From: an uncultured Desulfovibrio sp.
GTDB taxonomy: Bacteria; Desulfobacterota; Desulfovibrionia; Desulfovibrionales; Desulfovibrionaceae
Assembly (NCBI GenBank): GCA_947038175.1
Contig: CAMQVJ010000009.1
Location: 1 to 51,324, forward strand
Length of the DNA stretch: 51,324 bases
Direction: 5' to 3'
A model generated the notes under the pieces. That model did no database searches. It saw only the letters and a list, made by a program, of their open reading frames with translations, and was not told the DNA's origin. This document shows, in pieces, positions 1 to 51,324 of the stretch. Made by a program: the position numbers and the translations under genes. Every line of letters starts with the position of its first letter. Position 1 is the stretch's first letter.

Positions 1-205
1 TTAAATGCCTTTCCTCACGGCGTGGCGTATGCCACCCCCGAAAGCTATCGCCAAGAACGGAAGCCTTTGCCAAGCACAAAAAATATTGCAGTACACATCA
101 CCCAAAACCAAAGACAAAAAACAAAAAGGTAATCATAAAACAATCTTAAATGCCTTTCCTCACGGCGTGGCGTATGCCCCCCCCCCGAAAGCCCACGCCA
201 AGCAC
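1..205. repeat. Duplicated intergenic repeat, two copies
   Basis: A 33-bp stretch at 1-33 recurs exactly at 146-178. The similarity continues after a small indel in a C-run, through the shared words CCCCGAAAGC and CGCCAAG. Both copies contain the self-complementary words GGCG...CGCC. The reading frame open across 5-238 is only translated repeat, with no ribosome binding site and no protein-like composition, so I do not call a gene. The function is unknown. Confidence 0.7.
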
Positions 206-462
206 TTTTGTGTCGCTGTGCCACCCCTCGTAATATGAGCCCGTCACGCAGGACACAATAAGACCCTTCGTACAGGATTACCCTTGCACAAAAAATTTAA
301 GTCCCCATATAAAATAAAAATGAGATTACGAGTTTAATGGGCGCTCTCAAATTGACAAAAGGGCTTTGATTATATAAAACGGAAAAGCGAATGGTTTAAA
401 GTGAACGTTTAAGAAGCACTCGGCTTTATATGTTTTTATAAGTATTAATGAGGACAGTCTCT
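206..462 (+). promoter_or_regulatory. thiS: Leader region of the thi operon, possible promoter
   Basis: No gene is visible here. TTGACA at 352-357 is followed 15 bases later by TATAAA (373-378), a plausible but short-spaced sigma-70 promoter for thiS. I looked for the conserved CUGAGA and GCGUAGGGA parts of a TPP riboswitch and did not find them. The sequence TGAGGA at 449-454 is the ribosome binding site for thiS and favours the ATG at 463 over the ATG at 448. Confidence 0.35.
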
Positions 463-657
463 ATGTACGTGAATGGTGAAGAAATTACGCTGAAATCTAC
501 TCAAAGTTTAGAAGCGTTTCTCCTTGGTAATGCTTATGATGTTAAACGTGTTGCCGTTGAGTATAACGGTAGCGTTGTTCCTCGTGCTGATTTTGACAAA
601 ATTCAATTGTTGGAATCGGATAGCTTGGAAGTTGTGTGTTTTGTTGGTGGTGGCTAA
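463..657 (+). CDS. thiS: Sulfur carrier protein ThiS
   Basis: A 64-residue ubiquitin-fold sulfur carrier. It ends in VGGG, supplying the C-terminal Gly-Gly that is adenylated by ThiF and converted to a thiocarboxylate to feed the thiazole synthase. Length and the ending are normal for the family. The in-frame ATG at 448 has no ribosome binding site, whereas GAGGA lies 8 bases before the ATG at 463, so I take 463. It is the first gene of a thiS-thiF-thiG-thiH run. A near-duplicate of its last codons follows at about 665-687 (GGTGGCT-ATAATAGTTG), which looks like a slippage scar. Confidence 0.92.
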   Translation: MYVNGEEITLKSTQSLEAFLLGNAYDVKRVAVEYNGSVVPRADFDKIQLLESDSLEVVCFVGGG

Positions 658-748
658 TAATAGTTGCGGTGGCTCATAATAGTTGGTCGAAGTGGAAACG
701 TGTTTTTTTGAAGAGCAAAAAGCAAATGTGGATAACAAAAGGTTAAAT

Positions 749-1417
749 ATGAATTCTACTCGATCATTTTATAAGACATCAGAACAAGAAACCTATGCTT
801 TGCTTGTGCAAAGGCATGGCGAAGAAAGACAAGAAAAGTTTGCTCAGGCTTGCGTGGGGATTGCAGGGCTTGGTGGGCTTGGCTCTCATGTGGCTATACA
901 CCTTGCTCGCCTTGGGGTTGGGCGTATTATTTTAGCTGATTTTGATGTGGTGGATGAAACCAATTTGCATCGTCAGCATTATACGAATCGTGATATTGGA
1001 CAGGAAAAGAACGAGGCATTGTTACGCCAATTACGAGAAATTAATCCGTATATTGAGTACGAAGGGCATCATGTGCGCTTAGATTCAAATAATATTCCGT
1101 TTATTTTTTCCATGTGTGATATTATTTGTGAAGCTTTTGATAGTCCTACAGAAAAAGCCATGCTTACAGAATGCGTTCTTACGCAAATGGTGAAGCCTGT
1201 TTTGGTTGGTGCCAATGGCATGGCTGGAATTGGCAGCCCTAACGAAATGGTTGTGAAGCACCCTATGCAGCGCTATTATGTTTGTGGGGATGGTAAAAGT
1301 GATGTGGTTGAAATGAATACGCTTTTTGCCCCAAGGGTTGCTTTGTGCGCCGCTCAGCAAGCGACTGTTATTATGCAACTTATTCTAAAAGAGCTGAATA
1401 TCGATTTTGCAAAGTAA
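749..1417 (+). CDS. thiF: ThiS adenylyltransferase ThiF
   Basis: A 222-residue E1-like enzyme that activates the C-terminus of ThiS by adenylation. The nucleotide-binding loop GLGGLGS sits near residues 40-46, followed by the acidic strand ILADFDVVDETNLHRQ, which is typical of the MoeB/ThiF superfamily. It lacks the paired CxxC zinc motifs of E. coli ThiF and MoeB, so it belongs to the short ThiF subtype. The frame is open from a TTG at 683, but AAAAGG sits 6 bases before the ATG at 749, which I choose. It lies 91 bp after thiS. The thiG gene follows after a 416-bp structured spacer. Confidence 0.9.
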   Translation: MNSTRSFYKTSEQETYALLVQRHGEERQEKFAQACVGIAGLGGLGSHVAIHLARLGVGRIILADFDVVDETNLHRQHYTNRDIGQEKNEALLRQLREINPYIEYEGHHVRLDSNNIPFIFSMCDIICEAFDSPTEKAMLTECVLTQMVKPVLVGANGMAGIGSPNEMVVKHPMQRYYVCGDGKSDVVEMNTLFAPRVALCAAQQATVIMQLILKELNIDFAK

Positions 1418-1833
1418 GATTTTTCCGTGAAAATAGAGTTTAAGGTTATAAATGTAAGTATTTTATTTGTTTCATGTTTTAAAACAATGTAATGAGTTAT
1501 ATAGCATGTAATGATTTATATAACATGTCAACTTTATATGTAAGGCATGTCATTCCAATTTGAGAGGTTTTGCCTCTCGCATTACTCTTTGTTTTCCTTA
1601 GATTTTTTTTCAGAAGCTTAGGCAAACAAACTCGATGAGTTTACCCTTTGGGTAGGAAACTCTCCACTAAAGGACATATGTCCTTTAGAAGCCTCATGCT
1701 TTAGTATTTTTTGTGAACTTTGTTTACAAGAAATACATGATGTGGGGGAGGGGGAGTTCAACTCCCCCAAAAAAAAGTAAACAGGAATGATGCTCTCTAT
1801 AAGGTAAGACAATCTAATAAAAAGGGTAGTATA
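1418..1833. other. Hairpin-rich spacer between thiF and thiG
   Basis: No gene is supported. The first part has irregular repeats of the type GTAATGA-TTATATA-CATGT (about 1485-1550) and a small GAGAGG/CCTCTC hairpin (1561-1577). The second part has three inverted repeats in a row. Hairpin one is 1637-1662 (GAGTTT-ACCC paired with GGGT-AAACTC). A perfect 22-bp palindrome centred on CATATG spans 1667-1688. A 9-bp stem with a one-base centre spans 1750-1768 (GGGGGAGTT/AACTCCCCC) and is followed by an A-run. It has no T-run on the plus strand, so it does not look like a standard terminator. Confidence 0.6.
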
Positions 1834-2625
1834 ATGAAAAATGAGATAAAAAAAGACCTTCTCACGCTTGGATCACACACATTTAGCTCTCGCTTTATTT
1901 TAGGGTCAGGCAAGTATTCTTTAGATTTGATTAACGCTGCTGTTGAAGAAGCGGGCGCACAAATTATTACTCTTGCTTTACGTCGTGCCAATGTGGGCGG
2001 ACTTGCTAATATATTGGATTATATCCCAAAAGGCGTGACCTTATTACCAAATACTTCTGGCGCTCGCACTGCTGAAGAAGCGGTGAGAATAGCTCGTCTT
2101 GCACGGGAATGTGGTTGTGGTGATTTTGTTAAAATTGAAGTTATCCACGACGCTAAATATTTATTGCCTGACAACTATGAAACGACAAAAGCGACAGAAG
2201 TTTTGGCAAAAGAAGGCTTTGTTGTTTTACCTTATATGTACCCTGATCTAAACGCCGCTAGGGATATGGTCAACGCTGGCGCTGCGGCTATTATGCCTCT
2301 TGGTGCGCCTATTGGTACGAATAAAGGCTTAGTAACAAAGGAATTTATTAAAATTCTTATAGATGAAATTGATTTGCCGATTATTGTTGATGCTGGTATT
2401 GGTAAGCCGTCTCAAGCGTGCGAAGCTATGGAAATGGGCGTTGATGCTATTATGGCAAATACCGCCATTGCTACCGCTGGGGATATTCCTGCTATGGCAA
2501 AAGCTTTTCGTATGGCAATTGAAGCAGGGCGAGGCGCTTATAATTCTGGCCTAGGCAGAGTTCTTGACAGAGGAGCTGCGGCTTCTTCTCCTCTTACAGG
2601 TTTTTTGACTGATTCAGGAGAATAA
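1834..2625 (+). CDS. thiG: Thiazole synthase ThiG
   Basis: A 263-residue TIM-barrel enzyme that condenses deoxyxylulose 5-phosphate, dehydroglycine and ThiS thiocarboxylate into the thiazole phosphate of thiamine. Visible signatures are the N-terminal GSGKYS (about residues 24-29), the Schiff-base lysine in FVKIEV (Lys100), and the phosphate-binding segments around [11 protein letters not shown] and NTAIA near the C-terminus. Length and start are normal, with an AAAGGG ribosome binding site upstream. The stop is 2 bases before thiH, so the two are translated from one message and their products act as partners. Confidence 0.96.
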
Positions 2626-2627
2626 AT

Positions 2628-3764
2628 ATGTCAATGAAATATATGCCACATATGGAACAACTTGATCACTCTATGATGGATGAACTCTTGGCGGAAGTGA
2701 ATGCCGTTGATTTTACAGCGTTTACAGAGCACGATGTGCGTCACGCTTTAGATCAAGAGTATTTGAGTTTTAGCGATTTTGCGGCTCTTCTTTCACCTGC
2801 GGCCTTGCCTATGCTTGAAATAATTGCTCAAAAAGCTCAAGTTGAAACTCGTAAACGCTTTGGTAATACCATTTGCCTTTTTACGCCTCTTTACATTGCG
2901 AATCATTGCGCAAACCATTGTATATATTGTGGTTTTAATTGCCATAATGATATCCAACGTGGGCAACTCACTTTTGATGAAATTGAAAGAGAATTTAGAG
3001 CAATAGCTGAAACAGGCTTGAAAGATATTCTGATTCTCACAGGGGAGCACAGAGCAAAATCAAGCGTTGAATATATAGCGGAAGCTTGCCGTTTAGCTCG
3101 TAAGTTTTTTACTTCGGTCGGTATCGAAGTTTATCCTATGAACTCCGATGAATACGCTCTTTTACATGAAGCAGGGGTTGATTTTGTTTCTGTTTATCAA
3201 GAAACATATAATCCAGAAACCTATGATGTGAAACATTTGGCTGGCCCTAAAAAAGTCTTTCCTTATCGTTTTTATTCACAAGAGCGCGCCCTTATGGGGG
3301 GTATGCGTGGTGTTGGTTTTGGGGCTTTGCTTGGTCTTGATGATTTTCGTAAGGACGCATACGCCACTGGACTGCATGCTTTCTATATTCAAAAGAAATA
3401 TCCGTCGGCTGAAATTTCCTTTTCTTGCCCACGACTTCGCCCTATTGTTAATGATGCCAGCATAAATCCAAGAGATGTGCACGAACCGCAATTATTGCAA
3501 GTTATGTGTGCGTATCGATTGCTTATGCCTTATGCAGGAGTGAATATTTCCACAAGAGAACGAGACGTTTTTCGGGATAATGTCATAAAAATATGTGCAA
3601 CACGTATTTCTGCTGGCGTTAAAACAGGCGTTGGCGGACACGAAGAAGAAGAAAAAGGCGATGCGCAATTTGTTATTTCTGATGAGCGTTCCGTTGATGA
3701 TGTGGTTGATGCTATCAATGCACGTGGCTTGCAAGCTGCTATGACAGATTATGTGTTTGTGTAA
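2628..3764 (+). CDS. thiH: 2-iminoacetate synthase ThiH
   Basis: A 378-residue radical SAM tyrosine lyase that makes dehydroglycine (2-iminoacetate) from tyrosine for ThiG. The cluster motif C-x3-C-x2-C is at Cys94, Cys98 and Cys101 (HCANHCIYCGF). The family C-terminal BATS-type region follows. GGAG precedes the ATG by 8 bases, and the gene starts 2 bases after thiG. Using ThiH rather than ThiO fits an anaerobe. Confidence 0.96.
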   Translation: MSMKYMPHMEQLDHSMMDELLAEVNAVDFTAFTEHDVRHALDQEYLSFSDFAALLSPAALPMLEIIAQKAQVETRKRFGNTICLFTPLYIANHCANHCIYCGFNCHNDIQRGQLTFDEIEREFRAIAETGLKDILILTGEHRAKSSVEYIAEACRLARKFFTSVGIEVYPMNSDEYALLHEAGVDFVSVYQETYNPETYDVKHLAGPKKVFPYRFYSQERALMGGMRGVGFGALLGLDDFRKDAYATGLHAFYIQKKYPSAEISFSCPRLRPIVNDASINPRDVHEPQLLQVMCAYRLLMPYAGVNISTRERDVFRDNVIKICATRISAGVKTGVGGHEEEEKGDAQFVISDERSVDDVVDAINARGLQAAMTDYVFV

Positions 3765-3882
3765 ATAGTACAGCAGTGTAGATGGTATAGTAATGTAATG
3801 AATGTTGATGTATTTATATCAATGTATTTATATTAGTGTATTTCTATAGATGTATTTATATCAATTGTTTTATATGGATGAG
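3765..3882. repeat. Short AT-rich direct repeats after thiH
   Basis: The word (G)ATGTATTTATAT appears about four times in degenerate form between 3808 and 3865. It looks like replication slippage in an intergenic region, and no function is evident. Confidence 0.5.
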
Positions 3883-3918
3883 AGCCTGTTGCGATGTGAC
3901 AGGCTTTTATTCTTTAGA
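3883..3918 (+). terminator. Rho-independent terminator after thiH
   Basis: AGCCTGT (3883-3889) pairs with ACAGGCT (3899-3905) around a 9-base loop and is followed by TTTTATTCTTT. It separates thiSFGH from the ThiE-like gene downstream, so the latter may have its own start or depend on read-through. Confidence 0.75.
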
Positions 3919-3986
3919 GTGTCTTGCTTTTTTGTGAGTCTATAAAAATAGATTTACGGCAGGGGGGCATTAAAAAGGTCGTGTAT

Positions 3987-4904
3987 ATGAGCGTGATTTG
4001 TGTGACACAAAAAAGTGCGGTTCAAGGGGATTTTCTTGGCAGAATAGAAGAAATTTTGAAGGCTAAACCCTATGCTCTTATTTTGCGGGAAAAAGAACTT
4101 TCAGAAGAGGACTATAGAGTGTTAGCACATAATGTTCATGCGCTTTGTCTTCAATACGAAGTTCCGCTTTTTTTGAATGCGAACCTAGAATACACCCTGC
4201 CATTGGCGAAAAAGCTTGCCTGCGGAGTGCATACTTCTTTTAGTAATTTCAAGGGAATACTTGAGAATTATAAAAGTGTTTTTGGGGAGAGAGAGAGTTT
4301 TGCTGACGGGAATATAGCTAAAGAAAATTCTGTGCAGAAGAATATAACTAAAAAAAATGTTAGTCAAAAAAGTATAATTGAAGACCGTTTCGCTCAAGAA
4401 ACCGTGGGTACAGAAAAATCTGCTGAAGATGAACTTGTGGACGCTGATTATCATGTGAAAATTGGGGTCTCCATTCATAGTGTAGACGAAGCAATATTTA
4501 TTGCGGAAAATTATCATTTATGCACGCCATGTGAAAAAACGTATTCTGCTTCTGCATGCGATGGGGCTGGGCAGTCTTCCTCTTGTTGTCTGTCTAGTTG
4601 TCTGGCTAGTTCTTTGGCTAATTGTCCGTCTAGTTCTTTGCCTACGCATTTGGCTCTTTCCCATGTCATAGCTGGGCATATTTTTTCAACGGATTGCAAA
4701 AAAGGCCTAGAACCTAGGGGCTTGGATTTTTTACAAAGTATAGTTGATAGTATACCGAGCACTCTTTCTCTTTTTGCCATTGGTGGGATAAACCCAGAAA
4801 GAATGCCTGCTCTTTTAAAGACAGGTGTTAAGGGTGCTGCGGTGATGAGTTCCCTTATGACATGCAAAAATCCCACTGCACTTATGAAAGAACTACATAA
4901 ATAG
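3987..4904 (+). CDS. Thiamine phosphate synthase family protein (ThiE/TenI-like) with two inserts
   Basis: The core is that of the ThiE/TenI TIM barrel. Visible are the N-terminal strand VICVTQKS, the helix-strand ALILREKELSEEDYRVLA, HVIAGHIFSTDCKKGLEPRGL, and the phosphate-binding end FAIGGINPERMPALL...GAAVMSS. The protein is about 305 residues instead of about 210, because two low-complexity stretches are inserted. One is Lys/Asn/Gln-rich (around residues 100-150). The other is Ser/Cys/Leu-rich (around 185-225) and is coded by repeats of the type TCTAGTTGTCTGGCTAGTTC. The usual HLGQ segment reads HTSF, so synthase activity is not assured. The frame is open from TTG 3924, but ATG 3987 with an upstream AAAAGG is preferred. 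Its position after thiSFGH supports a thiamine role. Confidence 0.75.
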   Translation: MSVICVTQKSAVQGDFLGRIEEILKAKPYALILREKELSEEDYRVLAHNVHALCLQYEVPLFLNANLEYTLPLAKKLACGVHTSFSNFKGILENYKSVFGERESFADGNIAKENSVQKNITKKNVSQKSIIEDRFAQETVGTEKSAEDELVDADYHVKIGVSIHSVDEAIFIAENYHLCTPCEKTYSASACDGAGQSSSCCLSSCLASSLANCPSSSLPTHLALSHVIAGHIFSTDCKKGLEPRGLDFLQSIVDSIPSTLSLFAIGGINPERMPALLKTGVKGAAVMSSLMTCKNPTALMKELHK

Positions 4905-4992
4905 GCAGAGGGATTTTAATATTTTCTCAAATAGAAATACGTATTTTCTTTACGCTTATCGCTTTACGGAAGAGGTATTTTAAAACTTTTTT

Positions 4993-5907
4993 CTAAAACT
5001 TATGGGCACGGAGAAAACAAGAGGTGAGAATTGCACCCGCTTGGGCGACGTTGAGTGAATCAAATTCTCGCAAAAATGGTATGGAAAGATTGTGGTGGCA
5101 GTGTTTTTGAACTCCCTGACGAACTCCACTTTCTTCACTTCCAAGCACAAGCAGAGCAGGCAACTGAAGAATAGTGCTTTCCGTATTATCACGAGTTATT
5201 ATTTTTGAATCATCAGATTGCTGAGACTGCGGCGCATGGCTTGCCAAAGCATTAATGCCGCCAAGTTGTGCGCAATACGTGGTGAAGCCTGATTTAGCCG
5301 CAAGTTCCACAGTTCTGGCGAGATTCACCACTTCTGAAATGGGGAGTTTTTCTAAACTACCAGCAGCAGAGCGTTGCGCTCCTGGTCCTAAAAAAGCGCT
5401 ATTATGTCTTGGTACAATAAGGCCTGCAACCCCTAATGCGTAGAGTGTGCGCACAAGTGTACCCACATTACCAGGATCTAAAACTTGGTCAAGGGCAACA
5501 ATAAGAGGCAAAGGAGCGTCAAAGGCTTGTTCAAGTAAATCCTCCGCAGGGATATAAGACATACCCCGAAGGCGAGCCGCAACACCTTGATGCTGTACAC
5601 CATCGCAAAGACGAGAAAGAGCGTCATCTTCAGATAGTGTGAAGCGCACGTGATGCTCTCTACATAAATCAAGTACAAGGTTGCTTTCTTTGTTGGATCG
5701 CCCTTTACGAAGAAAAACATGGTCGATTTTTCCCGCATCAGATTGTAAAAGTTCCAAAACAGGCTTTAGGCCTGGCAAAATATTGAGATTTTCACTCTTC
5801 CGATCTGTATGTTTTTGAGAGGAAAACTGTGGTTTGCTTTTATTGTTTGATGTATAGTTTTTTTTGTATGGTCTTTTTGTATCATACTGGAAAGATTCAT
5901 CTCTCAT
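4993..5907 (-). CDS. rlmB: TrmH/SpoU-family rRNA 2'-O-methyltransferase (RlmB-like)
   Basis: A SPOUT-class RNA ribose methyltransferase of about 304 residues. After a basic Asn/Lys-rich tail it has a substrate-binding segment (LPGLKPVLELL...), then the trefoil-knot motifs: DQVLDPGNVGTLVRTLYALGV, the GAQRSAAGSLEKLP loop, LLVLGSEESGVRQGV, and the C-terminal SLNVAQAGAILTSCFL that forms the knot and AdoMet pocket. The ATG at 5907 has AAGGA 10 bases upstream; a TTG two codons earlier is the alternative. It carries an insert of about 30 residues rich in Gln, Ser and Asp (HAPQSQQSDDSK) before the last motif. It is divergent from mltD over a 134-bp promoter region and convergent with the ThiE-like gene. 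Confidence 0.85.
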   Translation of the reverse strand: MRDESFQYDTKRPYKKNYTSNNKSKPQFSSQKHTDRKSENLNILPGLKPVLELLQSDAGKIDHVFLRKGRSNKESNLVLDLCREHHVRFTLSEDDALSRLCDGVQHQGVAARLRGMSYIPAEDLLEQAFDAPLPLIVALDQVLDPGNVGTLVRTLYALGVAGLIVPRHNSAFLGPGAQRSAAGSLEKLPISEVVNLARTVELAAKSGFTTYCAQLGGINALASHAPQSQQSDDSKIITRDNTESTILQLPALLVLGSEESGVRQGVQKHCHHNLSIPFLREFDSLNVAQAGAILTSCFLRAHKF

Positions 5908-6041
5908 GTTCAAGTATTCCTTGTCGCTTGTTAGAAACTAAAAAAAAATAATTTATTAACCTTGCACATTTTCTATTTTCCAAGCATACTTTATTGCTAC
6001 AAGAATACAAGTATTTTTAATATGTGTTTTAAAGGGAGAAT

Positions 6042-8270
6042 ATGTTAACAATAATTAAATCTAAGAAAGTGTCTTGTAAAAAGGTTGCTCATACTTTTTT
6101 ACTTGCTTTTATGTGCTTTTTCTTAGCTGCGTGTGGAGCGAAAAATGTACCCACCAACGAAAATGATAATTTAGTTTCCACAGAAGATTCTATCTATGAT
6201 AATTATAATATAGCTATTGATGATGATAATATTCCTCTTCTTGATCCTGAAAAAAAAGCTCTTCTCTCTCGTGGTGAACTCGATAAAAACCTCACCGCTA
6301 GTGAACTTCGCCTCGTCGAAATTTATTATAAAAGCTACCTTCATAAATCCCGTATTACGATTAGACGTTTTATGTACAGAGCCTTGCCTTACCTTGCGTA
6401 TACTCGTGAAGTTTTTCGTAGCAGAGGCTTACCTGAAGAATTAGCCTTCTTGGCGTTTATCGAAAGTGGCTATAATCCTTGGGCTATTTCTAGATCAAAT
6501 GCTATGGGAATGTGGCAATTTATGGCGCCTACTGGTCGCCAATATGGATTGGTACAGGATTGGTGGATGGATGAACGCCGTAACCCGTATAAAGCTACCC
6601 ATGCCGCCGCTCAATATTTAGGTGAACTCTATGATATCTTTGGCGATTGGAATCTTGCCATTGCTGCTTATAACGCAGGTCCTGGTAAAATTGGGCGCGC
6701 GTTAGAAGCTACAGGTGCTACGAATTTCTTTGATCTTGTTGCTAAAAATCATACCATGCGGTCTGGAAGGCTTCGCCTAAAAGAAGAAACAATTCAATAT
6801 GTTCCTCGCTATCTTGCCATGATTAAGATTATGAGAAACTTTGAAGCTCTTGGATTTGAGCCAGAAGCCCACACCCTAAAAGGGAATAAGCCGATGATTA
6901 CGGTTCCAGGGGTTGAGGTAAAAGCGAAACCTGGTACAGATCTTGCCTCTATTGCGAAAGAACTTGGCATGACGTGGACGCAGTTTTCCGCTTATAACCC
7001 AGCGTTTCGCCGTTATATAACTCCGCCTGATCGTGAAACAAGTTTTTATGTTCCTTATAATTTACAACAGAAAGCGATACTTGCAAGTAAATCAACCCCT
7101 AATGTTGGTTGGTCAACGTATAAAGTTGTGCGAGGGGATACCCTCTCTAAAATAAGCAGAAAAACAGGTGTTCCTGTTTCTGTTTTACGCACGAGCAATA
7201 TAAAAAGTGAACCCCTAAAAGTAGGGTCTCAACTTCGTATTCCTGGGCGTGCTGGTGCGGTCAATTCTTATGTGGCGTCAAGTAATGAACCTGAAGAAGT
7301 TTCAAGAAGTCAAGGCTATACCTATAAAGTGCGCCGTGGTGATACCTTTAGTACTATCGCTAGTCGTCATAAATTAACAACTAAGCAATTAGCTGCAGCA
7401 AACCCATCTGTTAAAAATGTTCGTAACATAAAATCAGGACAACGACTCTTTATTCCTCGTACTCAAGTTGCTCAAAATACAACACGCCAAAAACAAGCAA
7501 ATACGAGGCAAGCAAAAGTAGCCAGCGGTTCACAAGTAAATAAATCCGCAAGTTTCCATACCGTTAAAAGTGGCGATACTCTGTATTCTATTTCAAGAAA
7601 ATACGGCATCTCAAGCACTGACCTACGCAATGCAAATAAACAACTAAATGCAAATAACCTTAGATTAGGGCAACGTGTTAATCTTCACGCTGACAGCGCA
7701 ACCGCTTATGCGACGTACACAGTGAAAAAGGGGGATTCCTTTACCGCTATCGCTCGTAAACACGGTATGAGCGTTGCCAGCCTTGCAGAAGCAAATCCAA
7801 ACTTGCGCTCTCGTTCAAATCTTGCGTTAGGGCAAAAATTGAATGTTCCTAATTCTGGCACGCTAGTTGCGCAAGTCAATTCAAACGAAGTGACCCAAAA
7901 ACCAAAAGCAAAATCATCTGAGCCTACAAAGATTTATAGTGTCAAGAAAGGGGATTCCTTCCACTCCATTGCTCGTGATCATGGGCTTACTCAAGATGAA
8001 CTAGCCGACGTGAATCCAAATATTGTTTCTCGTACACGCATTAGTATTGGGCAAAGAATAAATGTGCCTAGCTCTTCTTTGCTTACTATTTCACCGCAAA
8101 GGCAAGCAGCTACACAAGCTACACAATCCTATACTGTGAGAAAAGGTGATACCTATTGGAGTATTTCTCAGCGCTTTGGAATGAGCTCAAACGAACTTTT
8201 AGCTCTTAATAAACGCACAAAGTCCGATATTCTTTCCATAGGCTCAAAAATAAAAGTTCATGTGAATTAG
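6042..8270 (+). CDS. mltD: MltD-like membrane-bound lytic murein transglycosylase with six LysM domains
   Basis: A 742-residue lipoprotein that cleaves peptidoglycan glycan strands. The signal peptide ends in the lipobox LAAC with Cys31 as the lipidated residue. The SLT catalytic domain contains the glutamate in FIESGYNPWA (Glu141) and the MGMWQFMAPTGRQYGL motif, and AAYNAGPGKIGRAL follows. After it come a degenerate LysM-like segment (about residues 295-345) and six clear LysM repeats, each starting (Y/H)xV(K/R)xGD(T/S) and ending with GxxLxIP-like strands. That is more LysM units than the two or three common in MltD. AAGGGAG precedes the ATG closely. A hairpin after the stop ends the transcript. 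Confidence 0.93.
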   Translation: MLTIIKSKKVSCKKVAHTFLLAFMCFFLAACGAKNVPTNENDNLVSTEDSIYDNYNIAIDDDNIPLLDPEKKALLSRGELDKNLTASELRLVEIYYKSYLHKSRITIRRFMYRALPYLAYTREVFRSRGLPEELAFLAFIESGYNPWAISRSNAMGMWQFMAPTGRQYGLVQDWWMDERRNPYKATHAAAQYLGELYDIFGDWNLAIAAYNAGPGKIGRALEATGATNFFDLVAKNHTMRSGRLRLKEETIQYVPRYLAMIKIMRNFEALGFEPEAHTLKGNKPMITVPGVEVKAKPGTDLASIAKELGMTWTQFSAYNPAFRRYITPPDRETSFYVPYNLQQKAILASKSTPNVGWSTYKVVRGDTLSKISRKTGVPVSVLRTSNIKSEPLKVGSQLRIPGRAGAVNSYVASSNEPEEVSRSQGYTYKVRRGDTFSTIASRHKLTTKQLAAANPSVKNVRNIKSGQRLFIPRTQVAQNTTRQKQANTRQAKVASGSQVNKSASFHTVKSGDTLYSISRKYGISSTDLRNANKQLNANNLRLGQRVNLHADSATAYATYTVKKGDSFTAIARKHGMSVASLAEANPNLRSRSNLALGQKLNVPNSGTLVAQVNSNEVTQKPKAKSSEPTKIYSVKKGDSFHSIARDHGLTQDELADVNPNIVSRTRISIGQRINVPSSSLLTISPQRQAATQATQSYTVRKGDTYWSISQRFGMSSNELLALNKRTKSDILSIGSKIKVHVN

Positions 8271-8300
8271 AATAATATAATAAATATAAATAGCTTATGT

Positions 8301-8340
8301 GGGTGTTTGGACTTTGTTTCAAACACCCCTTTACTTTATA
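8301..8340 (+). terminator. Terminator after mltD
   Basis: GGGTGTTTG (8301-8309) pairs with CAAACACCC (8320-8328) around a 10-base loop, followed by a T-rich but interrupted tail. It is placed 30 bp after the mltD stop and just before ssrA. Confidence 0.7.
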
Positions 8341-8384
8341 TGAAATTAGACTTATCTTTCTTTTGTGGAACTCTCCCATTATTT

Positions 8385-8770
8385 GGGGGCGCATTGGCTT
8401 CGACGTGGACGAAGAAGCCAAGGTTGCAGGTCGAGGCGCCGCTGGCCTCGTAAAAAGCGGCAACAATGTAATTGCAAACAATAACGATTACGCTTACTCT
8501 TACGCTGCTTAATTGACGCGATAGAGTAAACACTGATCTCCTCGGAGGTCACGTCTAACCGGTAGATGCCTAATATATCGGTGCGGCGCAAAATTATTGG
8601 GCTGGCAGTACTTTTTGTCTTACGGGAGTGCTGTGAGAACTTACATAGGGCTAACTAAACACAACCTGTTCAAGGGTCAAGTGTTTGGTGATATTATACT
8701 TGAACTAAACCTGTAGAAGCTTTGTGTGGACCGTTTGCGGACGGGGGTTCAATTCCCCCCGCCTCCACCA
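8385..8770 (+). ncRNA. ssrA: Transfer-messenger RNA (tmRNA)
   Basis: The 5' end GGGGGCG pairs with CGCCTCC before the 3' terminal ACCA (CCA encoded at 8768-8770). The D-loop-like start GCATTGGCTTCGACGTGG and the T-arm GGGGGTTCAATTCCCCC are standard. The tag reading frame runs from GCA at 8474 to TAA at 8510-8512 and encodes ANNNDYAYSYAA, close to the tags known from Desulfovibrio. tmRNA rescues stalled ribosomes and tags the product for proteolysis. Its 3' end is the integration site of the mobile element that follows. Confidence 0.96.
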
Positions 8771-8878
8771 TCTAGTGATTCAATGAGAGTCAAAGAAATT
8801 CAAAATACCCATGATAGTCAAGCTATTATGGGTATTTTTTTGTCCTTTTTCGTCCTATAAAATCCGCCTAGGTTCGGT
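8748..8878 (+). repeat. Left attachment-site repeat (attL) including the ssrA 3' end
   Basis: These 131 bases recur at 30840-30970 with only five substitutions, and the first 46 are identical. The repeat begins inside the T-arm of ssrA (TTCAATTCCCCCCGCCTCC), so the tmRNA stays intact after integration. This is the classical arrangement for tyrosine integrases that use tRNA or tmRNA ends. It also carries the ssrA terminator. Confidence 0.9.
8806..8842 (+). terminator. Terminator of ssrA
   Basis: AATACCCATGATAG pairs imperfectly with CTATTATGGGTATT around TCAAG, followed by a run of seven T. The same hairpin, with compensatory-looking changes in the stem, is present in the right repeat at 30898-30935. 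Confidence 0.8.
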
Positions 8879-8885
8879 GTGTAGT

Positions 8886-8943
8886 TCGTGAACCAGCTTG
8901 TAACAAAAATAAAAATGTGGTAAAATTCAATATTGGTTCACGA
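8886..8943. promoter_or_regulatory. Inverted repeat upstream of the integrase gene
   Basis: TCGTGAACCA (8886-8895) and TGGTTCACGA (8934-8943) are perfect inverted copies 38 bases apart. They lie between the attachment repeat and the integrase start. They could be arm-type integrase or excisionase sites, or an operator pair. A different inverted repeat occupies the same place after the right attachment repeat. Confidence 0.5.
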
Positions 8944-9014
8944 CTAATTCTTTTTTATATAGAATAATCAGTCGGATAGGTATCTAATGAACGAAAATAA
9001 TCAAGGACGAATCT

Positions 9015-10211
9015 ATGAGACTTACTACAGTAATGGTTAAAGATTTAGCGATTAAGGAAAAACGCTATTTAGTGTCAGATGAAAATGGGCTGTGTCTTGA
9101 AGTTATGCCCTCAGGTAAAAAGATATGGCGATATAGATACTCGTTCACCTATAAAGAGTATAGAATGCTTATAGGTTCATTTCCTGAAATAAGTATTGCC
9201 GAAGCTCGAAAGAAACGAGATGAATTGAGAGTTTATGTGGCTAAAGGCATAAACCCAGCAGAAAAGAAAAAAGAAGAAAAAGCGCTAACCGATGGAAAAT
9301 ATCATTTTGAAAAAATTGCAAGAGAATGGGTACAAAAGTTTTCAATCAAGTGGAGTCAAGGGCACGCTGAACTTACTCTAACACGTCTTGAGCAAAACAT
9401 ATTTCCTTACCTTGGCAAAGAACCAATTAGCCAAATTACAGCACCCAAATTGCTAGAAGTGTTAAGATTGATTGAAAAGCGTGGGGCTCTTGAAACGGCA
9501 AAGCGTGTGCGTGGAATATGCTCAATGGTGTTTCGATATGCAATTGCTTCGGGATTAGCAGAACGAGATCCCGCTATAGATTTACAAGGAGCACTCACGC
9601 CACCACCTAAAAAGCATTTTGCAACCATCACCGACCCCAAAAAGGTAGGGCAACTTCTTCGAGATATGGAAAATTGCAAAGCATATTTTCCCGTTCATTG
9701 TGCATTGCAATTAGCCCCCCTCTTTTTTGTTCGTCCAGGGGAATTACGTCATGCAGAATGGGAAGAATTTGACTTTGATAAAAAAGAATGGCGCATTCCT
9801 GCCCATAAAATGAAAATGCGAACAACGCACATTGTGCCATTATCAAGCCAAGCTATTGCAATCCTAAACACACTCAAACCGCTCACAGGTGTTGGACAAT
9901 ATGTTTTTCCTTCGGTTCGCACACAAAGCCGTCCCATGTCAGAAAACACCATCACGGTAGCCCTGAGACGCATTGGTTATGCACAAGGGGAAATGACAGG
10001 GCATGGCTTCCGCTCAATGGCTTCTACCTTACTAAATGAACAAGGCTGGAATAGAGACGCCATCGAACGCCAACTAGGGCACTCTGAACGTGACAGCGTT
10101 AGAGCTGCTTATAACTATGCAGAATTTTTGCCCGAACGTAGAGAGATGATGCAAGCATGGGCAGATTATTTGGAAAATCTAAAGAACCCTAAACATGAAT
10201 TGGAGGAATAA
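9015..10211 (+). CDS. Tyrosine-type site-specific integrase
   Basis: A 398-residue phage-P4-like integrase. The N-terminal DUF4102-type DNA-binding segment (KEKRYLVSDENGLCLEVMPSGKKIWRYRYSF...ISIAEARKKRDE) is followed by a core-binding SAM-like domain and the catalytic domain. The catalytic residues are visible as Arg in FFVRPGELRHAEW, His-x-x-Arg in TGHGFRSMAST, His in LGHSERDSVRAAYN and the nucleophilic Tyr in that last segment. It begins 137 bp from attL and reads away from ssrA, as usual for islands integrated at tmRNA. Its C-terminal tail sequence recurs in pieces at 10915-10970, 29148-29271 and (an internal part) at 32127-32190. Confidence 0.95.
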   Translation: MRLTTVMVKDLAIKEKRYLVSDENGLCLEVMPSGKKIWRYRYSFTYKEYRMLIGSFPEISIAEARKKRDELRVYVAKGINPAEKKKEEKALTDGKYHFEKIAREWVQKFSIKWSQGHAELTLTRLEQNIFPYLGKEPISQITAPKLLEVLRLIEKRGALETAKRVRGICSMVFRYAIASGLAERDPAIDLQGALTPPPKKHFATITDPKKVGQLLRDMENCKAYFPVHCALQLAPLFFVRPGELRHAEWEEFDFDKKEWRIPAHKMKMRTTHIVPLSSQAIAILNTLKPLTGVGQYVFPSVRTQSRPMSENTITVALRRIGYAQGEMTGHGFRSMASTLLNEQGWNRDAIERQLGHSERDSVRAAYNYAEFLPERREMMQAWADYLENLKNPKHELEE

Positions 10212-10213
10212 AT

Positions 10214-10906
10214 ATGGATATTGTAGAAACTGTTAAGCTTGCTGCAACTAAGTTTTATAAAGAATTAAATGAAGATCCAAATGGAAGTTCTCGTTCATGG
10301 GAGCATTGCTATTCTGTATTCTATAAAGCACGGCAAAAACAAATTTCAGATGATGATATTGATTTTCTTTCTTTGCATTTAGCATTTTATCTTGCAAGTT
10401 GGGGTATGTATCGTGGTTCATCATTCTTATTACAAAAAGATTATCAAACACATAAACCTGTTGTTAGGGAAATATTACTTAAAAAATATGACCCTCTATT
10501 TGGCATTAAATGTAGCGAATTTAAAGACCTTAAAAATAGAGAATTACTCAAAGATATAGAAATATATCTAAAAGATTTTTTTAATCCCATTAGAGCTTCA
10601 GTAAAGAAAAAAACAATTCATAATGATATATCAGAAATACTTATTACTAAAATTCTAATAGGAACATTAGGATGTGTTCCTGCCTATGATAGGTATTTTG
10701 TTGAAAGTATAAGAAAACATAAAATTACATCAGGCACATATAGTGTCGAATCAATCCGCAAGTTAGCAGCGTTCTACGAAGAGAATGAGAAAGAATTTGA
10801 AGCTATACGTGTGAATATGAAAGTCGGTGATATGCCTTACCCACAAATGAAAGTATTGGATATGGGCTTTTGGAATATGGCGTTTGATGCTGAGAAGATA
10901 GTTTGA
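10214..10906 (+). CDS. Hypothetical protein encoded with the integrase
   Basis: A 230-residue soluble protein that I do not recognise. It starts 2 bases after the integrase stop with a strong TGGAGGAATAAAT ribosome binding site, so it is co-transcribed. The sequence is mainly helical, with a central aromatic stretch (FYLASWGMYRGSSFLLQ) and an acidic C-terminus. There are no transmembrane segments or catalytic motifs I can name. It is more AT-rich than the integrase, suggesting separate ancestry. Confidence 0.8.
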   Translation: MDIVETVKLAATKFYKELNEDPNGSSRSWEHCYSVFYKARQKQISDDDIDFLSLHLAFYLASWGMYRGSSFLLQKDYQTHKPVVREILLKKYDPLFGIKCSEFKDLKNRELLKDIEIYLKDFFNPIRASVKKKTIHNDISEILITKILIGTLGCVPAYDRYFVESIRKHKITSGTYSVESIRKLAAFYEENEKEFEAIRVNMKVGDMPYPQMKVLDMGFWNMAFDAEKIV

Positions 10907-10914
10907 ATTTATAT

Positions 10915-10970
10915 TTTTGTCCGAACGCAGAGAGATGATGCAAACATGGGCAGATTATTTGGAGGAATTA
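10915..10970 (+). pseudogene. Fragment of integrase C-terminal coding sequence
   Basis: The bases around 10919-10966 translate as SERREMMQTWADYLEEL. They nearly match the integrase tail PERREMMQAWADYLENL encoded at 10131-10180, including at the DNA level. The fragment sits between two unknown genes and overlaps the upstream region of the next one. It is a leftover of an insertion or recombination event that placed new cargo right behind an integrase gene. Confidence 0.75.
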
Positions 10971-10984
10971 AAAAGGAGCTAGTT

Positions 10985-11794
10985 GTGTATAAATTTAAAA
11001 TTAGTGGGTTTGAGTTTATCCCCCTTTATTTAGAATCGAGTAAACTCATTGGAATTTTTGACTTAATGTTGCGATGGAAATGTGACTCAGCATTGAAAAT
11101 TGCATATTTAGCCCATAACAAAAAAGCAACAGCTTTATTTCATACTGGTCGTGTAGGAAAAGACCAAAATGATTTAGAAACGATTGAATGCTTTCAATTG
11201 TTAAGCTATGGAAGAAATTATGAAGGATATATCGAAGAATTTAATCAGATTTTTTTCTTTAAAAGTGATGTTTTTAAAGCTGAAAAAGAAGATGCATGGT
11301 TAACATTTATAGATAATGGTGCAAGCATTAAAAATGAGCGCATATCTACTGACAATAATGCTCATTTTCTTGCTAGAAATGTAATTTATGCTTTATGTAG
11401 CTATACAAAAGAAATATACGATATTCGCCACCATATGGGTACGAACCACGCCTATTCTCAAGACGATTGGTTTCAAGAGATAGAAGAAAAAAGTAAAACC
11501 TTACCTGTTATTGGAAAGAATTTTTTAAAAGTTGACTATTTAAAAGGTTATCAAGGCGATGATTTTTCGGTTATAGGGAATTTTGAAGAAGCCAAAAAAT
11601 ATGTGGCTAGTCATCCACCCAAAAATCGTGCTGAATTAAAGATGATAATAATTAAACTAAAGCATGAATACAATCTTATGTACAAAGAAATTGCACAGCT
11701 TGTTTATATAGATTGGAAAAATGCTGAGGCAGAAACTCTAGAGAAACGCATTGGCAGAGCGCTCCAAGGATATTCAAAATATTTTCCTGAATAG
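10985..11794 (+). CDS. Hypothetical protein
   Basis: A protein of about 269 residues that I do not recognise. It starts at GTG 10985, which has AAAGGAG 8 bases upstream; the longer frame from ATG 10946 would translate integrase debris. The N-terminal half (YKFKISGFEFIPLYLESSKLIGIFDLML) looks like a compact beta-rich domain. The C-terminal region (MIIIKLKHEYNLMYKEIAQLVYIDW...ALQGYSKYF) looks like a helix-turn-helix or helical bundle. A perfect terminator follows after about 45 bp. Confidence 0.75.
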   Translation: MYKFKISGFEFIPLYLESSKLIGIFDLMLRWKCDSALKIAYLAHNKKATALFHTGRVGKDQNDLETIECFQLLSYGRNYEGYIEEFNQIFFFKSDVFKAEKEDAWLTFIDNGASIKNERISTDNNAHFLARNVIYALCSYTKEIYDIRHHMGTNHAYSQDDWFQEIEEKSKTLPVIGKNFLKVDYLKGYQGDDFSVIGNFEEAKKYVASHPPKNRAELKMIIIKLKHEYNLMYKEIAQLVYIDWKNAEAETLEKRIGRALQGYSKYFPE

Positions 11795-11839
11795 TTGTCC
11801 CTTTTTGTCCCTTGACTGTCCTCGTGCGGACAAGTCCAT

Positions 11840-11880
11840 AATAATCCCTAGAAGTCCAACTAGGGATTATTTTGTTTTTT
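11840..11880 (+). terminator. Strong rho-independent terminator
   Basis: AATAATCCCTAG (11840-11851) pairs perfectly with CTAGGGATTATT (11860-11871) around an 8-base loop, followed by TTGTTTTTT. It ends the integrase-linked transcript before the alpA-like gene. Confidence 0.88.
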
Positions 11881-11905
11881 AACGACCTGTAAACAAGGAG
11901 GGACT

Positions 11906-12130
11906 ATGTCTCAAAAAATTCAAAAAGAAAAAGGCAGTTTACCACAAGAAGGTTTTGTCAGATTACCACAAGTGCTTGCGGTGATTCCAGTTAGCAAGAC
12001 TCGATTTTGGCAAGGGATAAAAGATGGACGCTTTCCGGCACCTGTAAAACTTGGCACGAGAACAAGTGCATGGCGTGTAGAGGATATTAGAGCCCTCATA
12101 GCAAAGATTAATGCAGGAGAGTTAATATGA
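11906..12130 (+). CDS. AlpA-family DNA-binding regulator
   Basis: A 74-residue protein of the AlpA/excisionase winged-helix type. Its signature is VRLPQVLAVIPVSKTRFWQGIKDGRFPAPVKLGTRTSAWRVEDIRALI. Such proteins control excision or replication genes of P4-like elements. AAGGAGGGACT is a strong ribosome binding site. Its stop overlaps the ATG of the RepA-like gene (ATGA), so the two are translationally coupled. Confidence 0.9.
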   Translation: MSQKIQKEKGSLPQEGFVRLPQVLAVIPVSKTRFWQGIKDGRFPAPVKLGTRTSAWRVEDIRALIAKINAGELI

Positions 12131-13089
12131 ATAGCTCTCAAGGGCAAAATCAAAATACACTTGGAGCAATGCATCAGGCAAGGCTTTCTCAATTAATACC
12201 AGAACTGGTGGTGATTAACATGGCGGATTTTTTATCGATGGAATTGCCCGAGCGTGGGTTTTTATTACATCCTGTTATCCCAACGCAGGGAATTGTTATT
12301 TTGTATGCTCCAAGAGGGATTGGCAAAACCTTTGCGGCGTTAAGTATGTCTTTAGCGGTTGCAGGCGGTTTGTCGCTTTATAATTGGAGAGCGAGCAAAG
12401 GGAATAAGGTTCTGTATGTTGACGGTGAAATGCCTGCAATCGCTATGCAAGAACGTCTAAACGCTCTTGCTTGTGGAATGGCTGCACCCGAGCTTGCCAT
12501 GCAAAACCTATCCATACTCACCCCAGATATGCAGGCACGTTCTATGCCCGATTTATCGACCACGGATGGGCAAAGAAGCCTTGAGCCATTTCTTGATGGG
12601 GTAAACTTACTTGTGCTTGATAATATAGCAACCCTTTGCAGGACAGGTAAGGAGAACGAATCTCAATCGTGGCAATCTATGCAGAGTTGGCTTTTAGACC
12701 TTCGTAGACGAGGTATGGCGGTTCTGCTTGTGCATCACGCAGGGAAATCAGGCGATCAGAGGGGCACGTCCGCACGGGAAGATATTATGGATACTGTAAT
12801 CAGTTTACGTCGTCCAAAGATTTATAGTATGGCAGAAGGAGCACGCTTTCAAGTTCATCTCACAAAAGCACGAGGCATCACGGGCAAAGATGCTTCACCT
12901 TTTGAGGTTCACTTACAGGCAAAAGATAATCTCTTGCATTGGGATATTTTGGAAATAGCAGAAGCGGAAATGGAACAAGTTAAGAAGCTACTCGAAGAGG
13001 GATATAGCGTCCGAGAATGTGCCGAAGAAATGGGCATCTCAAAATCGAGCGCCCATCGATTTAAACAGCGAATAGAAGAAAATGGCTAG
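12127..13089 (+). CDS. RepA-like AAA ATPase (replicative helicase type)
   Basis: A 320-residue RecA-fold ATPase of the AAA_25/RepA group seen on plasmids and mobilizable islands. Walker A is APRGIGKT (about residues 61-68). The conserved strand KVLYVDGEMP follows, Walker B is LLVLDNIATL, and VLLVHHAGKSGDQRGTSAREDIMDTVI matches the RSF1010 RepA-type C-half. The last 30 residues form a helix-turn-helix (VRECAEEMGISKSSAHRFKQRI). It overlaps alpA and is followed at once by iteron-like repeats, which supports a role in replicating the excised element. Confidence 0.88.
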   Translation: MNSSQGQNQNTLGAMHQARLSQLIPELVVINMADFLSMELPERGFLLHPVIPTQGIVILYAPRGIGKTFAALSMSLAVAGGLSLYNWRASKGNKVLYVDGEMPAIAMQERLNALACGMAAPELAMQNLSILTPDMQARSMPDLSTTDGQRSLEPFLDGVNLLVLDNIATLCRTGKENESQSWQSMQSWLLDLRRRGMAVLLVHHAGKSGDQRGTSAREDIMDTVISLRRPKIYSMAEGARFQVHLTKARGITGKDASPFEVHLQAKDNLLHWDILEIAEAEMEQVKKLLEEGYSVRECAEEMGISKSSAHRFKQRIEENG

Positions 13090-13111
13090 GGCATATAAGT
13101 CTTATTTCTGA

Positions 13112-13146
13112 CTGTCCCAGCGTCCCTTTGCCTAGCACGGGGACAG
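13112..13146. repeat. Inverted repeat after the RepA-like gene
   Basis: ACTGTCCC (13112-13119) and GGGACAGT (13139-13146) are perfect inverted copies 19 bases apart. They lie between the RepA-like gene and the iteron-like repeats. They could be a weak terminator or part of an origin. Confidence 0.45.
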
Positions 13147-13180
13147 TGGGACAAAATAAGTTTACGAGAAAAACATCCCT

Positions 13181-13282
13181 ATTCTATGCAAAAAACATCC
13201 ACATTCTGTCAAAAGTGCTCATATTCTGTCAAAAATATCTGCATTCTGTCAAAAGCGCCCACATTATGATTCTATTATGGAG
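13181..13282 (+). repeat. Iteron-like 20-bp direct repeats, possible replication origin
   Basis: ATTCTGTCAAAA occurs at 13203, 13223 and 13243, exactly 20 bases apart. Degenerate units flank it at 13181 (ATTCTATGCAAA) and 13263 (ATTATGATTC). Equal helical-turn spacing right after a RepA-like ATPase gene is typical of plasmid iterons. There is no gene between 13090 and 13472. Confidence 0.65.
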
Positions 13283-13334
13283 TAAAAATTCTTTTTACAT
13301 CCCATCATAAAATATCATATGTGGTTAGTAGCAA

Positions 13335-13460
13335 GCCATGTTTTCGCTTCACTCAAACTGCTCGCTCCCCGCACTTTGTTTGGGGAGATTATGGAAAAAA
13401 CCAAATGGTATCGACTGCACAAGTGGTCTCACATTTAAAGAATTTAAACTCCAAAAAAGA
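13335..13460 (+). other. Possible oriT region upstream of mobC
   Basis: This non-coding stretch lies just before the mobilization genes. It contains an inverted repeat CTCCCC/GGGGAG (about 13365-13391) with an 11-base centre, then a stretch with few repeats. oriT regions normally sit here. No nic site can be named from sequence alone. Confidence 0.3.
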
Positions 13461-13472
13461 GGAGATGCGTTT

Positions 13473-13940
13473 ATGGATTTACTAGAAAATACACAGCATC
13501 AAAATATAGAATCAGAAACACCAGAAAGACGAAAAAGGCATAGAAAAGGAGGACGCCCTTGCACCGATATTTTACAGGTACGCCATAAAACCATAGGCGT
13601 TCGAGTTAACCAAGGCGAATGGGAAGAACTACGAAGAAAAGCAAATGCCATGCATCTTACGCCCTCCCATTGGCTTCGCTTGACAGGTTTGCAAAAGCGT
13701 TTGCCACCCGCTCCAGTGCCAGCAATAAACCGCCTTGCATACGCAAACTTATTGCGCTTATCGGTCAATCTTAACCAGTTGGTGAAAAACGTGCATATGG
13801 GAAAATCAGATGCTCCCATGCCTTTTTTATTGGAGCTAAAACAATCCGTATCAACGGTTCAAAATCAGCTCATGGGTTTAGGTGATGCCGTTGCTATCGA
13901 TATTGCAAAGGACAATAAGACAGCTCCCCATGATAGCTAA
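13473..13940 (+). CDS. MobC-like relaxosome accessory protein
   Basis: A 156-residue basic protein of the plasmid mobilization MobC type. An Arg/Lys-rich N-terminus (ERRKRHRKGGRP) precedes a ribbon-helix-helix-like segment (KTIGVRVNQGEWEELRRKANAMHLTPSHWLRLTGL). The helical region INRLAYANLLRLSVNLNQLVKNVH is the family hallmark. GAGGAG lies about 10 bases before ATG 13473, so the longer frame from 13338 is rejected. It overlaps the relaxase start by 11 bases. Confidence 0.82.
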   Translation: MDLLENTQHQNIESETPERRKRHRKGGRPCTDILQVRHKTIGVRVNQGEWEELRRKANAMHLTPSHWLRLTGLQKRLPPAPVPAINRLAYANLLRLSVNLNQLVKNVHMGKSDAPMPFLLELKQSVSTVQNQLMGLGDAVAIDIAKDNKTAPHDS

Positions 13941-14970
13941 AGCCATAAAAGGCAAAGGCTTTCGAGGTGCGATAGCCTATGACTTGCAAGAAGGTAAAAG
14001 CGTTTTACTTGAAACTAACATGGCAGCAGGCGAAAAGGGATGCGTGCAAGCTTTTTCAAAAGAATTTGGTGTAGTCCGTGCATTGCGTCCTAATTTGGAA
14101 AAAGCCGTTTGCCATGTGAGTTTAAGCTTGCACCCAAATGAAAAGTTGAACGATGACGACTGGTGCAAGGTTGCTCAAACGTGGCTAGAGGATATGGGAT
14201 ATAACAATAATCAATATATTGTGAGTCGCCATACAGACACCGAACACCCCCATATTCATATTTTGGTAAATCGTATTTCCCTTGATGGTTCTGTCGTGAG
14301 CGATTCTTATGACTACAAACGGCAAGAGGTGGTCATGCGAAAACTGGAAAAAGAACATGGACTGGTGCAAGTGCTGTCTAGCCATGAGGTTGGGCGAAAA
14401 GCCACAACAAAAGGCGAAGTAGAACACGCCTTACGCACCAATGAGCCTTCAGCACGAATGAAATTGCAAAATATTATAGACACAGCCCTTGCCCGTAATG
14501 CAAACACAAGCTTTCATGAATTTGCAGAAAATTTGCTAGTACAAGGGGTGGAAACAAAACTCAATAAAGCCAGTACAGAAACGGTGAGCGGGATTAGTTT
14601 TTCTTTGAATGGGGTTTCTTTCAAAGGGAGCAAACTTGGCAAAGCCTACACTTGGAACTCATTAAAAAATAGAGGTCTAATATATGAAAATGGACATATT
14701 ACGAGATATGAGCAGAACAAATCAAACACCAACAAAGAACAGTCAAACACAGAATACACAAATGGAGAACAACCAAATGCAATCACAAGCACCACTCAGC
14801 GAACAGGAAACCTTGGAAATGCGCCTTTCCCTTTTGAATCAACAAGAAAACCTGAAGCTGAAAAACAACGCCGAATTACTGAAAGCTTTGAGCGACTTGA
14901 ACAAGAACATCAAAGAAGCGAGCAAAGAAGTACAGAGAAGCGCCCACGAAGTCCGCAATTATCCCGTTGA
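13930..14970 (+). CDS. MobA/VirD2-type relaxase
   Basis: A relaxase of about 346 residues that would nick oriT and lead the strand during mobilization. From ATG 13930, the probable catalytic tyrosine is Tyr17 (GFRGAIAYDLQ). The metal-binding histidine cluster is HTDTEHPHIHILVNR at residues 101-115. A domain continues to about residue 255 (GVSFKGSKLGKAYTWNSLKNRG) and is followed by a Gln/Asn/Glu-rich polar tail. No primase domain is attached. The 3' third of the gene overlaps the mobB-like gene in another frame. Confidence 0.9.
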   Translation: MIAKAIKGKGFRGAIAYDLQEGKSVLLETNMAAGEKGCVQAFSKEFGVVRALRPNLEKAVCHVSLSLHPNEKLNDDDWCKVAQTWLEDMGYNNNQYIVSRHTDTEHPHIHILVNRISLDGSVVSDSYDYKRQEVVMRKLEKEHGLVQVLSSHEVGRKATTKGEVEHALRTNEPSARMKLQNIIDTALARNANTSFHEFAENLLVQGVETKLNKASTETVSGISFSLNGVSFKGSKLGKAYTWNSLKNRGLIYENGHITRYEQNKSNTNKEQSNTEYTNGEQPNAITSTTQRTGNLGNAPFPFESTRKPEAEKQRRITESFERLEQEHQRSEQRSTEKRPRSPQLSR

Positions 14971-15184
14971 GGTCATAGCCAAAAACACAACTCGCATGGA
15001 ACAATGCTTAATGCGATGCGAAGAATCGGCAAAAAAGGCGAGTATAGCATATGATAACGCAAGCGAACTTATAACGGATTATGAAAACTCTCTCACAAAA
15101 AATATCCTCTTTGGCGTACTTACGAGTTCCATTTTTGCAAGCCTTATGACTGGTATTATAGTGATATGGAGATTGAAAGGCTAA
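14684..15184 (+). CDS. MobB-like membrane protein overlapping the relaxase gene
   Basis: A 166-residue protein that starts inside the relaxase gene in a different frame and overlaps it by 287 bases. AGAGG sits 8 bases before ATG 14684. It has a Gln/Asn-rich head, a long coiled-coil stretch (residues about 40-130) and one C-terminal transmembrane segment (FGVLTSSIFASLMTGIIVIW). This organisation matches mobB nested in mobA of RSF1010-type plasmids, where MobB helps the relaxosome contact the conjugation machinery. The Gln-rich tail of the relaxase is the by-product of this frame sharing. Confidence 0.78.
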   Translation: MKMDILRDMSRTNQTPTKNSQTQNTQMENNQMQSQAPLSEQETLEMRLSLLNQQENLKLKNNAELLKALSDLNKNIKEASKEVQRSAHEVRNYPVEVIAKNTTRMEQCLMRCEESAKKASIAYDNASELITDYENSLTKNILFGVLTSSIFASLMTGIIVIWRLKG

Positions 15185-15212
15185 ACTCACTTCCCTAGAA
15201 ATACAAAAATAA

Positions 15213-15250
15213 AAAGCCAATGCTACGGCGATGTAGTGTTGGCTTTCTTG
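15213..15250 (+). terminator. Terminator of the mob operon
   Basis: AAAGCCAA (15213-15220) pairs with TTGGCTTT (15239-15246), with further pairing of CTAC with GTAG inside. It is placed 30 bp after the mobB-like stop. Confidence 0.65.
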
Positions 15251-15313
15251 GGATATACTGAATGGCGAAATTTTACCAATATAATTGAGAAATCTAAAAT
15301 AGTGTGTGAGTAA

Positions 15314-15547
15314 GGCAAACTAAACATTTCGGACGATTTTGTTGACGTCAACAAAACGATAGCAATGCCTAAAAGCACAAGTAAAGAAATAGACGACATC
15401 ATACTTTCACATTACGCCTGTTATTTGATTGTTATGAATGGCGACCCTCGCAAAGAAGTCATTGCACTCGGTCAAACTTATTTTGCTATCAAAACAAGGC
15501 AACGAGAGCGTGTTGAAAATTATGACGAACTGTTCAACTTTTCCTAA
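15314..15547 (+). pseudogene. Fragment of a DinD-like (DNA-damage-inducible protein D) gene
   Basis: The frame from 15314 reads GKLNISDDFVDVNKTIAMP and continues KSTSKEIDDIILSHYACYLIVMNGDP and EVIALGQTYFAIKTRQRE. This is the conserved middle of DinD/BRO-N-linked proteins. A stop lies immediately upstream and the end is truncated, so only about 75 of the roughly 280 residues remain. A 20-bp palindrome (15337-15356, centred on GACGTC) falls in the coding remnant and is probably coincidental. Confidence 0.7.
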
Positions 15548-15692
15548 AGATCCACAAGTTTCTAAGCATTTCTATCTAAATGCTCTCCTTAACCAAAGAA
15601 GTTGACATATTCTATAACTATATATAGGCTAGTGTATATTATTTATAGCAATGCTTATGGTTCATGTGTGATTTATGATAATGAGGTCAATC
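15548..15692 (+). promoter_or_regulatory. Promoter region of the hxs operon
   Basis: This AT-rich spacer contains TTGACA (15602-15607) followed by several TATA-like words (ACTATATATAGG, 15618-15628; GTATATTATTTATA, 15634-15647). No combination has ideal spacing. GAGG at 15683-15686 lies 6 bases before ATG 15693 and sets the start of hxsD. Confidence 0.4.
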
Positions 15693-16013
15693 ATGCAAAA
15701 TTCACCATTCAGTTTAAGTAATGAGAACTTAGAAGGAACTATAATTGCTAGCAAAGCTTCTTTTGAAGAGGAGGCGGTGCGTACAGCCTTAGGCAAATAT
15801 ACTCCTAATTATTATATTTCTTTTGTTCCCTGCAATGAATCAGATCTAAAAATTACGATTTCATGTAAAAAGTCAAATTCTCTACACATAAATTTTCTAA
15901 AAGAAATAATGAATGAATTGTTAGACCAACAAATTCGTCTAGATTTGCAAAATAAATTTGGCCATTTACGAGAATCTATTGTTAAGCATGCTTTTGAGCC
16001 TGTAAGATTATAG
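15693..16013 (+). CDS. hxsD: His-Xaa-Ser system protein HxsD
   Basis: A 106-residue partner protein of the His-Xaa-Ser peptide-modification system. Its size, its first position in the operon, and its C-terminal pattern (LLDQQIRLDLQNKFGHLRESIVKHAFEPV) match HxsD. It precedes the two radical SAM genes by 7 bp, the order D-B-C-A known for this system. Its role is not established; a peptide-recognition or scaffold role for the maturases is an inference. Confidence 0.82.
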   Translation: MQNSPFSLSNENLEGTIIASKASFEEEAVRTALGKYTPNYYISFVPCNESDLKITISCKKSNSLHINFLKEIMNELLDQQIRLDLQNKFGHLRESIVKHAFEPVRL

Positions 16014-16020
16014 GACTGTT

Positions 16021-17478
16021 ATGTATACCTTATTACCTTTTCAGTTTGCACGACATGGGCAAGATGTTCTTTTAGTTAATGAGTGTGGAGACTTTCTCTT
16101 TTTATCTGAGATAGATTTTGACAATCTTATCCAGTACAAACTAAGTGAAGATACCCCTGTCTTTCCAAATTTAAAGGCTAAATTATTCTTAGCTCAAGGC
16201 AATGAAGATATTGCCATACGCAAAACATCTGCAAAGTATCGTTCTCGCAAGTCTTTTTTGCGAGATTTCACAGTTTTGCATATGATGGTTATAACATTGC
16301 GCTGCAACCAAAAGTGCGAATATTGTCAGGTTTCTTGTGCTGATGAAGACTCCCATAAATATGACATGGATATACGCACAGCCCAAAAAGTAATTGACAG
16401 AATCCTTGAGTCGCCTCCCAAAAACATAAAGATAGAATTTCAAGGTGGAGAACCATTACTAAACTGGAAAACATTGGAACACAGTGTCCTTTACGCCAAA
16501 AACAAAAACACCACACTCGATAAAAGCAAGCAAAAGGAAATAGGGTTTGTTATTTGCACAAACCTCATCACTATTACCAAAGAACAATTACTTTTTTGCA
16601 AAGAACATGGCATTGAAATTTCAACGTCCCTCGATGGCACAGAGTTTATACACGATTCTTGCCGAAAATTACGCACAGGTGGTGGCACATATAAGCTGTT
16701 CTTAGAGAAATTAGAGCTCACCCGATCAATTGTTGGTGAGTGTGGCGTTGATGCCCTAATGACCACTTCAAGCTTTGCGTTAGAACACCTTGAAGAGGTT
16801 GTTGATGAATACATACGGCTTGGTATGAACGGGATATTTATACGCTCGCTCAATCCTTATGGTTTTGCTGCTGAACATGCGCAAACCTTGGATTATAGTA
16901 TGAAGGACTTTGCCACACGCTACCTTGAAACGTTGAGATATATTCTTGAAATAAATAAAAAGCAATTTTTCCCTGAACATTTTGCTAGTCTTCTTTTTTC
17001 ACGCATATTAACACCGTTCTCTACGGGCTTTGTTGATTTGCAATCTCCATCAGGAGCAGGGATTTCTGGTGCCATTTATGACTTTGACGGTTCAGTATTC
17101 CCAGCTGATGAGGCAAGAATGCTAGCACGTATGGGAGATAATCATTTTTGTTTAGGAAATGTTCACGAGCAAAGTTTTAGTGAAATTTTTAATAGTCAAA
17201 AAATGAGAGATTTAACCAAGGGAGCGTGTGTTGAAACCACACCAACGTGCGCATATTGCGCATACCAATCGTACTGTGGCACTGACCCCATTCGTAATTA
17301 TTTAGAATGTGGGCAAGAGGTGCGTAATATGTCTGAAACAGCCTTTTGTATAAAGCATAAAACCATATTTGATGAACTTTTCACGATGCTCAAGGTCGCT
17401 AGCGAATCAGACATGGCGATTATCTGGAGTTGGATAACACGCAATTCTCATTTGGTGAAATATCATGAAGAAAATTAG
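16021..17478 (+). CDS. hxsB: His-Xaa-Ser system radical SAM/SPASM maturase HxsB
   Basis: A 485-residue radical SAM enzyme predicted to modify the His-Xaa-Ser repeat peptide encoded downstream. The AdoMet cluster motif is Cys95-x3-Cys99-x2-Cys102 (RCNQKCEYCQ). The GGEP motif reads FQGGEPLLNW. A SPASM domain with extra Cys ligands occupies the C-terminal part (TPTCAYCAYQSYCGTDP...FCIKH), for auxiliary 4Fe-4S clusters. AGGA lies about 7 bases before the ATG. The gene overlaps hxsC by 14 bases. Confidence 0.9.
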   Translation: MYTLLPFQFARHGQDVLLVNECGDFLFLSEIDFDNLIQYKLSEDTPVFPNLKAKLFLAQGNEDIAIRKTSAKYRSRKSFLRDFTVLHMMVITLRCNQKCEYCQVSCADEDSHKYDMDIRTAQKVIDRILESPPKNIKIEFQGGEPLLNWKTLEHSVLYAKNKNTTLDKSKQKEIGFVICTNLITITKEQLLFCKEHGIEISTSLDGTEFIHDSCRKLRTGGGTYKLFLEKLELTRSIVGECGVDALMTTSSFALEHLEEVVDEYIRLGMNGIFIRSLNPYGFAAEHAQTLDYSMKDFATRYLETLRYILEINKKQFFPEHFASLLFSRILTPFSTGFVDLQSPSGAGISGAIYDFDGSVFPADEARMLARMGDNHFCLGNVHEQSFSEIFNSQKMRDLTKGACVETTPTCAYCAYQSYCGTDPIRNYLECGQEVRNMSETAFCIKHKTIFDELFTMLKVASESDMAIIWSWITRNSHLVKYHEEN

Positions 17479-18622
17479 ATATACAAATCAAGACACATCT
17501 AAATTAAGTAGTGTGAATACAGTTCTTGGGATTATAACGAGAACATCACAACCATTTTATAAGCGCAGTAAATATATACTCATCACCAACACACCAAGTT
17601 TAGATTGTATGGGATATAAAGCATGTATAGGGCTTGGAACAAGCAATAATCCCCTTTTGCCCATATTTATTAATATAGAAGAAAGCGAATTGAACAGCCT
17701 TGTTGACGGCGATATTATTCGCTTAGGTAAAAATAGCTTGCGCACCGTTTGGTCACTGACTACCAACGATAACGCCCTCATGCTTACAGAGTCGTGTAAT
17801 TGCAAATGTGTTATGTGCCCACAGCCGTATAGGGAACATGACCCTCAACAATCAAAAGAATGCCATGAGATTCTAGACCTTTTAAAAGGACAAAGCGTAG
17901 GTAGTATATGTATTACGGGTGGGGAACCTAGTCTTTTGAAAAAAGATTTTCTCAATATACTAAAGCGTTGTACACAGGAACACCCAGAAAGTGATATTAG
18001 TATTCTAACAAATGGAAAAACATTTTCTGACATAGGTTATGCGAAGCAAACAGCGCAAGTCTCCAATAGAAAAACCATTTTTTGCGTGTCTTTACACAGT
18101 GATGTGGATAATATTCATGACGCAACCGCTGGCGGAAAGAATAGCCATTCAGCAACGGAAAATGGCATATATAATCTTGCGCAATTTGGATTAAATGTTG
18201 AAATTAGGCATGTCATTACAAAATATAATTATAAGCGATTGGGCGACTTTGCAGAGTATCTATATAGTTATTTCCCCTTCTGTAGACATTACGCCTTTAT
18301 GGGGATGGAATTATACGGGTACGCCGCAAAAAATGAAGAAGAAATATACATAAGCCCTTATGAGTATAGAGAAGAATTGCGTCATGCTATTACAAAACTT
18401 TATCATCGAGGTTTGCCAGTTTCTATTTATAATATTCCTTTCTGCTTGTGCCATAAAGATATACACGATTTTGCACGCCAATCAATTTCACAATGGAAAA
18501 ATACATTTTTAGAAACTTGTACTATTTGTGAAGAAAAACCGAACTGCGCAGGATTTTTTGCCACGTCAAAAAGCTTGCCAGTGGAATATATTCAACCTTT
18601 AACCGAAAAGAGGAGTAAATGA
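17465..18622 (+). CDS. hxsC: His-Xaa-Ser system radical SAM maturase HxsC
   Basis: A 385-residue second radical SAM protein of the system. An N-terminal domain of about 105 residues precedes the cluster motif Cys111-x3-Cys115-x2-Cys118 (SCNCKCVMCPQP). ICITGGEPSLL is the GGEP motif. The C-terminal CTICEEKPNCAGFF resembles a short auxiliary-cluster site. It overlaps hxsB at its start and the precursor gene at its end (4 bases), so translation is coupled along the operon. Confidence 0.88.
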   Translation: MKKIRYTNQDTSKLSSVNTVLGIITRTSQPFYKRSKYILITNTPSLDCMGYKACIGLGTSNNPLLPIFINIEESELNSLVDGDIIRLGKNSLRTVWSLTTNDNALMLTESCNCKCVMCPQPYREHDPQQSKECHEILDLLKGQSVGSICITGGEPSLLKKDFLNILKRCTQEHPESDISILTNGKTFSDIGYAKQTAQVSNRKTIFCVSLHSDVDNIHDATAGGKNSHSATENGIYNLAQFGLNVEIRHVITKYNYKRLGDFAEYLYSYFPFCRHYAFMGMELYGYAAKNEEEIYISPYEYREELRHAITKLYHRGLPVSIYNIPFCLCHKDIHDFARQSISQWKNTFLETCTICEEKPNCAGFFATSKSLPVEYIQPLTEKRSK

Positions 18623-18891
18623 TTATGAGAAAACTCATCTATTGTTTATTTATGTTAGCAGGTTTTATACCTTCTATTCTGTCGAATTCCGCACAAGCAA
18701 GTGTGGCACTCCCATCAGAAAAACTAGATGCATCTAATCCGTCTGAATTACAAATTAATGAAAACAATTTCATGTATTTTGGAGACATCTTAGACAATCA
18801 AGAAAATAGTAACTTTGTAGCCGCTCACTATAGCCACCGTAGCCACAGCAGTCATGTTAGTCACGCTAGTCACACATCTAGCAGATACTAA
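18619..18891 (+). CDS. hxsA: His-Xaa-Ser repeat precursor peptide (HxsA-type)
   Basis: A 90-residue secreted precursor. A signal peptide (RKLIYCLFMLAGFIPSILSNSAQA, probable cleavage after AQA) is followed by a polar linker. The C-terminus has six consecutive His-x-Ser triplets (HYS-HRS-HSS-HVS-HAS-HTS, coded at 18826-18879) and ends in SRY. The two upstream maturases are expected to act on these triplets. GAGGAG lies 5 bases before ATG 18619 and 11 before the ATG two codons later. It is much shorter than the founding HxsA proteins, so it is better seen as one of the short HxsA variants. Confidence 0.88.
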   Translation: MIMRKLIYCLFMLAGFIPSILSNSAQASVALPSEKLDASNPSELQINENNFMYFGDILDNQENSNFVAAHYSHRSHSSHVSHASHTSSRY

Positions 18892-18898
18892 ATCGATT

Positions 18899-18949
18899 AT
18901 GTGCACACAGTCTCACAAGAGTCTATGATTCGTGCCACTGTGTGCACAT
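18899..18949 (+). repeat. Perfect 13-bp inverted repeat after the precursor gene
   Basis: ATGTGCACACAGT (18899-18911) and ACTGTGTGCACAT (18937-18949) are exact inverted copies around 25 bases, starting 7 bases after the hxsA stop. No T-run follows. It could be an RNA stem that protects or attenuates the operon message, or a paired operator. Confidence 0.7.
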
Positions 18950-19242
18950 CTCTGAATGATAAAGAAAATTTATACTACTATCAGAAAAGCATAGTGTATC
19001 TAGTGCCTATAATCAAAAAAATAAGTAAACAATCACAGAGCTACTTGATTCAAAACAAGAAAAATACTGGTTGGTTACAAACTCACCGCTGTCATATCAA
19101 AATTTATACGCATCAAGCATGCTCTTATTATGATATAATACAATATTATGAATATTTTTTTAAGGCAGAAGAAATTCCAATTTATATGGAAATAGGCAAC
19201 ACAAAATACCTTGCAGAAAGGCATGGCTTGAATATAAATTGA
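18901..19242 (+). CDS. Hypothetical protein downstream of the Hxs operon
   Basis: An open frame of up to 113 residues that I do not recognise. The GTG at 18901 lies inside the inverted repeat and has no ribosome binding site. ATG 18925 is an alternative start. The body has a Tyr-rich composition with a regular ending (GWLQTHRCHIKIYTHQACSYYDIIQYYEYFF...IPIYMEIGNTKYLAERHG), which looks like real protein. Position and strand suggest a fifth member of the Hxs operon, but nothing in the sequence proves it. Confidence 0.5.
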   Translation: MHTVSQESMIRATVCTSLNDKENLYYYQKSIVYLVPIIKKISKQSQSYLIQNKKNTGWLQTHRCHIKIYTHQACSYYDIIQYYEYFFKAEEIPIYMEIGNTKYLAERHGLNIN

Positions 19243-19374
19243 TCAGCATGGGAACATGTCCTCAAGCTTCAAAGCGGAAAGAACTTATATAAGTACGTGT
19301 AAGCCCAGCAGGAATGAGCGCTATAAAGTATTTATATCATATAATATTAATAAAGAATTATCGATAAACAAACA

Positions 19375-20463
19375 TTATTCCCCATCCCTATTCCAAATAT
19401 ATTGCGTATAACGCCCCCCACCAATTTTGACGATGCGTTTGTTTTTTATAAGGTCGTTTAATGTTCTTTGGACAGTTACCAAGCTAATGTCGGGGCATTT
19501 TTCTGCAATTTGAGTTTTGCTTATTTTACCTAGTGAGCTTTGTATAATTTCTGCCACTCTATCAGACTTAGACATATTTCTTGTAATCAACACATCAATA
19601 CGGCTTTGAAATTCACGATAGGCATTAATAATGATACCAAGCATATATTGTATAAATGGTTCATAACTGTTTTTGTTTTCATGCCAGTGGGTGCTACTAT
19701 GCTGTAGTGCTTCGTAATATGTTTCTTTTGTTTGCTCTATAATTTTTTCGATACTCATATACTTCCCAACAATATACCCTGCACGGTAGAGCAGAAGCAG
19801 GGTGAGTAGTCGGCTCATGCGTCCGTTTCCATCATTGAATGGGTGTATGCACAAAAAATCTAAAATAAACATGGGAATTATAATAAGTGGGCTTGCCTTG
19901 CCTTCGCTCATGATGTCGTCATACGCTTTGCACAGGTTTTCTACAGCTTCCTTAGTCTCCCATGCTGTAACTGGTTGAAATCGAACAACTTTGTTACCGT
20001 GCTTATCGATTTCAGCAATAATATTATCAGCATTCTTATAATTTCCGCCTATTGGCAGGCTCGTGTATTTATATAAATCTCTGTGAAGCTGTAAAATCCA
20101 AGAAGCTTTTACGGGAATATATTCGTGGCTGTCATGTATGGTTGCAAGGGCATCACGGTAGCCTGCGATTTCTTGCTCGTCACGAGATTGTGGCATCGTT
20201 TTGTCAAGGGCAATGAGCTTGAGGCGTTCGTCAGAGGTGTAAATGCCCTCAATCTTGTTTGATGCTTCCGTACTCTGGATTTTTGCAATCTCAACTAAAC
20301 TTGTGAGAATGTCCGTTTTTGAGTCCATGAATAAAAACTGATTGCCCTTGTATTCATGTATTTGCACCATCGAGGCTACAATCTCAGGCGTGAGAAGTTC
20401 TTTCCACCGTGGGGTATAATCATAGTTTTTCATTTTAATCATTGCCTCTTTCAATTTAATCAT
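19375..20463 (-). CDS. Fic-family protein (probable AMPylator) with C-terminal winged helix
   Basis: A 362-residue Fic protein. The N-terminal helix contains SNKIEG, which fits the self-inhibitory (S/T)xxxE(G/N) motif. The active-site loop is HPFNDGNGRMSR, with the catalytic His and the phosphate-binding residues intact. The last 60 residues form a winged-helix-like domain (KISKTQIAEKCPDISLVTVQRTLNDLIKNKRIVKIGGGRYTQYIW). Such proteins transfer AMP from ATP to target hydroxyls. The first ATG has weak ribosome binding, and ATGs at 20442 and 20433 are alternatives. It is divergent from the ATPase-subtilase pair over about 150 bp. Confidence 0.88.
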   Translation of the reverse strand: MIKLKEAMIKMKNYDYTPRWKELLTPEIVASMVQIHEYKGNQFLFMDSKTDILTSLVEIAKIQSTEASNKIEGIYTSDERLKLIALDKTMPQSRDEQEIAGYRDALATIHDSHEYIPVKASWILQLHRDLYKYTSLPIGGNYKNADNIIAEIDKHGNKVVRFQPVTAWETKEAVENLCKAYDDIMSEGKASPLIIIPMFILDFLCIHPFNDGNGRMSRLLTLLLLYRAGYIVGKYMSIEKIIEQTKETYYEALQHSSTHWHENKNSYEPFIQYMLGIIINAYREFQSRIDVLITRNMSKSDRVAEIIQSSLGKISKTQIAEKCPDISLVTVQRTLNDLIKNKRIVKIGGGRYTQYIWNRDGE

Positions 20464-20616
20464 CTTTACTGTTTATGATGTAATTGAATTGTACTTTGAT
20501 GTAAATGAAAGTCAAGTAGTATTAGAAATACAATTCTATAATTTTATTATTGTCCCAAGTATTGACATCCTGTCCCTGATGTATTACTCTTTGCTCTACC
20601 AAATAAGGATAGATAA

Positions 20617-21666
20617 ATGAAAAAGAAAAATGTACTAAATTTAATAAAATACCACGCAGAAAATAATGACAGTGCCTTCAAAAGTGAAGCGTATGAGATT
20701 GCACGTTATTTTGATGAGACAGGCAACTACCAATTAGCTGAATATATTATGTCTCTGCTTTCTGATGCGAATACATTTGTGCCTCAAATAAATGACAGCT
20801 ATTCATCTTTCTTTAAAAAAGTTGATAATAATTCTGATCCATTACCGCTTCCAGACGTAATAAAAGATGATATTGTAGGCATCGTAAATGCTATTTCTAA
20901 GAATATAGGAACACATAAATTTCTATTTGAGGGAGCTCCTGGTACAGGAAAGACAGAAACAGTAAAACAATTAGCACGAATTTTGGAACGTGAACTTTTT
21001 ATAATAGAATTTGAATCACTTATAGATAGTAAATTGGGAAAAACAGCAAAGAATATAGCAGCCTTGTTTGAGGAAATTCACCAGATTCCACATCCACAGA
21101 AAATAATTATTTTGTTCGATGAAATTGATGCAATAGCTGTTGATAGAATAAATTCAAATGATTTGCGTGAAATGGGAAGAGCGACGTCGGCTATATTAAA
21201 GGGATTAGATAGCCTCAATGATAAAATTGTTCTTATTGCGACAACAAATTTATTTAACGCTTTTGATAAAGCATTGGTGAGAAGGTTTGACTTTGTCATT
21301 AATTTTAATAGGTATACTCAGGAAGATTTAGTGGACATTGCTGAATCAATCTTAAATAATTTCTTGATGAAATATAAAACTGGCGCACGGAATATGAGAT
21401 TGTTTAGAAAAATCATTAAACTTATGGAAGTTATCCCAAATCCAGGGGAACTTAAAAATATCATAAAAACCTCTATCGCTTTTAGTGATTCAGCTAATGA
21501 ATATGATTACCTAAGGAAATTAATGACAGCCATCGGGCAAGATTCGAGCATAACAAACTTGAAAGAGCTGCAGCACAGAGGATTTACTTTGAGAGAAATA
21601 GAAACGCTGACAGGTGTGTCTAAGAGCCAAGTGTCACGTGAATTGAAGGGAGAGCAAGATGAATAA
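20617..21666 (+). CDS. AAA ATPase partner of a subtilase (antiphage type)
   Basis: A 349-residue AAA+ ATPase. Walker A is GAPGTGKT (residues 106-113), Walker B is ILFDEID (165-171), and the sensor is IATTN with RRFDF as arginine finger. The N-terminal 80 residues are helical. The C-terminus is a helix-turn-helix (LREIETLTGVSKSQVSRELKG). It overlaps the subtilase start by 8 bases. Paired AAA ATPase and S8 peptidase genes are reported as a phage-defence unit. I recall the names IteA and IteS for this pair but cannot check that here, so no symbol is assigned. Confidence 0.85.
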   Translation: MKKKNVLNLIKYHAENNDSAFKSEAYEIARYFDETGNYQLAEYIMSLLSDANTFVPQINDSYSSFFKKVDNNSDPLPLPDVIKDDIVGIVNAISKNIGTHKFLFEGAPGTGKTETVKQLARILERELFIIEFESLIDSKLGKTAKNIAALFEEIHQIPHPQKIIILFDEIDAIAVDRINSNDLREMGRATSAILKGLDSLNDKIVLIATTNLFNAFDKALVRRFDFVINFNRYTQEDLVDIAESILNNFLMKYKTGARNMRLFRKIIKLMEVIPNPGELKNIIKTSIAFSDSANEYDYLRKLMTAIGQDSSITNLKELQHRGFTLREIETLTGVSKSQVSRELKGEQDE

Positions 21667-23905
21667 TCTTTTACAATTGAAAGGAACATTTGAACAAAAA
21701 GCGAACAAATCCACGCCTGGTAGCTCAAATTTACCTACCAATAGTTCCTTGTCAGTGCTTCACTTAGAACAACTTAAAAAAGATTTAGATGTTCTCTATA
21801 ATTTTTGGGAAAATGATCAAATTCTAAACGGTGCTTTAGTTAGTGTTTATTATAAAAATGTTGTCGCAAAAAGTAGAAGAATTTCAGCTACGTTTGCATG
21901 CGGGAAGGCTACAACTAATAGCACGATAGTTGGAGCCAAATTTTCAAAATTTGGTGATGACGTTTTTAAAAATGATACATTGAAGCATATTATTACTCAT
22001 TATATAAGCAGACAAGTTTTGGCTGAGACGATTAAAAAGTATGAAATATGTATTTCTCTTATAAGAAACCATTATAGTGGCGCGATTAGTCATGATGATA
22101 TTTCCATCATAAATACACAAAAAACTATTCCATCAACAGAAATCGCAAGAACAACATTTATACAAATAATTGTGGATGCATACTATGTTGAACAATTCTC
22201 TCTTGATCTGGAGACCGAAGACTTTAAAAAGAATGCAATTATTTCTATATATAAAACAGATGTCAACACACGGGAGTTGATGAACAAAATTGGTATCCCT
22301 TTACTTGCACCAAGGTTGCTTGATGAAACGACAATGTTGTTGACTCCTGACCAACTTCTCTTGCTAAAACAAAAAGCCCCATACCTCATATCTATGGGTG
22401 TAAGTGATGTATCTCAACTTACAAAATCTGACTTTGATATTCAAATGTCAGAAGATGTCTTGAGAATTCCTAGCCCAACAACGGAACCCACTATTGGCGT
22501 GATTGATACACTTTTTGATGAGCGTGTATATTTTTCAGAATGGGTAACATACAAAGTGATGGTTGATCCGGATATTCCTACGTCAAGCGACGATGCCTTT
22601 CATGGCACGGCTGTTTCATCAATCATCGTGGATGGGGTGAGAAATAACCCTCATTTAGAAGATGGATGTGGACGATTTAGGGTGCGACATTTTGGAGTTG
22701 CAGCTACTGGTTCTTTCAGTTCATTTTCTATTTTACGAGCAATTAATGAAATAATCACAACTAATCGAGATATTAAAGTATGGAATTTATCTTTAGGGGC
22801 GGAATCAGAAGTTCACCCTAACTTTATTTCCCCTGAGGGTGCTATTTTAGATAAAATTCAACACGAAAATGACGTGATTTTTGTTATTGCAGGAACTAAT
22901 AAACGAACCACTGATCCTGAAAAAATGAAAATAGGTTCACCCGCAGACTCCATAAATTCACTCGTGGTAAATGCAGTTAATGATAAAAATGAACCCGCAC
23001 GTTATTCGCGTAGTGGGCCAGTCTTATCTTTTTTTACAAAGCCTGATATTGCATGTTTTGGTGGTGATGGTAAGCAAAGGATTAAGGTTTGCACTCCTAC
23101 AGGTGAAGCATTTGTTAGCGGAACATCTTTTGCTGCACCGTGGGTAGCACGTAAATTGTCTTATTTGATTGATGTGTTGGGATTAAGTCGAGAAATTGCC
23201 AAGGCTCTTATTCTACACTCTGCACTTGGTTGGAGTTCTAAGTCTGAGGAAACTGCCTTGTTGATTGGGCATGGTATCGTTCCTCAGCATATTAATGATA
23301 TTATAAAGTCGTCAGATGACGAAATACGCTTTATATTGTCAGGAGTGTCTGAAAAGCACGATACATATACGTATAACCTGCCCGTCCCTACTTATAATGA
23401 AAAGCATCCATTTATTGCAAAAGCGACAATGTGTTATTTTCCCTCATGTTCACGAAGCCAAGGGGTCGACTATACTAATACAGAATTTAATTTTGCGTTT
23501 GGACGCATTGATAACAATAGTACAATAAAATCGATTAATAGAAACTTGGATTCTAGCACCGCAGGTTATCTTTATGAAGGTAACGCAAGAAGGCTGTTTA
23601 GAAAGTGGGATAATGTTAAACATCTTTTAGAATTCGATTCAGAAAGAAATAAAGCTCGAAAGGCTTACGATAAAGGTCTTTGGGGCATAAGCATCAAAAC
23701 ATTTGAAAGGCTTGAAGAAAAACATGGTGTAGGACTAAACTTTGGACTTGTTATTACACTAAAGCATATAACAGGTGCGAACAAAATCGAAGATTTCATT
23801 CAGCAATGTCAGCTAAAAGGTTGGCTTGTAAATCAAATTAACGTTCAAAATAGAATTGATATTCATAACATTGCAGAAGAAACCATTGAGTTTGATGATA
23901 ACTAG
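21659..23905 (+). CDS. S8-family (subtilisin-like) peptidase, ATPase-coupled
   Basis: A 748-residue cytoplasmic subtilase without signal peptide. The catalytic residues are Asp283 (TIGVIDTLFD), His315 (FHGTAVSSIIVDG), Asn414 as likely oxyanion residue (AGTNKR) and Ser490 (VSGTSFAAPWVA), so the triad is intact. The N-terminal 270 residues and C-terminal 240 residues are specific to this family and could sense a trigger or bind a substrate. It is translationally coupled to the AAA ATPase. A 214-bp spacer separates it from the next gene pair. Confidence 0.88.
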   Translation: MNNLLQLKGTFEQKANKSTPGSSNLPTNSSLSVLHLEQLKKDLDVLYNFWENDQILNGALVSVYYKNVVAKSRRISATFACGKATTNSTIVGAKFSKFGDDVFKNDTLKHIITHYISRQVLAETIKKYEICISLIRNHYSGAISHDDISIINTQKTIPSTEIARTTFIQIIVDAYYVEQFSLDLETEDFKKNAIISIYKTDVNTRELMNKIGIPLLAPRLLDETTMLLTPDQLLLLKQKAPYLISMGVSDVSQLTKSDFDIQMSEDVLRIPSPTTEPTIGVIDTLFDERVYFSEWVTYKVMVDPDIPTSSDDAFHGTAVSSIIVDGVRNNPHLEDGCGRFRVRHFGVAATGSFSSFSILRAINEIITTNRDIKVWNLSLGAESEVHPNFISPEGAILDKIQHENDVIFVIAGTNKRTTDPEKMKIGSPADSINSLVVNAVNDKNEPARYSRSGPVLSFFTKPDIACFGGDGKQRIKVCTPTGEAFVSGTSFAAPWVARKLSYLIDVLGLSREIAKALILHSALGWSSKSEETALLIGHGIVPQHINDIIKSSDDEIRFILSGVSEKHDTYTYNLPVPTYNEKHPFIAKATMCYFPSCSRSQGVDYTNTEFNFAFGRIDNNSTIKSINRNLDSSTAGYLYEGNARRLFRKWDNVKHLLEFDSERNKARKAYDKGLWGISIKTFERLEEKHGVGLNFGLVITLKHITGANKIEDFIQQCQLKGWLVNQINVQNRIDIHNIAEETIEFDDN

Positions 23906-24119
23906 ATTTGTCTTTGGCAGATATTGTGTCGCTCAATTAATTGATAAAAAAGATTGAATAAAAATTCATATCAATGACTCTGAGAAAAGTAAAACAATAC
24001 GATAAAAATACACACAATAAAAACTCATAACACTTACTGCTCCTATGTATATTTTTTATATGTTTGGTATGCAATATTGAATATGCGGAATAAATGTTCG
24101 GAAGGAGGATAAAATAGGT

Positions 24120-24467
24120 ATGAGTAATGCAACAACTAACCAAAATGATTTTATAGGAATTATGGGGGATATGATGGAAAGCATATTAAACGTTCTAAAC
24201 TTGTTGCCCTGGTATACGTATTTTTTACTAACGATCATTTTTATTATTAGTAAAATTATTTTTGGCAAGCCAGTTAAGTCTTCACAGCAAAACAGTATTG
24301 TTAACAAAAACATAAAAAATAGTTCAATTAGTAACAATATATCATCATCAGCACCTCAAAAATCTGGTTTGGGGGTATTTTTTGATATCTTATCGATTGT
24401 TTCTATTATTATGACAATTGTCTTAGGATGGAAGCCTTTCTTAACGTTGTTTGGTTTTGGAGACTAA
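24120..24467 (+). CDS. Small two-transmembrane protein with Asn-rich motif
   Basis: A 115-residue protein that I do not recognise. Transmembrane segment one covers about residues 28-47 (LLPWYTYFLLTIIFIISKII) and segment two about 84-105 (VFFDILSIVSIIMTIVLGW). The loop between holds NKNIKNSSISNNI. Almost the same motif (NKNIQNSTVNNTI) opens the neighbouring large protein. A GGAAGGAGG ribosome binding site lies 11 bases upstream. The stop is 1 base before the next ATG, so the two form one operon. The shared motif suggests the two proteins stick to each other. Confidence 0.8.
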   Translation: MSNATTNQNDFIGIMGDMMESILNVLNLLPWYTYFLLTIIFIISKIIFGKPVKSSQQNSIVNKNIKNSSISNNISSSAPQKSGLGVFFDILSIVSIIMTIVLGWKPFLTLFGFGD

Positions 24468-24468
24468 A

Positions 24469-27400
24469 ATGCTAAAAACAATAAAATCAGTATTCAAGGA
24501 AAAGAAACAAAAAAAAGAACCTGTCGTGCTGGTAGAAAATAAGAATATTCAGAACTCGACAGTTAATAATACAATAGGTTATAGATGGTCGTTGTTTTCC
24601 TTTAATTTTTCAAAGACCCCTCCACCAGTTGCAACTTCCTCCGTTCAAGTTACAACTTCCTTCGTAGAAGGTGATGTTGCAATTTTTTTAGAAGACAGTC
24701 TGAATAAAGCAATTAAAAGTTATAATGACAATGACCCTTTAAAAACAATTGAAATTCTTGAGAATTGCAGAAGTTTAAAACGTAGTGGTAATTCCGTTCA
24801 ACAATATAATTTTAATAAATATTTAGCTAAATCATATGTTGCTATTGAAGAGCCTAGCAAGTCTATTTTTTTCTATCAAGCGGCATATAATGGTAGAGTA
24901 GAAGATGTTGAGGAAGAAGCTTCTATCGATAATATGTTTGCACTGCTTTTAGATGAAGATTACGATGGAGCATGGGCTTTTGGTGTTCATAAAATAAAAG
25001 AGTATCCTCAAAATGTTGAACTTGCCGCATATCTTATTATTGCCTCACAGGGAGACAGCTCTAAAGACCCACGTAAATTTATAGCGGAAGAGTTATACAA
25101 TACCCAAGAGGTTATTCTTGGACAAATTCGTTTAGCACAGAAAACGAACGGTAACTGGCAAGAGTTATCGTATGAAAATTATGCGAAATTCCCAGATAAT
25201 ATCTTAATAAAGGAGTGTTATGCTCAAGCAATTTGTACTCAAATAGCTGATGATTTAAACTCACTGGGAACAATGTATGTTACCCCTGAGCAGTTACAAC
25301 AAATTAAAGAAATTTTACCTATATTTAATGAGCTATGGACTAAACGCCCTAAAATGGACAATATCCCTATTTCATTTTTAAATATTTTTGTTTCACTAAT
25401 TGAGTTAAATTATTTAGCAGGCGATAAGGATAAAGTTATAAGTCTTGTACGTGAAGTTTACAAAAATGCAAATTTACCCGAACATGTTGTTATGTGTTCA
25501 ATCCACAAACTGATTGACTACGGGGAATTTGAAATTATAAAAGAATTTGCTTATGACATTACGCAAACCCCAGACCTTTATTTTTATTGTTTGGTGAACC
25601 AAAAAGATGAGCACTTAGCAGATTTAACAGACGAAAGTATAGGGAAAATGTCACTGGCGGAGCAGAATGGCGCGAAGGTTAGCAGGTTTTTTGCTCTGCA
25701 TAAAAAAGAGAATAAAGCTCCACAAGAAAAAGATGTTTTAGATTTATTTGCAATTGCGGCAAATAATCCTATGGTTTCTTTATTGCTCGCTTATCGCTGT
25801 AATGACTATGAGCTATGGGACTTAGTCGATAAAGCTCTTGAACTTGCGGTCTCTTTGCTTAAAAATGATACCCCCTTAAAAATACGTGAAATGATTGCGG
25901 AATTTGCAACAGAAAAAATAAGATATGATATTGTAATCCAGTCTTTAGCTAGCATTTCACCTCGTAATATATCGGAAGTCAGTATTTATAAATTATGTTA
26001 TGCATATTCGAGAAAACTCCCTGTTAGCCATGAGGCAATTAGCTATGTAGAAAACTTGCCACGTCAACTTTATGATAAATTAAATTTTCAAAATATATTA
26101 GCAGTAATTTACTTAAATTGTGGTGATTGTTTGAAAGCAGAAAAATTGTTAGAAAAAGTATCTGCTGATTCTTTGCATGATTCTAGTTTGCTCATATTGT
26201 ATGCAGTATGCTTAGGAAAACAATATAAAGAAAAAGAATTAGAAGAATTGTTTGAAAGAGTGCAAATAGTTGAAATTAATACAAATAATGAAACATATGC
26301 TATTCAGCTTGCAATGCTACTTATCAAATACAGAAAGTCACTAGAGGCATTTGCATTTTGCTACAAATTATTACATCTCTATCCTAATAACGTTGAAATT
26401 CAACGTGTATTCATTTTTAGTATATTATCAGACAATTCTAATCTTTTTGAGATGAGCCATATATCGAAAGACTCTTATTTTAGACTACGCAATCAAGAGG
26501 GAGGTGAAATAGACTGTTTAGCATGTAATGACAATGATGTTCTACCTGAATTTAATGTGCTCACGTCTGGTGAACTCATTGAATTAGCATTAGGCAAGGG
26601 TAAAAATGATAAATTTATTCAGGAAAGAATGGACAGGTTCTCTTTTGAGTGGACTATTATCGACATAAAACACAAGTTTATTTATGCTTTTGAATGCTTA
26701 TCAAATACTATTGAAAAAAAATTTGGAAAAGAAGCAGGTATGATGCAGTTAAGTGTAGACTTGAGTGATCCTACAAGTTTTATACAAATGTTAGAGGGAT
26801 ATGGTAAATCAAACAAAGAAAAGCAAAAACAATTTGAGAAAAACCTCATAAGTTTTTATAGTAAGGACAAAATACCTTTATGTATTTTACCACAACTTGC
26901 AAAAACAAGTATGAGTAAAATAATGAAAATATTAATTCAGTCAAGCGTTATACATTCCTCTCTCTCACAATCGTATGACAAGCAACAAACCCTACTAGAG
27001 GCTTATAATCAAAAAAATGTTGTCATTGATGCTTATACTTTATTTATAGCAAGCACTTCTGGAATATTACAAGACCTAGCAGGATACTTTAAAGAAATCA
27101 TTATTTCACATAACACACTTTATCATGTTGCTGATATGCTCATGCAACCGAATTTACTTAGTGATGCTAATTTTTCTTATTCAATTGAAGGTGGAGAGTT
27201 GTTGCCTAAAGAAAAACAAAAGAATGCTCATGAAATATTTAATCGTGCATTTGATGATGTCAAAAAATATTGCACAATCAAACCTATTATTCAAAACAAT
27301 GAATTTATTAATGATGAAGAACAAATTTTTGGAATGATAGGGACAGATTATTTTGAATTTCGATGGTTAGTAGAACAACATGATGCGTTACTTCTATCGG

Positions 27401-27927
27401 AAGATGGTAATTATTCCATGTTACACCCACATTTGCACAATGCAACTCTCTCAACAGCAGTTTCTTATTTATTTAATCAAAAAAATATTGATGAAGATTC
27501 CTATTTAAACAGTATTGATTTTTTTGTATATAATAGTCATAAAACAATGTTGTTCGACTCAAAAACAGCATATTTATTTTACCAGTATGATAATGGAAGT
27601 CTGTCTCGATTTTCAGCATATATTAAGCATTTGCTTTTTTGTGTACCGAACGATGTTAATAGTATATTGAACTTTCTTTATTCTCTTTTCGATATGATAT
27701 GGAGCATTCCCCCAATCCGCACGGAAGATGAGCAAAAAATAGTGACAGTATGTGTTTTAGACATTTGTTTTTCTGTATATAAAAATGATATGGGAAATAT
27801 TATAGCATGGTTTCTTATTAGATCTCATGCAAAAAAAGGATTATCATCCTGTATTGAAGATTGGTATTATGAAAATATAGGTGATGAAGAGTCGTTACAG
27901 CAAAAAAAAACGAAACCTGTTTATTAA
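24469..27927 (+). CDS. Large TPR-like protein with C-terminal PIN-like domain
   Basis: A protein of 1152 residues that I do not recognise as a named family. After a basic N-terminus and the motif NKNIQNSTVNNTIG (about residues 23-36) it contains some 600 residues of TPR-like helical repeats (for example LEKVSADSLHDSSLLILYAVCLGKQ). Near the C-terminus lie PIN-type signatures: Asp854 in VVIDAYTLF, and Asp972 to Asp979 in HDALLLSEDGNYSML, the pattern of acidic metal ligands of PIN ribonucleases. The frame is open from TTG 24451, but ATG 24469 with GGAG upstream is preferred. The architecture (coupling motif, sensor repeats, nuclease-like effector) resembles conflict-system proteins. RNase activity is an inference. 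Confidence 0.75.
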   Translation: MLKTIKSVFKEKKQKKEPVVLVENKNIQNSTVNNTIGYRWSLFSFNFSKTPPPVATSSVQVTTSFVEGDVAIFLEDSLNKAIKSYNDNDPLKTIEILENCRSLKRSGNSVQQYNFNKYLAKSYVAIEEPSKSIFFYQAAYNGRVEDVEEEASIDNMFALLLDEDYDGAWAFGVHKIKEYPQNVELAAYLIIASQGDSSKDPRKFIAEELYNTQEVILGQIRLAQKTNGNWQELSYENYAKFPDNILIKECYAQAICTQIADDLNSLGTMYVTPEQLQQIKEILPIFNELWTKRPKMDNIPISFLNIFVSLIELNYLAGDKDKVISLVREVYKNANLPEHVVMCSIHKLIDYGEFEIIKEFAYDITQTPDLYFYCLVNQKDEHLADLTDESIGKMSLAEQNGAKVSRFFALHKKENKAPQEKDVLDLFAIAANNPMVSLLLAYRCNDYELWDLVDKALELAVSLLKNDTPLKIREMIAEFATEKIRYDIVIQSLASISPRNISEVSIYKLCYAYSRKLPVSHEAISYVENLPRQLYDKLNFQNILAVIYLNCGDCLKAEKLLEKVSADSLHDSSLLILYAVCLGKQYKEKELEELFERVQIVEINTNNETYAIQLAMLLIKYRKSLEAFAFCYKLLHLYPNNVEIQRVFIFSILSDNSNLFEMSHISKDSYFRLRNQEGGEIDCLACNDNDVLPEFNVLTSGELIELALGKGKNDKFIQERMDRFSFEWTIIDIKHKFIYAFECLSNTIEKKFGKEAGMMQLSVDLSDPTSFIQMLEGYGKSNKEKQKQFEKNLISFYSKDKIPLCILPQLAKTSMSKIMKILIQSSVIHSSLSQSYDKQQTLLEAYNQKNVVIDAYTLFIASTSGILQDLAGYFKEIIISHNTLYHVADMLMQPNLLSDANFSYSIEGGELLPKEKQKNAHEIFNRAFDDVKKYCTIKPIIQNNEFINDEEQIFGMIGTDYFEFRWLVEQHDALLLSEDGNYSMLHPHLHNATLSTAVSYLFNQKNIDEDSYLNSIDFFVYNSHKTMLFDSKTAYLFYQYDNGSLSRFSAYIKHLLFCVPNDVNSILNFLYSLFDMIWSIPPIRTEDEQKIVTVCVLDICFSVYKNDMGNIIAWFLIRSHAKKGLSSCIEDWYYENIGDEESLQQKKTKPVY

Positions 27928-28019
27928 TTTTGTATGGATTATTTTAAAACCTTAATAGTCATCGGCAAAAATACCAAACTTTTATGTATTGCAGGAATAT
28001 GTTACTATTTTTATACCGT

Positions 28020-28125
28020 AGAAACCCGCTCTTTTATAATAAAGAAACCCGCTAAAATCTTTATTATAAATAATCATAGTAAAGAAAATTGCCAAAATCT
28101 TTATTATGGGGGTAAATACACGGAT
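28020..28125. repeat. Short direct repeats after the TPR-PIN gene
   Basis: GAAACCCGCT occurs twice (28021 and 28044) and the word AAAATCTTTATTAT occurs twice (about 28053 and 28101). The reading frame here (27934-28179) has no ribosome binding site and no protein-like composition, so I treat the stretch as non-coding. Confidence 0.5.
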
Positions 28126-28130
28126 AGAAC

Positions 28131-28355
28131 TTATAGCATTTTCAATTGGATAGCCCGTAAGGGCTTTTTTCTATGGTAAGCAATAATGACGCTTATAATG
28201 CCCATGACACAAATTATTAATGCCATAATCAAGCTTGATGTCCACGTGAGCAGGCTTATTCCAAAAAATATAAGGCTAGTCCCACGTTTTCCAAATTTAT
28301 AGGTGGCGTAAGCTGTCAGGTTTAGCCAAACAATCACTGCAATAAATAGGTGCAT
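28131..28355 (-). CDS. Possible small membrane protein
   Basis: A 74-residue frame with two hydrophobic segments (LFIAVIVWLNLTAYATY and SLIFFGISLLTWTSSLIMALIICVMGIISVIIAY) and a basic end. AAGAG lies about 11 bases upstream of the ATG. It follows the HNH gene on the same strand with a 39-bp gap. Its last codons overlap a terminator for the opposite strand, which lowers my confidence. The family is not recognised. Confidence 0.45.
   Translation of the reverse strand: MHLFIAVIVWLNLTAYATYKFGKRGTSLIFFGISLLTWTSSLIMALIICVMGIISVIIAYHRKKPLRAIQLKML
28152..28172 (+). terminator. Terminator after the TPR-PIN gene
   Basis: AGCCC and GGGCT pair around GTAA, followed by TTTTTT (28165-28170). It is the only plausible plus-strand terminator downstream of the 24120-27927 operon. 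Confidence 0.65.
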
Positions 28356-28394
28356 GTCGATAATTCTCTTCAGTAATTTTCTTCACTAACTCGT

Positions 28395-28712
28395 TTAGTA
28401 ACTCAATATTTTTCTTAGCTCTCGTAATAAAGCTTGCCCAGAGTATTTAACGGAAAGTAGGTTGATTGCGTCGTGCTTTCTTATATTGCACGTTGAACAG
28501 AGCGCTTGTAGGTTTGTGATAGCGTTAGTACCGCCAACTTTCTGCGGTATGATGTGGTCGATATGAACCTCACGAGGTTTTTTCCTGCTAATGACTTTTC
28601 CGCAAGCTTTGCACTTATAGCGAGTAGCAGGATAACGCTTGATATATACAGCACGATAATCTTTTCCTACAAAATAATTTATTAGGTCTTGTAAATCCTT
28701 GTATACTCCCAT
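28395..28712 (-). CDS. HNH endonuclease
   Basis: A 105-residue HNH nuclease. It has a CxxC zinc pair (YKCKACGKVI), the catalytic HNH core VHIDHIIPQKVGGTNAITNLQALC and a second CxxC (LCSTCNIRK). A GGGGGGAG purine run sits before its ATG. It is divergent from an Xre-type regulator over a 105-bp region with two palindromes, so that regulator probably controls it. It could be a defence or homing-type nuclease; its target is unknown. Confidence 0.88.
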   Translation of the reverse strand: MGVYKDLQDLINYFVGKDYRAVYIKRYPATRYKCKACGKVISRKKPREVHIDHIIPQKVGGTNAITNLQALCSTCNIRKHDAINLLSVKYSGQALLRELRKILSY

Positions 28713-28742
28713 TTTATCTCCCCCCCCACTGCTTATTATAGA

Positions 28743-28789
28743 GATAGGGGGATATATCCCCTTATCATATGGGGGTTATAACCCCCATA
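28743..28789. promoter_or_regulatory. Tandem palindromic operators between HNH and Xre genes
   Basis: Two palindromes lie side by side. The first (28743-28766, 24 bp, one imperfect pair) is centred on GGGGATATATCCCC. The second (28768-28789, 22 bp, perfect) is centred on GGGGGTTATAACCCCC. Both have the form G-run, AT centre, C-run, and lie in the shared promoter region of two divergent genes, which is the usual place for operators of a small Xre repressor. Confidence 0.7.
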
Positions 28790-28817
28790 CTTAGTAAAAG
28801 TCAAGATGGGGAAATAT

Positions 28818-29033
28818 ATGATTATTTTTGATAAATTATGGGAAGTATTACAGAAAAGAGAAATGAGTATATACCAGCTTCGTGAAAAGTGTGGTATAGA
28901 TTCAAAAACCATTCGCAGGCTCAAAGCAAATGATAATACTGAAACAAAAACTTTAAATAAACTCTGCAAAGCACTAAATTGCAAATTAGAAGATATTGCT
29001 ACATATGTTCATGAAGAAGACAATTCAATATAA
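28818..29033 (+). CDS. Xre-family helix-turn-helix regulator
   Basis: A 71-residue single-domain regulator of the small Cro/Xre type. It opens with the typical MIIFDKLWEVLQKREMSIYQL, then the recognition region GIDSKTIRRLKANDNTETKTLNKLCKALNCKLEDI. ATG 28818 has GGGGA upstream and matches usual family starts better than ATG 28806. It is likely the repressor binding the palindromes just upstream and controlling the HNH gene. Confidence 0.88.
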   Translation: MIIFDKLWEVLQKREMSIYQLREKCGIDSKTIRRLKANDNTETKTLNKLCKALNCKLEDIATYVHEEDNSI

Positions 29034-29147
29034 TTGTAGCCAGTTGATTTTGTATATTTATAATATGATTGCTTTCGATAAGTGAAGGAACACATAATAG
29101 CTCTTACTACAGCCAAGTAGACTAAATCCACTACGAGGCTATAGGTG
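29034..29147. other. Spacer with no recognised feature
   Basis: The first part of the gap between the Xre gene and the KAP gene. I see no gene, RNA or repeat I can support. Confidence 0.4.
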
Positions 29148-29271
29148 TGACTGGGTAGAATCTCAGTTAGTACATAATGAGAAAGCGGAGTTCGAGCAAT
29201 CTACAATTGTGCAGAATATTTGCCCGAACGTAGAACAATACTACAAGAATATGCTGATTATTTAGATAGTT
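29148..29271 (+). pseudogene. Frameshifted C-terminal fragment of a tyrosine integrase
   Basis: In two frames joined by a shift near 29190 the bases read CDWVESQLVHNEK and then SGVRAIYNCAEYLPERRTI followed by LQEYADYLDSLN. This matches the integrase C-terminus (IERQLGHSER..SVRAAYNYAEFLPERREMMQAWADYLENL). It is diverged from the intact gene, so it is a relic of another integrase rather than a recent copy. Confidence 0.75.
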
Positions 29272-29390
29272 TGAATATAATCCTATGCTTTATTTATATA
29301 GCACAGATAAAGATGAAAAAGTAATTTCTCCTGATGATGTTCACACAAAATTTGCTGATATTGAAAAATACATTTAAACTGGAGAAACAG

Positions 29391-30737
29391 ATGAAAACAT
29401 TAGACTTACAACCTACAACAGACAATATAATGAATACGTTTGTTAAAGATATATTAGAACGAAACGATGATATCTATGCTTTTATTGGACTGTTAAATAT
29501 TATCGAACAGAATTACTCTTTAGCTTTAGATGGTGCGTGGGGTTCTGGTAAAACTTTTTTTGTAAATCAAACAGTTATGGTGCTTGATGCTTTATATGGC
29601 AGTACTGGTTCAGAATATCAAAAAAGTTATGAAACAATTTTAGGAAGAGTTCCTAATGAACTAGAACCAAATAACTTTGCTATTTATTTTGACGCATGGG
29701 CTAATGATAATGACGATGACCCACTGCTCTCAATTTTATATACCATTGTAAAAAAATATCGTATGAGTTTTCCAAATGATACTGATTTGGAAAAGGTATT
29801 TTGTGGCGTTGCTGACCTTGTCATTGATAACCCACTCACAGCAGGAGTAACCTTGGGTTTTAATAAAGTTGTAAAGAAAACAGCCAACAAAGTAAGTGAT
29901 ATTTCAAGCAACATTGTTGGGAAAAATATATTAGAAGAATTGGAAAAAGTAAAAAATATTGAGAAACGGATACATGATTTTTTTGAAAAAATACTTGAAA
30001 AAAGAGGCAGTGAACGCATTGTTATCTTTATAGATGAGCTTGATAGATGTAAGCCAAGCTATTCAGTTAAACTACTTGAAAGAATAAAACATTACATGGT
30101 ACATGAAAATATTACCTTTGTTTTCTCTACAAATATTAGCGAACTTTCACATACTATTAGCCACTGTTATGGAACTTGATTTGATGGTTATAAGTATCTT
30201 GAAAAGTTTTTTTCTGAAATATATACATTAGCCGAATTAGAAGGGGAGCAGCTAGAAAAAGTTCTCCAGTTGGACTTAAGAAAATCGTTGCATGATAAAT
30301 TACTGAAACTATTTATTCTCAATAACAATGTTCCCTTACGTACAAGTTTAAAAATAAGTAAAAAGATTAAACAATTTACTCCTATTATTTCGGAAAAAGA
30401 TTTAAACTTTGATGGCTATCGTTCCTTTAGAGGGTTTGCACAATACCTTTTTATTCCTTATTTAATTTGTCTTAAACTGCATAATAATGTAAGTTATAAT
30501 GAGTTTATACAAGGAAATGACGCAGGACAACTCTCTTTTTTGCTCGAAGTAATGAAAGGTACATATTTACATGAATCATTCTATCAAAACAGCAACTATG
30601 AAGCTACAGAAGAAAATAATAGGGAACATTTAGAGCAGCTGTATAAAAACATTTTTTCTCGTGCTATAATCGGGGAAAATATAGAGTTAGTTGCTGTTCC
30701 AAATAATGCAAAACAACAGATACTAAAAAGGCTATAA
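29391..30737 (+). pseudogene. KAP-family P-loop NTPase interrupted by an in-frame TGA
   Basis: The first part (from ATG 29391 with GGAG upstream) has the KAP hallmarks: Walker A GAWGSGKT at residues 48-55 and the Walker B region RIVIFIDELDRCKPSYSVKLLERIKHY. A TGA at 30177-30179 stops it within a conserved KAP segment: CYGT, stop, FDGYKYLEKFF. The same frame then continues without other stops to 30737. A normal KAP protein would have an amino acid (usually Gly) at the stop. Either the gene is newly inactivated or the base is an assembly error. KAP NTPases are often membrane-linked and occur in phage-defence and plasmid contexts. Confidence 0.85.
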
Positions 30738-30839
30738 AATATATTTTTTCCATCCCCCAACCCCACTCCGTACACAAGACCGTAACAAAAAACGAAAATA
30801 CTTTTTTACTCCAATAATTCCGTAGGTTTGGTGGTTGAT
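30738..30839. other. Spacer before the right attachment repeat
   Basis: No gene is visible. It contains a C-rich stretch (CCATCCCCCAACCCCACTCC) and AT-rich sequence up to the repeat. Confidence 0.4.
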
Positions 30840-30970
30840 TTCAATTCCCCCCGCCTCCACCATCTAGTGATTCAATGAGAGTCAAGGAAATTCAAAATAC
30901 CCATGATAGCCAAGCTGTTATGGGTATTTTTTTGTCCTTTTTCGTCCTATATAATCCGACTAGGTTCGGT
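30840..30970 (+). repeat. Right attachment-site repeat (attR)
   Basis: The 131-bp partner of 8748-8878, with five substitutions. It contains the last bases of an ssrA 3' end (TTCAATTCCCCCCGCCTCC ACCA) without the rest of the tmRNA, plus the terminator hairpin (30898-30935). Three of the five differences fall in or next to the hairpin. It defines the right end of the 22-kb element. Confidence 0.9.
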
Positions 30971-30975
30971 ATCCT

Positions 30976-31038
30976 AACCGTACACACTACTGGACACAAC
31001 CCTAATTTTCTGTATGATCAGAGGTATTGTGTACGGTT
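30976..31038. promoter_or_regulatory. Inverted repeat just outside attR
   Basis: AACCGTACACA (30976-30986) and TGTGTACGGTT (31028-31038) are exact inverted copies 41 bases apart. Their place relative to the attachment repeat equals that of the TCGTGAACCA pair after attL, and a TTCTTTTTATAT-like stretch follows in both. This suggests the right flank is the left end of a second, tandem element. Confidence 0.55.
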
Positions 31039-31207
31039 TATAGTGATATTTCTTTTTATATCAATATTATATGAGAGTATCAGGTGAGAGCAATATTAAA
31101 AAAATGTGTACAGTGGGTTGTAAACGTAAAAATGTATTTACAATGTATTTTTAATTGTATATTTGTATTCTATACATTTAATGTCTTAGAACTTGAAGGA
31201 GTTTTTT
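31039..31207 (+). promoter_or_regulatory. AT-rich region upstream of the unknown gene at 31208
   Basis: It contains an inverted repeat TTGTAAA/TTTACAA (about 31122-31146) and AT-rich promoter-like sequence. AAGGAG at 31195-31200 lies 7 bases before GTG 31208 and sets that start. Confidence 0.4.
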
Positions 31208-31708
31208 GTGGACTATATTAAAGAAATTGCTAAACTGGCTCAAATAGGTTTAGAACATTCCATTTTGTCGAGTGATACCAGTAATAAAAAAATATTTTTA
31301 GATATTTTAGTAAAAACAGAGCTATTAATCCAAAACAAACAAACGTGTACAGAAGAACGTTCAGTAATGCCTAAACTCCCAACTGGGCGAACATATATCA
31401 GAACAAAAAATAAAACAAAAAATGATATGCACGTGATTGCTTTTTGTTTTAGTTATTTTGAGCATACGTCACTCTATCCTGATTATAATCAGAATGACGC
31501 TTTTTCTATTGCATCGCAAATTCTTGGGGTAAAACTAGCATCTCTCCGCAATATACGGGATTATTTTGATGGGCATAACTCAAGTTCTAGAAAAGGCTGG
31601 TGGCAGTCGGACTTACCCAACTCAATGCAACAGTTCAAAGAACTTTATGAAAAAAAAGAAAAAGTGGCTATTATTACGGAAGCTAAGCAAATTCTGGGGT
31701 TAGGCTAA
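31208..31708 (+). CDS. Hypothetical protein
   Basis: A 166-residue soluble protein that I do not recognise. The conserved-looking core is FSIASQILGVKLASLRNIRDYFDGHNSSSRKGWWQSDLP, which resembles a DNA- or nucleotide-handling accessory domain seen near nucleases, but I cannot assign it. The GTG start has a clear AAGGAG ribosome binding site; an earlier TTG (31193) would overlap that site. It lies outside attR. Confidence 0.72.
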   Translation: MDYIKEIAKLAQIGLEHSILSSDTSNKKIFLDILVKTELLIQNKQTCTEERSVMPKLPTGRTYIRTKNKTKNDMHVIAFCFSYFEHTSLYPDYNQNDAFSIASQILGVKLASLRNIRDYFDGHNSSSRKGWWQSDLPNSMQQFKELYEKKEKVAIITEAKQILGLG

Positions 31709-31775
31709 TTCCCTTTATGTTTTGTAGGTAATCTTATTTTGAAGATAATAATAAAGTGACCTAAAAGGATTTTTT

Positions 31776-32039
31776 ATGAAAACATTAATAAGTCTAGTAG
31801 TAATGCTGAGTTTTGCACTTCCTCTTTTTGCCAGTAGTTCATGCAATGGACTCAATGAGATAAAAGTTAAAAAAATAGGCAATGCGCACGTACGATTGGT
31901 ATGCATCGAGGGGGTAGTATATATATTTTCAAAAGCTTTTGGTGGGAGCACTGTTGAGCTACAAGTGCTATACAGTAAAGAAGCGTCGGAGTCTGGCAAA
32001 CAGCTTCCTAAAGTCTGCGATGGTAATCATGTGGAGTAA
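31776..32039 (+). CDS. Small secreted protein
   Basis: An 87-residue protein with a signal peptide (KTLISLVVMLSFALPLFASS, cleavage near FAS-S). The mature part has three cysteines (SCNGL, LVCIEG, KVCDG) and the segment IGNAHVRLVCIEGVVYIFSKAF. AAAGGA lies about 7 bases before the ATG. The predicted location is the periplasm; the function is unknown. Confidence 0.72.
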   Translation: MKTLISLVVMLSFALPLFASSSCNGLNEIKVKKIGNAHVRLVCIEGVVYIFSKAFGGSTVELQVLYSKEASESGKQLPKVCDGNHVE

Positions 32040-32126
32040 TAAATTGGAATGATAAGAATTGTTTTGAATTGCCTACAATATTGCATGTTACCTGAGTAAA
32101 AGCCCTTGTTTTTTGATGGCTTTCTT

Positions 32127-32190
32127 AGAATGGCGCATTCCTGCCCATAAAATGAAAATGCGAACAACGCACATTGTGCCATTATCAAGC
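32127..32190 (+). pseudogene. Exact 64-bp fragment of the integrase gene
   Basis: These 64 bases are identical to 9785-9848 of the intact integrase (coding EWRIPAHKMKMRTTHIVPLSS). The match ends with a C-to-T change that makes a stop. The rest of 32040-32330 holds no gene I can support. Confidence 0.88.
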
Positions 32191-32333
32191 TAAGCGCATG
32201 GATTTATGAATATAATACTGAGTATCTGCATATGGCACTGAATTGGAATACACCACAATCGGTACATGAAACTGATAACAAAACTTTAAGGAAAACTCTC
32301 TTAAATGTAGCTTGACTTAGAGGGGGTCATTAC

Positions 32334-32378
32334 AGCATTACCCGTAAAACAAGAGTTTTTGGGTAATGCTTTTATCAT
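32334..32378 (+). terminator. Rho-independent terminator
   Basis: AGCATTACCC (32334-32343) pairs with GGGTAATGCT (32361-32370), followed by TTTATC. It faces the plus strand. Confidence 0.75.
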
Positions 32379-32380
32379 TA

Positions 32381-32420
32381 GAAAGAGAGCTTTTTATATA
32401 AAAAGCTCTCTTTCTTTTTT
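32381..32420. terminator. Strong bidirectional terminator
   Basis: A 15-bp perfect stem (GAAAGAGAGCTTTTT at 32381-32395 with its complement at 32400-32414) around a 4-base loop. It is followed by TTTTTT on the plus strand and preceded by a short A/T stretch on the other side. It insulates the element flank from the alcohol dehydrogenase gene. Confidence 0.85.
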
Positions 32421-32438
32421 GAGGGAATTCTTGGTCTA

Positions 32439-32500
32439 AACTTCTGTGTGCTGCTTGAAGAATACACTCGCCCCGTACATTCAAGCAGTACGCAGAAGTT
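32439..32500 (-). repeat. Long imperfect hairpin after the alcohol dehydrogenase gene
   Basis: Two 21-base arms (32439-32459 and 32480-32500) are complementary at 19 positions, with a 20-base loop. It lies 18 bases after the dehydrogenase stop on the minus strand. No T-run follows, so it may stabilise the 3' end of the message or terminate with help. Confidence 0.6.
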
Positions 32501-32517
32501 GTTTGGTGAAGTCTTTC

Positions 32518-33696
32518 TTATAATGCTGCTTTGAAGATTGCGGAAACGTCTTCATCGCGCATCTTACGAGGATTAGTAAGGCCACATGCGTCTTTTTGCG
32601 CATTAGCAGTCATGGTAGGAATATCTTTTTCTTGCACTTCTTTACCATAACGCTTGCCAAGAGCGATAAGCCCATCAGGAATGCCAACTTCTTTAGAAAG
32701 TAAACGGATAGCGTAAATAGCTTTATTCGCAGCATCGGTAGCGCTCATGTTCTCGGTGTGCTCACCAAGTAAGCGTGCAATTTTTGAAAAACGGCGACGG
32801 TGTGCAATGAGGTTATGTTCGCAAACATAAGGCAATAATATTGCATTACATTCACCGTGAGGTAAGTCATAGAAACCGCCAAGTTGGTGCGCCATAGCGT
32901 GAACATGTCCAAGGCTTGCATTGTTGAACGCCATACCGCCAAGGTATTGCGCATAACACATGCCATTACGAGCGAGCATATCGTCACCATTAGCAACGGC
33001 ACGGCGTAAATAGCGATTGATAAGCTCAATAGATTTTTCAGCACAAGCATCTGTCATAGGAGTTGCAGCAGTAGAAACGTAAGCTTCGATTGCGTGAGTG
33101 AGGGCATCCATACCAGTGGCAGCAGTCAGAGCTGGAGGCATGCCTTTCATTAAAATTGGATCGTCAATGGCAACGTTAGGAGTACAGCGCCAATCAACAA
33201 TAGCCATTTTAACTTTACGGGCTGTATCTGTAATAATACAAAAACGTGTCATTTCAGAGGCAGTACCTGCAGTGGTATTTACGGCAACGTAAGGAGGGAA
33301 ACGTGTGTCGGATTTGTCAACGCCTTCGTAATCTTGAATTTTACCACCGTTTGCGATAACAAAACCTGCGCCTTTACCGCAGTCATGTGAGCTACCACCA
33401 CCCAACGTAATAAGGCTGTCGCATTTATTTGCCTTGTATGCCTCTATTGCTTCTAGTACGTTTTTGTCGGTTGGGTTGGGAATAGTGCCATCATAGATAG
33501 CATACTCCATGCCTGCTTTTTTTAAAATTTCTTCAATTTGGGCAAGGATACCTGTTGCAACGATACCTTTATCCGTTACGACTAACGGTTTTGTTCCACC
33601 AACCATTTTTAAGCGAGTAGGAATTTCTTGGGCAGCGTTTTCGCCTACTAAAGTTGTGCGGGGAATGAAAAAAGAATTGATTTGGGGTGTACTCAT
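32518..33696 (-). CDS. Iron-containing (group III) alcohol dehydrogenase
   Basis: A 392-residue NAD(P)-dependent enzyme that interconverts alcohols and aldehydes. The dinucleotide-binding GGGSSHDCGKG motif is at about residues 98-108. The family signatures GMDALTHAIEAYVS and GHVHAMAHQLGGFYDLPHGECNAILLP supply the Asp/His ligands of the iron. Length is normal. AAAAGGAG precedes the ATG. Desulfovibrio ethanol dehydrogenases are of this type. It is monocistronic between terminators, with its own promoter. It may hand aldehydes to the MOP enzyme encoded further on, as an inference. Confidence 0.93.
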   Translation of the reverse strand: MSTPQINSFFIPRTTLVGENAAQEIPTRLKMVGGTKPLVVTDKGIVATGILAQIEEILKKAGMEYAIYDGTIPNPTDKNVLEAIEAYKANKCDSLITLGGGSSHDCGKGAGFVIANGGKIQDYEGVDKSDTRFPPYVAVNTTAGTASEMTRFCIITDTARKVKMAIVDWRCTPNVAIDDPILMKGMPPALTAATGMDALTHAIEAYVSTAATPMTDACAEKSIELINRYLRRAVANGDDMLARNGMCYAQYLGGMAFNNASLGHVHAMAHQLGGFYDLPHGECNAILLPYVCEHNLIAHRRRFSKIARLLGEHTENMSATDAANKAIYAIRLLSKEVGIPDGLIALGKRYGKEVQEKDIPTMTANAQKDACGLTNPRKMRDEDVSAIFKAAL

Positions 33697-33792
33697 CTGG
33701 AACTCCTTTTGATTACATGATTAATAAAAAACTAGGTAATAACGAGGAGCATTAAAATGCTACGTATGTGGATAATAACATAAAATTTTATC

Positions 33793-33822
33793 ATTACAAC
33801 AACAAAATGCGAAAATTGTCAA
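33793..33822 (-). promoter_or_regulatory. Probable promoter of the alcohol dehydrogenase gene
   Basis: On the minus strand TTGACA (33817-33822) is followed after 18 bases by TGTAAT (33793-33798), a good sigma-70 match, about 97 bases before the start codon. Confidence 0.6.
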
Positions 33823-34014
33823 GGCATTTTTTTCACAAGAAATTTAATCAAAAATTATAAAGGAATACATCTCTAAAATGTGAAATAAACTCATAATCTT
33901 TCAATGTGCTGTAAGTTTTAGTTGAGTTTAGCTGGCTTGTGTCGTTTAACTACCATAAATAACAGAGTTTACTTCCGTTTGTATTTGAGTGATACATAAG
34001 AAATACCACTCAAA
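33823..34014. other. AT-rich intergenic DNA
   Basis: I see no gene or strong signal here. It separates the dehydrogenase promoter from the ftsZ fragment. Confidence 0.4.
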
Positions 34015-34240
34015 TTGGAACAATCTTCTGCTCAATATAAAATACAACTTGAGAAAGATACTAATACGCAGTCTACCCCTGATATCAAAGCAAATGCTGT
34101 GCAAAATATAGCAGGAAAAAACCTTCAAGAAATTTCAAGTGCATTAGAAGACACCAGTATGCTCTTTATTATGGCTGGCATGGGAGGTACTGCGGGTAGT
34201 GGTTTTGCTCCTCTCATTGCTTGCCGAAGCGTTACCTAGT
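34015..34240 (+). pseudogene. Fragment of an ftsZ gene
   Basis: The frame reads NLQEISSALEDTSMLFIMAGMGGTAGSGFAPLIA, matching the region of FtsZ around the tubulin signature (..[30 protein letters not shown]). SSAQYKIQLEK upstream matches the preceding kIQLG segment. The signature GGGTGTG is degraded to GGTAGSG, and only about 75 residues survive without a proper start. It is a decayed partial duplicate and not a functional cell-division gene. Confidence 0.72.
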
Positions 34241-34415
34241 GCGCCCCTGGCGCTGTAGGTTTTTTGGGCAGAGGGGTATATAAACGGCGCAGGGTATCAC
34301 TACGGGCAAAATTCACGTCGACGCTAGATTGCTATGAATTCTGGAGAATGAATTCATTGGAATAAAATATAGGAATGAAATTAATAGACGGAAAGGAATG
34401 AAATTAAGGTGCCTA
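34241..34415. other. Intergenic DNA after the ftsZ fragment
   Basis: GC-richer scrap (GCGCCCCTGGCGC at about 34239-34251), then AT-rich sequence to the stop of the methyltransferase gene. No feature is supported. Confidence 0.35.
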
Positions 34416-35225
34416 TTAATTATTTTCTTTGACTGCTTTTATAGTTGCGGAAACAATATAATCTTCTAATTTGCTTTTAGGTATCCAGTTTTTGATGAAG
34501 TTTTTACTTTCAACGTTTGTTCTAATTTCTATTTTTGTAAAACCAGATTTTGTGAGCATTTCTTCTATTTCATAAATAAATTGTGCTCCTGCAATGCATC
34601 GAGCGTTCATATTCATGTTGTTTCTAAATTCTTCTGGCAGGGTGGCTATGGCAATAATATCTGATATTGCCAAACGCCCACCTTGTTTAAGCACCCTAAA
34701 AACTTCATTAAAAACATGTTCTTTCTCTGGAGAAAGGTTGATAACGCAATTGGAAATAATGACATCGATTGAGTTATCTGCCACAGGCAAGCATTCTATT
34801 TCTCCAAGAAGAAATTCCACATTTTTATATGCAGCTTTTTCTGCATTTTCGCGAGCTTTGTTTATCATTTCTGGTGTCATATCAACACCTATTACGTGGC
34901 CTGATTCCCCAACTTCTTGTCTTGCAAGAAAGCAGTCAAAACCAGCTCCGCTACCTAAATCAAGAACGGTTTCGCCAGGTTTTAGAGACGCCAACGCTGT
35001 TGGGCTTCCACAACCAAGCCCCATATAAGCACCTTCTGGAATTTTATCTCCATTGATACGTGTCCCATCTTTTTCCGTAATGTCTTCTTTTAAATGAGCT
35101 TGTGTGCTAACACAGCAGGGTGAGACATTGTAATGACCGCAATGCCCAAAATCATTGAGTATCACTAGTTTACGATACTGTTCACGGATAGCATTACGTA
35201 TATTGTCGTTTGTGGAGGATGTCAT
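34416..35225 (-). CDS. ArsM-like SAM-dependent methyltransferase of the MOP cluster
   Basis: A class I methyltransferase of about 269 residues. The AdoMet motif is VLDLGSGAGFDCFLA, followed by VIGVDMTPEMI and the ArsM-like segment IISNCVINLSPEKEHVFNEVFRVLKQGGRLAISDI. Cysteines in the positions of ArsM metal-binding residues are present (SPCCVST, ARCIAGAQ). ATG 35225 overlaps the preceding stop (ATGA), so I prefer it to the ATG at 35234. In Desulfovibrio the equivalent gene sits in the MOP accessory cluster (I recall a DVU_1556-type methyltransferase family), so its substrate is probably not arsenite but something in cofactor maturation. The substrate is unknown. Confidence 0.82.
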   Translation of the reverse strand: MTSSTNDNIRNAIREQYRKLVILNDFGHCGHYNVSPCCVSTQAHLKEDITEKDGTRINGDKIPEGAYMGLGCGSPTALASLKPGETVLDLGSGAGFDCFLARQEVGESGHVIGVDMTPEMINKARENAEKAAYKNVEFLLGEIECLPVADNSIDVIISNCVINLSPEKEHVFNEVFRVLKQGGRLAISDIIAIATLPEEFRNNMNMNARCIAGAQFIYEIEEMLTKSGFTKIEIRTNVESKNFIKNWIPKSKLEDYIVSATIKAVKENN

Positions 35226-35878
35226 ATAGGACAAACCTCATAATTCATAATTTGAAAATAATGTGTTATATCAAATATGTTAAGGCAGGCATAATCTTGA
35301 GTTATGCTTTGTACTTTTGTTAATGGTATGCCAAGTATCTGCGCTAAAATAACTCGATTCACTGCTTGATGTGCTATTATCATTGAACAACTATGCTTCT
35401 TTGCTTGTGCACAAATATCAAAAAATGCGGGTATTACTCTATTTTGTAAATCCGCAAAATTTTCGCCACGGGGCGGGGCGATGCATTCCATGTTTTCGCC
35501 ACGTTCCATCCACCGTTGAGCGTCATTTTCTTGTACCCAAGCTTTGCTTTTTCCTTCCCATGAACCGAGGGATATCTCTGTAAAAGCGGGAACAGTTTGA
35601 ATGAAATTCTTTTGTGTGTTGGTATTTTTTGTGTTAGTGTTTTGTGTGGCTTTTTCGGTACTGTAAGAAATAGTATTTTCCAGGATTATATTTGCTGTTT
35701 CCACAGCTCTTTGTAAGGGGCTTACCCAAACAGCGTCAAAGTGGATGTTTTGCAGTTTTTTGTGCCAATATTGCGCTTGTTTTTTTCCTTTATCTGAAAG
35801 GGAAATATCTGTTTGACCAATGAGCGCTCCCTTTGAATCGATATGGGCATGGCGTAATAAATAGAGTGTATTTTTCAT
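35222..35878 (-). CDS. Histidine phosphatase family protein
   Basis: A 218-residue protein of the phosphoglycerate-mutase/CobC type. The catalytic motif LLRHAHIDSKGALIGQTDISLSDKGKKQA contains the phospho-accepting His (RHA instead of the usual RHG). The later IIAHQAVNRVIL supplies the second active-site His, and ISLGSWEGK the acidic residue. A short Asn/Thr insert (NTNTKNTNTQKN) interrupts the middle. It is translationally coupled to the methyltransferase. A phosphatase step in cofactor handling is an inference. Confidence 0.82.
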   Translation of the reverse strand: MKNTLYLLRHAHIDSKGALIGQTDISLSDKGKKQAQYWHKKLQNIHFDAVWVSPLQRAVETANIILENTISYSTEKATQNTNTKNTNTQKNFIQTVPAFTEISLGSWEGKSKAWVQENDAQRWMERGENMECIAPPRGENFADLQNRVIPAFFDICAQAKKHSCSMIIAHQAVNRVILAQILGIPLTKVQSITQDYACLNIFDITHYFQIMNYEVCPI

Positions 35879-35995
35879 AATTTTATAATTTTATAATTAA
35901 TTTAATTAACATATGGGTTAAGGGCACTCGGTTTTTTTGATGGATACTGTGTGGAGCAGAGCCTCGCATAAAGCATTAAAAATTACCTCAATTCT

Positions 35996-37531
35996 CTAAA
36001 CTATCGCAATTCTCTCTTGAATTACCTCAATTGCTTTCTTGCAAGCGCATAAAGCTTGCAGTTGGACTTCCAGCTCATGATTACTGTTTATTTGCACACA
36101 TTTTTCTGCTTGGATCTTGGTTTTGGAATAAAACCAATCGCACACGGCAATGGCCACTTGTTCTCGTTTATCAATGGCTTGTAAGGCTTCTGGAGATTCT
36201 TTAAAACGCTCTTTTACTTTTACGAAGCGATTTTCCAAGCTTACAAAATTTGCTCCTGAATAGAATTTATCAGCAAGATAGACACATATGCAAGCGTAAA
36301 GACAGGCAGGGTTATTGTGCAAAGGTTCTTCGCAGGGTGCTATGGAAATATCTTCAATGGATTCTTGCAAATGAATATCCATTGCTTGCAAAATGGTTCT
36401 TGGCAAAACCGTGTGAGAGCCTACTATGCAGGCAAGGTCTTTCCAACCCATTTCTTGCAAAAAGGCTTCACCAACTGATGCATGATTTTTTTGTAGGCGG
36501 CAAATATCATGCAATAACCCCCCGCAGATAAGATAGAGAGGATTAATTTCTTCTTGTTGCAATACTAATCCTAGGCGCAAAGCCCCTATAGCCACATGGT
36601 ATGAGTGTGTGGCTATTCTTTCTGGTAATTGCGCTTCTTGCAAAAGATGCCAGCTTTCCTCGAGTGAAGCTGTGCGACGATTTTGGGTGGCGCGCAAAAA
36701 ATCTTGCGCGTTTTTATAATCATCCAAAGTATCTATATCCGATAAAATGCCTTCATCTGTTATATGGATAAAGTTTATAATACTAGATACTTGCTGTGAA
36801 TCACGGAGTGTATCAGATATGGCATCATTGCGTGTAGCCCTATCTGCCTTCTTATCTTTATTATTATCTGTGCTGGTATTTGCATTAGCATCTGTATTAG
36901 TATGTGTATTCGTATCTGTACTGGCGCTTACGTTACATGCAGGACTATTCCCGTCTAGAAATAAATCCTTCGCATTAGGAGTTAAATAGGAGGCAAAATA
37001 ATCACGTAAGCCACCTTCTTCTCTGCATTGATAATGCTCGATAATTTTTGCAAAATGTTCTTTGCCTACAAGTGGTGGATGTCCGCATTTTTTTAGAAAA
37101 GATGGTATAAGAATAGTATCAAATTTGTTAAATTCTTGCCATGCAGACATCATTATACGCAGGGTACTGGCCTTAATAAGGGCAGCGTCCACCGGCAAAA
37201 TAAAACTTGCTTTAGTCGTGTTTTTATTCAAAACAGATTGTATACCAGTATAAATAGAGCTATACATACCCTTAGCAAAATCAGGATTATAGACGACGCA
37301 ACACCCTAAATCTTCTATTATTTTTCTAATGCTTTCGTGCTCATGCCCAAGCACAATGTGTATATCTTGCACGCCAGCAGATTTAAAACGGTCAATGACC
37401 ATGTGTAAAAGATGGGGGAATGATTCCAAAGGCAAGAGTGCCTTTAGTTTTCCATTCATTCTTGATGAATAGCCCGCAGCCAAAATGATTGCAGAAAATT
37501 GATTAGAATTGTTTGAAGGTGTAATATGCAT
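35996..37531 (-). CDS. MobA/MocA-like nucleotidyltransferase fused to an HD domain
   Basis: A 511-residue fusion. The N-terminal half is an NTP transferase of the molybdenum-cofactor cytidylyltransferase type (IILAAGYSSRMNGKLKALLPL, then ILPVDAALI and a GHPPLVG motif). The C-terminal half is an HD phosphohydrolase-like domain (THSYHVAIGALRL..LICGGLLHDICRLQ). Between them is a Thr/Asn/Asp low-complexity insert of about 45 residues. In this cluster it probably adds CMP to molybdopterin to make the cytosine dinucleotide cofactor that MOP uses. It follows xdhC with a 3-base gap. Confidence 0.87.
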   Translation of the reverse strand: MHITPSNNSNQFSAIILAAGYSSRMNGKLKALLPLESFPHLLHMVIDRFKSAGVQDIHIVLGHEHESIRKIIEDLGCCVVYNPDFAKGMYSSIYTGIQSVLNKNTTKASFILPVDAALIKASTLRIMMSAWQEFNKFDTILIPSFLKKCGHPPLVGKEHFAKIIEHYQCREEGGLRDYFASYLTPNAKDLFLDGNSPACNVSASTDTNTHTNTDANANTSTDNNKDKKADRATRNDAISDTLRDSQQVSSIINFIHITDEGILSDIDTLDDYKNAQDFLRATQNRRTASLEESWHLLQEAQLPERIATHSYHVAIGALRLGLVLQQEEINPLYLICGGLLHDICRLQKNHASVGEAFLQEMGWKDLACIVGSHTVLPRTILQAMDIHLQESIEDISIAPCEEPLHNNPACLYACICVYLADKFYSGANFVSLENRFVKVKERFKESPEALQAIDKREQVAIAVCDWFYSKTKIQAEKCVQINSNHELEVQLQALCACKKAIEVIQERIAIV

Positions 37532-37534
37532 ACG

Positions 37535-38671
37535 TTATATCGGCTGGATATGCTTAGAGCGCCATTGTATCAATTCTGCTGTTATACTGATGGCGATTTC
37601 TTCTGGTGTTTGCGCACCGATGGATAAGCCAATGGGTGAATGTATTTTTGCAAAATCTTCTTTACTATAGCCATTGTTTAATAAAAAATCATAGGTTGTT
37701 TGTCTTTTACTTTTGCTACCAATCATGCCTAGGTAGCCTGCCTTTGTTTGCAAAGATGCGGCGAGTACATCTCTATCTTTGGCATGGCCTCTTGTCACAA
37801 TGACAATTCCATCATGAGAATCAATAGTATGGGTGCTGAAATAGTTTTCAATGCATGCTTGATCAAGTGATGGAAGAACCAGCGAAACAGCATCTGGAAA
37901 ACGTTCTGCATTGGCAAATTCGGCCCTGTCATCCATTACTATGGTTTTAAAATTGAGATAATGGGTAATTTTTGCCAATTCGCATGATACGTGCCCCGCA
38001 CCGAAAATATGTATTGTGTAAGGTTTATGTAATGTTTCAAAAATATATTCATACTCATCTAACACAATATTACTCATCTTTTTTTGTGCGTTTTCAGTAA
38101 GATGTATTATAATAGTGTCTTGTTGTTGTGTTGTTTTAAGAGGTGTAGACTTTGATGCATCAAATGTATTATTATAAAAGAGTGTTTTGTCTGTGTGAAC
38201 TTTATAGATATCAGGAATTTCTAGTGGCAGTATTTTGAACGAGGTCATAAGCGTACATGCTTGTCCTAATGTTTCAGCTTGCACAAGAGATTTATATAAA
38301 CAAGTTTTTTCTTCTGTGACAGGGATATATTCCACTAACAACCGTAACTCGCCTCCACACACCATATCCATATCACTGGGGAAGTTTTTACCACGCAAAT
38401 CAAAAGAAAGAATTAAAGATAAAGGTTTTTGTTCCGTACTATTCTCATATTTCGTAAATAAATCTTTGGCAAAGTCCATGGCTTTAGCCTCGTAAAGACC
38501 GCCGCCAACCGTTCCTTTTATATTTATTTCCTTAGTGCTTGCATTTTGCAAAACAAGCATTTTTGTTCCAGCCGCACGTGGGGCAGAACCATTTTGTTCA
38601 ATAATGGTTACTTCAACAATGGGCTGACCTTGTTGTAAACTTTCGAGAATGCACGCATATAATGTTTTCAT
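37535..38671 (-). CDS. xdhC: XdhC-family molybdenum hydroxylase maturation protein
   Basis: A 378-residue protein of the XdhC/CoxI family. The N-terminal XdhC domain contains VTIIEQNGSAPRAAGTKMLV and GTVGGGLYEAKA. The C-terminal Rossmann domain contains IHIFGAGHVSCELAKI, then VIVTRGHAKDRDVLAASL and YLGMIGSKSKR. The family binds molybdenum cofactor and inserts it, with its terminal sulfido ligand, into xanthine-oxidase-type enzymes. That fits the mop gene of this cluster. The mid-protein segment (about residues 165-205) is Thr/Lys/Asn-rich. Confidence 0.92.
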   Translation of the reverse strand: MKTLYACILESLQQGQPIVEVTIIEQNGSAPRAAGTKMLVLQNASTKEINIKGTVGGGLYEAKAMDFAKDLFTKYENSTEQKPLSLILSFDLRGKNFPSDMDMVCGGELRLLVEYIPVTEEKTCLYKSLVQAETLGQACTLMTSFKILPLEIPDIYKVHTDKTLFYNNTFDASKSTPLKTTQQQDTIIIHLTENAQKKMSNIVLDEYEYIFETLHKPYTIHIFGAGHVSCELAKITHYLNFKTIVMDDRAEFANAERFPDAVSLVLPSLDQACIENYFSTHTIDSHDGIVIVTRGHAKDRDVLAASLQTKAGYLGMIGSKSKRQTTYDFLLNNGYSKEDFAKIHSPIGLSIGAQTPEEIAISITAELIQWRSKHIQPI

Positions 38672-38682
38672 ACGGTTGACCT

Positions 38683-40737
38683 TTATATAGTTTTATATAA
38701 ATGGGACAAAGAGCCCTGTAAATATCGGATGTATTTTTTAGAACTAGGGGTTTTGGGCATAGGTTTTAGAGGGGATAATTCAGAAATATTTTCAGGAATG
38801 CTTTCAGGTGTATTTTGTGCAATGAAATTTTTATAGGCATTCATTGAACAAATATAAAAATCCATTATGCCTGTATTTGTATTTTCTTTCAAGGCTATTT
38901 TTGGTAAATTTTCTTTGCGTATGTCGCATAAATTATGAGTAGGCAAGTTGTTGCCGTCTAAGTTATCAGTCAGTAAATTGAGAACAGACATATCAAAGGT
39001 TTTTGCAAAAGATTTTCGTAAAATATCAAGTTCGCCAGAATCAGCTTCGCCAGAATCAAGGTTTTCAGAGGTCAGTTCGCCAGAATTTTTTTTATGAGAA
39101 TCACGTTTGCCAAAGTCATGGAATGTATTGAAAGACACACCTATAATCAAGCAAGAATGAGTAGAAATTTCATCGGTAAAAACACAGATATCAAAATCAC
39201 TAAGGCCAGAATGTGCATAAAAAAAGTCTTGAAAACTTGTCATATGCACAGATTTTTTATTTCGCAATAAAATGGATTGTTGTATACGACCCTGCACTTG
39301 TAAACGCTGCAAAGCAGAACCGCAAGCACATTTTTCGTGTATAAGTTTACCCGCATCACCCGTGCGATAGCGAATAAGCGGCATTGCTTGGCGTGTAAGT
39401 GTTGTAATAACAATTTCTCCCTCCACGCCATCGTCTACCGCTTGTAAATGCTCATCTAAAATTTCCACGTATAAATCGAGTTGTCGCATATGTAAACCAG
39501 CATGCTGCTTGCATTCCACGGCACCGCCAAGCCCTGTTTCTGTCAAACCATAGTGCACAAAAACATCACAATCCAAATTTTCTGCCATATGTTTGCGCAT
39601 GTGAGGGCTTAAAGAATCGCCACTTAAAAGAACACAAGTGACGGTGTCTTTTAGTTTTGTGCTTTGTGCATAATGGGAGAGGGATAAAATATGCCACGGC
39701 ACACCAATAAGGCAGCTTGGCTCATATTCTAATAACGCTTTTGTTACTTCTTCCATATCAGTAGAAAAACCAAAAACCATACAGTCTACGCCAAGCGCAT
39801 CCATGGCTTCTTTGAGTAGATGCCCAACACTGCCTTGCCTTGAACCTGACATAAGAAGGGCAACTTTGTTTCCATCTTTGCCAAGCATATATTGCATGCC
39901 ATAAAAAAAGAAATCCACTGTACTTTGAAGGTCGCTAGCAGAACAATACACACGTTTTGAAGAAAGAGAAGGACTATGCGCCGCCGCATCTTTTTGCAAC
40001 ATATTTTGCGATTGTGCTTGCGCTTGTGCTTGTGATTGTGCCTGCGATTGTGCTTGCGATTGTGCTTGCGATTGTGCTTGCGATTGTGCTTGCGATTGTG
40101 CTTGCGCTTGCGATTGTGCTTGCGATTGTGCTTGCGATTGCGATTGTGCTTGTGCTTGTAATTGTGATTGCGATTGCGTTTGTGCCTGCGATTGTGCTGT
40201 CGTGCCTGATGTTTCCACACTTATAAGCCCGTGCACATCATCGTGTTTCACCGCTAAATAGGCATCGGAATGTGCGGCGATATCCTGTCCCGTGGTGCAG
40301 GGTATATGCTCAAGAAGTTGTTTGCACCGCAAGCGTATTTCATTGTTTTTAAGGCATTTATTGGTAAATTGTTCACGAAAGTCTTCTAATAATTTTTGGC
40401 AGGCTATGCTTGAAAGTTGTTCTTTGTAAGCAAAAGAATGCTGCTGTGCATGCCAAATGCTATGAATTAATGCTTCATAGTTCCAGATATTTATGTGTAA
40501 ATCTAAGGCATGGGCAGAATTAATGGGGATTTGATAATACTTGGAAAGAAATTCTTGAGCTTGCCTATCAAGTGCACATGTATCAAGTACATATGTGTTA
40601 AGCGCATAACTATTTTGAATATAATTATTTTGCTCTGAATCCTTTGAAATAGGACAATCACCCAAGCAAAAAGGCAGGGGAATACGAGTTATACTTTGAT
40701 TTATTTCAATAATTCTTTCAAAAAAATCGTTGGGCAT
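38683..40737 (-). CDS. AMP-dependent CoA ligase-like protein with long Ser/Gln/Ala repeat
   Basis: A 684-residue phenylacetate-CoA-ligase-like adenylating protein. Core motifs are the degenerate SVETSGTTAQ loop, VHYGLTETGLGG, and EGEIVITTLTRQAMPLIRYRTGDAG. The P-loop-like SGTT is directly followed by about 65 residues of Gln-Ser-Gln-Ala repeats (40010-40199). ATG 40737 with AAGGA upstream is preferred to the ATG 36 bases earlier. The corresponding Desulfovibrio gene lies in the MOP cluster (I recall a DVU_1553-type family). What it activates is unknown. Confidence 0.83.
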   Translation of the reverse strand: MPNDFFERIIEINQSITRIPLPFCLGDCPISKDSEQNNYIQNSYALNTYVLDTCALDRQAQEFLSKYYQIPINSAHALDLHINIWNYEALIHSIWHAQQHSFAYKEQLSSIACQKLLEDFREQFTNKCLKNNEIRLRCKQLLEHIPCTTGQDIAAHSDAYLAVKHDDVHGLISVETSGTTAQSQAQTQSQSQLQAQAQSQSQAQSQAQSQAQAQSQAQSQAQSQAQSQAQSQAQSQAQAQAQSQNMLQKDAAAHSPSLSSKRVYCSASDLQSTVDFFFYGMQYMLGKDGNKVALLMSGSRQGSVGHLLKEAMDALGVDCMVFGFSTDMEEVTKALLEYEPSCLIGVPWHILSLSHYAQSTKLKDTVTCVLLSGDSLSPHMRKHMAENLDCDVFVHYGLTETGLGGAVECKQHAGLHMRQLDLYVEILDEHLQAVDDGVEGEIVITTLTRQAMPLIRYRTGDAGKLIHEKCACGSALQRLQVQGRIQQSILLRNKKSVHMTSFQDFFYAHSGLSDFDICVFTDEISTHSCLIIGVSFNTFHDFGKRDSHKKNSGELTSENLDSGEADSGELDILRKSFAKTFDMSVLNLLTDNLDGNNLPTHNLCDIRKENLPKIALKENTNTGIMDFYICSMNAYKNFIAQNTPESIPENISELSPLKPMPKTPSSKKYIRYLQGSLSHLYKTI
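40010..40199. repeat. Hexamer/dodecamer microsatellite inside the CoA ligase-like gene
   Basis: About 30 hexamers of the types TGCTTG, CGATTG and CGCTTG follow one another. On the coding strand they spell Gln-Ser-Gln-Ala. The unit number is not fixed by enzyme structure and could vary by slippage in steps that keep the frame. Confidence 0.92.
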
Positions 40738-40814
40738 ATATATCCTTCTTGAAAGTGCAAAGCCTTTTTTCACAAATACAGGGAGCCTTTGGACTGTAGA
40801 ATTAGTTGGAATAT

Positions 40815-40849
40815 GTTATAACCGGTTTGTAATTAGGCACTGTTATAAC
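40815..40849. promoter_or_regulatory. Paired GTTATAAC sites between the radical SAM and CoA ligase-like genes
   Basis: The palindrome GTTATAAC occurs at 40815-40822 and 40842-40849, in the larger shared word TGTTATAACYGGT. The copies are 27 bases apart, in the only sizeable spacer of this part of the cluster and about 80-110 bases before the ligase start. It looks like a regulator site; which regulator is unknown. Confidence 0.5.
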
Positions 40850-40864
40850 TGGTAAATGTTACAG

Positions 40865-42679
40865 TTAGGACTTTCGATATAAAGAAACACCGTCTAGTGA
40901 TGTTAGATTATAAGCACAAAAAGGTATGAGTTTGTTTTGTCTATCATACACATGCACGCAACATCTTTGCAATCGTTTTAAATCAAGCGTGTGCACATCT
41001 TGAAACGCCATGCACGTTACGCTAAAAGTTTGATTTCTTGCTCGATTAATAAATGCATCAAATGCATCGGGTGCACCGGGTGCATCGGGTTCATTCTGTT
41101 CATCTTTTCTGATATTTTCATCTATGGTATTTGGATTGTTTTCGCTATCAAGCTTTTCGCTATCAAACTTTTTGCTAGGCATCTCTTTTTGAGGTGATCC
41201 TTGCCAAGAACGTATTATGGATTCTATGGATCTTTCTGGTGCATCATCAAATCTGTCATCACTGATAGTCGCATAATTGCCATTATTTTTAGTAGTGGCT
41301 TCAGTATCTTTTTCTGTGCCTGTTTTGGTATTTAGCGTGCTATTTAGTGTGGTATTTAGTTGGGCATTAACCTGTTTTTTCTTCACAGGCATGTCACAGG
41401 CGCAATCCGCTTCTGCTCGTATATACTGCAATGTTCCGTCAGCAGTTACATAATATCGACAGTGAAAAGAGCACAGCGTGTGTTCGCAACTAGATGGCAA
41501 AGCATGCTCCACTTTAATCATTCCATTACTTTGTTGTGATAATTTTGTTATGACTTCTGGTAAAGTGATATGTGTTCTTTTTCCATGAAAAATATTGCGC
41601 CCTGAAAGGGTCATGGGTTGAAAATGCACTCCACGCACGGTTGGGAAAAATGAAAGCCCAAATCGCAACATATCACCAAGTTTATCATCATTCACATCGG
41701 CTGCTACTACGGAAACTAAAACCACAGAAAGGCCTGCTTTTTTGCAATTTTCTATGGCTTTGATTTTTGTTTCAAGAAGCGCTTGTCCGCGCAATTGTAT
41801 ATGAATGGCATCTGTATCGCCGTCACATTGCAGAAAAACCCAAGATAACCCTGCTTCTTTGAGTTTTTTTGCTAAATTTTCATCTTGAGCCAATAGCAAT
41901 CCATTAGAATTTAGTTGCACTGCACCAAAAAGTTGGCTAGCCGTTTGCACTACTTCTATGAGATAAGGGTAAAGGGTTGGTTCTCCGCCCGATAATTGCA
42001 AAACAATAGAACCCGCTTGTTTATGTATCCATGCTAATTGTTCACGCACTTCATCAAGAGAAAGAAAATCCGTGTTTGTGTTTGTTTTTTCTGTGCTTTT
42101 ATTGTCATTTATATTTGTGGCGTTAGCAAAACAAACAGGGCAATGCAAATTACAAGCATGCGTAAGTTCAAGTAAAACAGTGCATGTTCGTTGCCCGTGC
42201 TGAGCGCATAAACCACAATTGTGTGGGCACTCTTTAGGTAATGCATTAACAAATTGGTTAGAAAATGATTCGGAAAATGTAGGTGACAATGCATCAATAA
42301 GAGGGTTTTTTGCGTAAGATTCTAAGGCTTCCAAACTTTTTGTGGATTGACTTGATGTCGCCGCTGTCCATGTTTCAAAATCAGGTCCACCACGCCAAAC
42401 AACCGCTTCAAATTTTCCATGTTCTTCACATACTTTTGATAAAATAATTTCGCTATTGGAAAGATTGTTTTCAGCATTTGACGAACTGCTTTTAAGAGGA
42501 TAATTTCGTAAATTTTCCTGCGCTAAATCCGTGCGTGCTGAATTTTCCTGTGCTAAATCCGTGCGTGCTGAATTTTCCTGTGCTAAATCCGTGCGTGCTG
42601 AATCTATTTGTATTAAATTTGCATTGATACTTTTAAGGCAAACAGGGCAAACACTTTTTGTTTTACGCAAAATTTTCAT
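40865..42679 (-). CDS. Radical SAM protein of the MOP accessory cluster
   Basis: A 604-residue radical SAM protein. The cluster motif is in LTHACNLHCPVCFAN (C-x3-C-x2-C, near residue 175), with LQLSGGEPTLY as the GGEP motif. A CxxC at the N-terminus (SVCPVCLKS, residues 11 and 14) matches the position that is selenocysteine in some relatives; I recall the family name TrsS. It is Cys here. The frame is open to 42799, but ATG 42679 with AAAGGA just upstream is preferred. It carries a threefold 10-residue repeat near the N-terminus and Thr/Asn inserts near 400-440. The substrate is unknown. Confidence 0.83.
   Translation of the reverse strand: MKILRKTKSVCPVCLKSINANLIQIDSARTDLAQENSARTDLAQENSARTDLAQENLRNYPLKSSSSNAENNLSNSEIILSKVCEEHGKFEAVVWRGGPDFETWTAATSSQSTKSLEALESYAKNPLIDALSPTFSESFSNQFVNALPKECPHNCGLCAQHGQRTCTVLLELTHACNLHCPVCFANATNINDNKSTEKTNTNTDFLSLDEVREQLAWIHKQAGSIVLQLSGGEPTLYPYLIEVVQTASQLFGAVQLNSNGLLLAQDENLAKKLKEAGLSWVFLQCDGDTDAIHIQLRGQALLETKIKAIENCKKAGLSVVLVSVVAADVNDDKLGDMLRFGLSFFPTVRGVHFQPMTLSGRNIFHGKRTHITLPEVITKLSQQSNGMIKVEHALPSSCEHTLCSFHCRYYVTADGTLQYIRAEADCACDMPVKKKQVNAQLNTTLNSTLNTKTGTEKDTEATTKNNGNYATISDDRFDDAPERSIESIIRSWQGSPQKEMPSKKFDSEKLDSENNPNTIDENIRKDEQNEPDAPGAPDAFDAFINRARNQTFSVTCMAFQDVHTLDLKRLQRCCVHVYDRQNKLIPFCAYNLTSLDGVSLYRKS
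42511..42600. repeat. Three 30-bp tandem repeats inside the radical SAM gene
   Basis: The units 42511-42540, 42541-42570 and 42571-42600 are identical except for one base. On the coding strand each encodes SARTDLAQEN. They keep the frame and follow the N-terminal CxxC. Confidence 0.95.
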
Positions 42680-42713
42680 GCATTCCTTTACAATCAATAT
42701 ATAAACAAAATTT

Positions 42714-43214
42714 TTAGTTTCGTCCTTCGCTGGGGTTGATATTGTATTCTTGTAGTAATTGTAAACATTTATCCCATGTTTTAGCAATGAGAGAGCCACA
42801 GCGTTCTTGGTTCATACTGCGTATTGGTGCAGATGGATTTCCTGTACCCTTTAGGTCTGCATTCAAGTCAGTCAAACCCAAAATAGAATCACAAGTATTA
42901 TCACAGCCAACACAGACTTCTTTATCAAACCATGTAAGCAAAGCCTCCATGAGCAAAGCTTCTTCTTGCATAGCTTGTTCATAATCATTGCCCTTAGCGC
43001 TATACATAGATAAAAGGCATAATCCACCCGAAAGCGCACCGCAGATTTGTCCAGAATTACCCACACCTTGCGCTAATGCACTCATAGCGCGCACTAACGG
43101 CTCGCTTTCTTCCCCCTCTTTACCCATTAGGCGCAGTGCACCTATTATCAATATTTGCGCGCAAGTGTAGCCTTTGCTACCAAGCTCAAGCACCATAATT
43201 TGTGTTTCATTCAT
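42714..43214 (-). CDS. C_GCAxxG_C_C family protein of the MOP cluster
   Basis: A 166-residue redox-type protein. The defining segment is YTCAQILIIGALRL, then GQICGALSGGLCLL, and a later CVGCDNTCDSI pair with RCGSLIAKTWDKCLQLL. The name refers to this cysteine pattern. The equivalent Desulfovibrio gene (I recall a DVU_1555-type family) is next to mop. It may bind a metal or an iron-sulfur cluster; the role is unknown. It lies 34 bp before the radical SAM start. Confidence 0.85.
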   Translation of the reverse strand: MNETQIMVLELGSKGYTCAQILIIGALRLMGKEGEESEPLVRAMSALAQGVGNSGQICGALSGGLCLLSMYSAKGNDYEQAMQEEALLMEALLTWFDKEVCVGCDNTCDSILGLTDLNADLKGTGNPSAPIRSMNQERCGSLIAKTWDKCLQLLQEYNINPSEGRN

Positions 43215-43458
43215 AGTTACCTCAATAGTTTTACCACAAAGCTCTTATTATATTATATGGGGTTCCACTCCACGTTCCCTGTCCCTGACTTTGGGGCATG
43301 ATGCTCGTGACCTCTATTTAATTAAAAAGTTTTGAAAGGGTTGGGGGTTTGGGGGAAGGGAAAATTTCTTCAGAAGTTTCCCTTTCCCCCAAGAAAAACA
43401 AAATTTTATATTCTTCCAAACCAAACCAAACCAAACCAAACCAAAACAAAATTCTATT
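43215..43458. other. Spacer with REP-like copy, hairpin and CCAAA repeat
   Basis: No gene. From left to right: a degenerate copy of the GGGGTTCCAC...GGGGCATGATGC repeat (43258-43312); a long hairpin with one bulge (GGGGGAAGGGAAA at 43351-43363 with TTTCCCTTTCCCCC at 43377-43390); and six CCAAA units in a row (43416-43445). Confidence 0.7.
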
Positions 43459-43671
43459 TTATTTATCTTCCAGTATTTTTTCCACTTCACGCATTTTACC
43501 TAGAGCGAGTTCTGGTGGAATAAAAGTAAAGCCACATTTCACACATCGCGGTAGTTCCACCTGAAAATTACTTCCCATATAGCTTATATCTACAGGCATG
43601 CGTTGTAAGGTAGATTGACAATTTTGACATTGCCACCCTTCGCCCGTAATTTCTTTTAGTTCCGCTCTCAT
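43459..43671 (-). CDS. Two-CxxC redox mini-protein of the MOP cluster
   Basis: A 70-residue zinc-ribbon-like or rubredoxin-like protein with two cysteine pairs (QCQNCQST and PRCVKCGFTFIP). I recall a DVU_1557-type redox protein family with this size and position. Its ATG overlaps the stop of the 822-residue oxidoreductase (ATGA), so the two are co-translated. It is a candidate electron carrier or metal site for that protein. Confidence 0.85.
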   Translation of the reverse strand: MRAELKEITGEGWQCQNCQSTLQRMPVDISYMGSNFQVELPRCVKCGFTFIPPELALGKMREVEKILEDK

Positions 43672-46136
43672 GCTTTTCCTTCCTGTTTACCTTGTTGGCA
43701 ACATGGCATTTCAAAGTTTGGCAAAGCGCCTTCACCGTCTACCCCAGGCACAATCATGCGGTGGCAATAGGCATCGAAAATATGATAAGAGCCATCATTT
43801 TCTTTTTTGTATTCCACCCAATAACTTACTTGTCGAGGACGGAATGAGGCAAGGTGATGCCCTGTTTGTGAATTATAAAAAGATGCGCCTTTTTTTTCAG
43901 CTTCGGCCAATACTGCAACAAGGTCAGAGCGCAGTATGCGTCGTTCATTCAATATATTTTCCACTTCTGCGCTGATGTGTAATTGCATGCTGTCTGCTTG
44001 TTGCAAAGTGTGTTTTTTCTGCATATTATTAAAACTCTCTCCCCATATTTGCTTTAATATGGTGCTTCTAAACGTTAAACGCCTGTCTTGTCGTTCAAAA
44101 AGACTTAAAAAAGATGTTTCTATGGATTTTTCGAGTGAAATATCTTGGCTTGTCGGAAAAGCAATTTCTAAAACATGCAAACAGTTTTTATGCATTTTTT
44201 GCATGCGTTCTCTACAAATAGCGCAATATACTAATAAAGCATCATCCGTATCTGCTTGTCTTTCTTGCACAAAACATTCTGTGTTTTGAGGGTGCGCTTC
44301 AGAAGCTAAGCCACCAAAACCACAGCATCTTGTCATTTCTTTACCAAATTCTAATTCCGCATAATTTTGCTTCAGATTTGATAAAAATTTTCGTAAACCA
44401 GTTTGCATGGCAGGGGCGTCCCTAGAAGAACAAGGGTCGTGTATGGATAAAACATGCTGAAATGGGTTTTTGAATTTTTCGGGTAAGGGCATATCAGCCA
44501 AAATTTCCCATAAACTTATTTGAGGGATTTCTGGGCAATGGGTATGGAAAAATTCAGAACAAGAAGCGCAGGCAAATATATAGCGAGGTTTTCCTGCTTC
44601 TTCCCAATTGTTTTTGAATGTGTTGATAGTTGCTTGCATATATTCATCTTTTCTTGCCCATGCAGCAGGAATGCCACAGCAGGCAAAATGAAATCCTACG
44701 CCACCCGTTAAATGCTTTTGAATATGCTCGTAGGCTGAGATAACTTGGTCTGGTAATACGGCAGGTAATTGGCAACCAGGAAAAAACATATAGGCACTTA
44801 TGTTGTGGTTAACTTGGTGTTTGTAAAACTGCACGGCATCGGAATTGCTGGAAAACATATCTTCTAACGCAAATTCATGGGCCGAGGGGGGCATGCGTTT
44901 TGTTTCTACCATTTCACGCCGTGCAAGGGCGAAAAATTCTCCCATATCAAGTTTTTGTGGGCAAATTTTTGCACAAAGTCCGCATTGTGTACAGGAATTA
45001 ATCATAGTATTTGCTTGGCGTAATCCGTGCACAACAGAAAGATTATTATAAACTTCACGTAAGTATTTTTTGGGATATGCTTTATATCGTGCAAGAAATG
45101 AGCATTGCTTCACGCACTCAAGGCATGTGCATTGTATGCAGCGCAAGGCTTCTTTTTGTGCTTCGTCCACTTCGGGGAATAAAGGTTTTTCGGGTGCGAT
45201 ATAGGGCGATGGGCTTATATTATCTAAATTTGTGTAGAGTTTTGTTTCATAGGTTGCTTCTTTTTCTCTTGCTACTTCTGGCGCAACCCCTTGTAATATT
45301 CTATCAATTGAGCCAGCAGCTTTTTTTCCATCTGCCATACTTTGTATAAAACTAAAATCTTTTTCTACCCAGCCACCCGCTAAAATTTTGGGGTTTTCTG
45401 TCACTAAGGTTAAGGGCTTATCTGTATAGGAGCCATTTTTTTTGTCAAGATTAAACGAAGACGCCGTAACCGTGCTATCATCCAAGCCGAGATATACGGC
45501 ATCAAAGTCTGTTAAAGCATTATGTATCCAATTATCATCAAATTTATTGCATTTAGAAAATTCCACACGTACAATTTTTAGTTGAGAAATCGCGGTTTCC
45601 ATAGCACTTTTCAGGGTGGATTCAGAATCGCCTGTGCGTAATTGGTTTGTATGTAAAGATTGGTTCGACAATTGGTTTGGTGACAAATTCGTGCTATTAT
45701 TTATGATATCATTGCCTATTTCTTGCGTATGGCAAAGATGCACCAAGTGACCTTTTTTTCCTAATTCCCATGCTAGAACTAAACTTGAAAGACCAGCACC
45801 AGCCACACATATTTTTTTACCCGATTCAGGTAAGGGCATAACTTTGGTGGGTTCACTATTTAAAATACATGCCCGCTCAAGAAGAGGCATATTAATGCCA
45901 TCATCAATAGAAGCTCTTTTACATGCATTTTGGCAAGGGCCTTCACATAGGTATGCCGTAATACAAGAAAGAGGTAAAACCCTATCTAATTGTTGGCGGG
46001 CTTTAGTTATTTTGCCTTCCGCCATTAATTGTATGAATGTTTTTGCCTCCACATGCAAAGGGCAAGAGCTCTGACAGGCAGGGGCTTCTTCTTGTACACA
46101 CAAAGCTTCAAAATCACGTAATACTTGCTGATCCAT
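43668..46136 (-). CDS. FAD/4Fe-4S oxidoreductase with CCG domains
   Basis: An 822-residue multi-domain redox protein. Domains in order: an N-terminal Fer4_20-type cluster region (ACQSSCPLHVEAKTF..LCEGPCQNACKR); a Rossmann FAD domain (KKICVAGAGLSSLVLAWELGKKGH) with an Asn/Ser/Leu low-complexity insert near residues 150-175; a dicluster 4Fe-4S ferredoxin region (CIQCTCLECVKQC and CTQCGLCAKICP); and two cysteine-rich CCG domains (FACCGIPAAW..CASCSEF and RCCGFGG..CAICRER), as in heterodisulfide-reductase-like proteins. It is probably an electron-transfer partner in the MOP cluster. Confidence 0.88.
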   Translation of the reverse strand: MDQQVLRDFEALCVQEEAPACQSSCPLHVEAKTFIQLMAEGKITKARQQLDRVLPLSCITAYLCEGPCQNACKRASIDDGINMPLLERACILNSEPTKVMPLPESGKKICVAGAGLSSLVLAWELGKKGHLVHLCHTQEIGNDIINNSTNLSPNQLSNQSLHTNQLRTGDSESTLKSAMETAISQLKIVRVEFSKCNKFDDNWIHNALTDFDAVYLGLDDSTVTASSFNLDKKNGSYTDKPLTLVTENPKILAGGWVEKDFSFIQSMADGKKAAGSIDRILQGVAPEVAREKEATYETKLYTNLDNISPSPYIAPEKPLFPEVDEAQKEALRCIQCTCLECVKQCSFLARYKAYPKKYLREVYNNLSVVHGLRQANTMINSCTQCGLCAKICPQKLDMGEFFALARREMVETKRMPPSAHEFALEDMFSSNSDAVQFYKHQVNHNISAYMFFPGCQLPAVLPDQVISAYEHIQKHLTGGVGFHFACCGIPAAWARKDEYMQATINTFKNNWEEAGKPRYIFACASCSEFFHTHCPEIPQISLWEILADMPLPEKFKNPFQHVLSIHDPCSSRDAPAMQTGLRKFLSNLKQNYAELEFGKEMTRCCGFGGLASEAHPQNTECFVQERQADTDDALLVYCAICRERMQKMHKNCLHVLEIAFPTSQDISLEKSIETSFLSLFERQDRRLTFRSTILKQIWGESFNNMQKKHTLQQADSMQLHISAEVENILNERRILRSDLVAVLAEAEKKGASFYNSQTGHHLASFRPRQVSYWVEYKKENDGSYHIFDAYCHRMIVPGVDGEGALPNFEMPCCQQGKQEGKA

Positions 46137-46148
46137 AGCGTTACCTAT

Positions 46149-46218
46149 TTTTTCTTATTCTTTTCTTGTTTTTTCTTATTCTTTTCTTATTTTTTTTATT
46201 TTTTATTTTTTATTTTTT
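46149..46218. repeat. T-rich low-complexity tract
   Basis: Repeats of TTTTTTCTTATTC and TATTTTT units lie just upstream of the FAD/4Fe-4S gene. On its coding strand this is an A-rich leader. It may unwind easily, but no function is shown. Confidence 0.6.
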
Positions 46219-46617
46219 AATATATTTGATTATGATTTTTATGTGGGGTTCCACCCCACACCCGCAAGGGGCATGATGCCCCTTGACCCCGCACTAATTG
46301 CAATAATTCTTTAGTATACTATTTTTTCAGAAAAATGGGCTTTTCTTTTCGAAAAAAATACTCTTGCCGAAGGCTATTTATGCATGACATATTCAAAAAT
46401 ACCCCGATACAATGCATAATATATTTGATTATGATTTTTATGTGGGGTTCCACCCCATACCCGCAAGGGGCATGATGCCCCTTGACCCCGCACTAATTGC
46501 AATAATTCTTTATTATACTATTTTTTCAGAAAAATGGGCTTTTCTCTTCGAAAAAAATACTCTTGCCGAAGGCTATTTATGCATGACATATTCAAAAATA
46601 CCCCGATACAATGCATA
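46219..46617. repeat. 199-bp tandem duplication with GGGGTTCCACCCC hairpins
   Basis: Unit one (46219-46417) and unit two (46418-46616) differ at about three bases. Each contains the hairpins GTGGGG/CCCCAC and GGGGCAT/ATGCCCC. Each ends with half of the mop terminator (ATACCCCGATACAATGCATA). A diverged relative of the core is at 43258-43312. No gene is present between 46137 and 46660. Confidence 0.92.
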
Positions 46618-46640
46618 ATACACTGCATCGGGGTATATTA
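46596..46640 (-). terminator. Terminator of the mop gene
   Basis: On the minus strand ATACCCCGAT pairs with ATCGGGGTAT (46599-46608 with 46627-46636), extended by CA/TG pairs, and TTTTTGAAT follows. It is placed 20 bp after the mop stop. It implies that the accessory genes downstream use another promoter or read-through. Confidence 0.82.
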
Positions 46641-46660
46641 ATATACCTAAAATGTATGGG

Positions 46661-49378
46661 TTATTTTTTCTTTAATGCTTCTAAAACCGCTTCAGGACGT
46701 GCAGGGATTCGTGTTAAACGTGCTCCACAAGCATTATTGATAGCATTCAATATTGCAGGGTGTCCTGAGGTAAGTGGAAGTTCACCAACACCAGCAGCAC
46801 CAAATGGACCAAATTCACGTTCTTCTTCAAAATACTGCAGTTCGATATTATCAGGAATATCTTTAACTGTAGGTATTCCTGCTCCAATCATGGTAGAATG
46901 CTTGCTGATATCTTCAAAGTCTTCGCTGAGTGCTAGACCGATACATTGAGCAATACCACCGTATAATTGGCCATCAACCACAAGACGGTTGTTGATTTTA
47001 CCAACGTCAGCCATCAAAGTCATTTTGTTTACTGCTGTTTTACCAGTGGACAATTCAACAGTAACTTCGGCCATAAATACGCCGTACATGTATACTTTGA
47101 AAGGCTCGCCTTGCCCCTTGTCATCGCAGTGTGTACCAGGAATGGTATAAGTACCATCATATCTAGTTGGCTTTTTAGCTGCCACTAATTCATCATAGCT
47201 CATGTAACCGCCAGATTTTTTGCATCCTTCTAGCATATTTTCACAAGCTACACGAATAGCATTACCCGTCACAACTTGTGAGCGAGAACCACCAGCAGGC
47301 CCTGAGTTAGGAGTTTTTTCTGAGTCAGGCCATGTAAAGCGAAGCTTAGTAGCGTCTACTTTCATTGGGCGTAAAGCTTCATGAGCGGTACCAATAGCAC
47401 CAGAATCAGCGCCTTGACCATGATCTTCCCATGCTGTTCCGACTGTAATTGTACCATCGGCATGCATTTCTACATAAGCAGAGGAGGAGTCAGGACCATC
47501 AAGACCGCAACCATATACGCCAATTGCGATGCCAGCACCTTTTTTATGTGTAGCTGTTGATTGAGCCTTTGCAGTTTCAAGGGCAGTTTTATATTTAGGA
47601 CGCATAGCATCAAGCATAGCAGGCAATGAATAAGAGTCAGGAGCTTGTCCACTATTATTTTTGCTGCCCTTTCTGTATACGTTTTTATAACGCAACTCTA
47701 ATGGATCCATGCCTAATTTCTCTGCAAGTCTGTCCATCAACAATTCTGAAGATAGGTAACATTGAGGAGAACCAAAACCACGAAATGCAGAACCCCATGC
47801 ATGGTTTGTACAAACAGTACGGCCTTGACCGCGCATGTTTGGAATATCATAACCAGCACCGATGAATTGCACACCACGCAAGGTGAGCAAATCGCCAAAT
47901 TCTGAATATGGACCGTGGTCTACGTCATAATCTGTTTCCATAGCCAACAGTTTACCAGCTTTATCAGCAGCAAAACGAGTGGTGATATAGAAAGGAGAAC
48001 GCTTACCTGTGTATTGCTGTTGTTGGCGATAGGTATAGCGTAGGAACGTAGGACGTCCTGTTGCTATGGTTGCAACACCAACGAGAGCTTCCATGGTAGG
48101 ACTAAATTTGTAACCAAATGTTCCGCCCATAGGGTTAGCAGTGATAACCAAGTTTTCAGGTTCAACACCTAAGCCTGGTGCAATCATGTACACATGTAAA
48201 TGAACGCCAATGGATTTTGAGTGAATATGTAATTTACCATCATCAGAATAGTATGCAAAACCTACATCAGGCTCTATTGGCATATGAGGTTGACGACTGG
48301 AAATAACGCTTTCTTCAACCACAACATCAGCTTTAGCAAAAATTGGCGCAGTATCATCACCTTTTGCTAAATCTTGGGTGAAGTATGTGTTTGGTGTTCC
48401 TGGATGAATTTCAATAGCATCAGGGGCTTTAGCCGCTAGCAAGTTCATGTATGCTGGTAATGGCTCAAGATCCACTTTTACTTTTTCTGCAGCAGCAACA
48501 GCTTCTTCATAGGTGTTTGCGCATACCATGGCAAGAGTATCACCATATTGAAAAACTTTAGTATCACAAAGTATAGGTCTGTCCCAACCGTCGCCTTTAT
48601 TGCTAGGGAAGGTAATAAGGCCAGTAATACGGTTTTTACCTTTAACATCTTTATGGGTAATAACCTTAACAACACCAGACATTCTTTCAGCTTCTGAGGT
48701 GTCAATTTTTTTGATATTTGCATGAGATACTTTGGCTTGTACCAACGCAATATGCAAAGCATCTTTTGGTAATTTTAAACCAAGGTCAGCACCATATTCA
48801 AGAAGGCCAGTTACTTTTGCTACAGCTGTTGGTCTAGGGAATTTGCTACCCCAAATACGGCCATCAGCAGGCATAACGAAGTCGAGATCTGTTGCTGGAA
48901 TTTCACCGCGTAAAACTTGGGCTGCTGCCATAACTGCATCGGTTAATGGAACATAACCAGTACAGCGACAGATATTACGGTGTTTTTGAAACCATTCACG
49001 AACATCATCACGAGTTGGGCTTTTGTTTGCATCAAGTAAAGCTTTCGCAGAAACGATAAAACCAGGAGAACAGAAACCACATTGCGCTCCGCCGTATTTA
49101 ATCCATGCGCGTTGAATCGGATGTAAATTTTCTGGTGTGCCAATGCCTTCAATGGTAGTAACCTGTGCATGCTCAGGAACTTTACTCATTTTTACGATAC
49201 AGGCTCTAACAACTTTGCCGTCCATAATAACAGAACAGGCTCCACATTGCCCTTCACCACAACCAACCTTTGTGCCCGTTAAGCCTAATTGCTCACGCAG
49301 AACCGTTGATAAAGTAGCTGAGGACTTTGCAAAAACGTTACGTTCAACACCATTCACGCAAAAAATTTTCTGAATCAT
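46661..49378 (-). CDS. mop: Molybdenum aldehyde oxidoreductase (MOP, xanthine oxidase family)
   Basis: A 905-residue enzyme that oxidises aldehydes to carboxylic acids with molybdopterin cytosine dinucleotide and two [2Fe-2S] clusters. The cluster ligands are Cys40, 45, 48 and 60 (plant-ferredoxin type) and Cys100, 103, 137 and 139, the same numbers as in D. gigas MOP. The molybdenum-site segments include SAFRGFGSPQCYLS, TVGTAWEDHGQGADSGA and GVGELPLTSG, with the catalytic Glu at 866. There is no FAD domain, as in MOP. AAGGAG lies before the ATG. Location is cytoplasmic. It heads the accessory gene cluster after the molybdopterin-binding gene. Confidence 0.96.
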   Translation of the reverse strand: MIQKIFCVNGVERNVFAKSSATLSTVLREQLGLTGTKVGCGEGQCGACSVIMDGKVVRACIVKMSKVPEHAQVTTIEGIGTPENLHPIQRAWIKYGGAQCGFCSPGFIVSAKALLDANKSPTRDDVREWFQKHRNICRCTGYVPLTDAVMAAAQVLRGEIPATDLDFVMPADGRIWGSKFPRPTAVAKVTGLLEYGADLGLKLPKDALHIALVQAKVSHANIKKIDTSEAERMSGVVKVITHKDVKGKNRITGLITFPSNKGDGWDRPILCDTKVFQYGDTLAMVCANTYEEAVAAAEKVKVDLEPLPAYMNLLAAKAPDAIEIHPGTPNTYFTQDLAKGDDTAPIFAKADVVVEESVISSRQPHMPIEPDVGFAYYSDDGKLHIHSKSIGVHLHVYMIAPGLGVEPENLVITANPMGGTFGYKFSPTMEALVGVATIATGRPTFLRYTYRQQQQYTGKRSPFYITTRFAADKAGKLLAMETDYDVDHGPYSEFGDLLTLRGVQFIGAGYDIPNMRGQGRTVCTNHAWGSAFRGFGSPQCYLSSELLMDRLAEKLGMDPLELRYKNVYRKGSKNNSGQAPDSYSLPAMLDAMRPKYKTALETAKAQSTATHKKGAGIAIGVYGCGLDGPDSSSAYVEMHADGTITVGTAWEDHGQGADSGAIGTAHEALRPMKVDATKLRFTWPDSEKTPNSGPAGGSRSQVVTGNAIRVACENMLEGCKKSGGYMSYDELVAAKKPTRYDGTYTIPGTHCDDKGQGEPFKVYMYGVFMAEVTVELSTGKTAVNKMTLMADVGKINNRLVVDGQLYGGIAQCIGLALSEDFEDISKHSTMIGAGIPTVKDIPDNIELQYFEEEREFGPFGAAGVGELPLTSGHPAILNAINNACGARLTRIPARPEAVLEALKKK

Positions 49379-49505
49379 TTCAAACTCCTTGAAAAAAGTT
49401 TACAATACAGTAAGGCGTTAGGATATTTTATGGATATTCATAAAAAATGTTAGCGTATCTTCCTCGTTCTGTGCTCTGCTGGATTAAATTTATTTTTTGT
49501 TAAAT

Positions 49506-50525
49506 TTATTTTCCAAATGAACAGGAAGGATAACGACATTCTGGACAATTTTCACACAGTCCACCATGTGCAAGGCTGAGAATATCATGTTTTGTGATAC
49601 GAATCCCAGCCAAAATACGAGGCATTATAAGGTCAAATACACTCGCTTTATTGTACATAACGCATCCAGGAAGCCCAACAATGGGTATAGTTCCTTTATA
49701 CGCTAGCATAAACATGGCACCAGGAAAAACGGGTACTCCGTAGGTAATTACTTCACTAGCAACATCACGGATGGCGGCAGGTGTTTTATCATCTGGATCA
49801 ACACTCATCCCGCCAGTTAAGGCTATAAAATCAGCACCTGAAGCCAAAGCTTCTTCTATGGCTTGCACTGTTTTGGCGGTTCCATCAGGTACCACCGTAG
49901 TAGAATGCACTGTGCATTGCCAATGAGAGAATTTTTTTTCTAAAACAGGGGTGAAAGCGTCTTTGATGCGCCCAGAAAAAACCTCGCTCCCTGTAACAAC
50001 GATGCCTACTTTGTAGTCTTTAAAAGGAAGAATGCTAAATAATGGATCCGTACCCTTACAGCATTCCTCAACAGCACATAGCGTGCTTTCTTCTACAACA
50101 AGCGGGATAACTCGTGTCCCCCCAACCATTTTTCCCTGCGCCACTTCTTGTAAAGAATGTGCAGTAGCAATGGCAACATTAGGAATGCTATTTAAGCGAT
50201 TAAGGAGAGGTAAATTTATTTTTAGCAAGCCTTGCTTTTGTGAGGTGAAATTTATTCTTCCCTCTTCTGGTTTAGTATATTCAATATTTAAACCGCTTGC
50301 TGCTTTTGCAATGCGTAAAGCCGCATCATCTTCATGAACAAAACCTTCTGCATTTTCCCAAACATAGAGATGCTCTTTTCCTAAGCGCAAAAGATATTCA
50401 ACATCTTTTTCTTCAACGAAGTGTCCCCGTGAAAAAGCAACTTTTTTACACTTACCAGGGCGAATTTCGGTAATATCATGACATAAAGTCATGCCCACGG
50501 CTTTTTGGACAGGAATACTTTTCAT
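49506..50525 (-). CDS. Molybdopterin-binding (MoeA/MogA-like) protein
   Basis: A 339-residue protein with a MoCF_biosynth domain. VGIVVTGSEVFSGRIKDAFTPVLEKK and FIALTGGMSVDPDDKTPAAI form the molybdopterin-binding motifs, and VPVFPGAMFMLAYKGTIPIVGLPGCVM the C-terminal part. The N-terminal 160 residues resemble a reduced MoeA arm. The end carries a cysteine cluster (LCENCPECRYPSCSFGK), which suggests a metal or Fe-S site. AAAGG precedes the ATG. It lies 127 bp upstream of mop on the same strand and is likely co-regulated. It may deliver molybdate or cofactor, or act as a sensor. Confidence 0.87.
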   Translation of the reverse strand: MKSIPVQKAVGMTLCHDITEIRPGKCKKVAFSRGHFVEEKDVEYLLRLGKEHLYVWENAEGFVHEDDAALRIAKAASGLNIEYTKPEEGRINFTSQKQGLLKINLPLLNRLNSIPNVAIATAHSLQEVAQGKMVGGTRVIPLVVEESTLCAVEECCKGTDPLFSILPFKDYKVGIVVTGSEVFSGRIKDAFTPVLEKKFSHWQCTVHSTTVVPDGTAKTVQAIEEALASGADFIALTGGMSVDPDDKTPAAIRDVASEVITYGVPVFPGAMFMLAYKGTIPIVGLPGCVMYNKASVFDLIMPRILAGIRITKHDILSLAHGGLCENCPECRYPSCSFGK

Positions 50526-51324
50526 ATCAATAGCCTTTCAAAGTAATTGTTATATCGACTATGTAAGCAAGATGGGTTGATTACTTAAATTAGATATCTT
50601 TGTCCTCAATATAAACTTTCAGCCTAGCTATAAAAACATATCGTGCTATCAACGCCCTACTTTAAATAATATCTTCTAAACAGGTTGGGCAAAAATATTA
50701 AACTATATCATCGAATAATTTAGAAAAAGGTAGCGGCGAACACAATATATAAAACTAAGAACTCTTAACTAGAACACGTTGTATACTAGCTAGTTTATAA
50801 CCTATTAGCATACAATATTGGATGAGTCAAGAGACTTATACTGAGCCCCATTAACAAATTTTAAAAGTTAAGAGACTCTCTATGACGGGAGGGTACAAAA
50901 TGAACATAAGACGTAAGTGGGACAGCAAACAAAGGCAACTATAATTATTGTAAAGTGAGTATAGCTCAATGATAATACCTTTTTGTGAAATTTGTGTGGA
51001 AACTTAATTCTACATAAAGGTATGTCTTTGGGCTACTTTTTTTTGTACCCCTTAATGGTGCAATTCAGTTTACAATTAACTTAGAATAAAATATTTGAAT
51101 TTTTAAAATGAGCTTAACAAATCCATTCTAAGTAATTTTTCATACTAAAACTGCCTCATATGGGTTTCTATTAAAAGTCTAAGTTTCTTGGTTATTTATT
51201 TTTTGTGGTAATTAAAAAATACACAAAGAAATAATTGTATTTTGTTTCATATTCGTATATAAAGCAGTTAGCTACTGTTAGTAAGGCATGCATCTGTGCT
51301 TTAATAATTGTCTTACAACATTTT
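50526..51324. other. AT-rich region with no supported gene
   Basis: No reading frame of useful length and no RNA gene is recognised in these 799 bases. The first 100-200 bases should hold the promoter of the molybdopterin-binding gene, but no clear -35/-10 pair stands out. A loose inverted repeat ATACCTTT/AAAGGTAT lies at about 50977-51024. Stretches such as TTATTTATTTTTTGTGG are simple AT-rich sequence. Confidence 0.5.

Follow-up and report, generated by a model that had tools for sequence, protein, structure and literature searches.

His-Xaa-Ser systems and related peptide maturases

The closest described counterpart of the locus considered here is the His-Xaa-Ser (hxs) system of Haft and Basu, with its families TIGR03976, TIGR03977, TIGR03978 and TIGR03979 (as cited in PMC9062424). 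The two share the same four families, a precursor with tandem HxS triplets, a tightly packed operon and a tendency to appear in mobile contexts (plasmids, a Leptospira phage); they differ in the precursor, since HxsA here is short, lacks the peptidoglycan-binding half and falls below the cut-offs for both TIGR03979 and HxsA2. The HxsA2 family (NF038296) itself provides a second comparison: it too is a short, exported-looking precursor that ends in tandem HxS, and HxsA here matches it clearly at 35.0 bits. That score is nonetheless below the curated cut-off of 48, and the gene order here is D-B-C-A, whereas A2 stands first in two annotated plasmids.

For the chemistry, the nearest analogies come from other radical SAM (rSAM)/SPASM enzymes, reported to make His C2-Cbeta links (to Ala, Arg) and Phe-Cbeta(Ser) links from residue i to i+2 (PMC11002830). 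The triceptide enzymes MscB, HaaB and YhhB are rSAM/SPASM proteins that act on an aromatic residue i and residue i+2 (PMC11002830), a triceptide being defined by a C-C bond from the aromatic residue to Cbeta of residue i+2, and the His(i)-Ser(i+2) spacing of an HxS triplet would suit a three-residue cyclophane, His and Ser each being known separately as partners in such links (PMC11002830); the likeness is one of analogy only. HxsB and HxsC, unlike the triceptide enzymes, fall in other NCBIfam families, and a cross-link within HxS is hypothetical.

The locus lies in a window of 51,324 nucleotides (the whole stretch of Desulfovibrio DNA that was analysed) and is a normal member of the known hxs system, with a short precursor, on an integrative mobilizable element (Table 1). 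It is probable that the hxsDBCA operon is minimal and, to all appearances, intact, that it forms variable cargo of an ssrA element of about 22 kb, that the HxS tail of its precursor is modified by HxsB and HxsC with HxsD and exported by the Sec route, and that no fifth gene is needed. As one more hxs operon the locus adds little, and by itself it does not advance understanding of what hxs makes.

Table 1. Features of the hxs locus and of the element that carries it
Feature	Position	Strand	Basis
Left attachment repeat, 3' end of ssrA	8748..8793	+	46-bp exact repeat of 30840-30885
Tyrosine integrase	9015..10211	+	Pfam Phage_integrase, Phage_int_M, Arm-DNA-bind_3
AAA_25 (RepA-like) ATPase	12127..13089	+	Pfam PF13481; 78-80% identity to congeners' ssrA elements
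NikA/MobC-like mobilization protein	13338..13940	+	Pfam PF21983; 42-48% identity to congeners
MobB-type relaxase	13882..14970	+	Pfam Relaxase 1.8e-33
hxsD, small partner protein, 106 aa	15693..16013	+	TIGR03976, GAGGT, AlphaFold2 model
hxsB, radical SAM/SPASM maturase, 485 aa	16021..17478	+	TIGR03978, invariant Cys
hxsC, second radical SAM maturase, 385 aa	17465..18622	+	TIGR03977, invariant Cys
hxsA, short precursor, 88 aa (90 aa from first ATG 18619)	18625..18891	+	HxsA/HxsA2 profile matches
Inverted repeat / RNA hairpin directly 3' of hxsA, without T-run	18899..18949	+	Arms, RNA fold
113-codon open frame, most likely not a gene	18901..19242	+	No family match, relative or obvious ribosome site
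Right attachment repeat	30840..30885	+	46-bp exact repeat of 8748-8793

The maturation genes hxsD, hxsB and hxsC

HxsD, HxsB and HxsC all score above the curated NCBIfam cut-offs for their families, at 56.5 bits (cut-off 50), 546.7 bits (cut-off 370) and 315.7 bits (cut-off 267.9), respectively. With the six tandem HxS triplets of HxsA, these matches uphold the complete hxsDBCA operon of the original prediction. The hxsD frame is open from an ATG at 15675, and a GAGGT site precedes the ATG at 15693, supporting the latter as the start. Genes are closely spaced, with a gap of 7 nt between hxsD and hxsB, an overlap of 14 nt between hxsB and hxsC, and an overlap of 4 nt between hxsC and hxsA if hxsA starts at 18619; the translational coupling proposed earlier is a fair reading of this arrangement.

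The cofactor-binding cysteines of both enzymes are intact. HxsB has the CxxxCxxC motif and C-terminal SPASM cysteines of a radical SAM/SPASM protein, with C95/C99/C102 and C410/C413/C419/C443 invariant in 8 relatives and a match to Pfam SPASM (PF13186); among solved structures, those of the SCIFF maturase 5wgg and of anaerobic sulfatase maturases come closest. In HxsC, the radical SAM cysteines C111/C115/C118 are invariant in 73 sequences, as are four more cysteines (C327/C352/C355/C361) that can be read as a putative auxiliary cluster site. The predicted HxsC fold (pLDDT 94.7) resembles the barrels of viperin and SkfB. Assignment as a viperin was rejected, the likeness being at the level of the fold only (Z 21), with scores of 38.7 bits to NF038283 (cut-off 180) and 28.2 to TIGR04278 (cut-off 450).

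The role of HxsD is approached through its AlphaFold2 model (pLDDT 88), which has the order b-b-a-b-b-a and a long C-terminal helix bearing conserved DQQxR and IxxxAF residues. The best Foldseek matches are weak (E 1.9e-3, TM 0.54) and are to Rpb11/RPAC2-type subunits; this likeness to Rpb11-type dimerisation subunits suggests that HxsD may act in dimerisation or docking. HxsD was also considered as a candidate peptide-recognition domain of the winged-helix PqqD type. The order of elements in that fold appears to differ from the one predicted for HxsD, and no PqqD-type chain is among the 50 Foldseek matches listed; a second structure alignment gave mixed folds with middling scores, Z under 7, among the matches listed. 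A fusion of HxsD to HxsB in another hxs locus (L062) supports direct cooperation of the two proteins.

A short precursor as the common form of HxsA

HxsA carries exactly six tandem triplets (HYS HRS HSS HVS HAS HTS, in HYSHRSHSSHVSHASHTS), the count given in the original prediction. The more likely start is the ATG at 18625, giving 88 residues that begin MRKLIY, because an AGGAG is better spaced from it and because relatives start with MRxxIY (MRKIIY, MRTLIY and others). Inspected by eye, the N-terminus (MRKLIYCLFMLAGF...SAQASVA) is Sec-signal-like, as in relatives. The match to TIGR03979 (HxsA sensu stricto) is clear at 40.8 bits, below the cut-off of 121.65, and covers only positions 5-75 of the 190-position profile, leaving its C-terminal half unmatched. 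Because HxsA is below every curated HxsA cut-off, its name rests on operon position and motif. The six triplets lie in an exported-looking open reading frame of 88-90 residues that overlaps the end of hxsC.

A precursor of 90 residues had been thought unusual beside the long founding HxsA; the reverse proved to be the case. Short HxsA is found in most operons, as judged from 80 named loci in many phyla and from relatives in whole genomes, and 83 of 100 distinct HxS-rich open reading frames stop at most 12 residues past the last HxS, while in 16 the tail exceeds 60 residues (the starts in this set were picked mechanically, so that some lengths are inflated). The D-B-C-A order with a short, HxS-tailed precursor recurs in dozens of loci across many phyla. 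In 8 of 10 long HxsA proteins tested, the tail after the HxS region contains PG_binding_1; together with the partial match to TIGR03979, this indicates that the long founding HxsA is usually a short precursor with a peptidoglycan-binding domain attached, a clue to an envelope location.

The region downstream of hxsA

The original prediction placed a possible fifth gene in the 113-codon frame that follows hxsA, and described it as Tyr-rich. The description is fair, although AT-rich sequence yields Tyr, Ile and Lys codons anyway. A real, lineage-restricted gene for an immunity, export or protease partner could account for a stop-free run of 116 codons in a 483-bp stretch, a length somewhat above chance expectation (p = 0.0045 in comparison with Markov sequences built from the region's own dinucleotides), lying on the same strand as hxsA and 9 nt downstream; yet such a gene is highly improbable given the properties of the frame and the outcome of the searches. 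Its GTG start falls within an arm of the inverted repeat, no obvious ribosome site lies upstream, and GC at the third codon position takes a different course from that in the hxs genes. Matches to NCBIfam and Pfam families are weak and far below cut-off. Protein searches found no relative in 247 family genomes, in plasmids, in viral contigs or among the open reading frames of 90 other hxs loci, where the original prediction had proposed to look for a homologue; five congeners gave one match of 27% identity (E 0.008) and nothing else, and phages gave one chance match (E 0.3). Nor is the DNA of 18892-19374 conserved, with a single 36-bp match in 149 family genomes. The conservation expected of a fifth gene is thus absent from the loci and genomes searched, and the four-gene operon is the preferred reading.

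The inverted repeat itself has arms of 18 nt (18899-18916 and 18932-18949) that are 89% complementary, and its predicted RNA fold reaches -27.6 kcal/mol (z -3.68). An intrinsic terminator was considered and set aside: a T-run is lacking, and the terminator scan did not find the hairpin. Within its own genome it has weak self-matches and does not belong to a repeat family.

An integrative mobilizable element at ssrA

The operon travels with an integrase, attachment repeats and a relaxase, in keeping with the earlier proposal that it is cargo of a mobilizable element. The tmRNA gene (ssrA, 8385-8770) adjoins the integrase gene, and the 46-bp repeats, which lengthen to 131 bp if about 95% identity is allowed, delimit an element of about 22.1 kb. 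The relaxase also has NCBIfam MobB and MobP-type matches, both below cut-off. No match to conjugation (type IV secretion) families was found among the proteins scanned between the attachment repeats, and the combination of integrase, repeats at the tmRNA gene and relaxase with no conjugation apparatus is that of an integrative mobilizable element. Cargo after hxsDBCA includes a Fic protein similar to SoFic, an IetA/IetS pair, a large protein with a PIN-TPR-GreABC domain and a KAP NTPase.

Two congeners (L180, L182) carry the same backbone at ssrA, with identities of 75-76% for the integrase and 63-72% for the relaxase and those of Table 1 for the ATPase and MobC; a third has no integrase directly after ssrA. 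hxsB is absent from all five congeners, and the same ssrA backbone without it in two of them places hxs at a position where cargo varies within a family of ssrA elements. One of these two was read by eye to the end of its element (L184): in place of hxs it carries a toxin-antitoxin-like pair and DNA-modification-like genes, one of them DNA methylase-like, and a tmRNA-end-like site comes after them.

This patchy distribution, with internal stops in several hxsB homologues of the same family and foreign genes within the locus in two relatives (L143, L152), could also be expected if the operon were a decaying passenger that is intact by chance. Such an origin is very unlikely here, where all four frames are open, the cofactor cysteines are intact and the gene overlaps have been kept.

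Proposed maturation and export

In the sequence of events favoured for this operon, the 88-residue HxsA would be made in the cytoplasm, where HxsB (SPASM-type) and HxsC (radical SAM), with HxsD as helper, would modify the tandem His-Xaa-Ser tail. The modified protein would then leave by way of its Sec-type signal sequence, and a mature product of about 60 residues would stay in the cell envelope or be released. Modification of the tail and its precedence over export are inferred, as is an envelope location, which is supported by the signal-like N-terminus and by PG_binding_1 on long relatives. The earlier suggestion of a role in competition or surface function is speculative, and no sign of competition was seen in this locus. 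As to the chemistry, analogy with three-residue cyclophanes allows a guess: a cross-link from His to the Ser two positions on (i, i+2).

HxsA might instead need no modification and serve, once exported, as a His-rich peptide that binds metal, with HxsB and HxsC acting on something else. Tandem His at every third residue should favour the binding of Zn, Cu or Ni, and no report of HxS modification was found in the open literature searched. This alternative is nevertheless unlikely when a pair of radical SAM enzymes, their clusters conserved, is kept beside HxS proteins in many phyla, both of them with relatives among peptide maturases (SCIFF maturase 5wgg; SkfB). Modification of the HxS tail by HxsB and HxsC therefore remains the preferred account.

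Neighbours and mobility of other hxs loci

Clustering of neighbouring genes found no partner, apart from D, B, C and A, that recurs in the majority of 91 hxs loci. Staphylococcal-nuclease-type (SNase) proteins were observed at most 2.3 kb from hxs in 8 distinct loci among those searched, and no match lay beyond that distance although the flanks reached up to 8 kb; EndA-type endonucleases adjoin hxs in two loci, and DUF5334 proteins do so in three loci and an Aeromonas plasmid. The profiles were seeded from hxs-adjacent genes with no outside control, so that the association with nucleases and DUF5334 is a lead only, and none of the three (SNase, EndA, DUF5334) occurs in the hxs operon of this window. 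An extension of the maturation scheme, in which the modified hxs peptide would sit in the envelope and act jointly with exported nucleases of the SNase or EndA type, for example on cell-surface DNA, and would travel in a defence-type cargo slot of mobile elements, is a long shot. Exported nucleases and DUF5334 proteins recurring beside hxs do supply testable partners; they have no bearing on the proposed fifth gene.

Mobile hxs loci are common. Plasmid records with hxs number 396, including 311 from Klebsiella, and two phage records carry it, a Leptospira phage being among the mobile contexts; in Pseudomonas, hxs genes have been named among the genes of integrating-conjugative elements (PMC8446631).

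Cargo sharing the element with hxs

Immediately beyond hxsA, the last gene of the operon, the transcript may be terminated or protected by a strong hairpin, and past this lies a Fic gene on the opposite strand (see table). The ssrA element that carries hxs also holds an IetA/IetS-like pair, which is of a type already known in anti-phage defense, and a KAP-family NTPase with likeness to PDC-S20, a candidate defense family. The window's element bears hxs and defense genes; its sister at ssrA in a congener (L184) has in their place, judged by eye, a DNA methylase-like gene together with two genes that resemble a toxin-antitoxin pair. A tmRNA-end-like site, likewise recognized by eye, closes that sister element.

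Features around hxs or in a sister element, in the window and in stretches from other genomes (L-numbers)
Feature	Stretch	Position	Strand	Remarks
Hairpin	window	18899-18949		no T-run
Fic protein	window	19375-20463	-	SoFic-like
IetA/IetS-like pair	window	20617-23905		AAA ATPase + subtilisin; 3' of hxs
KAP-family NTPase	window	29334-30179		close to element's right end
Sister-element cargo	L184	1748-8438		
hxsB with inserted gene pair	L143	6638-10648		pair on opposite strand, splitting hxsB
Shortened hxsB and transposase-like ORF	L152	7243-8048		ORF between hxsB and hxsC
DUF5334 protein	L053	5033-5299		adjoins hxs
DUF5334 protein	L108	1655-1918		adjoins hxs
DUF5334 protein	L159	7588-7866		adjoins hxs
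DUF5334 protein	L163	8230-8433		adjoins hxs
Exported nuclease (SNase or EndA)	L008, L013, L014, L048, L052, L055, L058, L153; L010/L137, L138			adjoins hxs

hxs loci in other genomes

Elsewhere, exported nucleases of the staphylococcal-nuclease (SNase) or EndA type are neighbors of the operon in several genomes, and small, exported-looking DUF5334 proteins adjoin it at four loci. Two copies are interrupted: the pair within hxsB of L143 resembles an IS21-type element, and hxsB of L152 is shortened. Internal stops are present in several other family copies.
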